NCBI GenBank assembly: GCA_009377745.1
Contig: WHTK01000001.1
Span: 124,001-188,000, forward strand
Reading direction: 5' to 3'
DNA length: 64,000 nucleotides
From: Dehalococcoidia bacterium
GTDB taxonomy: Bacteria > Chloroflexota > Dehalococcoidia > DSTF01 > WHTK01
Made by a program: the position numbers and the translations under genes. Positions 1 to 64,000 of the stretch are shown piece by piece; position 1 is the stretch's first letter; every line of letters begins with the position of its first letter. The notes beneath the pieces are model-generated. The model had not been told where the DNA came from. It ran no database searches and was given only the letters and a program-made list of their open reading frames with translations.

Positions 1-453
1 ATGGAGACCAGCGTCTTCACGGCGATGCATGAGCCTCCGGAGCCGGGCATGAAGGAAGCCATGGTGGCGCTCAACCGCGTGCGCGGCCTGAGGCTGGGCT
101 GCGTCTCCAACGCTTTCATGAGCGCAATTACGCTGCACCGGATCATGGAGGAGCGCGGCTTTGGGCCGTACCTCGATCTCACGGTGTCGTCCTGCGACCT
201 GGGCATCCGCAAGCCGCACCCCGCGATCTATGAGGACGCCGTGAAGAAGATGGGCTTCCCGGCGGAGGAGACGATCTTCGTTGGCGACAGGCTGGACGCG
301 GACATCGAAGGGCCGGCGGCGCTGGGTATGCGCACCGTCCTGAGCCATCAGTACCGGCAGGAAGACCCGGCTAAGGCCAGGGTGCAGCCCGGCCACGTCA
401 TCGGACACCTCAGCGAGCTTCCCGGCTACATCGATACGCTGATCGAGGACTAG
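1..453 (+). CDS. HAD-superfamily hydrolase, C-terminal part
   Basis: The last 150 residues of a HAD-like phosphatase or dehalogenase. Visible are the motif II region (LGCVSN), the motif III lysine in RKPHPAIYEDA and the motif IV acidic signature FVGDRLDADIEGPAALGM that binds magnesium. The N-terminal DxD nucleophile motif is missing, so the gene almost certainly starts before the window; the ATG at base 1 is only the window edge. Its stop lies 4 bases from the stop of the convergent uppP gene. The family hydrolyses small phosphorylated or halogenated compounds in the cytoplasm; the substrate cannot be told from this fragment. Confidence 0.85.
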   Translation: METSVFTAMHEPPEPGMKEAMVALNRVRGLRLGCVSNAFMSAITLHRIMEERGFGPYLDLTVSSCDLGIRKPHPAIYEDAVKKMGFPAEETIFVGDRLDADIEGPAALGMRTVLSHQYRQEDPAKARVQPGHVIGHLSELPGYIDTLIED

Positions 454-457
454 ACGC

Positions 458-1291
458 TCAGAGGACACCCGCCGCAACCAACCCTAGCACGGCAACGCCC
501 AGGCAGACGCGATAGATAATGAACGCGTTGAGCGGGTTGGTGCGCAGGAAACGCAGCAGGAAGGCAATCGTCACGTAGCCGACCATGGCAGCCGTGATCA
601 GGCCGACAGCGTAGACGTCGTATGCGGCAGAGGCGCCGTCTACATCGCCGCGGACGATATCGAAGATCTGCTTGCCGCCGGCCGCGGCGATGATCGGCGC
701 CGAGAGCAGGAAGGCGAAGGCGGCTGCCTCCTCACGCCGGAAGCCCCGCAGCATGCCGGCTGAGATCGTGATCCCGGAGCGGGAGACGCCGGGGATCAGG
801 GCGATGCTCTGGGCCAGGCCGAGGAGCAGCGCGTCCAGGGGCCTAATCGACCCGAGATCGCGGTCCTGGCGGCCGAGACGTTCGGCCAGGAGCATCGGCA
901 GGCAGAAAGCGATCAGCATCACCGCGACCAGCGCGGGTGAGCGAAACGTATCTTCGGCCGTTGATTCAATCGCCAGGCCGATGAGGCCGGCCGGGATGGT
1001 GGCAAGGAGCAGCAGCCAGGCGAGACGCGAGTCGGGCGTGGCCTGCCAGTCGCGCGTGGCCAGGCTCTGAAACCAGGCGCCGGCGAGGCTCAGCCATCTG
1101 AGGCGGAAGTAGATGAGCACGGCAGTGAGAGTGCCCAGGTGAATCGCGGCATCGAAGCGGAGACCGAACTTATCTCCCTGGATGCCGAGCGCCTTCTCGG
1201 CGAGGATGAGGTGGCCTGTGGAGGAGATTGGCAGGAACTCCGTCAGGCCCTGGACAACGCCAAGGATCGCCGCCTCGATAAGGTCTGACAC
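458..1291 (-). CDS. uppP: Undecaprenyl-diphosphatase UppP (BacA)
   Basis: Integral membrane enzyme that removes a phosphate from undecaprenyl diphosphate, recycling the lipid carrier used for peptidoglycan and other envelope glycans; it also gives bacitracin tolerance. The 277-residue length is normal. The N-terminal signature GVVQGLTEFLPISSTGHL and the second signature ALIPGVSRSGITI, both lining the active site, are intact, and the rest is hydrophobic helices. The start is GTG at 1291 (SDLIEA). A TACCGT box ends 6 bases upstream and there is no good Shine-Dalgarno sequence, which suggests a leaderless message. Convergent with the HAD gene. Fits the several lipid-linked glycosyltransferases in the window. 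Confidence 0.95.
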   Translation of the reverse strand: MSDLIEAAILGVVQGLTEFLPISSTGHLILAEKALGIQGDKFGLRFDAAIHLGTLTAVLIYFRLRWLSLAGAWFQSLATRDWQATPDSRLAWLLLLATIPAGLIGLAIESTAEDTFRSPALVAVMLIAFCLPMLLAERLGRQDRDLGSIRPLDALLLGLAQSIALIPGVSRSGITISAGMLRGFRREEAAAFAFLLSAPIIAAAGGKQIFDIVRGDVDGASAAYDVYAVGLITAAMVGYVTIAFLLRFLRTNPLNAFIIYRVCLGVAVLGLVAAGVL

Positions 1292-1404
1292 CCCGTCACG
1301 GTAGCCCGCGGTCAGGTTAGCTACAAGCCGGAGGCAAATCGCCGATCAGCGAGCGAAGGATGGCCTGATCGGCGATTGATAGAGGACTGTAGTCCGCGGC
1401 CTCT

Positions 1405-2358
1405 TTAGGCGACGAGATACTTACGGAACCAGGCGAGCGTCTGGGTCCAGGCGTCCTTGGCGGCGGCCTCGTTGTAGCTGTTGGGCTTGGTCTCGTTGAA
1501 GAAGGCGTGCGGCGCGCCCGGGTAGATTTTGGTTTCAATGACGCGGCCAGCGGCGAGGAGCCGCTCTTTGACCATCGGCTCCTGGCCGGTGATGCGGGCG
1601 TCGTCGGCGCCGTAGATGCCGAGGAGGGCCGCGGTCGTCGTGGTTAGCAGTTCGAGGGCTTCGGGGCTGACTGAGCCGTAGTGGGGCGCCGAGGCCTTGA
1701 TGTCCGGACTGGCTGCCGCCAGCTCCCAGGAGTAGCCGCCGCCGAAGCAGTAGCCGGTCACGCCCAGAGCTGCTGGCTTCACAAAGGTCTGGGTCTTGAG
1801 GTAGTTGGTGTAGGCCAGGAGGTCGGCCACCAGGTCCGTACGGGACGCCCGCAAGGCCATCATGTTGACGCTGGCGTCGGTAGCGGAAGTGCCGCCAAGC
1901 CGGGAAACGAGGTCGACGGAGAGGGCCGCGAAGCCCTCTTTGGCGAAGCGGCGCGCGACATCCTTGAAGTGGTCCAGCAGCCCCTGGTTCTCGTGGATGA
2001 CGATGACGCCGGGGTACGTACCCGCCGCTGCCGGGCGCGCAAGGTAGCCGATGAGGTCGGAGGCCGGCCCCTGGAATCTCACGGTCGCGGTCTGGATCGC
2101 CGGGTCGGTCTCGGAGACGCCGGGACCGATGCCGGCGGCGGTAGTCGCGACCGCGGGTACGGGTGGCTGGGTCGGCGCCGGCGGTTCATCGTCCGCATCG
2201 TCGCCGCAACCGAGGGCGAAGAGCAGAGTTGCCGTCATCGGGATGCTGCCGGTGATCAAGAGCGACCGGCGCATCAACTCGCGGCGTGAGATTTTTCTCG
2301 CCTGGTAGTCCTCCGCAAATTCTTCGATTACGTAACGCTGGTGATGCTGTAGCTGCAT
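1405..2358 (-). CDS. Dienelactone hydrolase family protein, Tat-type lipoprotein
   Basis: An exported alpha/beta hydrolase of the dienelactone hydrolase (DLH) family. After a cytoplasmic-looking N-terminus comes the twin-arginine stretch SRRELMRRSLL, a hydrophobic segment and a lipobox ending in LGC, so it is probably exported by Tat and lipid-anchored. The catalytic Cys-Asp-His set is present: Cys in GVTGYCFGGGY, Asp in GIYGADDARIT and His in GAPHAFFNE. A low-complexity Pro/Ala linker separates the anchor from the enzyme. I chose the ATG at 2358 because GGGAGG lies 6 bases before it; the ATG at 2364 directly abuts that site. Substrate unknown; DLH relatives act on lactones and esters. Divergent from the ABC permease operon. 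Confidence 0.85.
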   Translation of the reverse strand: MQLQHHQRYVIEEFAEDYQARKISRRELMRRSLLITGSIPMTATLLFALGCGDDADDEPPAPTQPPVPAVATTAAGIGPGVSETDPAIQTATVRFQGPASDLIGYLARPAAAGTYPGVIVIHENQGLLDHFKDVARRFAKEGFAALSVDLVSRLGGTSATDASVNMMALRASRTDLVADLLAYTNYLKTQTFVKPAALGVTGYCFGGGYSWELAAASPDIKASAPHYGSVSPEALELLTTTTAALLGIYGADDARITGQEPMVKERLLAAGRVIETKIYPGAPHAFFNETKPNSYNEAAAKDAWTQTLAWFRKYLVA

Positions 2359-2708
2359 CTGCATCCTCCCTTAGGTGATCAGAGCTTTTATCTGAGATAC
2401 GACAAGGCGCTGGAGGACGGTTCCCTTACGGCCAGTCATCGCGAATTTTGAAATCTAGCGGGCGTGGCTCTTCGGATTAGAGCCCGCCCATATTGAGCCG
2501 GTTCATCAGGTTTGAAAAGACTATGCAGACCTCTGATGGCGTTTTACTGTTGTTCCCCTTGACACTGTTTCAGCGCCCTTGTTAGTCTCGCGCCAGTCTC
2601 GATAATTGGCGGTCAATCTGATCCGTCTGGCTTTTCGTATTCTAGATGCGGATAAGGGACTCGCTGCAGGCCTGACGGGCTTGGGAGGGGCATGGAGGTG
2701 ACTCGCGC
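2359..2708. other. 350-base divergent intergenic region
   Basis: No convincing gene. It separates the DLH gene (minus) from the permease operon (plus). It holds a plus-strand promoter candidate (listed separately) and, at 2695-2702, a full GGAGGTGA ribosome-binding site for the first permease. Confidence 0.6.
2559..2588 (+). promoter_or_regulatory. Candidate sigma-70 promoter of the permease operon
   Basis: A perfect -35 TTGACA at 2559-2564 is followed after 17-18 bases by a weak -10 (TTAGTC or TAGTCT). It is oriented toward the permease genes that start at 2709. The -35 is strong and the -10 poor, so confidence is moderate. Confidence 0.45.
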
Positions 2709-3689
2709 ATGCAGAAGTACATAATCCAACGTCTGCTGCTAACGATTCCAACACTGATCGCGGTGACGATGCTGACGTTCTTCGGCCTGCGAGTCATCCT
2801 TCCGGCGGACGTCATCGACCTGATCGTGGGTGAATACGGTAAGAACGACCCGCAGCTGCGCGAGAATCTGGAGGCGCAGCTCGGCCTCGATTCCAGCGTC
2901 GGCACTCAATACGTCAAGTGGGTCGGCCTTGCCTGGTTCTGGGGCGATGACCGCGGCGTTTTGCAAGGCAATCTGGGTGAGTCGCTGCACAGCGGCCGCA
3001 GCGTGATGTCGGAGCTGAAGCGGCGTGTCCCTGTGAGCTTCGAGCTCGGCCTGTGGGCGCAGATGACCGCTATCGCCGCGGCTGTCCCCATGGGGGTTTA
3101 CGCCGCGTTGAGGCAGGATAAGTTTCCCGACTACGGCCTGCGCTCGTTAGCGATCCTGGTCAACTCCGTGCCGGGCTTCTGGATCGCTGTGCTGGTGATC
3201 ACTTTCGGGTCGATCTGGTTTAACTGGGCGCCGCCGATCACCTTTAAGTACATCTATGAGGACCCTATAGCTCACTTCAAGATCATGCTGCTGCCGGCGC
3301 TGATCATCGGCTTGACGCCGAGCGGCGGCCTGGTGCGTCTGGTGCGCACCCAGATGCTGGAAGTGCTGCGCCAGGACTACATCCGCACGGCGCACGCCAA
3401 GGGTCTGAGCCAGAACACGGTGCTCTACAAGCACGCGCTGCGAAACGCGCTGATCCCGGTCGTGACGGTTATCGGCGTTGGCCTGCCCAACATCATCGCC
3501 GGCACTGTCATTTTCGAGCAGATATTCATCATCCCGGGGATGGGCCGCTACCTGGTCGATTCGGTGAACAACCTGGACTACCCCGTCATTCAGGGTTTGA
3601 ACCTGGTGTTCGCGACATTGCTGATGTTCGCGGTGCTGCTGGTTGATATCAGCTACGCATTCCTGGACCCGCGGATCCGCTACCGGTAA
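2709..3689 (+). CDS. ABC transporter permease, oligopeptide type (DppB/OppB family)
   Basis: First membrane subunit of a family-5 (peptide, nickel or opine) ABC importer. The 326-residue protein starts with a signal-anchor helix (RLLLTIPTLIAVTMLTFFGL). It has the typical large external loop, then the BPD_transp_1 core with the cytoplasmic EAA loop around DYIRTAHAKGLSQNTVLYKHALRNAL, and the family C-terminus FLDPRIRYR. GGAGGTGA about 6 bases before the ATG is near ideal. The second permease follows after 18 bases. No ATPase or binding-protein gene is adjacent, so the system needs partners elsewhere; two family-5 binding proteins occur at 14.1 and 30.7 kb. Confidence 0.93.
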   Translation: MQKYIIQRLLLTIPTLIAVTMLTFFGLRVILPADVIDLIVGEYGKNDPQLRENLEAQLGLDSSVGTQYVKWVGLAWFWGDDRGVLQGNLGESLHSGRSVMSELKRRVPVSFELGLWAQMTAIAAAVPMGVYAALRQDKFPDYGLRSLAILVNSVPGFWIAVLVITFGSIWFNWAPPITFKYIYEDPIAHFKIMLLPALIIGLTPSGGLVRLVRTQMLEVLRQDYIRTAHAKGLSQNTVLYKHALRNALIPVVTVIGVGLPNIIAGTVIFEQIFIIPGMGRYLVDSVNNLDYPVIQGLNLVFATLLMFAVLLVDISYAFLDPRIRYR

Positions 3690-3707
3690 GGCGAAGGGGA
3701 GATAGAG

Positions 3708-4703
3708 ATGGCTATTTCAGAGCTCGGCGGCATCGCCGAGATTGAGGGCTGGGAAGCTCCGGTCTTAAAGCCACTACCGGCGCGAATCCTCGGGGGTTTG
3801 AGCAATTTCGCGCGCAAGAAGCCGCTTGGCTTTTTCTGCGGCTTCGTCGTGATTTTCTTCATGATCGTCGGCGATGTGGTACCTGCCTCCTCCAACAAGA
3901 TTCTTGCCACCGCTGGCTTCGGCGAGCCGGTGCCTTACCTGGCGGACCAGATTGAGCAGAGCACCAGCCTGGTTTATCCCTACGCCAAGCAGGACCTGCG
4001 CAACCGGCTGCAGGGGCCAAGCTCCACACACATCCTCGGTACGGACTCGATCGGGCGAGACATCTTCAGCCGCCTGCTCTACGCGGCCCGGACGGCCGTT
4101 ATGGTCTCCTTCGGCGCGGTGCTGATTTCCTCCTCGCTGCAGATCATGTTCGCCGTGCCGGCGGGCTACTACGGCGGACTCTACGACAAGCTGGCTTATC
4201 GCCTGGTTGACATTGCCGATTCCTTGCCGGGTTTGGTCGTCCTGATTACGATTCTCGGTATCTTCGGGTCAGGACTCTGGCAGATGATCTTCGTCATCGG
4301 TGTGCTGGGTGGCTTCGGGGGCCGTAGTCTGCGCGGCCAGACGATTCAGATCATGGCCAGCCCGTTCATCGAGGCGGCGCGCGTGATCGGCGCCAGCGAC
4401 CGCCGAATCATGACCCGCTATGTCCTGCCCAACGTCTTCGCGCTCGTGATCCTGGGTGCGACACTCCGTCTGGGCAGCGTGGTGCTTCAAGAGGCGAGCC
4501 TGAGCTTCCTCGGCTACGGACTGCCGCCACCATTCCCATCCTGGGGTCAGATGCTGAGCCTGGAAGGCCGCGAGTACATGCGGACGCAGCCCGGCCTGGC
4601 GATCTACCCCGGCCTTGCTATCGGCCTGCTGGTGTTCTCGTTCAACCTCTTCGGTGACGCACTGCGCGACGTGCTGGACCCGCGCCTGCGGGGCAGCAAG
4701 TAG
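3708..4703 (+). CDS. ABC transporter permease, oligopeptide type (DppC/OppC family)
   Basis: Second membrane subunit, partner of the preceding permease. It has the OppC-type N-terminal cytoplasmic tail and first helix (GFFCGFVVIFFMIVGDVV), the HILGTDSIGRDIFSRLLYAART motif region typical of DppC, the EAA loop around PFIEAARVIGASDRRIMTRYVLPN, the conserved EASLSFLGYGLPPP segment and the terminal DPRLRGSK. The extracellular insertion after the first helix (about residues 65-105) is longer than in many DppC proteins. GAAGGGGAG precedes the ATG. A perfect hairpin 22 bases after the stop probably ends the operon. Confidence 0.93.
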   Translation: MAISELGGIAEIEGWEAPVLKPLPARILGGLSNFARKKPLGFFCGFVVIFFMIVGDVVPASSNKILATAGFGEPVPYLADQIEQSTSLVYPYAKQDLRNRLQGPSSTHILGTDSIGRDIFSRLLYAARTAVMVSFGAVLISSSLQIMFAVPAGYYGGLYDKLAYRLVDIADSLPGLVVLITILGIFGSGLWQMIFVIGVLGGFGGRSLRGQTIQIMASPFIEAARVIGASDRRIMTRYVLPNVFALVILGATLRLGSVVLQEASLSFLGYGLPPPFPSWGQMLSLEGREYMRTQPGLAIYPGLAIGLLVFSFNLFGDALRDVLDPRLRGSK

Positions 4704-4725
4704 CACTCACCTCTCGCAATTAGCA

Positions 4726-4758
4726 CGGCGGGCCGGACTCTGGGAGTCCGGCCCGCCG
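4726..4758 (+). terminator. Strong GC-rich hairpin after the permease operon
   Basis: A perfect 15-base inverted repeat (CGGCGGGCCGGACTC and its complement) around a 3-base TGG loop lies 22 bases past the dppC-like stop. Only GTTATC follows rather than a T-run, so it may be a transcript-end hairpin that works without a classical U-tract. Confidence 0.7.
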
Positions 4759-4883
4759 GTTATCTGACGCGTTGTGACGCCATGCTAGAATCGGTGGCGT
4801 GGCTCCGGCGGCCTTCCGTCAGGCCCCGGTAGAGTAGAATCGCGAACCTTAGCCGGACTCTGGCGAGGTAGCTGGGCACCGCT

Positions 4884-6029
4884 ATGACAGGTCGAATTAC
4901 GCTGATCGGCGCCGGAGAGCTCATGTCTGCTATGAGCGCGCAGCACCGCGCTGTCCTCAACCGGCTCTCAGGCACGCCTCGGCCGGTGTTCCTCGATACA
5001 ACGGCCGGTTATGAGACCAACGTAGACGCCATCGTCACCAAGGCGGTGGAGTATTACGAGCACCACCTGCAGCTGCCCCTGCGCGTCGCGAGATACCGTC
5101 ATCGTACGCGGACCAGCGCGGCTGATCTGGCGGCGGCGGTGTCTGAGATTAGGGAGGCGAACCTGATCTTCGCTGGGCCGGGCAGTCCCAGCTATGCGAT
5201 CCGGCAGTGGCGCGATTCACCCGTATGGGCAGCGGTGCTGGAGCGCTTTGAGGCCGGCGCGGACGTGATGTTCGCCAGCGCCGCCTCGATCACGATCGGC
5301 CGCTACGCATTGCCAGTCTACGAGATCTACAAGGCCGGCGAAGACCCTTACTGGAACGATGGCCTCGACCTGCTAGGGCGCATGGGGCTTAGTCTGGCCG
5401 TAATCCCTCACTATGATGACAACTCCGGCGGTGAGAACTACGACTCACGCTTCTGCTACATGGGAGCGCAGCGCTTCGACGCCTTGCAGGAGGCGCTGCC
5501 GCCGGACGTCTCCATCCTCGGCATCGACGCCTACACCGCGATCTGCTTCGACCCTTACAAGCAGGAGGCCAGCGTTTCCGGCCAGGGCGGCGTAACCCTG
5601 ATCGGTGACGGCGCCGAGCAGCGCTTTACGGCCGGCAGCCTGCTGTCCTTCGAGGCGTTCCGGTCGTCCTCGCGCGAGGTGGTGCACACGGCGAACAACG
5701 AGCGCGTCTTCGGCTACGAGTTCAGCGATTCAGACGAGCCGTCTGAGGCAGACCCGATCGAGGACCTCAGCGGCTTCATTGAGGGACTCGAGGCGCTGCC
5801 GGAAGCCGACAAGGTTGAGCTGCTGGCGCGCGTTGAGTCCGCGCGGCGGCAGGGCGACTCACGCCCGCCGGAGCACGAAGGCGAGCTGGTAGACCTGGTG
5901 TTGGCCTTGCGGGAAGAGCTGCGCGGCGCCAAGCGCTTCGAGCTGGCCGACCATGCCCGGCAGGCGTTGGAGGAGATGGGATTCGAGATCGGCGATTCAC
6001 CCAGCGGAGCCAAGTGGACGCGACGCTGA
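4884..6029 (+). CDS. Peptidase S51/GATase1-like protein with a CysRS-like C-terminal domain
   Basis: A two-part protein of 381 residues. Residues 1-245 look like the type 1 glutamine amidotransferase-like/peptidase S51 fold (cyanophycinase, dipeptidase E): a GAGELMSAM start, FAGPGSPSYAIRQW, and a nucleophile-elbow-like FASAASITIG where S51 enzymes have GxSAGA. The last 70 residues (LVLALREELRGAKRFELADH, then ALEEMGFEIGDSPSGAKWTRR) closely resemble the extreme C-terminus of cysteinyl-tRNA synthetase, with the usual ADxxRxxLxxxGxxxxDxxxGxxWRR pattern. A real CysRS core is absent. It overlaps the next hydrolase gene by 16 bases, so the two are probably cotranslated. Function unknown; I infer a small-molecule or peptide hydrolase with an RNA-binding or interaction tail. 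Confidence 0.75.
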   Translation: MTGRITLIGAGELMSAMSAQHRAVLNRLSGTPRPVFLDTTAGYETNVDAIVTKAVEYYEHHLQLPLRVARYRHRTRTSAADLAAAVSEIREANLIFAGPGSPSYAIRQWRDSPVWAAVLERFEAGADVMFASAASITIGRYALPVYEIYKAGEDPYWNDGLDLLGRMGLSLAVIPHYDDNSGGENYDSRFCYMGAQRFDALQEALPPDVSILGIDAYTAICFDPYKQEASVSGQGGVTLIGDGAEQRFTAGSLLSFEAFRSSSREVVHTANNERVFGYEFSDSDEPSEADPIEDLSGFIEGLEALPEADKVELLARVESARRQGDSRPPEHEGELVDLVLALREELRGAKRFELADHARQALEEMGFEIGDSPSGAKWTRR

Positions 6030-6880
6030 CGCCGCTGCAGAGCCGGGTGGCGGTCCGGGGCATCGAGATATCAACCCGCGAATGGCCGGGAGATGGCCGG
6101 CCGTTTCTGCTGGTGCACGGCCTCGCCTCCAATGCCCGAACCTGGGACGGCGTCGCGCGATGCCTCAACGAGCTTGGACATCGCGTCGTCGCCATCGACC
6201 AGAGAGGTCACGGCCTCAGCGGCAAGCCAGACCACGGCTACGGCTTCGATGAGGTCACGGCAGACCTCCACGTCCTGATCGAGACGCTGAGCCTGGACCG
6301 GCCGCTGCTGGTTGGCCAGTCCTGGGGCGGCAACGTCATCCTCGACTACGCCTCGCGCTGGCCGCGGACGCTCTCCGGCCTCGCACTGGTCGATGGCGGC
6401 TTTATCGAGCTGTCGGCCGGGTCCGATGCCAGCTGGGAGAAGGTCGCCATCGACCTGAGGCCGCCATCGCTGGCCGGCACGCCGCGCAACGAGATCAAGG
6501 AGCGCATCGCCTCGTTTCATCCCGAATGGGACGACGAGCAGCTCGAGATGACCCTCGCTAACTTCGAGACGCTGGACGACGGCACCGTGCGGCCCTGGCT
6601 GACTCTGGAGCGGCACATGGAGATATTGCGCGCGATCTGGGATCAGAAGCCATCCGAGCTCTACGGCCGGGTAGAAGCGCCAACCCTGATCGCGGTGGCG
6701 GAGTCGTCACGTCGCGAGGCTAACCCGCGTAAGCGCGAAGAGGTCGCCCGGGCAGAGCAAGGCCTGACGAAGGTCGCCGTGCGCTGGTTCACGGACACCG
6801 CGCACGATATCCACGTCGAGAAGCCGCGCGAGCTGGCGGACTGGATACTCGCGGCGCTGGCTGAGGGCTTCTTCGACTGA
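6014..6880 (+). CDS. Alpha/beta hydrolase
   Basis: A 288-residue alpha/beta-hydrolase fold enzyme. It shows the oxyanion HG motif in LLVHGLASNARTWDG, a conserved IDQRGHGLS, the nucleophile elbow GQSWGG and a C-terminal catalytic His in TAHDIHVEKP. A lid-like insertion lies around residues 130-200. No signal peptide, so cytoplasmic. The GTG start at 6014 lies inside the end of the S51-like gene in another frame, indicating coupled translation. The family covers esterases, haloalkane dehalogenases and C-C hydrolases; the substrate cannot be inferred. Confidence 0.88.
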   Translation: MDATLTPLQSRVAVRGIEISTREWPGDGRPFLLVHGLASNARTWDGVARCLNELGHRVVAIDQRGHGLSGKPDHGYGFDEVTADLHVLIETLSLDRPLLVGQSWGGNVILDYASRWPRTLSGLALVDGGFIELSAGSDASWEKVAIDLRPPSLAGTPRNEIKERIASFHPEWDDEQLEMTLANFETLDDGTVRPWLTLERHMEILRAIWDQKPSELYGRVEAPTLIAVAESSRREANPRKREEVARAEQGLTKVAVRWFTDTAHDIHVEKPRELADWILAALAEGFFD

Positions 6881-6906
6881 GCCTGCCCAACGACCCCACC
6901 CCACAT

Positions 6907-6937
6907 AGCAAACGAGCAAGCTGGCAAAACGCGCAAG
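6907..6937 (+). repeat. Degenerate 8-bp-period repeat (GGCAA family)
   Basis: AGCA/GGCA cores fall at 6907, 6915 and 6923, then 6932, in the gap between the hydrolase and ubiE. The periodicity matches loci at 21251, 40058, 56830 and 61405. Confidence 0.5.
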
Positions 6938-6968
6938 GGGCGCGCCTGACACCGGCAAGCGCCTCGTC

Positions 6969-6974
6969 TACACT
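6969..6974 (+). promoter_or_regulatory. -10 box of a leaderless ubiE transcript
   Basis: TACACT ends exactly 6 bases before the ubiE ATG at 6981, with no Shine-Dalgarno sequence between. This spacing would start the RNA at the A of the start codon. Confidence 0.6.
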
Positions 6975-6980
6975 GACGGC

Positions 6981-7709
6981 ATGACCGCCACGTCCACACC
7001 CGAAGCTCCTCACGGCGAGCCCCGCGTCGTCGCGGCGATGTTCGGCCGCATCGCCGGGCGCTACGACCTGGTGAACCGGCTGCTCTCGTTCGGCAGCGAT
7101 GGGCGCTGGCGGCGTTTCGCGGCCGATCAGGCGCGCCTGCGGCCCGGCGACCGCGCCCTCGACGTCGCCAGCGGCACAGGGGACCTTGCGTTCGAGCTGG
7201 CCCGTCGCGTTGGCGCCTCCGGCAGCGTGGCCGGCCTCGATCTGACGCGGGCGATGCTGCTGCTGGGCCAGGCCAAGAGCCGGGAGCGGCGCGAAAAGCG
7301 CGTCGACCATCACGAGGGCGACGCCATGAATCTGCCCTACCGCGATGACGTCTTCCACGCTGCGACCATGGCCTTCGGCGGACGTAACGTGCCGGACCTG
7401 CGCGGCGCCTTCCGCGAGATGGGCCGCGTGGTGGAGCCGGGCGGGCGCATCGTCTTTCTGGAGCTGAACCGCCCCAAGACTTTCGGCTTCCGCCAACTCT
7501 TCGACTTCTACTTTCACACCTTCTCACCGCTGGTAGGCGGCCTGCTCTCCGGCGACCGCGCCGCCTACGAGTACCTGCCCCGCTCGGTGGACAAGTTCGA
7601 GTCGGTGGGCGACATCGCCGTCTGCATGCGCGACGCCGGCCTCAAGGACGTGACGGTGCACCCGCTGATGTTCGGTGTCGCGGTCGTGCACGTCGGTGTG
7701 GCGCCTTAG
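6981..7709 (+). CDS. ubiE: Demethylmenaquinone/ubiquinone methyltransferase (MenG/UbiE)
   Basis: SAM-dependent C-methyltransferase that performs the last step of menaquinone synthesis. The 242-residue length is normal. Motif I LDVASGTGDLAFELA binds SAM; the family signatures FGGRNVPDLRGAFREMGRV and the segment from FFDFYFHTFSP-like residues to YEYLPRSVDKF are present (written here as FDFYFHTFSPLVGGLLSGD and AYEYLPRSVDKF). The start is the ATG at 6981 with a TACACT box 6 bases upstream. With menA at 55.8 kb it indicates a menaquinone-based respiratory chain. A GNAT gene follows after 2 bases, probably in the same message. Confidence 0.93.
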   Translation: MTATSTPEAPHGEPRVVAAMFGRIAGRYDLVNRLLSFGSDGRWRRFAADQARLRPGDRALDVASGTGDLAFELARRVGASGSVAGLDLTRAMLLLGQAKSRERREKRVDHHEGDAMNLPYRDDVFHAATMAFGGRNVPDLRGAFREMGRVVEPGGRIVFLELNRPKTFGFRQLFDFYFHTFSPLVGGLLSGDRAAYEYLPRSVDKFESVGDIAVCMRDAGLKDVTVHPLMFGVAVVHVGVAP

Positions 7710-7711
7710 TC

Positions 7712-8131
7712 ATGAGCGAATTCGCGCTGCGAGAGGCGCGTCCCGGTGATATCGAGGGGCTGCTGGCGCTCTGGCGGGCAACCCAGTCAGGCCCGTCCGT
7801 GACGGACACGCCGGACCACCTGGCGATGGTCATCGAGGAAGCCGGTGACCTCTTTCTCGTAGCCGAAAGCGATGGCCGGCTCGCCGGCAGCGTCCTGGGC
7901 GGTTGGGACCTCTGGCGCGGCCAGATATCGAGGCTGGCCGTGCATCCGGATTTCCAGCGCCAGGGCATCGCGCGGGCGCTGCTCCAGGCTGTCGAGGGAC
8001 GGTTGCGGCAGCGGGGCGCCCGGCGGGTGCACGCGATTGCCTTCAACCGCGAAGCCGCGATCGGCTTCTGGTCCGCCAGCGGCTACGCCCGCTCCGATGC
8101 CGTCGTCTTCTTGCGCACCCTGCACGAATGA
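7712..8131 (+). CDS. GNAT family N-acetyltransferase
   Basis: A 139-residue GCN5-related acetyltransferase, close to the minimal GNAT size. The acetyl-CoA loop (motif A) reads RLAVHPDFQRQGIARALLQA, with the R/Q-x-x-G-x-G/A pattern intact; motif B follows in RRVHAIAFNREAAIGFWSASGY. The N-terminal REARPGDIEGLLALW is a usual GNAT first strand and helix. It begins 2 bases after ubiE and is likely cotranscribed. The acceptor is unknown. Confidence 0.9.
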   Translation: MSEFALREARPGDIEGLLALWRATQSGPSVTDTPDHLAMVIEEAGDLFLVAESDGRLAGSVLGGWDLWRGQISRLAVHPDFQRQGIARALLQAVEGRLRQRGARRVHAIAFNREAAIGFWSASGYARSDAVVFLRTLHE

Positions 8132-8221
8132 GCCTCGGCCGGCCGAATCCGCAAAATCTCCTGTGCTCGGCCACGGCCGAGCCCTAAGCTCTTATCCTCG
8201 GAGCCGTTTGCTGGCCTGAGC

Positions 8222-8323
8222 CTACATGCCACCGCCACCCCATCGGCCCCGGCCGCCATAGCCGACAGCGCCGACTACGAGAAGGACGATCAAGACGATA
8301 AGCACGAGCGTAAACAAGTCCAT
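8222..8323 (-). CDS. 33-residue single-span membrane peptide
   Basis: A short ORF starting at the ATG at 8323: MDLFTLVLIVLIVLLVVGAV followed by a Gly/Arg/Trp-rich tail. It is one hydrophobic helix plus a basic glycine tail, similar in design to small DUF3309-like hydrophobic peptides. GGAGGTCACT before the ATG is a good ribosome-binding site. It follows the hypothetical gene at 8334 on the same strand after 10 bases. Its size makes the call tentative, but the composition and site support translation. Confidence 0.6.
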   Translation of the reverse strand: MDLFTLVLIVLIVLLVVGAVGYGGRGRWGGGGM

Positions 8324-8333
8324 GAGTGACCTC

Positions 8334-8708
8334 CTAGGCTGCCAGCAGTCGCTGGAAGAACGATCGATACTGCCGTAGCGCCTGGCGCAGGTCTTCGGTC
8401 GAGACTTCCGACCCGGAAGTCCATTGCCCTTCCAGCCGTTCGCGTTGATCAGCAAACCGTTGCGCGAGTTCCCGGATGACCTCCGCAACGAGCGAATCCG
8501 CTTCCTTCACAGAGTCTTGAGGCTCATCAACGAACTTTGTTTGAATCATCTGCCACTGCTGGGAGTAGCCTTCGGCGTTCGCATCGCCGAGCAGGGGCGT
8601 CGCAGCGTCCCTGGTAACGGCCTTACTACCTTCGAGTGACTGGTCCTGGTTGTTCTGGCCGTAGGCGACATCAGCGGTAGTCAGCCTTTGCTCAGCATTC
8701 TCGGTCAC
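8334..8708 (-). CDS. Conserved hypothetical protein, helical C-terminus
   Basis: A 124-residue protein starting at GTG 8708, which has AGGAGG 6-7 bases upstream; longer upstream extensions have atypical composition and no site. The C-terminal two thirds (GYSQQWQMIQTKFVDEPQDS to QALRQYRSFFQRLLAA) resemble a family of short proteins common in actinobacteria, with an alternating charged helical pattern (VDEPQxSVKEADxLVAEV). The N-terminus is Gln/Asn/Thr-rich and probably disordered. No enzyme motif or membrane segment. Function unknown. The 33-residue membrane peptide follows it. Confidence 0.75.
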   Translation of the reverse strand: MTENAEQRLTTADVAYGQNNQDQSLEGSKAVTRDAATPLLGDANAEGYSQQWQMIQTKFVDEPQDSVKEADSLVAEVIRELAQRFADQRERLEGQWTSGSEVSTEDLRQALRQYRSFFQRLLAA

Positions 8709-8986
8709 AGCCTGCCTCCTGCGTGACTCCCTCTCAAACCGATAGAGTTGACCTCGCACAAGAGTCACGTCCTTGTGTTGTTCTCTCAAAGTCGCCTGAG
8801 GGCACTCTCCCGCCAATAATCGCCGGCAAGCAGGCCATAACAATTGGCTCGCGCCGAAGGATGTACTCTGGTTGCCACGTGATAGCGTCTGGCGCCCGGT
8901 CTCAGTTATCCGGCGCAAACGCATTGAGGACTTTTGATATGGATTGGTTAAGAGGCATGGAGCGAGCGCCGGGTTGAGGTCACGAC

Positions 8987-9655
8987 GTGGCTGCTGACCC
9001 GGACGAGACGCTAGCGGCGGCCCGCGAGACGCTAGTACGCGGCCTGCGACCCGACATCTCCGACGAGCGGGTCCTGGCGGCGATAGCGAGCGTGGCGCGA
9101 GAGCGCTTCGTCGCGGCTGAGCTGCGGGAGGTGGCTTACCAGGACCGTCCTCTGCAGATCGGCCACGGCCAGACGATCTCGCAGCCGCGGATGATCGCCA
9201 TGATGCTGCAGGAGCTGGCGCTAACGGGGACCGGGAAGGTGCTGGAAGTTGGCACCGGCTCCGGCTACCAGACGGCGCTGCTGGCGGAGCTGGCGGACTC
9301 GGTCGTCAGTGTCGAGCTGATCCCGGAGCTGGCCGAGGGCGCCCGTGCCGTACTCGAAGAGCTTGGCTACGCCAGCGTGAGAGTCCATATCGCCGGCGAG
9401 GTTCTCGGCTGGCCTGATGAGGCGCCCTACGACGCGATCATCGTCGCCGCCGCGGCGCCACGCATACCTCAGTCGCTGGTCGATCAGTTGGCGGCGGGGG
9501 GGCGGCTGGCGCTGCCGGTGGGTAGCCGCGAAGAGCAGGACCTGCTGCTGGCGCAACGCCTGCCGGAGGGCGTGACCATCGTCCGCAAAGGCCCCTGCCG
9601 CTTTGTGCCGCTCATTGGGCCGGAGGCCTACACGCCGGCGGAGATTGCTCCCTAA
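8987..9655 (+). CDS. pcm: Protein-L-isoaspartate O-methyltransferase
   Basis: SAM-dependent enzyme that repairs isoaspartyl damage in proteins. Visible family motifs: RERFVAAELREVAYQDRPL, the GHGQTISQPRMIAMMLQEL substrate-site segment, and the SAM motif I VLEVGTGSGYQTALLAEL; later come IIVAAAAPRIPQSLVDQL and GGRLALPVG. The length of 222 residues is typical. The GTG start at 8987 is supported by GAGGT 9 bases upstream. It stands alone between a hypothetical gene and the recombinase. Confidence 0.93.
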   Translation: MAADPDETLAAARETLVRGLRPDISDERVLAAIASVARERFVAAELREVAYQDRPLQIGHGQTISQPRMIAMMLQELALTGTGKVLEVGTGSGYQTALLAELADSVVSVELIPELAEGARAVLEELGYASVRVHIAGEVLGWPDEAPYDAIIVAAAAPRIPQSLVDQLAAGGRLALPVGSREEQDLLLAQRLPEGVTIVRKGPCRFVPLIGPEAYTPAEIAP

Positions 9656-9780
9656 GGCGCCATAACAGATTCCCAGAGCAGGAGAAATTAGGGCGCAAGT
9701 TGTGTAGACAGAGGTAGGGGGCGTGAGTAAAATTCGGCAGTATCTCTAACGTTCCCCGGCCTTCAACGAGGAGTCACCTC

Positions 9781-10689
9781 GTGGACTCAACTGTCAACGA
9801 TTTCCTGGAGTTTCTGTCTGTCGAAAAAGGCGCCTCCGGCAACACCATAGCGGCCTACCGCAATGATCTGGCCCAGTTGGAGGAGTTCTTCATCCTCAAG
9901 AGGAACGGCAGCGGCATACCCTGGCCCGGCGTCAACCAGAACCAGGTGCTGGACTACATCCTCTACCTCAAATCGCACGACTACGCTGAGGCGACGGTCG
10001 CGCGCAAGGTGGCGGCCGTGAAGTCTTTCTTCTCCTACCTTCAGGCTGAGGGCAAGGTAAAGATCAACCCCACCGAGGCGCTGGTCTCGCCGAAGGTCGG
10101 CAAGTCGCTGCCCAAGCCGCTAACGGTGCAGGAGATCGACGAGCTCCTCGAGCAGCCTGCCCGCCGCACCACGCCCGAGGGTAAGCGAGACCGGGCAATG
10201 CTGGAGCTGATGTACGCCACCGGCCTGCGCGTGACGGAGCTGGTCTCGCTGGACATTACTGATATCCAGGTAGACGTCGAAAAACCCTTCGTCCGTCTCG
10301 TCGGCAAGGGCAACCGCGAGCGCCAGATCCCGCTGCTGGAGCAACCGGCGCAGGAAGTCTCAGACTACGCCAGCTTCGCGCGACCGCGGCTGATCGGCGA
10401 GCGCGCCGAGACGGCCCTGTTCGTGAACCGGCGCGGCGAGCGGCTGACGCGGCAGGGTTTCTGGCTGATCCTCAAGGGCTACGCCGCCGAGGCGGGGATC
10501 GTGGGCCGCGTTACGCCGCACACCCTGCGTCACAGCTTCGCGACCCACATGCTGCGCGGCGGTATGGACATCCACAAGGTTCAGGAGCTCCTGGGCCACG
10601 CCAACATCTCGACCACGCAGGTCTATACGCAGGTGAGCCGGGAGCACATCCGCGAAGCCTACGAGAAGGCGCACCCGAGAGCGGTCTAG
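9781..10689 (+). CDS. xerD: Tyrosine recombinase, XerC/XerD type
   Basis: Site-specific recombinase, probably resolving chromosome dimers at dif. Residues 1-90 form the SAM-like core-binding domain (FLEFLSVEKGASGNTIAAYR). The catalytic domain shows the full set: Arg in ATGLRVTELVSLDI, Lys in VGKGNRERQIPL, HxxR in HTLRHSFATHML, His in LLGHANISTTQ and the nucleophile Tyr in VYTQVSREHI. At 302 residues it has housekeeping XerD size. The GTG start at 9781 has GAGGAG upstream. Because an AT-richer patch with DUF3800 follows, an integrase role at this site is possible but less likely. XerC versus XerD cannot be settled by eye. Confidence 0.9.
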   Translation: MDSTVNDFLEFLSVEKGASGNTIAAYRNDLAQLEEFFILKRNGSGIPWPGVNQNQVLDYILYLKSHDYAEATVARKVAAVKSFFSYLQAEGKVKINPTEALVSPKVGKSLPKPLTVQEIDELLEQPARRTTPEGKRDRAMLELMYATGLRVTELVSLDITDIQVDVEKPFVRLVGKGNRERQIPLLEQPAQEVSDYASFARPRLIGERAETALFVNRRGERLTRQGFWLILKGYAAEAGIVGRVTPHTLRHSFATHMLRGGMDIHKVQELLGHANISTTQVYTQVSREHIREAYEKAHPRAV

Positions 10690-10727
10690 CCGAGCACCGT
10701 AATGTCAGACACTGTGAACACTTGCTC

Positions 10728-10756
10728 TTGACACAATGTTCTTAATTGGGTATACA
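10728..10756 (+). promoter_or_regulatory. Near-consensus sigma-70 promoter
   Basis: TTGACA at 10728-10733, a 17-base spacer and TATACA at 10751-10756. This is the best promoter in the window. No plus-strand gene lies directly downstream; it points at the hairpin RNA candidate and runs antisense into the end of the DUF3800 gene. Confidence 0.7.
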
Positions 10757-10762
10757 GATATT

Positions 10763-10838
10763 GAGTTTCTGCCCTCTCCCTGTGGCGACCCTCGGAGCTT
10801 GCTCCAATAAGTCCACCGGAGAGGGCGCTTCTTTATCT
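10763..10838 (+). ncRNA. Candidate small structured RNA
   Basis: A transcript from the preceding promoter would start near 10763. Bases 10773-10829 fold as an outer stem GCCCTCTCC/GGAGAGGGC, an inner GTGG/CCAC helix and a GGAGC-TT-GCTCC hairpin, followed by CTTCTTTATCT as a possible termination tract. No known RNA family recognised. The same hairpin could simply be the terminator of xerD, or of DUF3800 on the other strand, whose stop falls at 10833. Confidence 0.4.
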
Positions 10839-11582
10839 CAGCAAAGCTGCCAGCCAGTTGTACTCCTGAAGATAGGTCCCGAAGTCCGATCTGGGCATTA
10901 GAACCAAGCCATTGTCCATAAGCTGGTCGTGTTTTGTTCCAGTCCAAAGCTTGGGCTGAAGAGCTTCGAAGTAGACTGGCTCTAGATTTCGCCATTTACG
11001 GTCCGGCTCAAGAGCTTTGAAGAGGCCATGCGCCAGAGCGTCAGCTACACAGAGCTCGCTGCAAGATCGTTTGTCCTCGACCCTCAGATCATCTGGCGAG
11101 AACCAGCGCCACTCGAAATTTGCGTCATTCCTGGATCGCAGTAAATTCATGTAGCGCCTGAACTCATCTAGATCGAAATTACGGCGCTTCTCAATGATTA
11201 CTACTGCCCTCTCCGCCTTACTTGCCGCATACTTTGAGACGCGCTCAATTAGGTAGCGAAGGGCATAGTTGTACTGATAAATTGGCTTCCTCAGCATCGA
11301 TCCAGGGAGTATCCGGGTTGTATCCGATGCGACCGCTAAGCCAACCCATGGCATCGCCGGCAAGCCGAAAATATTGGCGACACCTCTACGGTCTGCGTGA
11401 GGCAGATCGTTGAAGTGAATTCCCTTCGGTCGAGTGCCGCCGAGATTCTTTATGGCAGCTTCAATGTATTGTTGGTACAGCGGCAGATCTGCCGAGTTAA
11501 CACAAGCCGCGCCGAACGTAAGCCACCTTGTACCTCTTCCGTCGGTCCCTTCATCTCCAGATTCATCGACGTAAACGTGCAC
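10833..11582 (-). CDS. DUF3800 domain protein
   Basis: A 249-residue protein of the DUF3800 family, recognised by the N-terminal YVDESGDEG motif, the mid-protein VVIIEKRRN strand, and conserved acidic and aromatic positions (LQPKLWTGTKHDQL). The N-terminal DESG resembles RNase H-fold metal sites; the family is often found in mobile and defence regions, but its reaction is not established to my knowledge. The gene is visibly AT-richer than its neighbours and uses different codons (AGA, TTA, ATA appear often), which suggests transfer. It sits as a single cargo gene between xerD and enolase. Confidence 0.8.
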   Translation of the reverse strand: MHVYVDESGDEGTDGRGTRWLTFGAACVNSADLPLYQQYIEAAIKNLGGTRPKGIHFNDLPHADRRGVANIFGLPAMPWVGLAVASDTTRILPGSMLRKPIYQYNYALRYLIERVSKYAASKAERAVVIIEKRRNFDLDEFRRYMNLLRSRNDANFEWRWFSPDDLRVEDKRSCSELCVADALAHGLFKALEPDRKWRNLEPVYFEALQPKLWTGTKHDQLMDNGLVLMPRSDFGTYLQEYNWLAALLR

Positions 11583-11627
11583 TTAGCTGCCCTTCACTTG
11601 GCTGGACTTAGACTGAGCATCGTGTGA

Positions 11628-13830
<2,203 letters not shown>

Positions 13831-13834
<4 letters not shown>

Positions 13835-14003
13835 CGCCGGTTAATCATGTAGGGCGGCTCGAAGGGCATGTCGATGCCGATGTTTAGCTCACGAGCTTTA
13901 CGCAGCAGTAGGTAGCCACCGCCACGTCCTCCGCGCCGACGCCAATCGTGTCGAAGAGGGTAATGTCGGTGGCGTTGCGGCGTCCCGGCACCTTGGCGCC
14001 GAC
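13831..14003 (-). pseudogene. Decayed 3' end of an ornithine-cyclodeaminase-family gene
   Basis: About 170 bases that match the 3' end of the intact gene at 16031, beginning at the identical CTAGCGCCGG (13831 and 16031, exactly 2200 apart). The encoded C-terminus LRKARELNIGIDMPFEPPYM matches LRKARELGVGIDMPFEPPYM of the intact copy. One base is missing near 13907 (CAGCAGTAGG versus CAGCAGGTAGG), which breaks the frame, and everything upstream of about 14003 is gone. It therefore cannot encode an enzyme. It is in direct orientation with the intact copy and flanks the binding-protein gene. Confidence 0.8.
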
Positions 14004-14089
14004 TATTGATATTTTCGAGCACGGCATTGACGCGTATGATAGGCGCATCTCAGCTAGGACTCCAGGTGTTCCTTGAAAGGAGCCAGGAA

Positions 14090-15892
14090 ATGGAGCTCAA
14101 CTATTGGTCCTCTCGTCTAGCCAAGCGACAACTCACGCGTAGGCGCCTTCTCTCTGGAGCAGCGAGCGCTATGGCCGCCGGCGCCTCCTTGAGTCTCATC
14201 GGCTGTGGTGGAGGCGGCGATGAGGGAGTAGAGGGAGACGCATCGGGTCTACTGGGCAGGATCGAAGACACAACGAAACGAGCCGTACCCGGCGGCACCT
14301 GGATGGATTCGTTTGGGACTGACATAACCCATATGGACCTCGGGGTCGAACAAATCGTCGCGCTGAGGACCCAGGGCAGGCACGTCTATCAGAACCTGCT
14401 CAAACCCGGTTTTAACACGACGAAGCGGCCGGGACCGGAGGCCTTGACCGGCGATGCTGCTGCGTCCTGGGAGTTAGCGCCTGACGCCACGAGGATCACG
14501 CTCAAGCTGAGACCCAACATCAAGTGGGACTCCAGGCCGCCGACCAACGGCCGTCTCTTGACCTCCGACGACGTCAGGTGGAGCTGGGAGAGGTACATAG
14601 GCACCTCCGCTTCGGCGGGCGACCTGGACAATAACAGGAACCCCGAAGCGCCGGTCACCAGCGTGACGTACCCGGACAGCCAGACAGTGGTCTTCAACCT
14701 GGCCTTCCCCTACGCCTTGATCACGGAGCTGCTTTCGAGTGAGCTGTATTTTTACGTGATGCCGAAAGCCGAGGGCTTCGATTTCAAGACCGATATGCGC
14801 GGCTCCGGGCCGTTCATGCTGGATAGCTATACGGCCAGCCAGAACATCAAGTACAAGAAAAACCCGGAATACTTCGACAAACCGTACCCGTTCTTTGACG
14901 CCATTTCGCGTCCCCTGATTTCGGAGTACAACACCGGCCTCAGCCAATTCATCGCCAAGAACATCTGGCGATACGACGTGAAGCCGGAGGACGTCCTGAC
15001 GACTAAGCGCGCGAACACCGACATGGTTATGCTGGCGGAGACGGATCTCGCCGCGGGTTCGCACTTCATGAATTTCTCCAAGCGGGACGACTCCGTGTTC
15101 AAGGATGTGCGTCTACGCCGCACCTACTCGATGCTGCTCGACCGCGAGCTCTTGATCGAGACATTCTTCAACGTCAAGCCCTTCCGTGATGCCGGCATGC
15201 CGGTAGAAACCTACTGGTTTGGCCACCTCGCACCTGGACAGTCAGAGTGGATCGACCCGAAGGAAAACGATCTTGGCGAGGGAGCCAAATACTTCAAGCA
15301 CGACGTGGCCGAGGCAAGGAAGCTCGTAGAGGCCGCCGGTTTCAATCCACCGGTGCCGGCGAAATACAGTTATTACACCGACAACAACCAGGACGTGGTG
15401 AAGGAAAACCAGGTTATGGCCCAGATGATTACAGAGTCTGGCGTCTTCAATATGGAGTTGGATGGTCTGCTCTATAACACAAGCTGGCGCACAGCCCGCA
15501 ACAGTGAAGGTATGGGTTTCACGGGTGTCCTTCATCACCAGGGCGCGCAGGTCAGCGCCGAGAGCATCTTCACCCAGAAGTACACGGTAGGCGGCCGCAA
15601 TGCAGTCGGTACCTCCCCGATACCCGGCGTTACGGATCAAATCGCGAAACTCAGGTCCGAGGTGGATCCTTTGAAACACACCGCGATTATTCAGGACATC
15701 GAAAAGAGGCTTGCGCTGGAGTTCCCTGACATCCTGCGTGCCGGCACCGTACCGGGATTCACTCTGCATTGGCCATGGTTCAAAAACTCTGGCGTCTTCA
15801 AGGAAGGCCTCGGCAATACCGCCAAATCGTTTGTGCAGTACTGGTACGACGCCAAACTCGAGAAGGAGCTAACTGGGGAATCCCAGTCGTAG
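14090..15892 (+). CDS. ABC transporter substrate-binding lipoprotein, family 5
   Basis: A 600-residue periplasmic-type (here cell-surface) binding protein for peptides or related solutes. The start is the ATG at 14090, with GAAAGGAG about 9 bases upstream. The N-terminus has a twin-arginine motif (TRRRLLSGAAS), a hydrophobic core and a lipobox SLIGC followed by GGGGDE, so Tat export and lipid anchoring are likely. SBP_bac_5 hallmarks: ASWELAPDATRITLKLRPNI, LTSDDVRWSWERY, VKFNL-like VVFNLAFP, the GSGPFMLDSY segment and VRLRRTYSMLLDRELL. It lies between a decayed and an intact cyclodeaminase-like gene. It could serve the orphan permeases at 2.7 kb, but that is not shown. Confidence 0.9.
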   Translation: MELNYWSSRLAKRQLTRRRLLSGAASAMAAGASLSLIGCGGGGDEGVEGDASGLLGRIEDTTKRAVPGGTWMDSFGTDITHMDLGVEQIVALRTQGRHVYQNLLKPGFNTTKRPGPEALTGDAAASWELAPDATRITLKLRPNIKWDSRPPTNGRLLTSDDVRWSWERYIGTSASAGDLDNNRNPEAPVTSVTYPDSQTVVFNLAFPYALITELLSSELYFYVMPKAEGFDFKTDMRGSGPFMLDSYTASQNIKYKKNPEYFDKPYPFFDAISRPLISEYNTGLSQFIAKNIWRYDVKPEDVLTTKRANTDMVMLAETDLAAGSHFMNFSKRDDSVFKDVRLRRTYSMLLDRELLIETFFNVKPFRDAGMPVETYWFGHLAPGQSEWIDPKENDLGEGAKYFKHDVAEARKLVEAAGFNPPVPAKYSYYTDNNQDVVKENQVMAQMITESGVFNMELDGLLYNTSWRTARNSEGMGFTGVLHHQGAQVSAESIFTQKYTVGGRNAVGTSPIPGVTDQIAKLRSEVDPLKHTAIIQDIEKRLALEFPDILRAGTVPGFTLHWPWFKNSGVFKEGLGNTAKSFVQYWYDAKLEKELTGESQS

Positions 15893-16030
15893 TCAGCTCT
15901 ACGGTGAATCTCTCGAAGGAGTTGGCGGGCGATACAGGGCTCGAACGACTTCTGTATGTAAAGACCACGCAAGGCTTGCCGGCTTCGTGACACCGGCTCG
16001 CGCTCAGCGCCCGCGGTCTGGATCGCGCAG

Positions 16031-16999
16031 CTAGCGCCGGTTTGTCATGTAGGGCGGCTCGAAAGGCATGTCGATGCCGACGCCCAGCTCCCGCGCCTTG
16101 CGTAGCAGGTAGGTCGCCACCGCCACGTCCTCGGCGCCGACGCCGATCGTGTCGAAGAGGGTGATGTCGGTGGCGTTGCGGCGGCCCGGCACCTTGCCGC
16201 CGACAATGTCCTTCATCTCAACCGCGTTCGACCAGCTGAACCTGCCGTTGGCCGCGGCGTGCAGCAATTCGCCGCACTCCTCTTCAGCCTGAGGCAGGTA
16301 CTCCACGGCGACGGTGGCAGCGCGGCCGACAGCCTCGTCGTCCAGCTCGCGCCGGTTGGGCGTGGTGGCGCCGACTGCGTTGATGTGCGTCCCGGGCGCC
16401 AGCCAGGCCCCTTCGAAGACCGGCTCGCTGGCGCTGGTGATCGTCGTAACCACGTCGACGTTACTGACGCACTCCTCGGCGGTGGCCACCGGCACAACGT
16501 CGATGCCCAGCTTCTCCGTCATCTCTCGCGCGAAGGTCTCGCGGTTCTCGGCGCTGCGGCTCCAGGCCTTGATCAGCTTGAAGGGGCGCACCGGCGTGAT
16601 GTAGGTCAGCTGAGCGCGCGCCTCGCGGCCGGTGCCGATGATGCCCATGGTCGTCGCATCTTCGCGGGCCATAAACTTCGTGCCGACAGCGGAGACGGCG
16701 CCGGTGCGCGCTTCGGTCAGGCCGCGCGCCTCGACAAAGCCATCGAGTCCTGTATCTACGTCGTAGACGACGACCAGGTAGCGCCCGCCGGCGGGGTAGG
16801 CCTTGAAGCCGAAGGTGTTGAAGCCGTAGGTGCCGCCGGCCTTGATCCGCATGATGCCCTTCGGCAGGTTTAGCTCCACCGTTGGCTTGTTTTCGACCTT
16901 GCCCTGGAACTCGTGCAGGAAGAGCTCTTCGAGCATCTGGTTGCACTCGGCAGCGGCGAGTAACTCGCGGGCCTGCGCGTCTGTGAGGTAGCGGACCAT
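16031..16999 (-). CDS. Ornithine cyclodeaminase/mu-crystallin family protein
   Basis: A 322-residue NAD(P)-dependent enzyme of the ornithine cyclodeaminase/mu-crystallin family, whose members deaminate ornithine to proline or reduce imino acids. Features: the Rossmann motif MGIIGTGREARAQLTYI, VVTTITSASEPVFEGAWL, GTHINAVGATTPNRRELD and the family C-terminal regulatory helix. GGAGGAGA precedes the ATG. The amidohydrolase at 17027 ends 27 bases upstream on the same strand, so they form an operon. Substrate cannot be assigned. A broken second copy of its 3' end lies at 13831. Confidence 0.88.
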   Translation of the reverse strand: MVRYLTDAQARELLAAAECNQMLEELFLHEFQGKVENKPTVELNLPKGIMRIKAGGTYGFNTFGFKAYPAGGRYLVVVYDVDTGLDGFVEARGLTEARTGAVSAVGTKFMAREDATTMGIIGTGREARAQLTYITPVRPFKLIKAWSRSAENRETFAREMTEKLGIDVVPVATAEECVSNVDVVTTITSASEPVFEGAWLAPGTHINAVGATTPNRRELDDEAVGRAATVAVEYLPQAEEECGELLHAAANGRFSWSNAVEMKDIVGGKVPGRRNATDITLFDTIGVGAEDVAVATYLLRKARELGVGIDMPFEPPYMTNRR

Positions 17000-17026
17000 G
17001 AGCGTCTCCTCCTGGAGCTGAGGGCG

Positions 17027-18034
17027 TTAGCTGGGGAGCTGGAGACGGGAGTAGACCTTGCGCGCGTTGCCTTCGTAGACGGCGTGGCGGTCTTCCTCGG
17101 TCAGCCAGGGGATGTTCTCGATCATCGGCTTGATGTCGTTGAGCGAGCGACCAGTCTCCGGGTTGATCACGGAGCCGTTAGCCGGCTTGTCGCTGCCGAA
17201 GAGGCAACGGTCGACGCCGCAGACCTTGAACAGCAGCTCCAGCGACTCCTGGTTGTAGAGGACGGTGTCGAAGTAGAGGCGGCGCAGCGAGTCGTCAAAG
17301 CTCTCGAGCTCCGGATTGCGGGCAATCTCGTTGAGGCGGAAGGCTCGGGCGCGGCCGACCTGGTAGGGGACGTAGCCGCCGCCGTGCCCGACGATCAGCT
17401 TGAGCGTGGGAAAGTCCTTGAAGACGCGGGAGCGCAGGATGCCGAAAGCAGCTACGGTCTGCTCGGTGCAGAAGTAGCCGAGCTCCGGCTCGCGCGAGAA
17501 GCGGAAAGGGCCGCCGTGGATCAAGCCGGGGACATCCAGCTCCACCATCTTCTCGTAGAGCGGGTACCAGGACGGATCGCCCATGTGCGGCGATTCGGTG
17601 GCGCCCTCGCCGGGGTCCGGGTTGATCTTGAAGCCGATGAAGCCCAGCTCTCTGACGCCGCGCTCCATCTCTTCGACGCAGAGCTTGGCGCTGACGCCGG
17701 CGGCCTGAGGCAGCGTGCCGAGCCCGACGAAGCGGTCCGGGTGCAGCTTCACGCAGCGCGCCACCATGTCGTTGATCCCCTGCGCGACCTGCATGACGAC
17801 GCCCTCGCGGCGGTCGCCGGTGGGCACGGCCCAGGGTCGCGGCGCGATCAGCTGCACGTCGGTGCCGACGCCGCCGACCTCGTCCAGGTGGTCCTTGATA
17901 CTCTCTTCCAGCCGGTCGTCAGAGATGACGGGAGGCTTGCCGCGTCCGCCACCACCGGAGGTGCCGGAGAGGCCGCGGAAGTACTCGTAGAGCTCCATGG
18001 GACCGGTAACGTGAGCGTGGGTATCGATGATCAT
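17027..18034 (-). CDS. Amidohydrolase 2 family metal-dependent hydrolase
   Basis: A 335-residue TIM-barrel metal enzyme of the ACMSD/amidohydrolase-2 family (decarboxylases and hydrolases of aromatic and related acids). It shows the first-strand metal motif IIDTHAHVTGP (HxH), a later metal His in LIHGGPFRF, the catalytic His in LIVGHGGGYVPY and the final Asp in LFGSDKPANG. No signal peptide. It is the upstream gene of a two-gene operon with the cyclodeaminase-like gene, so it may feed the same catabolic route. A glycine-rich stretch (SGGGGRGK near residue 25) is unusual. Confidence 0.87.
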   Translation of the reverse strand: MIIDTHAHVTGPMELYEYFRGLSGTSGGGGRGKPPVISDDRLEESIKDHLDEVGGVGTDVQLIAPRPWAVPTGDRREGVVMQVAQGINDMVARCVKLHPDRFVGLGTLPQAAGVSAKLCVEEMERGVRELGFIGFKINPDPGEGATESPHMGDPSWYPLYEKMVELDVPGLIHGGPFRFSREPELGYFCTEQTVAAFGILRSRVFKDFPTLKLIVGHGGGYVPYQVGRARAFRLNEIARNPELESFDDSLRRLYFDTVLYNQESLELLFKVCGVDRCLFGSDKPANGSVINPETGRSLNDIKPMIENIPWLTEEDRHAVYEGNARKVYSRLQLPS

Positions 18035-18129
18035 GCGTCACTCCTCCAACTCACAGCGCGCCTGAACAGCGACGCGCGGCGCACCGGTCGCAATCTTAGC
18101 GTAAGGACAGGGCTCCGGCGAGGCGTGGC

Positions 18130-18669
18130 TCAGGAAGCGACGGCGGCGGCGTCCTCGAACTGCTCCCAGCCGGGGATGAACTTGCGCCAGTCCGACTGCG
18201 ATTCCAGGTAATGGTAGAAGATGTAATAGGACGAAGCCGGAGGGCGGCGCGGCTCGGTGAGCAGGTCCATGTGCGCCTCCTGCGGCGTGCGGCCCGCCTT
18301 GCGATGGTTGCAGGCGCGGCAGGCGGAGACCAGGTTCTCCCAGGTGTGACGCCCATCGCGGTGGCGCGGATGGACGTGGTCGATCGTCAGATCGCGCGTC
18401 TGCTTGCCGCAGTACTGGCAGGTATAGCGGTCACGTACGAAGATTTCGCGCCGGGTGAGGCGCATCTGAGGCCTGGGACGGCGGATCATGTAGATCAGGC
18501 GGATGACGGAGGGCCGCGGGAAAGACTGCAAAGCGCTGCGGAGGGCGCCTTCGGCGTGCTCCAGGATCTCCGCCTTACCGCGGTCAACCAGGACAAAGGC
18601 GCGGCGTGCGTTGCACACGTTGAGCGGTTCATAGTTCTGATTGAGGACAAGAACCGCCGGACTGGTCAT
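18130..18669 (-). CDS. HNH endonuclease family protein
   Basis: A 179-residue protein of the widespread bacterial HNH family that begins VLVLNQNYEPLNVCNARRAF. The nuclease core follows: CQYCGKQTRDLTIDHVHPRH (HNH first His and zinc Cys pair), then WENLVSACRACNHRKAGRTP (Asn, second Cys pair and His). All metal residues are present. I place the start at the ATG at 18669; a GTG two codons earlier has better spacing to AAAGGA. The ORF could extend to 18723, but that part has no site. A housekeeping DNA-processing role is more likely than a homing role. Divergent from GAPDH. Confidence 0.87.
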   Translation of the reverse strand: MTSPAVLVLNQNYEPLNVCNARRAFVLVDRGKAEILEHAEGALRSALQSFPRPSVIRLIYMIRRPRPQMRLTRREIFVRDRYTCQYCGKQTRDLTIDHVHPRHRDGRHTWENLVSACRACNHRKAGRTPQEAHMDLLTEPRRPPASSYYIFYHYLESQSDWRKFIPGWEQFEDAAAVAS

Positions 18670-18793
18670 ACGCACAGAAATCCTTTGCGATGGATGATAA
18701 CAGGCGAAATAGGGGCGTATCAATTGCTCAGGTACGCGACCGGTGGAGACTCAGTTTTCACGCTTTCGCTATGGCGCCCAGGCGGCGGCGTTC

Positions 18794-18799
18794 TACAAT
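18794..18799 (+). promoter_or_regulatory. -10 box upstream of GAPDH
   Basis: TACAAT, 70 bases before the gap start codon, in the divergent region between the HNH gene and gap. No convincing -35 is seen. Confidence 0.35.
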
Positions 18800-18869
18800 A
18801 GATGAGCCCGCGCAGGGTTGTGGGCTGGGGGTGGTTTGCGCCCTTTCTTCGCATAAAGGAGAAGGCTGA

Positions 18870-19889
18870 ATGGCTACACGAATCGGCATCAACGGCTTCG
18901 GCCGCATTGGACGGCTGGTCTTCCGGACGATCAGGGACCGCCATCCCGGCGAGCTCCAGGTCGTCGCGATTAACGACCTCGTGGACGTCGCCACCAACGC
19001 CCACCTGCTGAAGTACGACAGCAACTACGGCCGCTTCAATGGTGAAGTCCACGCCGACAACGGCAGCCTCATCGTCGATGGCGAGACGATCAAGGTCTTC
19101 GCCGAGCGCGACCCGGCGCAAATACCCTGGGGCGACGCCAACGTCGATATCGTCATCGAGTCCACCGGCTTCTTCACGGACGCCACCAAGGCCGCGGCCC
19201 ACCGCCACGACTCGGTTAAGAAGGTGATCATCAGCGCGCCGGCCTCCAACGAGGACAAGACCATCGTCCTCGGCGTCAACGACGAGACCTACGACCCGGC
19301 CAAGCACCACGTCATCTCCAACGCCTCCTGCACCACCAACGGCCTGGCGCCGCCGGTCAAAGTGCTGGTCGAGGAGTTCGGCATGCTCAAGGGCCAGATG
19401 ACCACGGTCCACTCCTACACCAACTCGCAGCAGATTCTCGACAAGGCCGGCCCCAAGGACCTGCGCGAGGCCCGCTCCGGCCCGACGAACATCGTCCCGA
19501 CCTCCACCGGCGCCGCGAAGGCGCTGCGCCTCGTGATCCCGGAGGTCGATGGCATCCTCGACGGCCTGGCCTACCGCGTGCCGACCCCGACCGTCTCGGT
19601 CGTGGAGGTCGTGGCGCTGGTCAACAAAAAGACAAGCAAGGACGAGGTCAACTCCGTGCTGCGCCACTGGTCCAGCGAGCGCATGAAGGGCATCCTCGAC
19701 GTTACGGAAGACCCGGTCGTCTCGATGGACATGAAGGGCAACGAGCACTCGTCGATCATCGACGGCCTCTCGACCAACGTCGTCGCCGGCGACCTCGTCA
19801 AAGTCGTCTCCTGGTACGACAACGAGTGGGGTTACGCCTGCCGCCTCGCGGACCTGACCGCGCTCGTGGCGGAGAAGGGCTGGAGCTAG
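18870..19889 (+). CDS. gap: Glyceraldehyde-3-phosphate dehydrogenase, type I
   Basis: Glycolytic and gluconeogenic NAD(P)-dependent enzyme, cytoplasmic. The 339-residue length is typical. Visible: the Rossmann start INGFGRIGRLVFR, the active-site SNASCTTNGLAPP (catalytic Cys; the second, common Cys is Gly here), TTVHSYTNSQQ where TNDQ is usual, PTSTGAAKAL, the conserved RVPTPTVSVVEVV and SWYDNEWGYACR near the end. The GPKDLREARSGPTN region replaces the more usual PHKDLRRARAAALN. AAAGGAG precedes the ATG. No pgk or tpi is adjacent in the window. Confidence 0.95.
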   Translation: MATRIGINGFGRIGRLVFRTIRDRHPGELQVVAINDLVDVATNAHLLKYDSNYGRFNGEVHADNGSLIVDGETIKVFAERDPAQIPWGDANVDIVIESTGFFTDATKAAAHRHDSVKKVIISAPASNEDKTIVLGVNDETYDPAKHHVISNASCTTNGLAPPVKVLVEEFGMLKGQMTTVHSYTNSQQILDKAGPKDLREARSGPTNIVPTSTGAAKALRLVIPEVDGILDGLAYRVPTPTVSVVEVVALVNKKTSKDEVNSVLRHWSSERMKGILDVTEDPVVSMDMKGNEHSSIIDGLSTNVVAGDLVKVVSWYDNEWGYACRLADLTALVAEKGWS

Positions 19890-19915
19890 GCCGAAGCCCT
19901 ATAGTCGGGTGTAGC

Positions 19916-20014
19916 GGCGACCTTTACGGTCGCCAAGGGTTGCAAGGGGCCGCAGCCCATGCACGAGGTCTTCAGGCGTTGAGGCGAGTCTACAACCCAG
20001 CCTGGAGGGCTGGG
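19916..20014. repeat. Two short intergenic palindromes after gap
   Basis: GGCGACC-TTTAC-GGTCGCC near 19916-19934 and CCCAGCC-TGGA-GGGCTGGG at 19996-20014. The second resembles the palindrome embedded in a coding region at 24479-24499. They look like members of dispersed small repeat families rather than one terminator. Confidence 0.5.
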
Positions 20015-20105
20015 CATAAGAATGGCCCGCCACGTGCATCGAGATTGCGCAGGCTACACTTCGCAAAGACAAATAGGTAACCGCGCTGCCTTAAACTGAG
20101 GCGGC

Positions 20106-21542
20106 ATGAAACGATATACAGAAGTGGCGGCGTCTTATGGGCGCCGCCACTTCGATCTCCTTGGCGCGGCTTTGATCCTGGCCATCGCGTTGGCGCTGCG
20201 ACTCATCGACCTCGGCAGCGTGTCGTCTAACCTGACCGCCGACGAGCTGAACGACCTGCAGAACGCCTATCGGGTGATCTACGGCCAGGCGGGCGGCTTC
20301 TTCGGGCTCGACTGGAACCAATCGCCGAACCTAAACATGTACCTCAAAGCCGCCTCGATTCAGGTCTTTGGCGATAGCATCGCTGGGACACGGATGTACA
20401 GCGTCGTCCTCAGCATGGCGGCTCTGGTGGCCTTCTACCCGCTGGCGCGACGCCGTCTCGACCCTTTGCCGGCGCTGGCCTCGCTCTTCCTGCTGGCGAC
20501 GAGTCTCTGGTTCCTCCACTTCTCGCGCACTCCCTGGGTAGCAATGAGCTCTGTGCTGGCGGCGGTCATGGCCGCCTATCTGCTAGACCTGGCACTGGAG
20601 AAGCAGAAGCTCTGGCTGTTCGCGCTGCTGGGGGCAGCCGTTGCCTTCGGGGCTTACGGCTACTTCGGCGGACGCACGCTGGTCTTCGTCGTGGCCGCCT
20701 GCTACTTCATCGCCTGCTGGCTGCAGCCCAAGGATGTTTGGAGTCTGACGAAAGGCTTTGCGCTGGCGGGAGTTGTGGCCTTCGTACTATTCGCGCCGCA
20801 GCTCAAGACGCTGCTGGAGGATTGGGAATACGCCAACACCCGCCCTCGCGCCGTGTCAGTCCTCAACGTCGAGGGCGAGTATCTGGGCGACAGCAATCGC
20901 GGCGAGATCATTCTGCACCAGACCCTACGGGCGGCGCGAGGCTTCCTCCTGCTCGATAAGTCCGTCACGGAGTATGGTCTCTGGGCGCGTCACCGCCCGG
21001 CGGACTGGGCCTTCATCGACCAGGCGACGGGGCTGCTCTACTGGGCCGGGCTCACGGCGGGTGTCTTCTACTGGCGGAAATACCTTTACTGGTGGGCGTT
21101 CCTGCTGATACCGCTGTTCTTCACGCAGGTGTTCTCGGTAGGCACGCCGGACGGCTCACGAGGGCTGATGGCGGCGCCGTTAATGTTCCTGTTCGTGGGG
21201 CTGGGTATCCAGACGCTGCTCAGCCTCGTCCCCAAGCCCACCTCAACCCCCGGGCAAACGGGCAAACGGGCGAACGGGCAAACTCCATACCTAACCGCCG
21301 GAAGGTGGCTGCCAGGCGTTGTTGTAGTCCTCGCGCTGGCCATCGGCGCTTTCAACGCCGACCGCTACTTCGACTGGATGAAGGAGCCTGGGGCGCTGGC
21401 GGCGCGCCAACCCGCCATCGCCGGCAGCGAATTCCACCACTTCCGCACGCTGGCCAGGGAGATGTCGCGCGAAGGGCAGCTGGTCAGCGAGGAGGCGTGG
21501 CTCCGTTACCGCCGGATGGTGCTGGGGCCGGAGGCGCAGTGA
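20106..21542 (+). CDS. Membrane glycosyltransferase, GT39 (ArnT/PMT-like)
   Basis: A 478-residue polytopic membrane protein that probably transfers a sugar from a polyprenyl-phosphate donor outside the membrane. The first loop contains the acidic pair expected for GT-C enzymes (LTADELNDLQNAYRVIYGQ), followed by alternating long helices (ALASLFLLATSLWFLHFSR, LLGAAVAFGAYGYFGGR). The C-terminal third holds a soluble extension. A four-unit 8-bp repeat at 21251-21283 is translated in the linker before the last helix. A TAAACT box 8 bases before the ATG suggests a near-leaderless start. Its last 59 bases overlap the convergent next gene. Confidence 0.85.
   Translation: MKRYTEVAASYGRRHFDLLGAALILAIALALRLIDLGSVSSNLTADELNDLQNAYRVIYGQAGGFFGLDWNQSPNLNMYLKAASIQVFGDSIAGTRMYSVVLSMAALVAFYPLARRRLDPLPALASLFLLATSLWFLHFSRTPWVAMSSVLAAVMAAYLLDLALEKQKLWLFALLGAAVAFGAYGYFGGRTLVFVVAACYFIACWLQPKDVWSLTKGFALAGVVAFVLFAPQLKTLLEDWEYANTRPRAVSVLNVEGEYLGDSNRGEIILHQTLRAARGFLLLDKSVTEYGLWARHRPADWAFIDQATGLLYWAGLTAGVFYWRKYLYWWAFLLIPLFFTQVFSVGTPDGSRGLMAAPLMFLFVGLGIQTLLSLVPKPTSTPGQTGKRANGQTPYLTAGRWLPGVVVVLALAIGAFNADRYFDWMKEPGALAARQPAIAGSEFHHFRTLAREMSREGQLVSEEAWLRYRRMVLGPEAQ
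21251..21283 (+). repeat. Four-unit 8-bp tandem repeat inside a glycosyltransferase gene
   Basis: GGCAAACG-type units with cores at 21253, 21261, 21269 and 21277 (exact period 8; the third unit reads GGCGAACG). Because 8 is not a multiple of 3, each unit shifts frame; the translation is GQTGKRANGQT in an otherwise hydrophilic linker. Confidence 0.75.
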
Positions 21543-23145
21543 GCGCCGGCAGCTGATAGGCGATGAATAGCACCTCGTCGCCGTCACGGCGCGTCAGCGC
21601 TTCGCCGCCGGGATAGAGCTGTCTTAGCTCCTCGAACGCCTCCGTATAGGGTGGTAGCAGCAGGACAACGGCGTCGCGGGAGCGGGCGATGCCTTCGAAG
21701 CCCTGACGGCGGCCAAACTCGCGCGAGCGGTCCTCGCCCTGGGCGTCCGGGGCGAGGTACTGACGCGTCTCGTAGTTGAAGCTCCAACGCTGGCTGTAGA
21801 AGTAGACATAGGGCTCGCCGGGCAGCGACTCGACGTACTCGGACCCCTCGGAGATCTGCCGCGTGTAGACCCAGGGGAACCAGTAGGAATCAGCCCAATC
21901 GACGAAGTAGGCGCGGCCGTTGCTGAAGGCGACGAAAAGCAGCACCAGGGGCACGGCAGCGTAGACGGCAGGTCGCAGCGAGGGCTGGAGCCGATGCGCG
22001 TTCGTCAGCGCCAGACCAAGGGGCAGCGCCGCCAAGAAGCTGAGGAACGGCACGACTCCGAGCGGCCCGCGATAGATAGCGTTGGTCTGAAGCACGGTCG
22101 TCAGCGGGATGATCGCGACCAGCATCAGCGCCAGGAAATGCGGCGTCTCGCGCCAGCGGTAGGCGGCGTAGGCCACGCCGGCGCTGACCAGGACGATGGT
22201 CGCGGGGTCGAGCATGGGGCGGTTGTCCGGCGAAGAGGCGTCGACGTAGTCCGTAAGGCCGTGCCAGACGTAAGCGCCGATAAAGCGCTTCGCCTGGCCA
22301 AAGATGATCTCGATGCGCTCAGCGGCGCCGGCTGCTTCGTAGCGGTCGGAGGCGAGGACGGAGTACTGCTCGTAGTAACCGCGGTAGTGGTTGAAGTAGT
22401 CGTTGGCGGGGTCGGCAACATAGAGGAAGAGCGGCAGCGCGACGATTAACGAGACCAGCGCTGCCAGGGCCACGTTCTGAGCCCAGGGCATGAACTCCGG
22501 TCCGCGCTTACGCAGCAGGGTGTAGACGGCAACCCAGAGCGCGAAGGCGATGATGAAGATCGGGTAGACGTTGTAGGTGTAGAGGCCGAGGCCCAGCACA
22601 GCGCCGGCAGCCGCGAACCAGTACCAGCGTCCGGTGCGCATCGCCATGACCCAGAGGATCAGCACTGCCAGCGCCACCGTGACGTACGAAATCGGCCAGT
22701 GGGCGACGCGGCTGAAGTGGATATGCCAGAGCGAGGTCGCCAGCAGAAATGCCGCGATGGCGGCAAGCAGCCGGGTCGAGAGCAGGCGGAAGAGGACGTA
22801 AGTCAGGGGGATCGCGGCGATGCCTACCAGAGCCAGCGGCAGCCGCACCGCGAACGCGGTCGAGCCGAAGAGCCACACCGAAGGCGCTGTCAGGTAGGCG
22901 TGGCCGGAGGGCTGGCCCAGCGCCGAAGAAGTGTAGGGCCCGATCCAGCCCTCGTCCAGGACGCGGCGGGCGTCCATGCCGACTTGCGCCTCATCGCCGT
23001 GGATGCCCTGCGGCAGGTCACCCAGGCCCCAGAGCCGCAGCGCCGCCGCGAGCAAGGTGAGGCCGAGGAGGATGAGCAGGTCGGTGCGAAGCGATGTGGC
23101 CACGGGCTGAGACAGATTGTCACAGATAGCCGGATGAGGCTCCAA
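21484..23145 (-). CDS. Membrane glycosyltransferase, GT39 family
   Basis: A 553-residue GT-C membrane enzyme. The N-terminal loop has the PMT-type acidic motif GIHGDEAQVGMDARRVLDEG, followed by SGHAYLTAPSVWLFGSTAFAVRLP typical of GT39. About ten hydrophobic helices follow, then an extracytoplasmic C-terminal domain (YVESLPGEPYVYFYSQRWSF) and a Pro/Ala-rich tail. It presumably uses a dolichol/undecaprenyl-phosphate sugar. It is convergent with, and overlaps by 59 bases, the previous glycosyltransferase; the overlap falls in the low-complexity tail, so the tail may be a recent extension. Divergent from the 1501-residue gene 32 bases away. Confidence 0.87.
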   Translation of the reverse strand: MEPHPAICDNLSQPVATSLRTDLLILLGLTLLAAALRLWGLGDLPQGIHGDEAQVGMDARRVLDEGWIGPYTSSALGQPSGHAYLTAPSVWLFGSTAFAVRLPLALVGIAAIPLTYVLFRLLSTRLLAAIAAFLLATSLWHIHFSRVAHWPISYVTVALAVLILWVMAMRTGRWYWFAAAGAVLGLGLYTYNVYPIFIIAFALWVAVYTLLRKRGPEFMPWAQNVALAALVSLIVALPLFLYVADPANDYFNHYRGYYEQYSVLASDRYEAAGAAERIEIIFGQAKRFIGAYVWHGLTDYVDASSPDNRPMLDPATIVLVSAGVAYAAYRWRETPHFLALMLVAIIPLTTVLQTNAIYRGPLGVVPFLSFLAALPLGLALTNAHRLQPSLRPAVYAAVPLVLLFVAFSNGRAYFVDWADSYWFPWVYTRQISEGSEYVESLPGEPYVYFYSQRWSFNYETRQYLAPDAQGEDRSREFGRRQGFEGIARSRDAVVLLLPPYTEAFEELRQLYPGGEALTRRDGDEVLFIAYQLPALTAPPAPAPSGGNGATPPR

Positions 23146-23177
23146 TCGAGGGCGCTGCTATACTCGAACGCGAACCT

Positions 23178-26100
23178 ATGGCAGGCCTACGCATCCGCTG
23201 GCGAAGGGAAGGCTCCGGGCTGAACCCGCCGGCGGCAGCGACGGACATAATCACGCCGAGCCTAGTCCGGCCCGGCGTTTATGTTTGGGTCGCCGCGGCC
23301 GCCATCCTCCTCCTGGCGCTGACGCTGCGCGTCTACAACGTCAATTGGGATGACGGCCAGCACCTGCACCCGGACGAGCGCCACATCTCGATTGTCGCCA
23401 ACGCCATCGAATTGCCGGGTAGTGTCTCCGAGTACTTCGACACGGGCCGTTCGAGCCTCAATCCCTACAACGGCGAGGGCTCCGGCTCCTTCGTCTACGG
23501 CACCCTGCCTCTCTTCCTGAGCAAGGCGATCGCGTCGCTCCTCGGCAAGGACAGCTACGAAGAGCTGGTCCTCGTCGGGCGTCACCTCAGCGCCCTGTTT
23601 GACGCCGCGACGGTGCTGCTCGTCTTTCTCATCGGCCGCCGGCTCTTTGGAGGCGCGGCGGGGCTGATCGGCGCGTCCCTGTTCGCCACGGCGCCGCTGG
23701 CAATCCAGCAAGCGCACTTCCTGGTTGTCGACCCTTTCCTGACCTTCTTCACGACGGCGATCCTCTACTTCGCCGTGTTGATCGCGCAGGAAGGCCGAAT
23801 GCCGAACTACGCGCTCGCCGGGCTGATGCTGGGGCTGGGGCTGGCCTGCAAGGTCACGGCGATCCTGGTCGCGCCGGTGGTGCTGGCCGCGGTCGCGCTG
23901 CAGCTCTGGCAGGCGAGCCGGCCGATCTTGACGCGACACGGAGGCCTGCGAGCCGCGCTGGAAGACCTGCGCGTCCAACGGGTGCTGCAGGGGGCGCTGC
24001 TCTTCCTCATCGTGGGCTTCCTGGCCTTCCGGGTGGCGCAACCCTACGCCTTCGATGCGCCGAGCCTCGGCAATCTGGGCGCCGGTCTGAATCAGCGCTG
24101 GCTGGACGATCAGCGCAGCCAGAACGACCTCCTCGGCGGCGACATCCCTTTCCCGCCCTCCGTGCAGTGGATCGACCGCGAGAGCTACCTCTTCCCGCTG
24201 CAGCAGATGCTGACCTGGGGCATGGGCCCGGCGTTCGGGATCGCCGGCTGGGCCGGGTTCGCCTACGCGGCCTATCGGCTTGTCCGCTGGCGGGAGGCGC
24301 GCTGGCTGCTGCCGGTGTTGTTCGTGGCGGTCTACTTCGGCTTCATGGGGCGGCAATTCTCGCTCTATCTGCGCTACTTCCTGCCGCTCTACCCCGTGCT
24401 TGCCGTGCTGGCCGGAGCAATGCTGGCCGCCCTCATCTCCAACGCCACAAGGCTGGCTCAGCGAAAGGTAGAGCAACACCCCAGCCTTCAAGGCCGGGGC
24501 ATGAGCCGAGCTAGATGGCCTCAGACTGCCGGCTACGGGCTGGCCGGCGTCATCCTTATTGGGGGGCTGTTGGCCGGCTTGGCCTACGCGGCCATCTACA
24601 CGCGGCCGGTCACCCGCGTCGAGGCTTCGGCCTGGATGTATGCCAATCTGCTGGACGGCAGCCGGATCGCCGGCGAGCACTGGGACGACCCGGCGCCGCT
24701 GCGATTGCCGGGGACGCCGGACAAGGGCTTCCAGCTTTCCGAGCTGCCCCTGTACGAGCTCGACACGCCAACAAAGGTCGCCAACCTGATCGCCGGGCTG
24801 GACCGCGCCGACTACGTGGTGCTGAGCAGCAACCGGTTGATCAACTCGATACCGCGCAACCCCTATAACTACCCCGTGACGAGCCGCTATTACGATCTGC
24901 TGCTGGACGAGCAGCTTGGCTTCCGGCTGCTGCGCGAGTTCACGTCCTATCCCGGCCTACTTGGCATCGAGGTGGCTGATCATGGGACTGAGGAGTCCTG
25001 GAGCTCCTACGACCATCCGCGCGTCCTCCTCTTCGAGAAGACGCTGGAGTACTCGTCCCAGCGGGTGACTACGCTGCTCGACCAGGGTCCGTTGCCCCTT
25101 TCCGGCCTGACGCCGGCCCAAGCCGACCGCAACGGTCTGCTGCTATCGACAAGCGACCTGACGACCCAACGCGAGGGCGGCACCTGGACGTCCGTATTCA
25201 GCGACAGCGGCCTGGCGCGCTCGCAACCAACGCTGCTCTGGTTCGGGGCGCTGCAGATCGCGGCGCTGGCTGTGACGCCGCTCGCGCTCCTCCTCTTCCG
25301 CCGCCTGCCCGACCGGGGCTACCTGCTCGCGAAGCCGCTGGGGCTGCTGCTGCTGGCCTACCCGGTCTGGCTGCTGGCGAGCCTCAAGGTCGTCTCTTTC
25401 GATCAGACGGCCATCCTCGGCGTGCTGGTGTTGCTCGTTCTGGTGGGCAGCGCAATGGCCATAGCGCGGAGCGGAGAGATGACATCGTTCTTCCGCGGCA
25501 ACTGGCCGCTAGTATTGGTCTCGGAGGCGCTCTTTCTAGGCGCTTTCCTGCTCTTCCGGGAGCTGCGTCTGGAGAACCCGGACCTCTGGCACCCCTTCCG
25601 CGGCGGTGAAAAGCCCATGGACCTGGCTTTCCTCACGGCCGTGACGCGCAGCACGACTCTGCCGCCTTACGACCCCTGGTTGGCGGGCGGCTACATCAAC
25701 TACTACTACCTGGGCCAGTTCTTCACCGCCACCCTGAGCAAGCTGACGGCCATCCCGCCGGAGGTCGCCTTCAACCTGGCCGTGCCAACTTTCTTCTCCT
25801 TGACCGTCGCCGGCGTTTTCTCCGTCTGCTACAACCTCGCGAGCGCCGCGCGGGGATTCGTTCGCCGGCTCGGGGGCATCCGGCGTCCTCCGCGCTGGAG
25901 CGCCTACGCGGCAGGGCTGCTGGGTGTGTTCCTGGTGACGATCGCCGGTAACCTCGATGGCATCGACCAGCTGGCGGAGCGCCTGGCGGCCGTCAGCTCC
26001 TGGCATCTCGATACGCCGGCGCCGCTGCTCGACGCGGTGGTCAACGGCTTCGGTGGTCTGTGGCAGGTCATCTTTCACGGGGCCAACCTGCAGGATTTCG

Positions 26101-27683
26101 ACTACTGGCGCTCCAGCCGGATGCTGCCACCGACGATCAGCATCACCGAGTTTCCCTACTTCAGCTTTCTTTTCGCCGACCTCCATGCCCACATGATGGC
26201 GATCCCCTTCCAGGTGCTGGCGCTGGGCCTCAGTCTCTCGCTGGCGCTGGGGCGTCGCGGTGATTGGCGCGAGTGGGGCGTGGTGGCGCTGCTGGGGCTG
26301 GTCGTCGGCAGCCTGCGCTGGCTGAATTCCTGGGATTACCCGACCTTTCTGCTCGTCGCGCTGGCCGTCCTCGTGATCAACGAGCGCCGCCTCGAAGGAG
26401 GCCTATCCGCCGCCGCGCCGCGATTCCTGGCCAAGGCCGTGCTACTCGTGAGTCTGTCGCTGCTGCTCTTCAAGCCCTTCCTCGATAGCTACCAAACGCC
26501 CGTATCCGGCCTGCAAGAATCGCCGGAGACCACGCCGCTGCACCAATATCTGGCCCACTTTGGTGTCTTCGCGGCGATCCTCGGCGCGTGGCTGGCGTAT
26601 GCGCTGCTCAGGACGCTCCGCCCACACCTGCGCGGCCTTGCTGGGACCAGCCGGCGTGACAGCGGCCTCATGAGCCGTCCCGCCGAAAGAGCCCTCACCT
26701 TCGCTTCATCGGCGATAGCCGTCTTGCTGGCGGCGTTGCTGGCGCTGGTGCTGGGCTACGGCCTGATCGCGGCCTTGCTGCCGGTGCTGGCCGTCGTGGC
26801 CTATCTGGCGTGGCGAGAGCTACGGTCGCCGCGCCCGGACGCCGGCCCGCGGCTGTTCGTCCTGATGCTGATCGGCCTCGGCTTGGGACTGAGCATGGGC
26901 GTCGAGCTGGTGACGATCAACGGCGATATCCAGCGCATGAACACGGTGTTCAAGTTCTATCTCCATACCTGGGTCGTCTTTGCCATCGCGGCGACTTTCA
27001 CGGCCTGGCAGCTGCTCTTCGTCCTTTGGCGGCCCTCGCTGGCGGGGATGGCGCCGCGTCTGCCACGCTACGCGGCCCGGGCGGGCGCCGCGGGTCTGGC
27101 AGCGCTGGTCCTCGCTGCCTTCGCCTACCCGATCTTCGCAACCCCGGTGCGTATTGACGACCGCTTTGCCGACCTGCCGCGAAGCCTCGACGGCATGGAG
27201 TACATGCGCACGGCGGTCTACAGCGACGCCCGAGCGCCGATGGACCTTGCCGCCGACTACGAGGGCATCCAGTGGCTGCGCCAGAACGTTGAAGGGACAC
27301 CGGCCATCGTTGAGGGGCGGACGGACCTCTATCGCTGGGGGTCGCGCTTCTCGATCTACACCGGCCTGCCCACGGTGCTGGGCTGGGACTGGCACGAGAA
27401 GCAGCAGCGCGGCGAACTGGCGTTCATGATCGATGAGCGCGCCGCCCAGGTCGAAGCCTTCTACGCCAACCCGGAGCAAGGACAGGCCCGGCGCTTTCTC
27501 CAGCGCTACAACGTCGAGTACGTCATCCTCGGCCAGTTGGAGCGCGCCTACTACCCTATCGAGGGGCTGCGGAAGTTCGAGTCCGGCCTCGGCGGCGCTC
27601 TCGAGATCGCTTACAGCAACCCGGGTCTGACGATCTACCGCGTCAAGCCCGCGGCGTTAGGCCTGGGGAGCGCTTCGCCTTGA
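23178..27683 (+). CDS. GT39-like and DUF2298 (Chlor_Arch_YYY) fusion membrane protein
   Basis: A 1501-residue polytopic membrane protein. Residues 1-620 form a GT39-like glycosyltransferase with the acidic loop HLHPDERHISIVANAIELPG and many helices. Residues about 690-1480 match DUF2298/Chlor_Arch_YYY, with ENPDLWHPFRGGEKPMDLAF, PPYDPWLAGGYINYYYLGQF, FPYFSFLFADLHAHMMAIPF and NTVFKFYLHTWVVFAIA. The YYY family is known mainly in Chloroflexota and archaea and is thought to be glycosyltransferase-like. A palindromic repeat is embedded at 24479-24499. TATACT 13 bases before the ATG and no Shine-Dalgarno sequence suggest a very short leader. Probably works on cell-surface glycans with its two neighbours. 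Confidence 0.9.
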   Translation: MAGLRIRWRREGSGLNPPAAATDIITPSLVRPGVYVWVAAAAILLLALTLRVYNVNWDDGQHLHPDERHISIVANAIELPGSVSEYFDTGRSSLNPYNGEGSGSFVYGTLPLFLSKAIASLLGKDSYEELVLVGRHLSALFDAATVLLVFLIGRRLFGGAAGLIGASLFATAPLAIQQAHFLVVDPFLTFFTTAILYFAVLIAQEGRMPNYALAGLMLGLGLACKVTAILVAPVVLAAVALQLWQASRPILTRHGGLRAALEDLRVQRVLQGALLFLIVGFLAFRVAQPYAFDAPSLGNLGAGLNQRWLDDQRSQNDLLGGDIPFPPSVQWIDRESYLFPLQQMLTWGMGPAFGIAGWAGFAYAAYRLVRWREARWLLPVLFVAVYFGFMGRQFSLYLRYFLPLYPVLAVLAGAMLAALISNATRLAQRKVEQHPSLQGRGMSRARWPQTAGYGLAGVILIGGLLAGLAYAAIYTRPVTRVEASAWMYANLLDGSRIAGEHWDDPAPLRLPGTPDKGFQLSELPLYELDTPTKVANLIAGLDRADYVVLSSNRLINSIPRNPYNYPVTSRYYDLLLDEQLGFRLLREFTSYPGLLGIEVADHGTEESWSSYDHPRVLLFEKTLEYSSQRVTTLLDQGPLPLSGLTPAQADRNGLLLSTSDLTTQREGGTWTSVFSDSGLARSQPTLLWFGALQIAALAVTPLALLLFRRLPDRGYLLAKPLGLLLLAYPVWLLASLKVVSFDQTAILGVLVLLVLVGSAMAIARSGEMTSFFRGNWPLVLVSEALFLGAFLLFRELRLENPDLWHPFRGGEKPMDLAFLTAVTRSTTLPPYDPWLAGGYINYYYLGQFFTATLSKLTAIPPEVAFNLAVPTFFSLTVAGVFSVCYNLASAARGFVRRLGGIRRPPRWSAYAAGLLGVFLVTIAGNLDGIDQLAERLAAVSSWHLDTPAPLLDAVVNGFGGLWQVIFHGANLQDFDYWRSSRMLPPTISITEFPYFSFLFADLHAHMMAIPFQVLALGLSLSLALGRRGDWREWGVVALLGLVVGSLRWLNSWDYPTFLLVALAVLVINERRLEGGLSAAAPRFLAKAVLLVSLSLLLFKPFLDSYQTPVSGLQESPETTPLHQYLAHFGVFAAILGAWLAYALLRTLRPHLRGLAGTSRRDSGLMSRPAERALTFASSAIAVLLAALLALVLGYGLIAALLPVLAVVAYLAWRELRSPRPDAGPRLFVLMLIGLGLGLSMGVELVTINGDIQRMNTVFKFYLHTWVVFAIAATFTAWQLLFVLWRPSLAGMAPRLPRYAARAGAAGLAALVLAAFAYPIFATPVRIDDRFADLPRSLDGMEYMRTAVYSDARAPMDLAADYEGIQWLRQNVEGTPAIVEGRTDLYRWGSRFSIYTGLPTVLGWDWHEKQQRGELAFMIDERAAQVEAFYANPEQGQARRFLQRYNVEYVILGQLERAYYPIEGLRKFESGLGGALEIAYSNPGLTIYRVKPAALGLGSASP
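24479..24499. repeat. Palindromic repeat embedded in the DUF2298 gene
   Basis: CCCCAGCC-TTCAA-GGCCGGGG, with one mismatch in the stem. It is translated as part of a hydrophilic loop (VEQHPSLQGRGMSRARW) between two hydrophobic helices, and resembles the intergenic palindrome at 19996-20014. Confidence 0.55.
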
Positions 27684-27734
27684 CCGGCGCGGGGGCCTTT
27701 GCTAAGGTCGAATCCGCTCCTTGGGGCGAAAGAC

Positions 27735-28109
27735 ATGCCTGAAGACGTCTTCGCAAACGATTACGAAACCAGCCGCGTCAACGTCGGCCGCAGCGCCGTG
27801 CGCAGTCTGAACGCCGCCTCTGCCCATATTGAGCAGTCGGCGGTGCAGAGGCTAACCGCGGAGGCCGTCGAGGCGTCCGGTTCGGCCTTCGGCATCGCCA
27901 ACGCATCGACGCTGGACGTCAAGGAGAGCGCTATCGGTGTGGCGGCTGGCGACTACGTGAAGATCGAGAACAGCAGCGTCCTGGTCCTGCTGGCTCCGCG
28001 CGTCAGCGGCAACGTCAAGGCGGTGCTGACGCTGCCGGCCGCGTTCGCCTTCGGCGCCGGTTACTTCGTGGCTCGCCGCCTGGCGATGTCGATATTTAAG
28101 GGTAAGTAG
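27735..28109 (+). CDS. Small repeat protein with C-terminal membrane helix
   Basis: A 124-residue protein of unknown function, started at the ATG at 27735. Residues about 20-79 are four consecutive 15-residue units: SAVRSLNAASAHIEQ, SAVQRLTAEAVEASG, SAFGIANASTLDVKE and SAIGVAAGDYVKIEN, with a fifth partial unit SSVLVLLAPRVSGNV. Regular S-A-[VIF] starts and alternating small and hydrophobic residues suggest a short solenoid or beta-helix. A single hydrophobic helix (LTLPAAFAFGAGYFVARRLA) and a basic tail follow, so it is probably membrane-bound. It is 51 bases downstream of the DUF2298 gene and likely cotranscribed. Confidence 0.75.
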   Translation: MPEDVFANDYETSRVNVGRSAVRSLNAASAHIEQSAVQRLTAEAVEASGSAFGIANASTLDVKESAIGVAAGDYVKIENSSVLVLLAPRVSGNVKAVLTLPAAFAFGAGYFVARRLAMSIFKGK

Positions 28110-28160
28110 CAAGTCTAGAAATCGCAGCCGGGCGGCAGTCCGCTGCTGAGGAGGAATCTC

Positions 28161-28847
28161 ATGGCCCGCAAGGAGCTGACGGTGGAGCCGCGCCAGGTAA
28201 CCGGCAAGAAGGTGGCGCAGCTGCGCCGGGCGGGCATCCTGCCGGCCAACATCTACGGCCACGGACTCGATTCGGTGTCGGTCCAGGTCGCGACCGATGA
28301 CCTGGAAAAGACCCTGCGCGCCGCGACGGCCAACGAGGTCATCGATGTCCAGGTCACAGGCGAGAGCGCTGCCCGTCCCATCGTCGTCCACAAGGTGCAG
28401 CGTCACCCGTTGACCAGCGGCGCTCTGCACGCCGACTTCTACCAGGTATCGCTGCGGGAGAGAATGCGCGGCGGTGTGCCGCTGATCGTTACCGGCGTGT
28501 CGGACGCGGTAGCGACCTACAACGGCGTGCTGATGACCTCGATAGAGACGCTACAGATCGAGGCGCTGCCGCTCGATTTCCCGACGCACATCGAGGTGGA
28601 CATATCGGGCCTGGACGAGCTCGAAGCGGCCATCCACGTGCGTGACTTGATCGTGCCCGGCAACGTCACCGTGCTCAACGAGCCCGACGTGGTGGTGGTC
28701 AAGGTCGCGAGCCCACGTGTCATGGAGGAGGAAGAGCCCGTTGCCGCCGCCGAGGGCGAGGCTGCTGCCGCTACCGGCGAAGCTGGAGAAGCGCCGCAGG
28801 CTGAGGCGGAAGCTGAGCCCGAATCCGACTCCAAGGACGAGGCCTAG
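28161..28847 (+). CDS. rplY: 50S ribosomal protein L25, long CTC form
   Basis: Ribosomal protein L25/general stress protein CTC, which binds 5S rRNA. Residues 1-95 form the L25 domain (VTGKKVAQLRRAGILPANIYG, HKVQRHPLTSGALHADFYQV); residues 100-185 form the C-terminal TL5 beta-domain (IEVDISGLDELEAAIHVRDL); the last 40 residues are an acidic Ala/Glu tail. The 228-residue length is normal for the long form. GAGGAGGAA precedes the ATG. The stop is 3 bases from the stop of the convergent fmt. Confidence 0.95.
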   Translation: MARKELTVEPRQVTGKKVAQLRRAGILPANIYGHGLDSVSVQVATDDLEKTLRAATANEVIDVQVTGESAARPIVVHKVQRHPLTSGALHADFYQVSLRERMRGGVPLIVTGVSDAVATYNGVLMTSIETLQIEALPLDFPTHIEVDISGLDELEAAIHVRDLIVPGNVTVLNEPDVVVVKVASPRVMEEEEPVAAAEGEAAAATGEAGEAPQAEAEAEPESDSKDEA

Positions 28848-28850
28848 CCT

Positions 28851-29807
28851 CTACCCGAATCTGCTGCCCACGAGATCGCGCTGGCCACGCAGGAAATCGA
28901 GGCCGGCGAGGGTCTGGCGTCCCTGTCGCTGTAGCTTGAGGATTGCCAGCCGGCCGCGTCCCGTCTGCACCGAGAAGGTCTGCGCGCTCGAACCCGCTTC
29001 CGGCGGTAACGTTGCGGCGGTTAGGATCGTCCCCGGCTCCTGGCCGGTCTCGCCGTCAAGCGGCCAGGCTTCCCAGATGCGCAGCTCTTCGCCACGCCAG
29101 GACGTGTAGGCGACCGGCCAGGGGTTGAAGGCGCGCACCCGCCGCCAGGTCTCGACCGCCGGCAGCGTCCAGTCGATCAGCGCTTCCTCGCGCTTGAGTT
29201 GCGGCGCGTAGGTTGCCAGCTCATCGTCCTGGGGCTCGGCCGGGAGGTCGCCCGCCGCCCATGGGTCGAGTACCCGCGCCAGCAGCTCTGCGCCGGCTAA
29301 TGAGAGTCGCTCTTCCAGGCTGCCGGCCGTGTCGAAGGGCGTAATCGGCTCCTCCACTTTGGCGACCATCGGTCCCGCGTCCAGCGCCCGCACGACCTCC
29401 ATTACGGTGACACCCGTGACCTCATCACCGGCCAGGATCGCGGCAGCGATGGGTGAGGCGCCGCGATGCCGTGGCAGCAACGAGGCGTGAACATTCAGGG
29501 AGCCGCGTTTCGGCACGTCCAGCAGCCGCTGACGCAGTATCTGACCGTAAGCGGCGACGACGAAAACATCCGGCTCCAGCGCCTGTAGCGCCGCCACCGA
29601 TTCGGGGGAGCTGACGTTTACCGGTTGCAGGACGTTGAGGCCATGCGCGAGTGCGGCGGACTTCACCGGCGGCGGCGCCAGAGCGTGGCCTCGGCCGGCG
29701 GGACGGTCGGGCTGGGTGATCACGGCGACGATCTGGTTCGGGCCAGCTATCAAGGCCTCCAGCGCCGGCAGAGTAAAGGCGGGCGAACCCAGCAAGACAA
29801 CGCGCAT
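28851..29807 (-). CDS. fmt: Methionyl-tRNA formyltransferase
   Basis: Formylates initiator Met-tRNA using 10-formyltetrahydrofolate. N-terminal formyltransferase domain with VVLLGSPAFTLPALEALI, the active-site segment LNVHASLLPRHRGASPIAAA (Asn, His) and GDEVTGVTVMEVVRALDAGP (catalytic Asp); C-terminal OB-like domain with VRAFNPWPVAYTSWRGEEL. 318 residues, normal. TACTGT ends 6 bases before the ATG and no Shine-Dalgarno sequence is present, so translation is probably leaderless. def is not adjacent. Confidence 0.95.
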   Translation of the reverse strand: MRVVLLGSPAFTLPALEALIAGPNQIVAVITQPDRPAGRGHALAPPPVKSAALAHGLNVLQPVNVSSPESVAALQALEPDVFVVAAYGQILRQRLLDVPKRGSLNVHASLLPRHRGASPIAAAILAGDEVTGVTVMEVVRALDAGPMVAKVEEPITPFDTAGSLEERLSLAGAELLARVLDPWAAGDLPAEPQDDELATYAPQLKREEALIDWTLPAVETWRRVRAFNPWPVAYTSWRGEELRIWEAWPLDGETGQEPGTILTAATLPPEAGSSAQTFSVQTGRGRLAILKLQRQGRQTLAGLDFLRGQRDLVGSRFG

Positions 29808-29813
29808 GCTCTA

Positions 29814-29819
29814 ACAGTA
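29814..29819 (-). promoter_or_regulatory. -10 box of a leaderless fmt transcript
   Basis: On the minus strand TACTGT is followed by TAGAGC and then the fmt ATG, the same 6-base spacing seen before ubiE, tsaD, uppP and the VWA gene. Confidence 0.5.
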
Positions 29820-29850
29820 GCAAGGAACCGCTGGCAGCGACACGCAGTCC

Positions 29851-30660
29851 TTAGGCGGCGACAACGCGGTCGCCGGCGCCGGCTCCAAGGACGACGGCGG
29901 CGCTGCCGTTAGGCATCGCAATCTCGATGAGGCCGCTGCTGCCGACGATCGTGGCGGGTCCATCGGCGGCGGCATAGCTGGCAGCCAGGTGAAGGCTGCG
30001 CCCCGCCACCGTGAAGACGGGGCTCGGCGGCAAGTCGACCGCGGCGATGTCCGTAATCAGGTTGCCGAAGCGGTCGCCGCGCAAGACCACACCCTCGATG
30101 CGGTTGCCAACTCGCAGCGCGCGGAAGGCCGGGAAAGTCAGCAGCTCCGGGACCGGTGGGCCGAGGTCAGACAACGAGCCTCCCTTCGCGAGGTGGGCCG
30201 CGGCGGGCGCGAAGACGTCGCGGCCCTCGAACGTAGCGCTGATCATTTGCGTCAGGATCATCTGGCTTTCGATGTTGACGGCCGCGATGCCAGCGGGCAG
30301 CGAGATGGTGCGCGCGTCGTATCCCTCTCCCGGACGGCGAAAGCCGCGTATCGCTTCCGGGATGGCCGCCGAAAGGACGCCGTTGTCGGGTCCGACGAAG
30401 TAGTGGCCGCCTGAGAAGATGGCAAGGCGCCGCCTGGATGTGCCGACTCCCGGATCTACCACCGCGACGTGGACGCTGCCCTCGGGAAAGTAGCGCCATG
30501 CCCCGTCGAGCAGAAACGCAGCCTCATCGACAGCCTGAGGCGGCACGTCATGCGTCAGGTCGACTACGTTGACCTCCGGAGCGCGCGCAAGAATGACGCC
30601 CTTCATCACGCCGGCGTAGGTGTCGCTGAGGCCGAAGTCGGTCAGTAAGGTGACGATCAT
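29851..30660 (-). CDS. SAM hydrolase (DUF62/SAM-HAT family)
   Basis: A 269-residue enzyme of the DUF62 family, which hydrolyses S-adenosylmethionine to adenosine and methionine using hydroxide; relatives are the fluorinase and chlorinase. Motifs: LLTDFGLSDTYAGVMKGVI, VVDLTHDVPPQAVDEAAFLL, VHVAVVDPGVGTSRRRLAI and GHYFVGPDNGVLS; the C-terminal barrel has VVLRGDRFGNLITDIA. I start at the ATG at 30660, where the family begins; the frame is open further upstream but that part is the shadow of the preceding gene. It is 4 bases downstream of the binding-protein gene. Confidence 0.9.
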   Translation of the reverse strand: MIVTLLTDFGLSDTYAGVMKGVILARAPEVNVVDLTHDVPPQAVDEAAFLLDGAWRYFPEGSVHVAVVDPGVGTSRRRLAIFSGGHYFVGPDNGVLSAAIPEAIRGFRRPGEGYDARTISLPAGIAAVNIESQMILTQMISATFEGRDVFAPAAAHLAKGGSLSDLGPPVPELLTFPAFRALRVGNRIEGVVLRGDRFGNLITDIAAVDLPPSPVFTVAGRSLHLAASYAAADGPATIVGSSGLIEIAMPNGSAAVVLGAGAGDRVVAA

Positions 30661-30664
30661 GGCC

Positions 30665-32295
30665 TTAACGGGTCCTGAGGTGCCATTCGTAGACCTGCCA
30701 GAAGCGCGCTCCGGGGTTATCGAGGTAGCCGATACGGACGCCCTTGAGCGCGGCTTTCTGGGCGTAGAGCACCGTCGATGTGTAGAGGGGGATGGCCGGC
30801 ACCTCCTGGGCGAAGACCTCCTGAAACTCAGCGTAAAGGGTAGCGCGGCGCTCGGGGGCGGCGAGCAGACGCGCTTCCTCCAGGAGCCCGTCGATCCGAT
30901 CGTCGCGCAGGGAGCTGAGGTTGGCGCCGCGCGGGCCGGTCTGGCTGCTGTGCCAGGCAAGGTAAGGGTCAGGGTCGTCCTGGACGACGTTGGCAAAGAG
31001 CAGTGCCTCGAAATCCCGAGGCTCGATGAGCTCCCGGACGATATTCGTGGCGCCGCTGGCTTCGACCGTGGCGCGCACGCCGATGGCGCTCCAGCGGCCG
31101 GCGATCTGGTTGGCGACTGTGACCCGCACCGGATCGTTATTGACGGCCAGCGTGAAGGCGAGATCAAGGCCGGCGCGACGCCGGACGCCGTCGGGCCCCG
31201 GCAGCCAACCGGCCTCGCTGAGCAGCGCGGCGGCGACGTTGGGGTCCGGGTCGTAGCGGCCGAGGGCGTCGGAGTAGGCCCAGGTGCCGGCGCTCAGCGG
31301 CGAATCGGCGCGCAGGGCTTGCCCGTCGAAGACGTCCGTCACCAGCGCGTCGCGGTCGAGGGCATAGAGCAGGGCCTGGCGGACGCGGCGGTCCTGGAAG
31401 ACGGGCAGGCGCAGGTTGAAGTAGACATAGGCCGTTTCGCCGGTGGGGAAGGCGCTGAGACGCAAGCTGGTGCGCTGCTGTAGCTCTTGCAACTCCACCG
31501 GGCCGAGGCCGCGACTGAAGAAAGCGCCATCGATTTGCCCGGCTTCGAGTGCCGAGAGCAGCAGGCCCTCGTGACGGTAGAAACGCAGCTCCAGGCGCTG
31601 GATGAACGGCTGGCCCAGATGGTGCGCCGGGTTGGCTTCGAGGACGGCGCGCTCCGGTGTCAGCTCCGCCAGACGGTAAGGGCCGGAGCCGACCGGCTGC
31701 TGATTGAAGAACTCGTCCGTCAGGGCGCGGGGGCTGACGTTGCCGAGGAGATGCACCGGCAGGATGCCCAGCGTCAGATATGCAGGCAGCGGCGCAAACG
31801 GCCGCGTCAGCTCGATACGCAGGCTGCGGTCATCAACTCGCGTGGTGGTTGCGCCCTCGAGGACGGTCGCCAGCTGATGGGAAGTGCGCAGGCCGCTGGC
31901 GTTGAGCAGGCTGTAGGTGAAGACGACGTCCTCGGTGGTGAGCGGGGCGCCGTCCTGCCAGAGGAGGTCTGGTCTCAGCGTGATCGTGTAGACGAGGCCG
32001 TCCGGGCTGACGCCCCAGGTTTCGGCGAGGTCCGGATAGCGCGTCCCTCCGTATCGAGGCGAGTGAGGCCGGAGAAGACCAGCGCGACCAGAGCCTCATC
32101 GACGGAGTTTTGGCCCGCGAACAGGGGATTGACCCGGGCCGGCGTGCCTGCCATGCCTTCGACGTAAATGCCACCAAACGCGGGCTCGGAGCCGCCCTCC
32201 CCATGATTCGTCTGGTACAGGAGGACGCCAAAGGCCGCGATCCCGCTGAGCAGGACCAGGGCGAAGAGGAGGGGGTTACCACGGCCGCGGCGCAC
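30665..32295 (-). pseudogene. ABC substrate-binding protein, family 5, with a one-base frameshift
   Basis: Together the frames give a complete SBP_bac_5 protein of about 543 residues. It opens with a signal-anchor (NPLLFALVLLSGIAAFGVLL) and NPLFAGQNSVDEALVALVFS; then, after the shift, YPDLAETWGVSPDGLVYTIT, LTTEDVVFTYSL and the C-terminal domain from VSPRALTDEFFNQQPVGSGP to VYEWHLRTR. The break lies near 32040, where GGACGCGCTATCCG should contain one more base (GGACGCGCNTATCCG). The span of 1631 bases is one short of a multiple of 3. All else is intact, so this is either a very recent mutation or a sequencing error. No TatRR or lipobox; the N-terminal helix may anchor it. Confidence 0.85.
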
Positions 32296-32456
32296 GATGG
32301 TCTGAGTGTAAGGCAGCCGTGGTCAGAGCGGTCTAGTGACGGACGGCGATGTCCGTTGTAATTCGAGCGCGGAGGCCAAGCCGTCTTCTCGATACTTAGC
32401 CGAGCTGAACCAGAATCGACAAATCTGTGCCAATCGAGGGCACGAGGATCAGGGAT

Positions 32457-32681
32457 TTAGACGGCGGCGACGCTCCACGCTGACATGGCCAGGAAGATGA
32501 CCATAAGGACGATGGTCGCCTGAAAGAGCGTCTTCTCCAGGCCCCGGCGTGTACGGAAGGACGAGGTCTGCCCGCCAAGACCGGCGCCGAAGCCGCTGCC
32601 CTTGGCCTGGAGCAAGATCACGAGGACGAGGACGATGGAGACCAGGATCTGGCCGATGTTTAGATAGTTCTCGAAGGTCAT
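32457..32681 (-). CDS. secG: Preprotein translocase subunit SecG
   Basis: A 74-residue SecG with two transmembrane helices: IGQILVSIVLVLVILLQAKG and LFQATIVLMVIFLAMSAWSV, joined by the conserved loop GSGFGAGLGGQTSSFRTRRG. It assists SecYE during protein export. It lies between the frameshifted binding protein and yvcK on the same strand, 12 bases after yvcK. The 161-base gap on its downstream side holds nothing convincing. Confidence 0.92.
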   Translation of the reverse strand: MTFENYLNIGQILVSIVLVLVILLQAKGSGFGAGLGGQTSSFRTRRGLEKTLFQATIVLMVIFLAMSAWSVAAV

Positions 32682-32693
32682 ATCTGGCTCAGT

Positions 32694-34025
32694 CTAGCGT
32701 GCTGACGCGGCAGCCGCCAGATCTGCCGTGCGCGGCTCGGGTGGTGGCTCGGAGCGCTTCATAGCGTAGAGGCGCATGACCGCCGCGGCCAGCTTGGTCG
32801 AGTCGTGGTGGTAGCGGTTGCCCTCGGATATGACGTCGGCCGTGACGACGCGGGCGCCGTCTGCCGTCGGGCTATCGGGGACGACCGGCTGCGACATCCA
32901 GGCCTCCGGTAGCGGGCCGGCGACGTTATCGTTGGCCAGGACATAGTCAAAGAGGCCGGGGCCGATGTGCTGGACGAGGGTCTGGAAATGGTCGCTGACC
33001 GCGAAGTCGTCCGTCTCCCCGTGCTGGGTGGCAACGTTGCAGACGTAAATCTTGGTCGCCTGTGAGATCGCCATCGCCTGGCGGATGCCATCGACGAGGA
33101 GGTTCGGCAGCACGCTGGTCATCAGGCTGCCGGGGCCGCAGACAACGATGTCGGCTTCCAGGATGGCGCGGATAGCCTCCGGGTTGGCCTGCACGTTGGC
33201 CGGCTGGAGAGAGATCTCGCTGATCCGGCTGCCGCGCTCGGTAATGTTGTGTTCGCCATCGATCATCTCCTCGTCCTCGGTGCGGGCATGAACGGTGACG
33301 TGGGAGAGGGACGAGGGCAGGATCTGGCCCCGGACGGCGAGGACGCGGCTGGTCTCGCGAACGGCCTCCTCGAAGTTGCCGGTGATACCGGACATGGCGA
33401 CGATGAAGAGGTTGCCGAAGCTGTGCCCTTCCAGGCCGGAGCCTTCGTTGAAGCGGTACTGGAAGAGCCGGGTCATCAGCGGCTCGGCCTCGGCCAGCGC
33501 GGCAATGCAGTTGCGCACGTCGCCGGGAGGTAAGACGCCGAGCTCGCGGCGCAGAATGCCGGATGAGCCTCCGTCATCGCCGACCGTCACGATGGCAGTG
33601 AGGTTGCTGCTGTGCTCCTTCAGGCCGCGCAGAAGGACGGGCAGGCCGGTGCCGCCGCCGACGGCGACGATCTTGGGGCCCCGAGCTTGATAGCGGAAGC
33701 GGTAGATCGCGTCCACGATGCTGTCATCGCCCGAGGGATGGACGAAGGCGGCAAGCAGTGAGGTGTTCAGCTTCCAGACGCCAAAGAGGATGATCCCACT
33801 CGCAACGAGCATGAACAGCGCCGCGCGGACGAGTCGGGGCAGGAACTGAAGAGTCGCATCGCCGACCCATTCGGGGAAGGTGTAGCTGAAGTACAGCTCT
33901 CGCAGGGCATAGCCGAAGCCGAGGCCCATGAGCGTAACGCCGATCATCACCAAGAGCAGCCAGCGCTTGATGTGCATGCCGAAGTAGAACCACTTTATGA
34001 AGTTGCTGTTCCAGAGGGATCGCAT
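32694..34025 (-). CDS. yvcK: YvcK/CofD-like UDP-GlcNAc-binding protein with N-terminal membrane helices
   Basis: Member of the YvcK (gluconeogenesis factor) family, needed for cell shape and growth on gluconeogenic carbon in Bacillus and known to bind UDP-sugars. The core begins about residue 110 with KIVAVGGGTGLPVLLRGLKE, then VTVGDDGGSSGILRRELG, PPGDVRNCIAALAE and VVCGPGSLMTSVLPNLLVDG. Two N-terminal helices (WLLLVMIGVTLMGLGFGYAL and ALFMLVASGIILFGVW) make this a membrane-tethered form. I start at ATG 34025; the earlier ATG at 34067 lies before a TATAAT at 34036-34041 that looks like the promoter. Confidence 0.85.
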   Translation of the reverse strand: MRSLWNSNFIKWFYFGMHIKRWLLLVMIGVTLMGLGFGYALRELYFSYTFPEWVGDATLQFLPRLVRAALFMLVASGIILFGVWKLNTSLLAAFVHPSGDDSIVDAIYRFRYQARGPKIVAVGGGTGLPVLLRGLKEHSSNLTAIVTVGDDGGSSGILRRELGVLPPGDVRNCIAALAEAEPLMTRLFQYRFNEGSGLEGHSFGNLFIVAMSGITGNFEEAVRETSRVLAVRGQILPSSLSHVTVHARTEDEEMIDGEHNITERGSRISEISLQPANVQANPEAIRAILEADIVVCGPGSLMTSVLPNLLVDGIRQAMAISQATKIYVCNVATQHGETDDFAVSDHFQTLVQHIGPGLFDYVLANDNVAGPLPEAWMSQPVVPDSPTADGARVVTADVISEGNRYHHDSTKLAAAVMRLYAMKRSEPPPEPRTADLAAAASAR

Positions 34026-34035
34026 AGTCTGGCGA

Positions 34036-34041
34036 ATTATA
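34036..34041 (-). promoter_or_regulatory. -10 box just upstream of yvcK
   Basis: A perfect TATAAT on the minus strand 10 bases before the yvcK ATG at 34025. It would give a leader of only about 4 bases. Confidence 0.55.
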
Positions 34042-34075
34042 GGCTTCCCTTCCCTTAGGCCATACATTTCATGGC

Positions 34076-35569
34076 CTAGGGTGAACCGATCCCATCCAGC
34101 TGTGAGAGCAAGAGCGCCTGGACTTCGGCGGCGTTGGCCCGGCCGCGCGTCTCTTTCATAACCTGGCCCACGAGGAACTTGACCGCCTCCGTTTTGCCGG
34201 CGTGGTAGTCGGCGACAGCCTTCTCGTTGGCGGCGATCACGGACGTGATCGCGGCCTCGACGACGCTGTTGTCTTCGATGCGGCCCAGGCCCTGCTCGGC
34301 GACAATCTCGGCCGGCTCGCGGCCGCTGGCGAACATCGCGTCCAGGACCTGCTTGCCGGCCGTGCCGCTGATCTTGGCTGACTCGATCAGGGAGACCAGC
34401 TCCGCCAGCTGTTCGGGGCGCACAGGCGCGGCTTCGATCTCCAGGCCGGCGTTGTTGAGCAGGCGGCTGAGGTCGCCCAGGAGCCAGTTGCTGATCGGCT
34501 TGGCGCTCGCCTGCCGGCTGTCCGCGCCGTCCGAAGCCGCGAGCGCCGCTTCGAAGTAGTCAGCCTTGGCGCGCGATTCGGTGAGGACTGCCGCTTCGTA
34601 GGCGCTGAGGCCGTAGTAGGTCATGAAGCGCTCGCGGCGGGCGTCCGGCAGCTCCGGCAGGGCGCTGCGCAGGGTCTCGACGTACTCGTGTGAGACGGCG
34701 ATGGGCGGCAAGTCCGGCTCCGGGAAGTAGCGATAGTCGTGCGCTTGCTCCTTGGAGCGCTGGCTGGCCGTCTCCTGAGTCTCCTCGCGCCAACCGCGCG
34801 TCTCGGAGACGACGTGGCCGCCTTCGTCCAGGATGCGGCCCTGGCGCTCGACCTCGAACTCCATGCCTCGCAGCGCGGCGCGGAAGCTGTTGAGGTTCTT
34901 CAGCTCCACCTTGGAGCCGTATTCATCGGAGCCGTGGGGACGCAGGCTGAGGTTGGGCTCGCAGCGGAAGTTGCCCTTCTCCATGTCGGCGTCGCTTACG
35001 CCCAGGTAGCGCAGGATCTGGTGTAGCTTCGTCAGGTAGGCGACGGCCTCCTGGGGTGAGCGCGCGTCCGGCTCCGTGACGATCTCCATCAGCGGCATGC
35101 CGGCGCGGTTCACGTCCAGCAGGGAGTAATCGCCGGATTGGTCGCTGCGGTGCAGCAAGCGGGCGGTGTCCTCTTCCAGATGGACGCGGTTTATGCGGAT
35201 ACGGCTGGTCCGGCCATCGACTTCCACATCTATATAACCGTTCTGGCAGAGCGGCATATCGTACTCGGAGATCTGATAGCCCTTCATCAGGTCGGGATAG
35301 GGGTAGTTCTTGCGGTCGAACTTGGCCCGATCCGGTATCTCACAGTTGAGGGCGAGACCGGTCATGATCGTGAACTCGACGGCCTGGGCGTTGATCACCG
35401 GCAGGACGCCCGGCATGCCCATGCAGACCGGGCAGACGTGGGTATTGGGCTCGCCGCCGCTGTAATCGGTGCTGCAACGGCAAAACATCTTCGAGCGCGT
35501 GTTGACCTGCGCGTGACATTCGAGGCCGATGACGACTTCGTATTTGGCAACCGGGGGAGAGGAAGTCAT
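34076..35569 (-). CDS. gatB: Asp-tRNA(Asn)/Glu-tRNA(Gln) amidotransferase subunit B
   Basis: Subunit of the GatCAB complex that converts misacylated Glu-tRNA(Gln) or Asp-tRNA(Asn) to the correct amide forms. The catalytic cradle has [20 protein letters not shown] with Zn cysteines in [10 protein letters not shown] and [15 protein letters not shown]; then [47 protein letters not shown], and the C-terminal YqeY-like tail domain to [12 protein letters not shown]. 497 residues, normal. The start is the ATG at 35569; a further upstream ATG-like codon lies across a TATACT box (35583-35588). gatA and gatC are not in the window. Confidence 0.96.
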
Positions 35570-35582
35570 GAGGTGAAGCCAG

Positions 35583-35588
35583 TATAGC
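35583..35588 (-). promoter_or_regulatory. -10 box upstream of gatB
   Basis: TATACT on the minus strand, 13 bases before the gatB ATG. It implies a leader of only a few bases. Confidence 0.45.
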
Positions 35589-35720
35589 ACCGGCCTCGAA
35601 GGCTGCCCTTACAGTTATTTGCCCTTATTCAGCGCCCGCGTTTCGGGAGTTTAACGGTGGGCCGGTGTCGTCGCGGTGTCGTCATCTCAACCGCCGATTC
35701 TTGTTGTTGCCGGATATTGG

Positions 35721-37226
<1,506 letters not shown>

Positions 37227-37380
37227 GCTAACCACCCTTTTCCATACTTAACGGCGTGCCCACCGTCTGTCTCTTCCGTCCCGGTCTCACACCCATCCAG
37301 AAGGTACGCACGCTCCCGTGCGCTCCGTGCACACTGTAGAAACCAAAAATTGGGCAGCCGTGTCAATACGGCTCCCGTTT

Positions 37381-39330
37381 TCAAGGGTCTTCAGACCGGC
37401 GTCCAGCTTGCTCAGAGCGAGAGCTTTCGATCAACCGGCGGTAAAGGCTAAGGCTGTTCTGATTATCTTCGAGGAAGAGGTCGGCCGCGGCGCTGGCCGC
37501 TTCGTCCTCTGTATCCTCCGTTAAGCCTGCCTCCAACCGTGCCCGGGCGATGGCTGCAATCTGCCCCGGCCGAACCCCTGCCACTCCCTCGGCAAGGGCC
37601 AGGGCGCTGGCCTCCTTGACCGCCCTCATTCTAGCCTGACGTATGCCCTCCACACAATTTAGGAACGCCACCTCCGCTTGCTCCGTTTCAATCAAGACGC
37701 GGGTTTGTACTACTTTTAGGTAGTGCTCCCGGAGCTCGTCGTCTTCTTCAGACACGGGTTCGCCGGACCGCCAGCGCCGGAACAGCTCCCGGTTCTCGCT
37801 CAGGCTGAACAAATCCTCCGGCAGCTCCTGTCCCAGCCCGGCCAGTGCCGGCTCGCGATAGAGCAGCGCGAGGCAGAATTCCTCTTTCGCCGCCACCGCT
37901 GATCTCTCGATCCTGGCCGCGGCCGCCGTGGACGATCCGGCGCCGCTTGCATCCGCCGGTTGGTTATCCTTGGCATCTTTAGCCGCTTCAGAACGCGATT
38001 TGTTGCGTCGTAGCTGGTTCAGCTGCCGCCACAGCTCATCGACCAGCACCCGCTCGCCGCTGGCCACCCGGTGCAGCCATTCGCCACGCTCGTTTGCGTT
38101 CTCGATCGCCGCGATCATCGGCAGCATCTCGTCGGCAATCTCGCGCCGGTCGCGCGGGTTCAGCTTGTCTTTGCCGGCCGAGACGATGGCGTAGTAGTGG
38201 TCCACGACGGGCTTGGCGGCCTCCACGGCCCGTGTCCAGGCTTCCGCATCGGCGCGGATCAGCTCGTCCGGGTCCTTGCCCTGCGGCAGCGCCAGCACGC
38301 GGATATCCAGGTCGGCGGTCCTTGCCCCGTCCGGCCTGCCCGCAACAGCCCGACTCCTTGGTGTCGCCGCCACCACCTGCATCGCGCGCAGATTTGCCGC
38401 CTTGCCCGCCTCGTCCGCGTCCATGGCCAGCACCACGCGCTCGCCGAAGCGCCGCAGCAGGCCGGCCTGCTTGTCCGTCAGCGCCGTGCCCATGGAGGCG
38501 ACGACGTTGCGGAAGCCGTGCTGGTGGGCGGCGATGACGTCCATGTAGCCCTCAACGATGACGCTGGCGCCGGTCTGACGGATCTCGTCCCTGGCGCGGT
38601 CGAGGCCGTAAAGCAGGCCTCCTTTATCAAAGATCGGTGTCTGCGGGGTATTTAAATATTTCGGGCCCATCTCATTCTCATGTCGAACGGAGGTCGATTC
38701 TGGCAGGATCCGGCCGCCGAAGCCTACGACCCGGCCACGCTCATCGCGGATTGGGAACATCACCCGCTCGCGGAAGCGGTCGTACGCGCCCCGATCCCCT
38801 TCGATCAGCAGCCCCGCCTCGATCAGCATCGGCTCCGCGAAGCCCTTGCCGGTGAGATGGTTGCGCAGGCCCTCCCAGCCAGAGGGCGCGTAGCCGATCA
38901 GAAAGTCGGTGATCGCCTTGGAGTCGAGGCCTCTGCCTTCTATATAAGAGCGCGCGGGGACATTGTTTTGCAGCAGGCCGTGGAAGAAGACCGCCGCCGC
39001 CTCATTCGCGTCCTGGAGGGTCTTGATCTGCTCCCGGCGCGGGCCGTCGTTGCGCAGCTCGATGCCGGCGCGCTCGGCCAGCAGCCGCAGCGTGGCGCTG
39101 AAATCCAGGTTCTCTTTCCTGGAGACGAAGGCGATAACATCGCCGCCGGTGGCGCAGGCCCCGAAGCAATGCCAGCTTTGCCGGTCCGGATAAACGATGA
39201 ACGAGGGCGTCTTTTCATTATGAAAGGGGCAAGGCGCCTTGAAGTAGCGGCCCGCCTTCTGCAGCGGCACGTAACCGCCGACCACGTCGACGATGTCCAG
39301 CCGCCCCTTTACCTCATCGACAGCGCTCAT
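37381..39330 (-). CDS. dnaG: DNA primase DnaG
   Basis: Makes RNA primers for replication. N-terminal zinc finger: CPFHNEKTPSF and SWHCFGACATGGDVIAFV (CHCC). The Toprim domain has VIVEGYMDVIAAHQHGF and VLAMDADEAGKAAN with the Glu and DxD metal residues. The C-terminal helicase-binding part is long (to residue 649) and contains Ser/Ala-rich linkers. The start at 39330 gives the normal MSAVDEVKGRLDIVDVV. It lies upstream of rpoD on the same strand with a 154-base gap. Confidence 0.96.
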   Translation of the reverse strand: MSAVDEVKGRLDIVDVVGGYVPLQKAGRYFKAPCPFHNEKTPSFIVYPDRQSWHCFGACATGGDVIAFVSRKENLDFSATLRLLAERAGIELRNDGPRREQIKTLQDANEAAAVFFHGLLQNNVPARSYIEGRGLDSKAITDFLIGYAPSGWEGLRNHLTGKGFAEPMLIEAGLLIEGDRGAYDRFRERVMFPIRDERGRVVGFGGRILPESTSVRHENEMGPKYLNTPQTPIFDKGGLLYGLDRARDEIRQTGASVIVEGYMDVIAAHQHGFRNVVASMGTALTDKQAGLLRRFGERVVLAMDADEAGKAANLRAMQVVAATPRSRAVAGRPDGARTADLDIRVLALPQGKDPDELIRADAEAWTRAVEAAKPVVDHYYAIVSAGKDKLNPRDRREIADEMLPMIAAIENANERGEWLHRVASGERVLVDELWRQLNQLRRNKSRSEAAKDAKDNQPADASGAGSSTAAAARIERSAVAAKEEFCLALLYREPALAGLGQELPEDLFSLSENRELFRRWRSGEPVSEEDDELREHYLKVVQTRVLIETEQAEVAFLNCVEGIRQARMRAVKEASALALAEGVAGVRPGQIAAIARARLEAGLTEDTEDEAASAAADLFLEDNQNSLSLYRRLIESSRSEQAGRRSEDP

Positions 39331-39392
39331 TTTGTCCGTTCTGGCATACCACGCCCGTCAAGGCTCATGCGACCCTTCAGCCAGGTCAGCGT

Positions 39393-39899
39393 TTAGGCCG
39401 CCGTCACGCCTACAGCGGGCCTCAGCGTCTCGATCTGCGCCACGTGCTCCCGCTCGTGCTCGACCGTCTTGTTCACCATCCAGGCGATGCTCAGGCCGCC
39501 TCGCCCCGGGTGGCTCACCCCGCGCTGCAGGGCGTCGATAGCCGCTGCCGCGTCCAGGTGGCGTTCCAACGCCCTTCGCGCCGCCAGCAGGCCATGGATT
39601 AGCTGCGGCACCGGCGCCTGGCGGCCCGCCTTGACCGCATCGGCGGCGGCTGTGCGATTGGTTGGCTCGACTGGAGCGCCATCCTGGGCCAGCGCCAACT
39701 CGACCCGCCGCGACCAGACCAGCTCATCGTGCAGCAGATGGGCCAGGACCTCGGCGATGCACCAGGGCCGCGGGTCATCCGGCGACGCATCCGGCCGCTT
39801 CTTGAACTGCTGCTCGCTCACGCCGCCAATGGCGCTCAGCAGGCGCTCTCGCTCCGCCGCCAGCGCGGCCTTCAGCTCATCGACGGGGTTAGGCGCCAT
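39393..39899 (-). CDS. DinB/YfiT-like family protein
   Basis: A 168-residue four-helix-bundle protein of the DinB/DUF664 superfamily, usually metal-binding and often thiol-dependent transferases or stress proteins. The three metal His positions fit VLAHLLHDELVWSRR (first His) and VEHEREHVAQIE (His pair). Start at ATG 39899, with TATGCT ending 7 bases upstream: again a leaderless layout. It lies just upstream of dnaG but separated by 62 bases. Substrate unknown. Confidence 0.85.
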   Translation of the reverse strand: MAPNPVDELKAALAAERERLLSAIGGVSEQQFKKRPDASPDDPRPWCIAEVLAHLLHDELVWSRRVELALAQDGAPVEPTNRTAAADAVKAGRQAPVPQLIHGLLAARRALERHLDAAAAIDALQRGVSHPGRGGLSIAWMVNKTVEHEREHVAQIETLRPAVGVTAA

Positions 39900-39943
39900 C
39901 GACTAGAGCATAGACCAACGAGTGCCATTGCGAATCCGAGACC

Positions 39944-40050
39944 GTCACTGTCTTTGCGAGGGCGTCTAGCCCGAAGCAATCTCGGACACACGCGGGCGGC
40001 CTACCAACGGACGCTTAGTCCGAGATTGCTTCGCTCCGCTCGCAAAGACA
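39944..40050. repeat. Pair of inverted REP-like repeats (family A)
   Basis: Two copies of a palindromic element, CACTGTCTTTGCGAGG...GCCCGAAGCAATCTCGG at 39944-39990 and its inverse at 40018-40050, about 27 bases apart. A third copy at 41475-41522 (inverse) is almost identical to the first over about 50 bases. This type, with a TTGCGAG core and AGCAATCTC, is a widespread small intergenic repeat in environmental genomes. Confidence 0.75.
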
Positions 40051-40057
40051 AGGTTCT

Positions 40058-40137
40058 ATGCCCGTATGCCCGTATGCCCGTATGCCCGTATGCCCGTATG
40101 CCCGTATGCCCGTATGCCCGTATGCCCGTATGCCCTA
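40058..40137. repeat. 8-bp tandem repeat, nine perfect copies
   Basis: ATGCCCGT repeated nine times from 40058 to 40129, ending in a partial tenth copy (ATGCCC). It ends at the stop of the SH3-type gene. It is the longest and most uniform member of the window's 8-bp-period family. Not a CRISPR: no spacers. Confidence 0.9.
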
Positions 40138-41343
40138 CGGCCGCGGCGTGCGCGTTGGGGTTGGCGTCTCTTGCGGCTGGCCGCCCTGGACCACGCAATC
40201 GATGGCGTTGTTGTCGTCGCTGATGTCGGTCGGCGAGCCGAGTAGCTCAACCCGCACCGTCGTACGTGGTGGCTGCGCCGGCTGGTTGGTCTGCACCGGC
40301 AGCGACGCGCCGGGGTCGAGCGATGGCGCCGACAGGCTGGCGACGCTTACCACACCCGCCGGCGTCGAGATGATGACCCTGATCTCGCGGTTGACGATCG
40401 GGGTCGTGCCGGCGTTGCGGATCATTACTACCAGGGGCTGCGCCACGGAGCAGTTGTTGCCGACGATGCTGATCGCCAGGTCAGGCCCGCCCGCCGCGCC
40501 CGGCGTGGGGGTAACCGTCTCGGTCGGTAGGGGCTCCGGCGTCGGCTGGATCACCGTCGGCCGCGGGATCGGCGTCACCGAGACCACCGGTAGCGTCTCA
40601 CTGGTCCCGTCCGGCAGCCGCAGCGCCGAGGCCGGCACCCAGCCGCGTAGCTGCGACCGCGGCGGGTAGAAGATCTCGAACCAGCTGGCGTCGGTGTTGC
40701 GGCCGACAGCCTCCACGTCCTGGCCGGAGCGCAGCAGGCCGATTTCGAGGTACTCCGCCGCCGGGCCCTCGCGCACCGTGGCCGTCGCAATCGACCGCGC
40801 CGTCACGCCCCGGCCCGGCGCCGGCGTCAGCGGGTCGATGATCACGTTGGGGTCGCCGTTGCCGGCGCCGCCGCCGCTACCGCCGAAGATGAAGACGACC
40901 AGCACCGCCAGCACAATCGCCCCCGCGACCGCCAGCGCCGCCAGCACGTAGGGGTTGCGCAGCAGGCCTTCGGGAGAAGGCTCGTCGTCGTCGGGCAGGT
41001 AGTAAGGCGTCGCGCCCAGCATCGGCGCCGGCAGCACGTCGCCGCTCAGCGCCCGGCCGCGCCTCGTCCGCGGCGCCGCGTTCTCCGCCGGTCGCAGGCT
41101 GCGTCCCCGCGGCTGGGCCGGCCTCAAAGCGCCGCGCGGCTGCAGCAACCCCGGCGGCGGCCCGGCCTCAGCCTCGCCGGCGGGCGGCTCAGGGCCTGGT
41201 GTCTCCTGTCCTGCTTCGGGCGGCCTGGCTTGCGGCCTCAGCGCGCCTCTCGCCTGGGGAGGCGGCGATCCGGACGCGGCCGCATCATCCGGCAGCTCCG
41301 GCTCCTGGGGTTCCTTGGTGTTGTCGTCTGAATCCGATGTCAA
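40135..41343 (-). CDS. Membrane-anchored SH3-like and CARDB-like protein
   Basis: A protein of about 402 residues with a disordered Pro/Glu/Ala-rich cytoplasmic N-terminus, one transmembrane helix (YVLAALAVAGAIVLAVLVVF), a bacterial SH3-like domain (ARSIATATVREGPAAEYLEI, with GWVPASALRLPDGT) and a C-terminal CARDB-like Ig domain (GGPDLAISIVGNNCSVAQPL to NAIDCV), joined by Thr/Pro linkers. Probably exposed outside the cell and binding wall components. I place the start at TTG 41343 (LTSDSDD), with AGGAA upstream; the frame is open to 41535 but that part is repeat DNA. The stop abuts the 8-bp repeat. Start uncertain. Confidence 0.7.
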   Translation of the reverse strand: MTSDSDDNTKEPQEPELPDDAAASGSPPPQARGALRPQARPPEAGQETPGPEPPAGEAEAGPPPGLLQPRGALRPAQPRGRSLRPAENAAPRTRRGRALSGDVLPAPMLGATPYYLPDDDEPSPEGLLRNPYVLAALAVAGAIVLAVLVVFIFGGSGGGAGNGDPNVIIDPLTPAPGRGVTARSIATATVREGPAAEYLEIGLLRSGQDVEAVGRNTDASWFEIFYPPRSQLRGWVPASALRLPDGTSETLPVVSVTPIPRPTVIQPTPEPLPTETVTPTPGAAGGPDLAISIVGNNCSVAQPLVVMIRNAGTTPIVNREIRVIISTPAGVVSVASLSAPSLDPGASLPVQTNQPAQPPRTTVRVELLGSPTDISDDNNAIDCVVQGGQPQETPTPTRTPRP

Positions 41344-41433
41344 AAGCGGGGGTTCCTGTGGGCCACCGTCACTTATCCTACCAGACGCTCCCTTCTGGCA
41401 CGAACCAGCCTGCAATACCCCCGGTTCGGCCGA

Positions 41434-41600
41434 GACGGCATCGGGATAAGCGGCCGGTGGGCAGGACGCCCGCGTGTGTCCGAGATTGCTTCGGGCTGGG
41501 CGCCCCTCGCAAAGACAGTGACGGCATCGGGACAAGCGGTCGTCTTGGACAGGACGTATGTCCGGCTGGAGCGCCCTCGCAAAGACAGTGAACCTCGCCC
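41434..41600. repeat. Imperfect 86-bp tandem duplication containing REP-like units
   Basis: GACGGCATCGGGAtAAGCGG occurs at 41434 and, slightly changed, at 41520 (offset 86). Each is followed by GGACAGGACG-like sequence and a CCTCGCAAAGACAGTG end. The first unit also holds the family A element at 41475-41522. Confidence 0.65.
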
Positions 41601-41944
41601 GGTAAGCCCATCCCTGACGGCCGAAATCTCAACCGATCCCGGAAATTTAGTTAGACCGCCGTTAACCTTTGCCCGCCAGCGGACGTTTATATCCGTGGCT
41701 GGCCCTTAGGGGGCCGGTATGAATTTGGCGTTTCACGTCTGAAGGAGGCCCAAGCGAGATACCCGGAGTCACTACGGCCCAGCTCTCGGCGTCGCAGCAG
41801 CGATCTCGGCCGAGGGCGACGCAGAGGGCAGTGTCCCAAGCATGCGATGGGACCAAGAGCCGCAAACCAGCGCCGGGACGAAGAGAAGTGAAGCCAAACG
41901 GCAAACGCACATTAGGCTTGCACAAGCAAGGAGGAAAACAACCC
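41601..41944 (+). promoter_or_regulatory. Structured 5' leader of the first surface-protein gene
   Basis: About 340 bases before the start codon with several local hairpins: GCCAGC-GGA/TCCG-GCTGGC near 41675-41703, GCGTCGC/GCGACGC around a CTCGGCCGAG palindrome at about 41788-41823, GTCCC/GGGAC at about 41834-41855, and GCTT/AAGC just before AAGGAGG at 41928-41934. GTTAACCTTT near 41660 recurs before the second surface gene. No known riboswitch fits. Confidence 0.4.
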
Positions 41945-43681
41945 TTGAGTTTAGTAATGAGAAAGGCATTCTGGCCCCTGGTCGTGGCTCTCGGTCTGCT
42001 CGTCGTCTTTGGCGCGATCAGCACGAGTGGCATCCAGAAGGCGAATGCTGAAATTAACACCCTTTGTGAAGAAAATGTGGAGACCGCATCTTGCGTCTGG
42101 TACATCGACGAGTTCGGCCTCCCGGACACCTGTACAGACGAGGGTCTCCTTGTCGAAGACATCCAGGTTAGCGAGGAACAGATCGACGAAAACGACGTGA
42201 TCTGGCTCTTCCTGGAAGACCAGGACGCGGTCTGGATCTGCGTCGACCTCACTGACGGGAACGACTTCGACCTAGAGTTCGACTCCAACAACTACGGCAC
42301 CTGGGAAGAAGTGCTCTGCCTCGACCTCGAAGGCGAGTGCAGTGCCACCAACGGTCTCGGCACCAACACCCTGCTGGTCGACTGCTTCGAGACCGGAGAG
42401 TGTGAGACCGAAGACGACGAGGGCGACGTCGCCGCGCTGTTCGTCTGTGACGAAGCCGGTGAGGCCGAGGTCACGATCACGCACGACGCCGACGCGGTCC
42501 AGTTCCGCATCATCTGCTGGGGCGAGGCTGACGACGGCGAGATCGTGGCTGTCCCGACCAAGGTCGAGATTGTCCCGGCCCTCGGCAGCACCCAGTACTC
42601 CCTCATCTACGTGCAGCTCTTCGACGAGGACGGCAACGCTGCCGCCCCCGGCGCCGAGGTCACCTGGATGACCGACAACTGCCAGATCGCCGACAACGAG
42701 AGCGTCATCGAAGACACTCTCGACGAGGACGACCTGGACCTCGCGCCCGACACGTTCGATGAAATCATCGACATCTTCGAGGCTTACGACGACAACCCAA
42801 CCCCCAGCACGGCTGACGATGTCGAAGACTACGTCGAAGACGTCCTTGACCCTGACTGGGACGACGAGGCTGAGCTCGAGACCTTCATCGAAGAGCCCTT
42901 CGACCTCGACGACCCCTTCGAGGACCTCGACGTGTACACGGCGACGATCCTCAACTGTGGCCAGGGTCACGACTCCGAGCCCGGCATCGCCACCGTCACC
43001 GCTATCGTAGAGGTGATTGACGGCGCTGACCTGGTGTTCGAAGTTGACGTGACAGTCGTCGGCCCTCCGGCCGGCCCCATCGTGGTTGCGGCTGACCAGA
43101 CGAGCGTCCGCTGTGGCGAGCGCGTCCAGATCACCGTTACCGTGAAGGACTCCCAGGGCCAGAACGTTTCTGACCACACGCTGGTTGAGGCTGTCACCAA
43201 CTTCGGTGGCGTCCTTGGCGGCACCGGCGCCGTCGCCGGTCAGCAGGGTCTGGTTACGCCGATCTCAAGCACGCTTGCTGAGACGTTCAACGGCGTTGCC
43301 ACCTTCTGGCTCCTGACGAGCGAGACCCACAGCGGTCCCTACGAAGTCCTCATCTCCACCGGTGGTGGCGGCGCTGTCGCCGGCCAGTGGTTCGGCGACG
43401 AGGGTGACGAGGGCGACGAGCACCAGCTGCTCGGTGGTCTCTTCTCGACTCCGGTTGTTAACGGCCGCGTAAGCGTGGCCTGCACCATCCCGGCCGCGGT
43501 GGCCCCGGCTCCGGCCGCGACCGTCCGCGCTCCCAGCACTGGCCAGGGCATCGTCCCGCCGAACACCGGTGACGCCGGTCTAGCTGACGCCTCTGGCAGC
43601 AGCTGGGCTCTGTTCGTCATCGCCGGCGTCGGCGCTTTCGCCCTCGCTGGTGTCGCGAGCGTCAAGTTCGCGCGCCGGTAA
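41945..43681 (+). CDS. Acidic surface protein with PPNTG-type C-terminal anchor
   Basis: A 578-residue exported protein. The start is TTG at 41945, 10 bases after AAGGAGG; an ATG four codons later is possible. A signal peptide (FWPLVVALGLLVVFGAIS to KANA) precedes a very acidic, Cys-containing region rich in Asp/Glu. Residues 380-500 form an Ig/invasin-like domain (SVRCGERVQITVTVKDSQGQ, TNFGGVLGGTGAVAGQQGL). The C-terminus has PSTGQGIVPPNTGDAGLA, a hydrophobic helix (WALFVIAGVGAFALAGVAS) and a basic end KFARR, the layout of an LPxTG-like sorting signal. Probably wall- or membrane-anchored. Its paralog lies 480 bases downstream. A sortase gene is not in the window. Confidence 0.8.
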   Translation: MSLVMRKAFWPLVVALGLLVVFGAISTSGIQKANAEINTLCEENVETASCVWYIDEFGLPDTCTDEGLLVEDIQVSEEQIDENDVIWLFLEDQDAVWICVDLTDGNDFDLEFDSNNYGTWEEVLCLDLEGECSATNGLGTNTLLVDCFETGECETEDDEGDVAALFVCDEAGEAEVTITHDADAVQFRIICWGEADDGEIVAVPTKVEIVPALGSTQYSLIYVQLFDEDGNAAAPGAEVTWMTDNCQIADNESVIEDTLDEDDLDLAPDTFDEIIDIFEAYDDNPTPSTADDVEDYVEDVLDPDWDDEAELETFIEEPFDLDDPFEDLDVYTATILNCGQGHDSEPGIATVTAIVEVIDGADLVFEVDVTVVGPPAGPIVVAADQTSVRCGERVQITVTVKDSQGQNVSDHTLVEAVTNFGGVLGGTGAVAGQQGLVTPISSTLAETFNGVATFWLLTSETHSGPYEVLISTGGGGAVAGQWFGDEGDEGDEHQLLGGLFSTPVVNGRVSVACTIPAAVAPAPAATVRAPSTGQGIVPPNTGDAGLADASGSSWALFVIAGVGAFALAGVASVKFARR

Positions 43682-43717
43682 CGGACCTCCTGAGTAATCA
43701 GGAACGCTCGTAACCCT

Positions 43718-43751
43718 GCTACGGCCCCTCGCAAGAGGGGCCGTAGCTTTT
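43718..43751 (+). terminator. Rho-independent terminator after the surface-protein gene
   Basis: A perfect 13-base stem (GCTACGGCCCCTC and complement) with a GCAA tetraloop at 43718-43747, followed by TTTTCC. It lies 36 bases after the stop. Confidence 0.88.
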
Positions 43752-44163
43752 CCATCTCCAGACCGTCGGCCCGCCCAACACGCTTTCCATGTCAGCCAAG
43801 CATCCCGAGTTCGTCGAAGGACCATGCCCTGAGCCGCCACGTGGGGACGAAGCTCTAGCTCCGTCCGTCCCCTCGCATTTTCGGACAGCATGCCGAAATG
43901 GCATCGACCTCCATCCACCCGCTCTCACTTTTCGCTGTAAAGGGACGAGATGCACTTTGGCGCCGGCAATTGACAGGCTGACGTCAGGGATGTCAAAGGC
44001 GAAGCAGCCTGGATATTACAAGTGAAGCTTTCTCCGGCCCGCGGCGTTAACCTTTAGCCGATCCGCGGCGTTCTCTCTGTAGGCCGCCCGACTATTGTTG
44101 GGGCTGGTATAGTGTGCAACGGCGTCCAAGGGGTGCCTTTGTAACTAGAGCAGAGAGGCTGCC
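43752..44163 (+). other. Intergenic region between the two surface-protein genes
   Basis: No convincing gene in about 410 bases. Near 43800-43840 is a degenerate member of the CTGAGC/GTCGAAGG repeat family. GTTAACCTTT near 44046 is shared with the leader of the first surface gene. A TATAGT at 44108-44113 could be a -10 box, but its -35 is poor. GAGAGG at 44153-44158 fits a ribosome-binding site for the CTG start at 44164. Confidence 0.5.
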
Positions 44164-46077
44164 CTGAGACCCATAGCGAAGCTCTTCTGGCTCCCCGCCA
44201 TCGCCGCGGGCTTCCTTCTCCTCTTCGAACTCACCGGCAGTGGCAGCATTGCCACCGTCGAAGCGGCGCCCGGCCTCGTGTGCAAGGTCAACGGGCCCAC
44301 CAGCATGCGCCCCGGTGATACCGTCCTCTACTCCTGGCGCATCGAAGACAACACCGAAGACGTCTTTGACCCCGGCCTGGAAGACCGCTTCTATGCCGAC
44401 ATTAACGATGAGTACGGCAAATCCCGCATCGTCAGTACCCTCAGGGACGTGCTGGACCCGGGCGAGCTCGTCTGGAAGTTCGCCGATGACGCCGACTTCG
44501 AAGATATTGGCCAGACGAAAGAGGTTGACGAGATCGCCATCATCAACCCCAACGACATCGATGAGAGCCTGCTCAACTTCCTCAAAGGCGAGTTCGACTT
44601 CGAGATGGAGTCCAATCCCTGCGGCCCCGGCGTTGAGCTGATCGTCGACTACTGCATCGACAACGGCGAGTGCACGACCTTCGACAACGCCGAGGAAGAC
44701 GAGATCCAGGCCTGGATCGACGCCATGAACGATGCCCTCAACCTGGACTTCGCCGGCCTCGTCAGCGACTCCGACCCAGGCCCTTACTGCGAATACCTCG
44801 AAAGCGAGTTCGGCCGCCCGGCCTTCCTCGACGCCGGCGGCGCCGTCGCCGAAGCCAACGACATCGACCAGTGGTGGTTCGAGACCTGCGACCTCGCCTT
44901 CCCTCTCAATCCCGCCCTGGCGGAGGTCGGCCCGCTGCTCGATGACCTGGGCCTTTTCGCCGTCCACTGCTATGAGCCCGGCGAGTTCAAGGTCGTCATC
45001 GGTGACCGTTCCGAGAACGACACCGTCAGGTTCAACGTCTCCTGCTTCGATGACCCGGATGTCGTCGATATCCTGGCTACCCCCGGCCGCGTCGAGTCCG
45101 TGCCCGCCAAGGGCAGCACCGCGCACAGCCTGATCCAGGTTTTCATCACGACCGAGGATGACGGCCCCGTGCCCACCGATACTGAAGTCCAGTTCATCGC
45201 CGAGCGCTGCGCCATCGAGACCGAGGGCGTCAACAGCCTCGAAGAGCGCGACGAAGCCATCGAGAATGACGCCGGCCCCAGCGGCCTTCCCTTCTCAGCC
45301 GATGAGTGGGAGGAATTCGCCAACGAGGAGGAGCCGGACGACAAGCCCCTCTATGACGTCTATGAGCTCGAGGATACCGGCGACCCGGGCGTCCTCCAGA
45401 TCGATGTCGATGAGGACGACGATGGCCTGCCGGACCGCTCCGAAGCCCTCGCGATCTTCCACGCCGACCTCGGCAGCGAGCACTCCGGTAAGTGCGCCCC
45501 CGGCCCCGTAGAGATCACCGTCGCCGTCGAGGTAGAGGACGACCCTGACATCGTCGTCTCCTTCACGTTGACGGTGGTTGGCCCGCCCGCCGCCGTGGCC
45601 GTCGCCGCCGACCAGGCGTCGGTCCGCTGTGGCGAGCTTGTCCGCCTCAACGCAGTCATCAAGGACGCCGCCGGCCAGGATGTCTCCGACCACACTCTCG
45701 CCGAGGTCATCACCAACTACGGTGGCGTGCTCGGCGGCACCGGCGCTGTCGCCGGCCAGCAGGGCGTCACGACGCCGCTCTCCAGCACCGTCACTGAAAC
45801 CTTCGATGGCGTCGCTACCTTCTACCTGCTTACCAGCAACCAGCACACCGGCCCTTACGAGGTCCTCGTATTGAGCGGTGGTGGCGGCTCCGTGGCCGAC
45901 CAGCGCCTCGGCGGCCTCTTCTCGACGCCGGTACAGACGGGCCGCGCCGTGGTCAGCTGCGCCGGCCCGGCCGCCGTGGCCCCGGCCGCCCCGGCAGCGC
46001 CTCCATCGATAACGGCGCCCAGCACCGGCCAGGGCATCCGGCCGCCCAACACCGGCGACGCCGGCCTGCTTGACTAG
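44164..46077 (+). CDS. Acidic surface protein paralog ending after the PPNTG motif
   Basis: A 637-residue paralog of the preceding gene. I place the start at CTG 44164: it has GAGAGG about 5 bases before it, lies just after in-frame stops, and gives a proper signal peptide (LRPIAKLFWLPAIAAGFLLL to VEAA). The first standard start in frame, GTG at 44278, would remove the signal. Shared features: the acidic region, SVRCGELVRLNAVIKDAAGQ, TNYGGVLGGTGAVAGQQGV and FDGVATFYLLTSNQHTGPYE. It ends APSTGQGIRPPNTGDAGLLD then stop, with no hydrophobic helix or basic tail, so it cannot be anchored like its paralog; either it is secreted or its end was lost. Confidence 0.78.
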   Translation: MRPIAKLFWLPAIAAGFLLLFELTGSGSIATVEAAPGLVCKVNGPTSMRPGDTVLYSWRIEDNTEDVFDPGLEDRFYADINDEYGKSRIVSTLRDVLDPGELVWKFADDADFEDIGQTKEVDEIAIINPNDIDESLLNFLKGEFDFEMESNPCGPGVELIVDYCIDNGECTTFDNAEEDEIQAWIDAMNDALNLDFAGLVSDSDPGPYCEYLESEFGRPAFLDAGGAVAEANDIDQWWFETCDLAFPLNPALAEVGPLLDDLGLFAVHCYEPGEFKVVIGDRSENDTVRFNVSCFDDPDVVDILATPGRVESVPAKGSTAHSLIQVFITTEDDGPVPTDTEVQFIAERCAIETEGVNSLEERDEAIENDAGPSGLPFSADEWEEFANEEEPDDKPLYDVYELEDTGDPGVLQIDVDEDDDGLPDRSEALAIFHADLGSEHSGKCAPGPVEITVAVEVEDDPDIVVSFTLTVVGPPAAVAVAADQASVRCGELVRLNAVIKDAAGQDVSDHTLAEVITNYGGVLGGTGAVAGQQGVTTPLSSTVTETFDGVATFYLLTSNQHTGPYEVLVLSGGGGSVADQRLGGLFSTPVQTGRAVVSCAGPAAVAPAAPAAPPSITAPSTGQGIRPPNTGDAGLLD

Positions 46078-46156
46078 CTATCGGCCCGGTCTAGCCCACG
46101 CACAGTCCCACGTCTCAGCCGTGGACTTGTTACGCCTTACCTGTTACTTGTAAATC

Positions 46157-46756
46157 GTGTTCACCATTGGCCTCACCGGCAGCATCGCCACCGGCAAGAG
46201 CGAAGCCGCCCGGCTGCTGGCGGCCCGCGGCGCCCGCGTCATCGACGCCGACCTCCTCGTCCACGCGGCCTACGCGCCCGGCTCTCCCGGCTTCGATGCT
46301 GTCGTTGCCGCCTTCGGCCCCGGCGTCCTCGGCCCCGATGGCGCTATCGACCGCGCCCGGCTCGGAGAGCGTGTTTTTCAGGACCCCGATGCCATGCGGC
46401 TTCTTACCGGCATCGTCTGGCCGCTGGCCAGGCAGCAGGCAGAGGCGCTCAAGCAGCAAGCAGCCGCCGAAGGCGTGCCTATCCTCGTCATCGAGGCGCC
46501 GCTGCTCCTGGAGGCCGGCTGGCGCGACCTCGTCGACGAGGTCTGGCACGTCCATGCTTCGCCGGAAGCAGCCCGTGATCGGCTGATGAAGCAGCGCGCC
46601 CTCAGGCACGCTGAAACCGAAGCGCGGATCGCCGCGCGTCAGCCCTCGCCCGCCGGCCCAAGCGACCTGGTCATTGAAAACAATGGTGATTTGACGGCGC
46701 TCGCTGCCCTGGTGGAGGCCGCGTGGTTGACTCTGATAGCCCGCAAGCTAGTATAG
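46157..46756 (+). CDS. coaE: Dephospho-CoA kinase
   Basis: Last enzyme of coenzyme A synthesis; phosphorylates dephospho-CoA using ATP. The P-loop is FTIGLTGSIATGKSEAARLL, with the family pattern VIDADLLVHAAYAPGSPGF, VIEAPLLLEAGWRDLVDEVW and the lid RLMKQRALRHAETEARIAAR. 199 residues, normal. GTG start at 46157. It precedes the MoxR-type ATPase by about 107 bases. Confidence 0.94.
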   Translation: MFTIGLTGSIATGKSEAARLLAARGARVIDADLLVHAAYAPGSPGFDAVVAAFGPGVLGPDGAIDRARLGERVFQDPDAMRLLTGIVWPLARQQAEALKQQAAAEGVPILVIEAPLLLEAGWRDLVDEVWHVHASPEAARDRLMKQRALRHAETEARIAARQPSPAGPSDLVIENNGDLTALAALVEAAWLTLIARKLV

Positions 46757-46863
46757 AGCGTGCATATTAACGGACTGAGCGCCGGGCAAGGCTGAGGCCG
46801 CGCCGGGGACGGGGAGAGCGAGCGCTCACGTCACATCGCCGAGCCTAGCCGGGGAGGGATACT

Positions 46864-47766
46864 ATTAACACCGAGTTCGAGTTTCAAAACCAGGGGTCCA
46901 GTTTCCGCGAGTACGCGATTGAGGAATACAAGCCTCTTGTAGAGCCGTACTACCTTCCCATCGGCGGGGAAATAGAGATGTTCACCGCCGCCTTCGAGGA
47001 ACGCATCCCCGTGCTCCTCAAGGGCCCGACCGGTTGCGGCAAGACCCGCTTCGTCGAGTACATGGCCTGGCGTCTCGGCCGTCCTATGAGCGCCGCCGGC
47101 AAGGCTGGTAATGGTGATGCGCCCAGTCAGGCCCTCCCCGTTGTAACCGTCGCCTGCCACGAAGACCTCACCGCCAGCGACCTCGTCGGCCGCTACTTGC
47201 TCGAAGGCGAGACCACCAAGTGGATGGATGGCCCCCTCACCCGCGCCGTCAAAGCCGGCGCCATCTGCTACCTGGACGAGGTGGTTGAGGCCCGCAAAGA
47301 CACTACCGTCCTGATCCACCCCCTCACCGACTACCGCCGTCTCCTGCCAATCGAGAAGCGCGCCCAAATCCTCGAGGCGGCTGAGGGCTTCCTCCTCGTC
47401 ATCTCCTACAACCCCGGCTATCAGAGCGCCCTCAAGGACCTCAAGCACAGCACCCGTCAGCGCTTCATCTCCCTTGAGTTCGACTACCCGCCCCGCGGCC
47501 AGGAAGCCGAGATCATCGCCCACGAAGCCGAGGTGACCGACAAGGTGGCTAACGACCTCGCCCGCCTGGGCGAGAAAGTCCGCAACCTGCGCGAGCACGG
47601 CCTCTCCGAAGGCGTCAGCACCCGTCTCCTGGTCTATACCGGCAAGCTGATCCGCAAGGGTATCCCGCCGCGCGTCGCCTGCCAATCCGCCGTCGTCTGG
47701 TCCCTCACCGATGACCAGGAAGTGCAGCGCACCCTCGAAGAAGTAGTCAGCTCCATCTTCGAGTAA
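46864..47766 (+). CDS. MoxR-family AAA+ ATPase, NorQ/CbbQ type
   Basis: An ATPase of the NorQ/CbbQ branch, which with a VWA partner inserts or reactivates metal enzymes. Walker A is [17 protein letters not shown]; Walker B is [14 protein letters not shown]; sensor I is [10 protein letters not shown]. Conserved coding sequence continues upstream of the first ATG (46978): [20 protein letters not shown] is the normal NorQ N-terminus. In that stretch the only plausible start is ATT at 46864, preceded by GGGGAGGG at a spacing of 5; an in-frame stop lies at 46846. With it the protein is 300 residues. Its likely VWA partner is at 49746, separated by two cyclophilin genes. Confidence 0.83.
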
Positions 47767-47959
47767 GGACGAGCCAATCAGCTTCCACCCCTCCACCCGT
47801 AAACCTGGAGCAGTCCGGCCATCGCAGCGCGCGGTAGCCGGGCTGCCCCTTTTTTCGATTCCAGGGCACCTCTCTTCCAGGAGAAGGTGGAGTGAGGTGG
47901 ATTGGCCAACAAGCCCTCACCTGCCCCAGCTCAATTTTTCATCCCCGAGGTCTACCCGC

Positions 47960-48727
47960 ATGACCCGAACCCGTAGGCACCTTCTCGCCCTGCCCTTCGC
48001 GCTGGTTGTCTTGCTGCTCCTCGCCTGTAGCGGCGATGCTGAGGGCGAAAAGGTCACGCCGAACGCCGCCCCAACGATCACCCCGTCGGCCCCTCGCGCC
48101 ACATCAATCCCCGGCGCTAACCCCACGGCCGGCGCCGCCACTACCAGCCCTGGCGCTAACCCCACGGCCGGCGCCGCCACTACCAGCCCTGGCGCCTGCA
48201 CCGGCAGCGGCATCGCCGCCATCCCGCGCGATAACCAGCGCCGCTTCGATGCCGCACCCGAGCGCCTAATCGACCCGGCCAAGAGCTACGTTGTGACCAT
48301 GAACACCAGCAAGGGCGTCATCGTCCTGCAGCTGGACGCCCGCAACGCCCCCAACACCGTCAACAACTTCGTCTTTCTCAGCTGCCACGGCTTCTACGAT
48401 GGCCTGATCTTTCACCGCGTTGTTAAGACTCCCGAGCCCTTCGTCATCCAGGGCGGCGACCCGGCCGGCAACGGCACCGGCGGCCCAGGCTACACCTTCA
48501 ACAACGAGGTCAGCCCCAACCTCCTGCATGATGCCGCCGGCGTCATCTCCATGGCCCGCACGCCAATGCCCAACACCAACGGCAGCCAGTTCTTCATCAC
48601 CCTCGGGCCTACACCATCTCTCGATGGCCAGTACAACGCCTTCGGCCGCGTCGCCTCCGGCATGGACGCGGTCAACGCCATCGTCATAGGCGACACGATT
48701 AATAGCGTCAGCATTGAAGAGCGCTAG
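47960..48727 (+). CDS. Cyclophilin-type peptidyl-prolyl isomerase, lipoprotein
   Basis: A 255-residue exported proline isomerase. The start is ATG 47960 (TRTRRHLL), then a hydrophobic signal and lipobox LLLLACSG. A Thr/Pro/Ala linker contains two exact 13-residue repeats (GANPTAGAATTSP). The cyclophilin domain follows from about residue 115: [66 protein letters not shown] (split here as NGSQFFITL and LDGQYNAFGRV) and GMDAVNAI. The R and F/QGGD catalytic positions are kept. It probably folds exported proteins. Confidence 0.9.
   Translation: MTRTRRHLLALPFALVVLLLLACSGDAEGEKVTPNAAPTITPSAPRATSIPGANPTAGAATTSPGANPTAGAATTSPGACTGSGIAAIPRDNQRRFDAAPERLIDPAKSYVVTMNTSKGVIVLQLDARNAPNTVNNFVFLSCHGFYDGLIFHRVVKTPEPFVIQGGDPAGNGTGGPGYTFNNEVSPNLLHDAAGVISMARTPMPNTNGSQFFITLGPTPSLDGQYNAFGRVASGMDAVNAIVIGDTINSVSIEER
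48113..48190 (+). repeat. Two exact 39-bp tandem repeats in the cyclophilin linker
   Basis: Identical 39-base units at 48113-48151 and 48152-48190, in frame, coding for 13 residues each. Identity at the DNA level implies a recent duplication. Confidence 0.9.
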
Positions 48728-48802
48728 GCGCACCAACACCATGACTATGTCCTATGCTCTCCCCTAGACAGCAGGCAGTAACTCCCAAAGGAGCTTTCTT
48801 TC

Positions 48803-49318
<516 letters not shown>

Positions 49319-49366
49319 AGAGCGCCTGGGACACAAGGCATAGCGCATAGCCCCAGGACGCGGCTT

Positions 49367-49406
49367 ACGGGACAAGGCCCAGCTCTCCGGCTGGGCCTTG
49401 TCCCGT
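49367..49406 (+). terminator. Perfect 17-bp stem hairpin after the cyclophilin genes
   Basis: ACGGGACAAGGCCCAGC and its complement around a 6-base loop (TCTCCG), 48 bases past the stop. No T-run follows. It probably ends transcription or stabilises the 3' end. Confidence 0.65.
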
Positions 49407-49440
49407 ACTCACGCCGCTGGCTCTGGAAACCTTAAGGCTC

Positions 49441-49503
49441 GGGGCGCCTCCCAACCTGTCGTTGGGAGCCGTTGCCGGGAGGCAAGGCAACCTTTGACGC
49501 CCC
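49441..49503 (+). ncRNA. Candidate three-way-junction RNA element
   Basis: A closing helix GGGGCG (49441-49446) with CGCCCC (49498-49503) encloses two hairpins: CTCCCAAC-CTGTC-GTTGGGAG (49448-49468) and GTTGCC/GGCAAC (49471-49491). It lies in the 427-base gene-free stretch between the cyclophilin and VWA genes, of which the rest shows nothing clear except the promoter at 49734. No known family recognised. Confidence 0.35.
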
Positions 49504-49733
49504 TCCGCCAACCAACGGCCGGCCCTGATGACGAGCCGCCTGCATGGGTGGAGTGGCCTGCTCGAATCAGAAGCTGAGGGTTTCAACCCGCAGATCACCC
49601 GGACGCCTGCCGAGCCGCGCAATTCGTCCTGCTCCGGCTCTAAGTCCTATGCTTTAAGCAGTCCTTCACCCTTACCTGCGCGTAAAATGCCGCCTACTGC
49701 TCGAAAAATGCGGCGCATTACAGCCAAAATGTC

Positions 49734-49739
49734 TATAAT
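49734..49739 (+). promoter_or_regulatory. -10 box of a leaderless VWA-gene transcript
   Basis: Perfect TATAAT ending exactly 6 bases before the ATG at 49746, with no Shine-Dalgarno sequence. A textbook leaderless layout. Confidence 0.75.
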
Positions 49740-49745
49740 CCCCTC

Positions 49746-52700
49746 ATGCCTCTCAGCGAAGCAAAGCTACGAGACGTCCAGCAGCGCCTCGATCAGGTTT
49801 CTCCAGCCTTAAACGAAGCTTTCCAAGAATCTCTCACCCGCCTCCCGGCGGACCTCTCAGACGAGAAGCTCAACGCCTGGGTAGACGAGGGCATGGAGCT
49901 CGCCGACCCGGCCATCAAGTCCTGGGAGTGCGCCGCGGACTATTTCCGCATCTCACCGGACTTCCTGGCCAGCCTGGACGACAGCAGCTTCCGCGCCTGG
50001 GCCCGCTCCGGCCGCCGCCTGGCAGAGCTCTCGGGCAGCATCGCCAGCTCCTACTTCCGCGCCAGCCCGGAGGTCATGCCCCTCATCGCCGGCGCCCAGG
50101 TCCGCGAGTGGGCCTACGTCGGTGAGCGGCTTCACAAGTCAACCTGGAAGTCGATCGCCCTCGCCGGCGACTTCTTCTCGATCAGCCCCTTGCTCCTCGC
50201 GAACCTGACTATCCCCGACCTGGCGCGCTTCGGCCGCGTCCTCGAAGGCATCTCCGACCGCTCCGCCGACCTCGCCGCCGCCTGTCTCGACGCCTTCCCG
50301 GAGGTCGTCACCGCCCTCAACCAGGCCGAGCGGCTCGCCTTCCTCGATTTCGCTTCCGCCATCTCCGACGCCGCCTGGCCCGAGGCCAGCCTCTACTTCC
50401 AGCGCGGCCCGGAGCTCCTGCGGCCAATCCATGACGACCACCGCGCCGCCTTCCTCGAAGTCGCTGCCCGCGTGGCCCGCCGCCTCGGTCGCGAGGCCTA
50501 TAGCCTCTTCGCCGAGGGCGCCAACGCGCTCAAGAACGTCGATCTGCTCTACCACGGCCAGCTGATCAAGATGGCGGACCGCCTCATCGGCATATCGCCG
50601 GTCGCGGCCATGTCCTTCCTCAAGTCCTCGCCGGAGATCGCCGGCAAGCTCCGCGTCGAGGAGGTAGAGGCCTGGCACGAGGCGGGGCTCGAGATCCTGC
50701 GCGAGAGCATCGAGGGCGGCGAGGCCTACTTCCGCCTCGAGTCCGGCCGCGCCGAGCAGCTGCTCAACTTCCTCTCCGCCCGCGTAGACCTCTACAGCGT
50801 CAGCGAGTTGCTGCGGCTCTACGGCAAGGCTCTCACCGGCACCAACATCTCCGTCCAGCCCGTCTCCGCCCTCGAAGAGAAGGGCATCGGCTGGGTGCGT
50901 GAGGGCGGCGCCACCACCGAGGGCACCGCCATATTCCTGCCGGACTTCATCCACCTCTTCGATACCAAGGACGCCAACTTCGGCGTCATCAAGGTCTACG
51001 CCACCCACCAGACCGCGCACCTCGAGTTCGGCAGCTTCGGCTTCAGCTTCGCCCGTCGCGGCGGCGTCATGCGCCGCCGCCGTCACCTTGTCGAACGCGA
51101 GCGCCGCGCCGAAGGCCTGGTCACCAAGCGCCGCTGGGTTACCGACATGGAGCGCTTCTTCGACCTCTTCCCCGAGCGTCAGATGGGCTCCGACATCTTC
51201 ACCCTGGTGGAAGACCTCCGCATCGATAGTCAGGTCAGGTCCGAGTACGGCGGTATTCGCGCCGCCAGCCGGCGCGTCCAGGAATCAGAGCTGGAAAAGC
51301 GCCCCGAAGTCCGTAGCCTGCCCCTGCGGGAAGGCCTGATCGAGAACCTCGTCCGCGTCAGCCTCGATGGCAGCAAGCTCGAATGGCCGCGCGCCCTGCA
51401 GCACCTCCTCGGCCGCGCCATCGCCACCCTCAACCGCGCCCGGGCCGAGGAAGCCACCGTCGAGGACGCCGCCGAGGTCACCCTCGCCCTCTACGACATC
51501 GCCGCCCTCGTACCCAACCTGCCTCCGGAAGCCCTGCAGGACCTCGACTGGGACTCCCTCAGCGAAGAGGACCTGGAAAAGCTGGCCCAGGAGTGGGAAG
51601 ACTACCTTGAAGGCCTCGAAGATCTGCCGGACGACGAAGAGGAGATGGACTACAACAGCCCCGGCGACGTTGATTTCCGCGGCGACTTCAAGCCGGAGAT
51701 GGTCCAGCTCCTCGAACGCATGCGCAACGACGAGAAGAAGGACGAGGACGACGCCGAGAAGGCCGAGCTGACACCAGAGCAGATCAAAGAGCTGCTCGAA
51801 AAGAGCGTCGAGGTCGACATGGAGGACGAGGAATCGATGAGCGACTTCATCGAAAACCTCGAAAAGGAAGCCGGCCAGAGCCTCCAGTACGAAGACCCGC
51901 CCGAGGACCAGGAAGTCCAGACCATGCCGCCAACCGAGACCAGCCAGGCCGTCGAAGTGAAGACCTTCTTCTACGACGAGTGGGACTTCCGAGCGGGCGA
52001 TTACCGCCCCCGCTGGTGCGCCGTCCGCGAGCGCCACATCGAAGAGGGTACGGAAGAGTACTACGAAAAGGTCATGCGCGAGAACGCCGCCCTTGTTAAC
52101 GAGACCCAGCGCCAGTTCGAGCTGCTCAAGCCCGAGACCTTCCGCAAGATCAAGAAGCTAGAAGACGGCGAAGATCTCGACCTCGACGCGGTTATCGACT
52201 TCATCGTCCAGAAAAAGGCCGGCCACGGCGATAACCCCAAGGTTTACTGGCGCCGCAACAAAGTCGAGCGCGACGTCGCCGTCGCCTTCCTGCTCGATAT
52301 GTCCGCCTCCACCGACGAGGAGATCGACAAGCACCGCCGCCGCGAGGGCGCCCAGGACAACAACGACCCCCGGCGCTACGCCTCCGTGCTCTCCCAGGGG
52401 CGCTCGCCCCTTGTGGAGCCGCCAAAGCGCATCATCGACCTCGAACGCGAGAGCATCGTCCTGCTCACTCGCGCCCTCGAGGCCATCGGCGACCGCTACG
52501 GCATCTTCGGCTTCTCCGGCTACGGCCGCGAAAACATCGAATACTACGTCATCAAGGACCTCGAAGAGGCCTTCAGCGACACGATCCGCCGCCGCATCGA
52601 CAAGGTCACGCCCATCCGCTCCACCCGCATGGGCCCGGCCATCCGGCATACCACCACCAAGCTAATGAAGAGCGAGGCCAAAGCGCGCATCCTCTTCATG

Positions 52701-52952
52701 GTCTCCGACGGCCGTCCTCAGGACCACGGCTACGGCCGCGACCGCACTGAGAAGGAATATGCCATCCACGACACCCACAAGGCCTTCCAGGAGGCCAAGC
52801 ACAAGGGCATCATCCCCTTCGCCCTCACTGTCGATAAGGAAGGCCACGACTATCTCGGCCAGATGTGCGGCGACATGGCCTACGAAGTCCTCGACAACAT
52901 CGAGCTCCTACCGGCCCGCCTCCCTTCCCTCTACCGCCGCCTCACCGAATAG
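49746..52952 (+). CDS. NorD/CbbO-type VWA protein with N-terminal helical repeats
   Basis: A 1068-residue protein. Residues about 30-335 consist of eight helical repeats of about 37 residues; equivalent aromatic positions fall at 66, 103, 143, 180, 217, 254, 291 and 328 (DYFRISP, SYFRASP, DFFSISP, LYFQRGP and so on). The middle resembles NorD/CbbO (GWVREGGATTEGTAIFLPDF, DLFPERQMGSDIFTLVEDLR) followed by an acidic linker. The VWA domain starts near residue 840 with a complete MIDAS FLLDMSASTDEE, ITPIRSTRMGP-like VTPIRSTRMGPAIRH and LFMVSDGRPQDHGYG. It is the expected partner of the MoxR/NorQ ATPase at 46864. Cytoplasmic; target enzyme unknown, as no nor, cbb or cox genes are nearby. Confidence 0.88.
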   Translation: MPLSEAKLRDVQQRLDQVSPALNEAFQESLTRLPADLSDEKLNAWVDEGMELADPAIKSWECAADYFRISPDFLASLDDSSFRAWARSGRRLAELSGSIASSYFRASPEVMPLIAGAQVREWAYVGERLHKSTWKSIALAGDFFSISPLLLANLTIPDLARFGRVLEGISDRSADLAAACLDAFPEVVTALNQAERLAFLDFASAISDAAWPEASLYFQRGPELLRPIHDDHRAAFLEVAARVARRLGREAYSLFAEGANALKNVDLLYHGQLIKMADRLIGISPVAAMSFLKSSPEIAGKLRVEEVEAWHEAGLEILRESIEGGEAYFRLESGRAEQLLNFLSARVDLYSVSELLRLYGKALTGTNISVQPVSALEEKGIGWVREGGATTEGTAIFLPDFIHLFDTKDANFGVIKVYATHQTAHLEFGSFGFSFARRGGVMRRRRHLVERERRAEGLVTKRRWVTDMERFFDLFPERQMGSDIFTLVEDLRIDSQVRSEYGGIRAASRRVQESELEKRPEVRSLPLREGLIENLVRVSLDGSKLEWPRALQHLLGRAIATLNRARAEEATVEDAAEVTLALYDIAALVPNLPPEALQDLDWDSLSEEDLEKLAQEWEDYLEGLEDLPDDEEEMDYNSPGDVDFRGDFKPEMVQLLERMRNDEKKDEDDAEKAELTPEQIKELLEKSVEVDMEDEESMSDFIENLEKEAGQSLQYEDPPEDQEVQTMPPTETSQAVEVKTFFYDEWDFRAGDYRPRWCAVRERHIEEGTEEYYEKVMRENAALVNETQRQFELLKPETFRKIKKLEDGEDLDLDAVIDFIVQKKAGHGDNPKVYWRRNKVERDVAVAFLLDMSASTDEEIDKHRRREGAQDNNDPRRYASVLSQGRSPLVEPPKRIIDLERESIVLLTRALEAIGDRYGIFGFSGYGRENIEYYVIKDLEEAFSDTIRRRIDKVTPIRSTRMGPAIRHTTTKLMKSEAKARILFMVSDGRPQDHGYGRDRTEKEYAIHDTHKAFQEAKHKGIIPFALTVDKEGHDYLGQMCGDMAYEVLDNIELLPARLPSLYRRLTE

Positions 52953-53231
52953 CCGGCCAGCTTTCGCTGGACCTGCCCGGCTTCGCTCCCCCTTGGGAAA
53001 TCCGGCGGTTGATGCGGCACGTCACTCTGAGCGTCCCAGAGCAAAGAACCGACTCCCATATTGTCATTGCGAGCCATCGGTCACAGCCTAGGTGCTCCCT
53101 GAGCCGGGTCGAAGGGACGTGGCAACCGTTGACACCACCGTATGCGTTCAGCCGTCCTAATGGCATCCTGAGCTTGTCGAAGGGACGGTCGCTCGTCCGT
53201 ATAGCTCCGGCCCCGGATTGCCCCGGCCGCC
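52953..53231. repeat. Intergenic stretch with small dispersed repeats
   Basis: No gene in 279 bases. It holds a TTGTCATTGCGAGCC fragment near 53059 and two members of the CTGAGC/GTCGAAGGG family (53098-53117 and 53166-53186), about 68 bases apart. Confidence 0.55.
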
Positions 53232-54312
53232 CTACGCCACCCCGTTGTAAGTCGCGTACAGGATCACGAATATCTCCTGTAGTGCCAGCAGCGGCAGCAA
53301 CCCGTAGAACATCAGTCGCGGGCTCTTCCCGTTCAGGTACCGCCCCCACGCCAGGAACAAAGGCCACGCGACCACCAGGTAGCGCATGAATGCCATGAAG
53401 CTGCCCGCCAGTGGAGTCAGCCCCATCAGCAATACGAAAGCGAAGAGCGGCCGGTCCAGCTTCCGGTAAGCCAGCAGCAACGACGCCACGAACGCGATGA
53501 AAAAAACCCGGTCCAGCAGTGATCCCGTGGTGTCGTGGAACGCCAGCTTCACCGTCAGAAAGTCGTCCACAAAGCGCCTTGGGTCTGTCAAGTTGTCGAG
53601 GCCGCGCGGCACGGGGAACAGCGCCTGCGCGTGTACCATCGCCAGCGCATCACCCGTCGCCACCTGCATATACACCACGTACGCTGCCAGCCCCAGGACC
53701 GGCGACAGGACGTAGAGCATTCGCGGCTGCACCAACCCTCGCAGCCGTTGCCTCAACCTCTCGCCCCGCGTCTCCGCCATCGCGTCGGCTGCCAGATATA
53801 AGCCAAACGGAACGATCACCGCAAAGCCCACCAGCCGGGACAGCGGCAGCAGGAACGCCGCTATAGCTGCCAACGCCAGGGTTGCGCGTGTAGAGTCCCC
53901 AGAAGAACAGCACCGAGAGCAGCAGGAACACCGCCTCGCTGTAAATCAGGTTCAGGAAGAACGTCGTCGGCAAGGCCAACAGGGCCAGCAGCGTCTTCAG
54001 CGCCGGTCCCTCACCGTAACGGCGCTTGCAATAGACGTAGAGCAGATACAGCGCTACCGCAGAGGCCAGGTTCGACACGAGCAGCGCCGCCAGGATCCGG
54101 TCCGGCACGGCCACGTGCGCGGCCTTGATCAGCAACGGGTAGAGCGGCGCAAACGCGTTCGACATTTGCTCCGGCTGGTAGCCCTGATCCGAGAGGTGTA
54201 GGTAGTGACTCGCGTCCCAGGGCGTGAACCGCTCAGCCAAATCACTCTGTACCGGATAGTTGAAGTTCTCCTGCTGCTGCGGCTCGTTCAGCGGGAAGAA
54301 CAGAAACGCCAC
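53232..54312 (-). pseudogene. PIG-V-like mannosyltransferase with a frameshift
   Basis: A membrane glycosyltransferase-like gene paralogous to its neighbour at 54492 but out of frame near 53880. The first part reads FTPWDASHYLHLSDQGYQPE and SNAFAPLYPLLIKAAHV up to WGLYTRN; one extra C in a CCC run shifts the frame, after which LALAAIAAFLLPLSRLVGFA continues to the end. The paralog reads RRNLWLMAACAFLLPLVRLV at the same place. The 5' end is also odd: the homologous first helix starts before GTG 54312 (LPFILGSKLATLALVLVAF) but has no standard start codon back to an in-frame stop. Either decayed, or affected by sequencing error. Confidence 0.78.
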
Positions 54313-54491
54313 CAGGACCAGCGCCAGCGTCGCCAGCTTGCTGCCGAGAATAAACGGCAGCGCCGCCGACCCCTCCAGCCGGCCTATACGGTCGAAGGCG
54401 GCTCGTAGTAGGCTCTGGCGACTCGCAGTGTCAACCGTGTCGCGCGGCCAGGGCCTGGCCCGGTGATGTCAGCTTCTGGCTCACGGCCGCC

Positions 54492-55772
54492 TCAGGCTAC
54501 CCAGAGCCGTGAGGCCTGCAGCACCACGAAGATGCCCTGTACCATGATCAGCGGCATCAGGCCAAAGACGAAGCGTCCCGGTCTCACCTTCTCCAAATAG
54601 CTGGCCCAGGCCAGAAACAACGGGAACGCCACCAGCAGGTAACGCATGTAGGACTGAAAGCTGCCCGCCATCGGCGTCAGCCCCATGACCAGGTAGAACG
54701 CGAACATCGGCCGGTCAACTCGCCGGTAGACGAGCGGCGCCGACGCCAGGAAGACGGTAAAGAAGATCCGGTCCAGCACGGAGTTCGAGAGGCCGTAAAG
54801 CGCGAGGTCGGACCGGAAGAGGTCCTTCAGTATCGACATCGGCTGCAGCAGGCCGTCGAAGCCGCGCATCGCCGTCTCGTAGTAGGCCTGCGCGTGCATC
54901 ATCGCCAGCGGGTCGCCCGTCTCGATGGCCATAAAGGCGCAGAGCGTTGCAACGCCCGCCACCGGCGCCAGCAGAGTTACGGCCTCCGGTCCCAGAGCCT
55001 TGCCCAGCCGGTGGCTCAGCGGACCCCGGGTCGATCTCAGCCTCAGCCACGCTGCTTCCGCCGCGTACACCACCATTGGGATCGCAATCGCGAATCCCAC
55101 CAGGCGCACTAAGGGCAACAGGAAAGCGCAGGCGGCCATCAGCCAGAGGTTGCGCCGATACATCGCCACAAAGAAGAGGACTGATAGCAGCAAAAACACG
55201 CCCTCGCTGTAGATCAGGTTGAGGTAGAACGCCGTCGGGAAGACGAGCATGAGCTGCAGCGCTTTCTGCGCCACCTCACGCCCGAAGCGCTGCCGCGCCA
55301 AGCGATAGAAGAGCAGCAGCGCCGCGGTCGAGGTCAGATTGGCTATCAGCAGGCCGGCGATGATGCTGTGCAGCCCCATCGCGCTGAGGGCGCGGATCAT
55401 CAGCGGATACAGCGGCGGAAACGCATTCGACATCTGCTCCGGCATGTAGCCAATGTCTGCCAGGTAGAGGTAGTGCCCCGCGTCCCACGTGGTCACCCGC
55501 GTTGTGAAATCGATCTCGCCGGTTGGGTAGTGGAAGCCCAGCGTGTGCCATTCGGCGTTGAACGGGAAGTAGAAATAGGCCAGGGCGATGAAGGTCAGCG
55601 TAAACAGCTTCGCCGCCAGGATCAGCGGCAGCGCATCGATGATGTCGGCCCTGAGGCCCAGCCGCGGGCGAGGACGGGCGCGACCATCCGGCGCCATGGC
55701 CAGATTGGCGCTCGATGGCAATGCCCGTGCCGATACGGGATCTCCGATCACACCTGCCATGCGCTCTTGCAC
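54492..55772 (-). CDS. PIG-V/Gpi18-like mannosyltransferase family membrane protein
   Basis: A 426-residue polytopic membrane protein. The conserved first loop TTWDAGHYLYLADIGYMPEQ and SNAFPPLYPLMIRAL match the bacterial PIG-V-like family, whose eukaryotic relatives add mannose to GPI anchors. About ten helices follow (FPTAFYLNLIYSEGVFLLLS, AACAFLLPLVRLVGFAIAI, PMAGSFQSYMRYLLVAFPLF). The first 45 residues are a Pro/Arg-rich tail. It probably uses a polyprenyl-phosphate mannose donor for surface glycans. The tandem paralog downstream is frameshifted. Confidence 0.85.
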   Translation of the reverse strand: MQERMAGVIGDPVSARALPSSANLAMAPDGRARPRPRLGLRADIIDALPLILAAKLFTLTFIALAYFYFPFNAEWHTLGFHYPTGEIDFTTRVTTWDAGHYLYLADIGYMPEQMSNAFPPLYPLMIRALSAMGLHSIIAGLLIANLTSTAALLLFYRLARQRFGREVAQKALQLMLVFPTAFYLNLIYSEGVFLLLSVLFFVAMYRRNLWLMAACAFLLPLVRLVGFAIAIPMVVYAAEAAWLRLRSTRGPLSHRLGKALGPEAVTLLAPVAGVATLCAFMAIETGDPLAMMHAQAYYETAMRGFDGLLQPMSILKDLFRSDLALYGLSNSVLDRIFFTVFLASAPLVYRRVDRPMFAFYLVMGLTPMAGSFQSYMRYLLVAFPLFLAWASYLEKVRPGRFVFGLMPLIMVQGIFVVLQASRLWVA

Positions 55773-55837
55773 TACATGAAAGTATCGGCATCCAGGCCTC
55801 CGGCCCGAGACGCACGTTAGAAAAAGGACGTTGGTGA

Positions 55838-56824
55838 CTAGATGTACAGATTCAGCAGCAACCCCAGGGCCAGTAGCAGTCCGAACTGCAAGTGCAGCAT
55901 TGCTGTCCCCCTCACCAGCGGGTTCAGCGCCGCCGACTCGCGCTCATTCAGCAGCCGGAAGCTGGCGATCGCCGCCGGCATCCCAGCCAGAGCCAGCAGC
56001 GCGCTCACTGGGACCGCCTCGATTGCTGCCGTTATCGCCACAACGCCGAACGCCGCCAGCGTCAGCGCGTAAAGTACCCGGTCCGCGGCCGGCCGCCCCA
56101 CGATCCCAGCGATTGTCACCTTGCCCCGGGCCCGGTCGTTCTCGATGTCGCGCAGGTTGTTGGCGTGAAGGATGTTCGCGACCAGCAGCCCCACCGGCAG
56201 CGAGGCGTAGAAAGACTCCCAGGTCAGCCTTTCGACCTGCACGTAGGCCGAAGCCATGACCATCAGCACACCCATGAAGGCGAAGACCATGACCTCCCCC
56301 AGCCCGCGCCGCCCGTAGGCTATCGGCGAGGCCGCGTAGAAGTAGCCCGCCAGCACGCTGGCGAAGCCCGCCGCCAGCACCGGCCAGCCCGTGGCGGCCA
56401 CGATCGCCAGGCCGCAGGCTGCACCAGCCAGAAAGCAGGCAATCGCCGCCCAATGCACCGCCTTAGCTGAGATCAGGCCGCCTCGGATCACGCCGCCCAG
56501 GGTCGCGCGCGGCTGCACTCCGTCCGTAAAGTCGAAGAAGTCTGTCGCCAGGTTCGTGCCCGCGTGGATCAGCATCGATCCCGCCAGCGCCAGCACGAAG
56601 AGCAGCGGCCGGAACGCCTCGTCAGATGCCGATGCCGTCCCCACCAGCACCGGCACAATCGATGCCGGGAAGGAGAAAGGCCGTATCGCCAGCCACCACG
56701 CCCGCCGCTTTGAGATCGCCGGCGCTCCAGCGCCTGGCTGCACACTGAAGGCGCCGGGCGCTGTCCCTTCTTCTCCTATGAGAGGGTGGGGGTGAGGTGG
56801 TTGCCCACCAGCACCCTCGTTCAA
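55838..56824 (-). CDS. menA: 1,4-dihydroxy-2-naphthoate polyprenyltransferase (MenA/UbiA family)
   Basis: Membrane prenyltransferase that attaches the isoprenoid tail in menaquinone synthesis. It has the first Asp motif NLATDFFDFTDGVQPRATLG, the second LHANNLRDIENDRARGKVTI, and MenA-like SFPASIVPVLVGTASA. About eight helices. The listed start is TTG 56824, overlapping the tetR stop (TTGA); the first 27 residues are low-complexity, so GTG 56743 is an alternative. Substrate choice over other UbiA quinone enzymes rests on similarity and on the presence of ubiE. Confidence 0.86.
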   Translation of the reverse strand: MNEGAGGQPPHPHPLIGEEGTAPGAFSVQPGAGAPAISKRRAWWLAIRPFSFPASIVPVLVGTASASDEAFRPLLFVLALAGSMLIHAGTNLATDFFDFTDGVQPRATLGGVIRGGLISAKAVHWAAIACFLAGAACGLAIVAATGWPVLAAGFASVLAGYFYAASPIAYGRRGLGEVMVFAFMGVLMVMASAYVQVERLTWESFYASLPVGLLVANILHANNLRDIENDRARGKVTIAGIVGRPAADRVLYALTLAAFGVVAITAAIEAVPVSALLALAGMPAAIASFRLLNERESAALNPLVRGTAMLHLQFGLLLALGLLLNLYI

Positions 56825-57486
56825 TGCCCTGCCCTGTCGCCAGCTTGCCCGTTTGCCAGTCTGCCACGGGGCGGGGCGGCGGCCGGAGCCTCTATCCCCA
56901 CGCTGCGCATCAGCAGCGGCCGCAGCGCCGTGTAGGCGTCCTCCAGCCGCGCCGGCGTCCCCTTGATCAGCCAGTGCAGGATCACCTCGTTCAGGGCCCC
57001 AAACCAGGCCCGGCTGGCAATGTCCGTATCGACGTCGTGGATCACGCCCTCGGCCAGCGCCGTATCCAGATGCAGCTTGATCACGGCAATGAAGTCCGAG
57101 TGAATCTGCAACAACCGCTCCTGGAACTCGCCGCCCGCTCCCAGCGCTTCGATCATGAACAGCCGCGCCAGCGCCCGGTGGTCCGCGAAGGCGTCCAGCA
57201 CCGTCAGCAACGCCGCGTCCGCTTTCGCGACCGGCCGCGTCTCGCGCTCGATCGCGGCCTCGACCCGCTCCAGCAGCCTTTTCGCCGAGACGTCCAGCAA
57301 TGCCCGGAAGATCATCTGCTTCGCCGGAAAGTGGAAGTAAACGCCGCCCTTCGACGTCTCCGCCTCCTCGGCGATCTCATCGACGCTGGCTTCGCGGTAA
57401 CCGCGACGGCTGAAAACCGCCAGCGCCGCATCCAAAATGCGTCGCTGCCGGTCGAGGGCGCGTGGCTGGCTAGGCTGCTCAGTCAT
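56821..57486 (-). CDS. TetR/AcrR family transcriptional regulator
   Basis: A 221-residue repressor-type regulator. The N-terminal helix-turn-helix is clear: RRILDAALAVFSRRGYREAS, VDEIAEEAETSKGGVYFHFP and AKQMIFRALLD. The C-terminal ligand domain is helical. I start at ATG 57486; an upstream extension to 57543 crosses the operator palindrome. The last residues (RLANGQAGDRAGH) are coded by an 8-bp-period repeat. The gene overlaps menA by a TTGA junction, so it probably controls an operon with menA and itself; the ligand is unknown. Confidence 0.9.
   Translation of the reverse strand: MTEQPSQPRALDRQRRILDAALAVFSRRGYREASVDEIAEEAETSKGGVYFHFPAKQMIFRALLDVSAKRLLERVEAAIERETRPVAKADAALLTVLDAFADHRALARLFMIEALGAGGEFQERLLQIHSDFIAVIKLHLDTALAEGVIHDVDTDIASRAWFGALNEVILHWLIKGTPARLEDAYTALRPLLMRSVGIEAPAAAPPRGRLANGQAGDRAGH
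56830..56866. repeat. Five-unit 8-bp-period repeat at the end of tetR
   Basis: TGCC/CGCC cores at 56830, 56838, 56846, 56854 and 56862, exact period 8; the complement is the GGCAAAC type. It codes for the C-terminal tail of the TetR protein. Confidence 0.7.
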
Positions 57487-57491
57487 CTCAA

Positions 57492-57513
57492 AAACCGACG
57501 TTTCGGTCGGTTT
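57492..57513. promoter_or_regulatory. TetR operator palindrome
   Basis: AAACCGAC, a 6-base centre and GTCGGTTT: perfect 8-base arms. It lies 6 bases upstream of the tetR start codon, where a bound repressor would block transcription of tetR-menA. The form matches operators of TetR proteins that recognise CCGAC/GTCGG sites. Confidence 0.75.
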
Positions 57514-57886
57514 CAGCATAAGCCGCGCACCTCTCCCCGGCAAGTTGTCACCAGCTTTAACCTGTCTGCACCAGACCTGTCATTCCGAGGCACGAGGAAT
57601 CTTGCCCCCGCGTGACCTAGCCCGCTTCTCCGCTCGTCAGTAGACGCGGAGGCCATGAGTGGAAGTGCAATGGTGGCAGCCTGCACTTCAAGTCAAACGC
57701 CGAACCTCAAGCTGAATCCCGCGGACGACTCACCCTTAAGCCAGGCTGCTCTGCCCCAACTGCATTTCAGCCAACCCCACCTTGCTATAATCCTCTGGCT
57801 CATCACGCCCGCGCCGGAGAGCCTCCCCTCGATCCCATCGCCCGACCCTCATCCCGCGCGGAGCCTGCCAAGGAGCTAGCCTGCGA
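57514..57886. other. Divergent intergenic region with a REP-like repeat
   Basis: No gene in about 370 bases between tetR and the phosphatase-like gene. It holds a family B repeat (TGTCATTCCGAGGCACGAGG onward, 57578-57610), almost identical to one at 63376-63410, and a TGCTATAAT extended -10 box at 57783-57791. Confidence 0.6.
57783..57791 (+). promoter_or_regulatory. Extended -10 promoter
   Basis: TTGCTATAAT contains a perfect TATAAT at 57786-57791 with an upstream TG, about 95 bases before the ATG at 57887. The -35 is not recognisable. Confidence 0.5.
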
Positions 57887-59938
57887 ATGGCGCCCCAGAC
57901 CACCGTCTCGACCTTCGTCGTTGACCACGGCCGCGTTACGGAAGAGGGCGGCCGTCTGCGTAACTTCCCGCGCCGCCGCCTCGATGAGCCCGACGTCGAC
58001 CTCCACATCCTCGCCGAGCCCAGCGGCCTCAAGGGCGACGAGCTCGGCGCCCAGGCCCTCGACGCCATCGGCCGTCTCTTCCTCCAGGACCGTCTCTCCC
58101 TCACCGGCGCCCTGACGCGCGCCCTGATCTCGACCCATCAGACCCTGCTCGATTGGAACCGCCGCAGCGTCCCGCGTGAGCAAGTCAGCAGCGGCATTAC
58201 GGCCGCCATCGTCAGCAGCGAAGGCGTTTACTTCGCCCAGACCGGTCCAAGCCTCGTCTACATCCGCCGTAACGGCGTCCTGGAGCGTCTCCTGCCCGGC
58301 CCTGAGGCGCATTCCTCCCTCGGCGAAGGTGACATCGAGCCAGCTCTGCGCCGTCTCAACCTCGATCCCGGCGACCTCGTCCTCGCCGCCTCCGTCTCCC
58401 TCGAGACCGTCCTTGACGATGGCGCCCTCGACGCGATGCTGGCTCGCGGTATAGACGAAGCGCTGCCCGAGCTCTACCTCCTGACCCGCGATCTGCCCGC
58501 GTTTGCCCTCTTCGTGATCAGCTGCCGCGACGCCACAGAGGACGACCCGCCCCAGCCACTGCTGGATTCCGACTTTGCCGATCTCGACACCGAAGAGGCC
58601 GATTCCGTCAATGCCCACGACCTCAAGAGCGCCACCAAGACGGCTCCCGCCGAGCCTGATCTCAAGGTCGCGGATGGCGTTCCGGCGCCCCTGCTGATCT
58701 CACCACCACCGCTCGACATCTCCCGTTCCGTTATCCGTCTGCGCAACGACCAGTCCATCGGCCGCTCCGACTACGCCCGCACCACCGGCACCGCGCCGCG
58801 ACTCAAGCTCAATATCTCCCAGACCGGCCTCATCGGCCTCGCCGGCGCTGTTGCCGTCCTCCTCTTTGTCGGCGCTTTCGCCGTCCCCGACCTGATCCGC
58901 GAGAACCGCAGCGAGCGCGCCGGCCTCCTGCTTGAGAGCGCCCAGGCGCAGCTCACCGCCGCCCAGGGTGAAGACGACCCCGGCGTTCGCCGCCAGCTCC
59001 TGGAGGAGACCCGCCGCCTTGCCGCCGAGGTCCAGCGCATCGACCCCGTCAACGCCAGCGCCGCCGGCGTGCATCAGCAGGCAACCGATAACCTGACCGT
59101 CATGGACGCCGTTTTCGACCTCGGTCCGCTCACCACCATCACTACCCTGGGCCGCCAGATCACCGGCGAGGTCTCTCTGGACGCCATAACCATCATCGGT
59201 GGCAACGCCTACCTGCTCGATGCCGGTGAGGGCCGCGTCATCTCCGTGCCCGTGACCGGCGCATCGCCGCCCGTCGTCGTCTTCGCGTCCGGCGAGACCT
59301 ACAGCGGCACGCCGGCCAAGGAGCCCGTCTTCTTCACCTGGGAAGGCACGGAGGCCGATGGCCGGCTCCTCATCCTGGACGCGGAGCGTAAGCTCTTCGA
59401 GGTGCGGCCTGGCTCCCTGCCGGGGCCACTGCCGCTGCGCCGCACCAACACCTGGTCATCCGTCGCCGGGCTGGCCGCCTACGACGGCAACCTTTACGTC
59501 CTCGACCCGGCTGGCGACCGCATCCATCGCTACTTGCCCGCTGCCGTTGGCTTCGACAGCGAGCCGGCGATCGCCGTCGGCTCACCCGAACTCAGCCAAG
59601 GCCAGGGCTTTGCCGTCGACGGCGACATCATCGTCTTCTTTGAGGACGGGCGCTTGCGACGCTACCGTGGCGGCAACGAGGTGGGCTTCGGCCTCGACGG
59701 CATCGACCGCGAGCCCAAGACGGTTGCCGGTATCGATGTTGTTGAAGCCGGCGACGAGGTCTACATCGCCGACACGACCAATAAACGCGTCATCGTCGCC
59801 GCCAAGGACGGCGTCTTCCGCCGCCAGCTCGTCAGCAATGCCTTCACCGACCTCCGGGCCCTCGCCGTCGACCCCTCCGGCGGCCAGCTCTACGTCGTCG
59901 TCGGCGATGCCCTGCTCACCGCCCCCATCGTCCGCTAA
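57887..59938 (+). CDS. PP2C-like domain, membrane helix and propeller-like C-terminal domain
   Basis: A 683-residue protein that I recognise only in part. Residues 1-215 resemble a PP2C (PPM) phosphatase fold (VDLHILAEPSGLKGDELGAQ, GITAAIVSSEGVYFAQTGPS, GDLVLAASVSLETVLDDGAL), but the usual DGxGG metal motif is not clear, so it may be inactive. An acidic linker and one transmembrane helix (LIGLAGAVAVLLFVGAFAV, about 315-333) follow, then a coiled coil (LLLESAQAQLTAAQ to EVQRID) and a six- or seven-bladed propeller-like domain with repeated YLLDAGEGRVISVPV and YVLDPAGDRIHRYL motifs. Probably a signalling protein across the membrane. AAGGAG lies 10 bases before the ATG. Confidence 0.65.
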   Translation: MAPQTTVSTFVVDHGRVTEEGGRLRNFPRRRLDEPDVDLHILAEPSGLKGDELGAQALDAIGRLFLQDRLSLTGALTRALISTHQTLLDWNRRSVPREQVSSGITAAIVSSEGVYFAQTGPSLVYIRRNGVLERLLPGPEAHSSLGEGDIEPALRRLNLDPGDLVLAASVSLETVLDDGALDAMLARGIDEALPELYLLTRDLPAFALFVISCRDATEDDPPQPLLDSDFADLDTEEADSVNAHDLKSATKTAPAEPDLKVADGVPAPLLISPPPLDISRSVIRLRNDQSIGRSDYARTTGTAPRLKLNISQTGLIGLAGAVAVLLFVGAFAVPDLIRENRSERAGLLLESAQAQLTAAQGEDDPGVRRQLLEETRRLAAEVQRIDPVNASAAGVHQQATDNLTVMDAVFDLGPLTTITTLGRQITGEVSLDAITIIGGNAYLLDAGEGRVISVPVTGASPPVVVFASGETYSGTPAKEPVFFTWEGTEADGRLLILDAERKLFEVRPGSLPGPLPLRRTNTWSSVAGLAAYDGNLYVLDPAGDRIHRYLPAAVGFDSEPAIAVGSPELSQGQGFAVDGDIIVFFEDGRLRRYRGGNEVGFGLDGIDREPKTVAGIDVVEAGDEVYIADTTNKRVIVAAKDGVFRRQLVSNAFTDLRALAVDPSGGQLYVVVGDALLTAPIVR

Positions 59939-60391
59939 TGCTCAGCCCTCCTAACTACTAATCATTCGAAGGCACGAGAATCCGCGATTCCGAGCGATTA
60001 GCCCAATAGCATCCTGAGTCTGGCTCCCTGAGCCGCGCCGAGGGCCGAAGGAGGGCGCTCTTCCGTCGCGAGCCAACCTACGCACCGCACGTCCATACTT
60101 GCCATTCTGAGCGGCCAGCGAAGAATCAATAGCCCTCGTCCTTCCAAACCTCTTTGGTCTCCGCAACCTACCTACCGTCCGTCGCGGTGTAGTGCGCGGA
60201 CGGTAGCGCCGCCACACATCGCCCTGGCTCCGAGCCATGTAAGCAGGGAGGGAGAGGGCGCAGCCTTGCCCGGGAGTTTGAGGAGTGTCCCTCAACCCTA
60301 CTACCGCAACGGAGCGGAGCAGATGAGCCGCCAGGCGAAGATGCGCAGCGCCTTCCGGCGTTCCGCCTCGCCCCCCACGACTCCCCTTCGC
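59939..60391. other. Intergenic region with several repeat fragments
   Basis: No gene in about 450 bases. It contains a GAGCCGCGCCGAGGGCCGAAGG-like fragment near 60028-60060, a CATTCTGAGCGGCCAGCGAA repeat at 60101-60127 (also at 61502-61534), and a hairpin TACCGTCCG/CGGACGGTA near 60173-60210. Confidence 0.55.
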
Positions 60392-60397
60392 TACAAT
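60392..60397 (+). promoter_or_regulatory. -10 box of a leaderless tsaD transcript
   Basis: TACAAT ending exactly 6 bases before the tsaD ATG at 60404. No Shine-Dalgarno sequence. Confidence 0.65.
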
Positions 60398-60403
60398 GCC
60401 TCC

Positions 60404-61387
60404 ATGCTCATCCTCGGCATCGAGACCTCCTGCGATGAGACCGCCGCCGGCATCGTCGCCGATGGCCGCCGCATGCTCACCAACGTTGTCGCCTCCCAGG
60501 CCGACATCCACGCCCGCTACGGCGGCGTCGTCCCGGAGGTCGCCTCCCGACACCACATCGAGGCCATGCTGCCCGTCGTCCGCGCCGCCCTCCTCGAAGC
60601 GAAATGTAGACCTTCGGACCTCGATGCCATCGCCGTCACCGCCGGGCCCGGCCTCGCCGGCTCGCTGCTGGTCGGCCTCAACACCGCCAAGGCGCTGGCC
60701 TACGGCTGGTCCCGGCCGCTGATCGCCGTCAACCACCTCGAAGGCCACCTCTACGCCAACTGGCTGGTGGAAGACGCCAGGCCGGAGCTACCAGCCATCG
60801 TCCTCATCGTCTCGGGCGGCCACAGCGAGATCATCCTCGCCGAAGACCACGGCAGCTACCGCCTCATGGGCCGCACGCGTGATGACGCCGCCGGTGAGGC
60901 CTTCGACAAAGCCGCCCGCGTCCTCGGCCTCGGCTTTCCCGGTGGTCCCGCCATCGAGCGCGCCGCCCGCGATGCCGGCCCCAAGCCGCCGCGACTGCCG
61001 CGCGCCTGGCTCGGCGACAGCAGCGACTTCAGCTTCAGCGGCCTCAAGACCGCGGTCGCGCGCGTCGCCCAGGAGAGTAGCGCCCCGGTCGCGGACATTG
61101 CCGCCGGCTTCCAGACCGCCGTCATCGACGTCCTGGTCAAAAAGACCGTGCGCGCTGCCAGGGAGACGGGCGCCCGCTGCGTCCTGCTCTCCGGCGGTGT
61201 CGCCGCCAATGGGCCGTTGCGTCAGGCTCTGCGCGAAGCTGCCAGCCCCATCCCCGTCTGGGTGCCGCCGCCCGTCCTCTGCACCGATAACGGCGCCATG
61301 ATCGCCGTCGCCGCCCACTTCCGCGCCGAAGCCGGCGCCGCCGGCCTCAACCTCGATGTCCGCGCCTCCTGGCCCATCGCCGGCTGA
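60404..61387 (+). CDS. tsaD: tRNA N6-adenosine threonylcarbamoyltransferase TsaD
   Basis: Makes the t6A37 modification of ANN-decoding tRNAs, with TsaB, TsaC and TsaE. The start at ATG 60404 gives the family N-terminus [20 protein letters not shown]; the frame is open to 60266, but that part is repeat-rich. Metal site [18 protein letters not shown] (HxxxH), then [85 protein letters not shown] and the final [11 protein letters not shown]. 327 residues, normal. Confidence 0.96.
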
Positions 61388-61692
61388 ACCCTCCCACCCC
61401 AGCTCGGGCAGCCGGGCAATCTGGCAGTCGAGCAGGTGCATTTGGCTGTTGGGCAGCAGGCAAATCTGTCCGAGTCTCTCGCGTCCTACCCCACCCTGCC
61501 TGGCATTCTGAGCGACGCCAGGAGCGAAGAATCTAAAGCGCCGGCGGGCACAAGCATCCCACGTCCCGCCACCCCGCCCTGTCACCCCGAGGCACGTCCT
61601 GAGCCCTCGTCGGCGAAGGGAAGCTGTCTTGCCGGGTGCCCTTCCGTCTCGCCTCCAACAACCTTCCCTCCGCGGGACAATGTGCAGCCCGT
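61388..61692. other. Intergenic region with repeats between tsaD and DUF2851
   Basis: No gene in 305 bases. It holds an 8-bp-period repeat (61405-61436), a family D fragment (CATTCTGAGCGACG, 61502-61534) and a GTCACCCCGAGGCACG fragment near 61580 of family B. Confidence 0.6.
61405..61436 (+). repeat. Four-unit 8-bp-period repeat
   Basis: GGCA/AGCA cores at 61407, 61415, 61423 and 61431, exact period 8 (CGGGCAGC, CGGGCAAT, CTGGCAGT, CGAGCAGG). A looser continuation lies at 61450-61470. Confidence 0.65.
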
Positions 61693-62976
61693 CTACGACA
61701 GCGGACAGCGCCCGCAGCCGCCCCTGCGGCACCACTCCGAGAGCATCGCCAGCAGCCCCTGCTGCTCCAGCGCGCTGGATACCCGCCGCTTGCCGTCCGG
61801 CCGCCGCAGGTTCGCCTCCAGAAAGGCCGTCTTGCCGTAAGCCCCGGCCGGACGCAGCTCCGCCAGCAACGACTCCGCCGGTGGCCGCAGCTCTGCACTC
61901 GCCGCTACGAACGGCAGCACGGCATTGACCAGCAGCTCCTGCGCCCGCTCCGGCCCCAGCAAGGCGGGGCCGGTATCTGCCGGCGCCTGCCACGCTGCCA
62001 CCAGCGCCTTGGCGCTACCCGCCTGTCGCACGCTCTCGGCCGCGTAGCCCGCGAGGTCGCCGCCCGCCCGCGACCACAGCGCCGCAAAGGCCCGCAACCG
62101 CCGATCAGGCCAGTTCAGCGGCCGTCCCGTCCGGACCAGCGCCGGCCTGATCGGCGCCGGTAGCCCATCTCGAAGCTCTTGCGGCGGCTCGCCCAGCCCG
62201 GCGACTCCGAGCAGCGCCGACGCCAGCGCCTCCCGCGCCACGTCCCGCTGTAGCCCGGCCGTCAGCCGCGCCAGCGTTGGTGGGAACGCGACCGCCAGCC
62301 GCCGAAAGCCGCCACGGTCGCCGCCAACCCCCAGGGACTCGAAGAGCGCCCGCCAGAGCGCAGCCTCCGTTCCCAAGCCGGCTATGTCCGCCGCTACACG
62401 CGCCGTCCGCACCGCGAAACGCTCCTGTCCCGCCGCGCCCAGCGCCAGCGCGATCGCGTCACCGCCCAACCGCGCTTCGGCGTCACGGCAGGGCTCCTGC
62501 CACAGCGCCGGCGCCGCCAGCCAGCCGGCAATGTCCGCCGTGCGCCGGGCCAGCCAGGGCGCGAACGCCGCCACCGGCACGCTGCCACCGCTCTTCAGCC
62601 GCGTATCCGTCCCGCCGTCCGCCAGGTAGACCACGTGCAGGACCAGCCGGTCGTAGGCCGGGTCGCTATTGTGGCCGTGGGCCTGGAAGGAGCTGGCGCG
62701 CACGTGCAGCTCGATGTCGCCGCCGCGCTCCTCGCCGTCCAGCCCAATAATCGCGTCGCGAAAGTCCGGCCCCGGCCCCGTGTTCAGCCTGCCCGGCAGG
62801 ACCACCCGCACCGGCCGCCCATCGGCCGTGGTCAGCGCCTCCGGCGGGAAGGCCTGCCCCTCCCAGATCCGCGATAGTTCCGCCTCGCTCAGAGGGTCCC
62901 GGGCCGCCGGCTCCGCCAACCTTAGCCAGGCCGGATCATAGCTCAGACTGTAGTCGACCGGCTCCGCGGCAGTCAT
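61693..62976 (-). CDS. DUF2851 family protein
   Basis: A 427-residue member of DUF2851, a family of unknown function seen in Bacteroidetes, Chloroflexi and others. Landmarks: LSRIWEGQAFPPEALTTADG, VVLPGRLNTGPGPDFRDAII, GDIELHVRASSFQAHGHNSD with Asp-Glu-His residues that look like a nuclease-type metal site, and YDRLVLHVVYLADGG. The C-terminus is Cys-rich (LSEWCRRGGCGRCPL), a possible zinc site. I start at ATG 62976; the extension to 63021 is low-complexity. The small XRE gene upstream on the same strand is probably in the same operon. Confidence 0.85.
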   Translation of the reverse strand: MTAAEPVDYSLSYDPAWLRLAEPAARDPLSEAELSRIWEGQAFPPEALTTADGRPVRVVLPGRLNTGPGPDFRDAIIGLDGEERGGDIELHVRASSFQAHGHNSDPAYDRLVLHVVYLADGGTDTRLKSGGSVPVAAFAPWLARRTADIAGWLAAPALWQEPCRDAEARLGGDAIALALGAAGQERFAVRTARVAADIAGLGTEAALWRALFESLGVGGDRGGFRRLAVAFPPTLARLTAGLQRDVAREALASALLGVAGLGEPPQELRDGLPAPIRPALVRTGRPLNWPDRRLRAFAALWSRAGGDLAGYAAESVRQAGSAKALVAAWQAPADTGPALLGPERAQELLVNAVLPFVAASAELRPPAESLLAELRPAGAYGKTAFLEANLRRPDGKRRVSSALEQQGLLAMLSEWCRRGGCGRCPLS

Positions 62977-63039
62977 AGCCTGTCGGCCTATGCCGCGGCT
63001 TGTAAGCCGGTAGGCCGCCACCGCGCCAGAACCGTCGCC

Positions 63040-63288
63040 TCAGCCACCGGCTGGTGGCTCCTCGATCTCGCCACCGCCGGCGGCGTCGTATTCGAAGCCG
63101 GCGCGCTCCGCCACCAGGCTCAGCAGCCGCTCCGAGAGGCCCCGCGGCTGGTACATGCCGGTCTCCCACTCGCTGATCGTCTGCTGGCGCGTCCCCATCT
63201 CCTGCGCCATTTCCCCCTGCGTCAGGCTTAGATGACGACGCAGCGCCCTGACCCTACCGGCGTCCCAGACCGCCCTCTTCCTAGCCAC
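63040..63288 (-). CDS. XRE-family helix-turn-helix protein
   Basis: An 82-residue DNA-binding protein. The HTH reads VRALRRHLSLTQGEMAQEMG, TRQQTISEWETGMYQPRG and SERLLSLVAERAGF, a typical lambda-repressor/XRE fold. It has a GTG start at 63288, preceded at 6 bases by TAAGCT, which is compatible with a leaderless transcript; GGAGGC directly abuts the GTG and is too close for a normal site. A Gly/Glu-rich tail follows the HTH. It lies 63 bases before DUF2851 on the same strand and may regulate it. Confidence 0.85.
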   Translation of the reverse strand: MARKRAVWDAGRVRALRRHLSLTQGEMAQEMGTRQQTISEWETGMYQPRGLSERLLSLVAERAGFEYDAAGGGEIEEPPAGG

Positions 63289-63375
63289 GCCTCCAGCTTA
63301 CACGGAAACGGGTATTCTGCCTACCATGGCTGAGCGTACGCAAAGGCAGCTTGTGCGTTATCTACCAACTACTCA

Positions 63376-63410
63376 CGTCATACCGAGGCACGAGGAATCT
63401 TGCCCCGCGG
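63376..63410. repeat. Family B REP-like repeat
   Basis: CGTCATACCGAGGCACGAGG followed by AATCTTGCCCCGCGG; nearly identical to 57578-57610. It lies in the 212-base gap before the last gene, which shows nothing else except a possible TACACT box at 63479-63484. Confidence 0.65.
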
Positions 63411-63500
63411 AATGAGCGCCTTGTCCCGCCGTAAACGCACCGATGCCCTGCCCACCTGCCGGCTTACCACCCCTGCGCTACACTGACGCCGGACAATCAG

Positions 63501-64000
63501 ATGACCGGCGATAACGACCCCTCCAGCTCGGCCAGCAAACACCTCCAGGCCGGTGAAGAAGCCCTCAAGCGCGGCGACTGGGCCGGCGCCCGCGCTGCCT
63601 TCGAGCAGGCAACCGCGCTCCGCGAAGATGCCGCCGCCTTCGAAGGCCTCGGACGCGCCGCCTACTGGCTCGATGACCTCCAGGCCACCTTCGGCGCCAG
63701 CGAGCGCGCTTACCAGCTCTACCGCGCCGCTGCCGACCCCATCGGCGCCGCGCGCATCGCTACTCAGCTCGCCATGGCCTACGTCGACTTCCAGGAGGAG
63801 TTCGCCATCGGCAACGGCTGGCTGCAGCGGGCGGCCAGCCTTCTCGAGGGCATCGATCCCTGCCGCGAGCACGGCTGGCTCGCCTTCTACCAGGCGATGT
63901 TCGCGGTTGAGCTCGACAACGACCTCGCCGCCGCCCTCGTCTACGCCGAGCGCGCCCACGCCCTCGCCCTCCAGATCGGCCTCTTCGACCTCCAGATGCT
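63501..64000 (+). CDS. TPR-domain protein, probably LuxR-type regulator, N-terminal part
   Basis: An open frame from ATG 63501 that runs off the end of the window. The first 166 residues are helical TPR-like: SKHLQAGEEALKRGDWAGAR, AAFEGLGRAAYWLDDLQATF, ASERAYQLYRAAADPIGAAR and IATQLAMAYVDFQEEFAIGN, continuing to GWLQRAASLLEGIDPCREHG. This N-terminus matches a common family of TPR proteins ending in a LuxR-type HTH in actinobacteria and Chloroflexi, but the DNA-binding part is outside the window. TACACT at 63479 may be its -10 box. Confidence 0.75.
   Translation, partial: MTGDNDPSSSASKHLQAGEEALKRGDWAGARAAFEQATALREDAAAFEGLGRAAYWLDDLQATFGASERAYQLYRAAADPIGAARIATQLAMAYVDFQEEFAIGNGWLQRAASLLEGIDPCREHGWLAFYQAMFAVELDNDLAAALVYAERAHALALQIGLFDLQM

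Follow-up and report, generated by a model that had tools for sequence, protein, structure and literature searches.

A conserved fusion of an S51 peptidase-like domain with a cysteinyl-tRNA synthetase anticodon-binding domain in Chloroflexota suggests an undescribed enzyme linked to cysteine tRNA

The 381-residue protein P0001, encoded on the forward strand at positions 4884 to 6029 of the window (the whole 64,000-nucleotide stretch of a Dehalococcoidia genome that was analysed), joins an S51 peptidase-like domain to the C-terminal anticodon-binding domain (CysS_C) of cysteinyl-tRNA synthetase (CysRS). Judging from its sequence, P0001 is probably an undescribed enzyme acting on, or controlled by, cysteine tRNA. 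The best explanation, which we hold with slightly less than even confidence, is an S51 serine hydrolase (Ser132-His176-Asp215) that docks on tRNA-Cys through CysS_C and cuts an acyl bond there. The open-access literature yielded no description of a fusion between a cyanophycinase and cysteinyl-tRNA synthetase, nor of CysRS-glycosyltransferase fusions in Chloroflexi, which agrees, within open-access PMC, with the original prediction's remark that no described protein was known to join S51 to a CysRS tail. Neither domain is new in itself. What appears undescribed is their combination, how widely it occurs, and the network linking S51, CysS_C and family-2 glycosyltransferase (GT2) domains, and the case for a new tRNA-Cys-linked system is plausible. 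Re-used synthetase appendages are informative in that they reveal which tRNA a protein handles. For the P0001 family this address can apparently be read (G34 of tRNA-Cys), and the class of enzyme is known, which makes an uncharacterised family directly testable.

The P0001 frame opens with an ATG at 4884 and its stop codon ends at 6029, and the start aligns with that of a 60%-identical homologue, L003 (MTGRITLIG / MPGRITLVG). An alpha/beta-hydrolase frame with a GTG start (6014 to 6880) shares 16 bases with it; the coordinates of the fusion gene and the overlap are as originally given. The hydrolase adjoins the fusion gene in genome G415, not in G070, G100 or G027. The overlap is thus no conserved linkage, and an operon with the hydrolase was rejected, as was one with the upstream ABC permeases, which are not conserved neighbours. 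Around the best 80 of at least 559 related loci, the neighbours are lineage-specific housekeeping genes that suggest no clear function; by eye, we take proteins near 10 and 11 of these 80 loci to be QueA-like and uracil-DNA-glycosylase-like, respectively. In several genomes a second, distant S51 gene without a tail lies divergent from the adjoining S51-CysS_C gene, always on the minus strand in the cases recorded (L186:532-1314, beside 1291-2403 on the plus strand; L097:4163-5005; L110:4167-4949; L079:3973-4770).

The S51 peptidase-like domain spans residues 1 to about 262 (4884 to 5669, forward strand). Residues 1 to 256 match PDB 6nqc, a cyanophycinase-like exopeptidase, at E 2.7e-7 (phmmer), and the AlphaFold model of P0001 has a mean pLDDT of 89 and a pTM of 0.73. 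When the whole model was compared with the PDB by Foldseek, 6nqc ranked first (E 5e-16, target TM 0.82), followed by pseudo-CphB, dipeptidase E and cyanophycinase entries. The model therefore places the N-terminal part in the S51/GATase1-like fold shared by MEROPS S51/PF03575 proteins (dipeptidase E, cyanophycinase, MccG), with 6nqc as the nearest structure; the fold originally proposed stood, while its boundary at residue 245 proved slightly short of the actual one at about 260. The predicted triad was assigned by alignment rather than by superposition on the model. It comprises Ser132 as nucleophile (5277 to 5279) and His176 (5409 to 5411), both invariant in 90 of 90 relatives, with Asp215 (5526 to 5528; D in 87 and E in 3 of 90) as the third position inferred from the alignment with MccG and PepE; all three are on the forward strand. 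According to the published positions, these residues take the places of MccG Ser133, His168 and Asp196, and of PepE Ser120-His157-Glu192 (PMC9239234). Glu147, present in all 90 aligned members, stands about where Streptomyces Orf2 has Asp147, a residue found to be essential and thought to bind substrate (PMC11078827).

The P0001 family also departs from its S51 relatives. The nucleophile motif GxSxG is replaced by A-S-A-A around Ser132 in most of the family, a CysS_C domain follows at the C terminus, and the two family-specific inserts PVYEIYKxGxDxHW and PHWNNxxGGxxxD mark a subfamily apart from cyanophycinase; GPGSPTY is likewise strongly conserved. P0001 scores 16.4 bits against the cyanophycinase model TIGR02069, far under its curated cut-off of 126.6. 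PF03575 is not reported for P0001, and 30 of 90 relatives match it at E<=1 (best 6.5e-5). A Pfam search with P0001 alone at E<=10 reports neither of its domains, so that annotation of this protein by itself would miss the architecture; the one match returned, to CofD, is weak and was judged spurious. Because the S51 fold and catalytic residues are kept, hydrolase activity of P0001 is likely.

Behind the S51 domain comes a linker (5670 to 5864, forward strand), which in the AlphaFold confidence profile consists of a low-confidence stretch (residues 273 to 287) and then short helices, and the CysS_C domain itself occupies residues 328 to 381 (5865 to 6026, forward strand). The isolated tail matches the NCBIfam CysRS model TIGR00435 (cysS) at E 2e-5, and the match runs to position 465 of the model's 466. 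For P0001 as a whole the match is confined to profile positions 397 to 465 of 466, so the class I catalytic domain is absent, as is DALR. The last 55 to 70 residues also match CysRS structures (8qhp, E 1.5e-4; E. coli 1li5, E 0.013). A profile built from 42 tails found CysRS structures in the PDB at 2.6e-15, 2.2e-14 and down to 6.4e-7, and nothing besides CysRS below E 0.2. The Pfam CysS_C family (PF23493, "Cysteinyl-tRNA ligase anticodon binding domain") was not reported for P0001 at E<=10; it matches 87 of 90 full-length family proteins (best 2.7e-12), and TIGR00435 matches 80 of these 90. The modelled tail ends in the helix-helix-hairpin of CysRS (pLDDT 83), and among 350,542 PDB chains its top match is 1u0b_B (probability 0.99, E 0.025, with a high overall rmsd), from the CysRS-tRNA-Cys complex 1u0b, followed by another CysRS; the modest E value reflects the small size of the domain. 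Profiles and model thus identify the tail as the CysRS C-terminal anticodon-binding domain. This agrees with the original prediction in kind and in length (about 55 to 75 residues), and the motifs on which it relied, FASAASITIG, ADHARQALEEMGFEIGD at residues 355 to 371 and GAKWTRR at 375 to 381, are all present in P0001.

Full-length fusions occur in the related genomes G070, G100 and G415 at 60, 44 and 61% identity, the first two belonging to the same class as the source genome, and further class members have an N-domain match in a frame long enough for the tail. Among 400 Chloroflexota genomes, 100 have a match at E<=1e-15. Scanning species genomes with an alignment as the query gave at least 594 pattern stretches and at least 559 confirmed relatives; the same scan with the single P0001 sequence returned no match. 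The best 80 of these at least 559 matches are almost all from Chloroflexota (Dehalococcoidia, Anaerolineae, Caldilineae and Oscillochloris, the last including L076, Candidatus Oscillochloris fontis), and they include one metagenome-assembled genome labelled Deltaproteobacteria (L114), which may be mis-binned. Outside Chloroflexota, where the range was sampled through plasmid records, fusions were found in the Actinomycetota Nonomuraea gerenzanensis and Streptomycetaceae, so the architecture crosses the phylum border. A phage-borne origin was rejected, since no relatives of the fusion were found on viral contigs.

The profile detects a tail in 132 of 144 fetched family members. A chance extension, frameshift or assembly artefact is already refuted by these 132 tailed proteins, which come from many separate genomes and share conserved tail residues, and can practically be dismissed; the fusion is confirmed as neither chance nor a single-genome oddity, and the genome survey bears out the expectation that it is conserved in relatives. 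Widespread conserved tails also rule out that homologues generally lack it. Those without one number 12: L007, ten proteins from families f115 and f118, and L050, which a contig end truncates. L007 and L174-L183 (families f118, f115 and f24) retain both the S51 domain and the catalytic motifs, and these families offer natural controls for the role of the tail. Their sequences show that the tail can be lost, and the S51 domain would be able to function without it in some lineages. None of the distant S51 proteins collected has a tail by profile. In the N-domain tree, tailed proteins branch from either side of the family root, and their distribution needs no more than three label changes, which would most simply mean one ancient gain of the tail and about two losses. 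The tail tree, built on 52 columns, lacks the length to resolve origins, and it does not reject a single S51-CysS_C clade (p-AU 0.37).

The tail-less members bear on the main rival to a hydrolase docked on tRNA-Cys, namely that the tail is a tRNA-Cys sensor and that binding of the tRNA, in charged or uncharged form, would switch or position an S51 peptidase with a free peptide or small-molecule substrate. All the evidence on the tail applies to it equally, the unchanged catalytic motifs of the tail-less proteins suit a dispensable regulator, and most of what is known of the S51 family concerns small peptides (PMC9239234, PMC11078827). However, the conserved motifs PVYEIYK, PHWNN..GG..D and GPGSPTY point to one defined substrate; a sensor could still accommodate them, and we regard it as unlikely rather than improbable.

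The residues retained in the tail speak to RNA recognition. In the E. coli CysRS-tRNA-Cys complex, according to PMC12684709 (citing Hauenstein et al. 2004), Arg427 and Asp436 form hydrogen bonds to G34, Trp432 stacks against it, and a water network at G34 runs through Asp436 and Arg423. By an ungapped alignment, in which P0001 numbering equals that of E. coli CysRS minus 80, the equivalents of Arg423, Arg427, Trp432 and Asp436 among the contacts described there are Arg343, Arg347, Phe352 and Asp356 (stretch 5910 to 5951, forward strand). Across the 132 tails these contact equivalents are R in 132, R in 132, W/F/Y in 131 and D in 131 plus one gap; in a curated set of 90 all four are kept in 100%, position 352 being aromatic throughout. 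Mean identity over the tail columns is just 34%. Trp458, in contrast, is W in 39 of 40 CysRS and in 42 of 132 fused tails. The G34-reading set is therefore held, on this alignment, while another position conserved in CysRS is not, and the loss of Trp458 may mean that tRNA recognition has changed in the fused tails. Retained RNA recognition by the tail is favoured, not proven, as some residues of the set may also be structural.

The frequent loss of Trp458 could also suit a tail that now serves as a protein-interaction module, binding CysRS or the ribosome, for instance, and no longer RNA, and small domains are commonly reused. But the G34-contact set is near-invariant in four architectures, which protein docking would not need. 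Since these equivalents are retained, we favour RNA binding; a tail devoted purely to protein interaction appears rather improbable.

The source genome carries a separate, ordinary CysRS (G000:C53:125685-127046), so the P0001 tail is an extra copy; a split or displaced CysRS tail was rejected, because a complete CysRS, tail included, is present in the source genome and in each of the further fused genomes checked. One genome, G523, encodes a triple fusion S51-CysS_C-GT2 of 601 residues (L036:487-2292, minus strand). GT2 domains of this kind are found in many Chloroflexota proteins, behind either a complete CysRS with CysS_C (about 720 to 920 residues) or CysS_C alone (from about 280 residues), and at the loci that were read almost all GT2 matches have a CysS_C or CysRS domain in front. 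These proteins thus share the CysS_C module and its retained residues with the P0001 family, and S51 genes lie beside some of them; the partner domain, unlike that of P0001, has a family-2 glycosyltransferase fold, and a full CysRS may be present or absent. The CysRS-CysS_C-GT2 paralogues are widespread in Chloroflexota (L192:5575-7779, L193-L195, L199-L246, L265-L284, L290-L298), and most of the genomes checked that carry them have a second, ordinary-sized CysRS. Their GT2 part has no clear DxD motif and shows LDxxxE instead; R423, R427 and D436 are kept in 45, 46 and 46 of 46 proteins. In the CysS_C-GT2 proteins of about 280 to 320 residues, in which an N-terminal CysS_C precedes GT2 without a synthetase (L247:5459-6292, L254:4738-5667, L255:4792-5721, L257:4934-5881), each of the three is kept in 12 of 12.

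Among the neighbours of CysRS-GT2 genes, S51 genes turned up most often. One adjoins them at 10 of about 54 loci (L192, L270, L272, L275, L277, L278, L284, L294, L295, L297), a count rather than a rate, as several loci were chosen for fuller reading after an S51 gene had come into view and many others cover short flanks; by our own estimate, given 1 to 5 S51 matches per genome and some thousands of genes, about 0.1 adjacencies would be expected by chance. The S51 gene usually lies downstream on the same strand, sometimes overlapping, and at L278 on the opposite strand. Together with the triple fusion, this adjacency is an independent association in favour of docking on tRNA-Cys.

The co-occurrence of CysRS, GT2 and S51 by fusion and adjacency could also reflect a mycothiol-like cysteine small-molecule pathway, in which a CysRS-like ligase, a glycosyltransferase and a hydrolase work together and CysS_C is an inherited scaffold. 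MshC, the mycothiol ligase, is paralogous to CysRS, and its model TIGR03447 hits one CysRS-GT2 protein in the CysRS part (E 4e-65). That match, however, is under the cut-off (220 of 485 bits), and CysRS models score higher; MshC is not known to have an anticodon domain, whereas the CysRS-GT2 proteins keep theirs with the G34 residues. Moreover, the S51-CysS_C and GT2-type families are mostly in different genomes, and we consider such a pathway quite improbable. Taken as N-domain matches, S51-CysS_C occurs together with the GT2 family in 3 of 259 genomes and the two occur separately in 70 and 73 (Fisher p 1e-8, with no correction for relatedness and with the second draw taken to be a subset of the first). 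The two families may be alternative solutions to one task, or merely belong to different lineages.

Returning to the hydrolase docked on tRNA-Cys, the tail would read G34 as CysRS does, and the enzyme would cut an acyl (ester or amide) bond on tRNA-Cys or on a molecule brought there. Alongside the observed architecture, conservation, retained catalytic and G34-contact residues, separate CysRS and S51/CysRS-type association, we infer the binding of tRNA-Cys, the activity of the hydrolase and the bond attacked. The candidate substrates are a wrongly attached or blocked aminoacyl or peptidyl group at the 3' end, and an acyl group carried by a modified nucleoside of the anticodon loop. Against a 3'-end substrate stands the long distance between the anticodon and the CCA end of a tRNA, and the P0001 linker may not reach. 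An anticodon-loop acyl group would fit this geometry and the tie of GT2 to the same CysS_C domain; to our knowledge, no such modification has been described in tRNA-Cys. A 3'-end group would fit S51 chemistry, because MccG cuts aminoacyl-nucleotides (PMC9239234). The MccG immunity peptidases are S51 enzymes that in this way inactivate a tRNA-synthetase inhibitor; as described, they target isoaspartyl nucleotides and have no tRNA-binding appendage, whereas P0001 carries CysS_C (PMC9239234). The comparison with MccG also led us to consider a microcin C-type immunity role for P0001. The tail-less members of f115, f118 and f24, the loss of Trp458 and ASAA in place of GxSxG would all count against docking.

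If docking on tRNA-Cys is true, P0001 would be a hydrolase for tRNA-Cys with no counterpart known to us. The linked CysRS-GT2 proteins would then point to a broader route of tRNA-Cys processing or modification in a large, little-studied phylum. More tentatively, Chloroflexota, and for the S51 part also some Actinomycetota, could possess a set of undescribed enzymes, S51 hydrolases and GT2-like proteins, some with a whole second CysRS, that are addressed to tRNA-Cys by the re-used CysRS anticodon domain and modify, edit or process it; we regard this as possible, still well short of probable.

Two further kinds of CysRS-like gene were seen. At one locus (L148:1498-2865 and 2880-4256, in G015:C39), two CysRS-like genes stand in tandem, both with the C-terminal domain. 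Several Chloroflexota genomes carry CysRS-like frames of about 400 to 440 residues (G003:C8:60252-61343 and similar) that match CysRS positions 1 to 375 only and, without the anticodon domain, are MshC-like in length.
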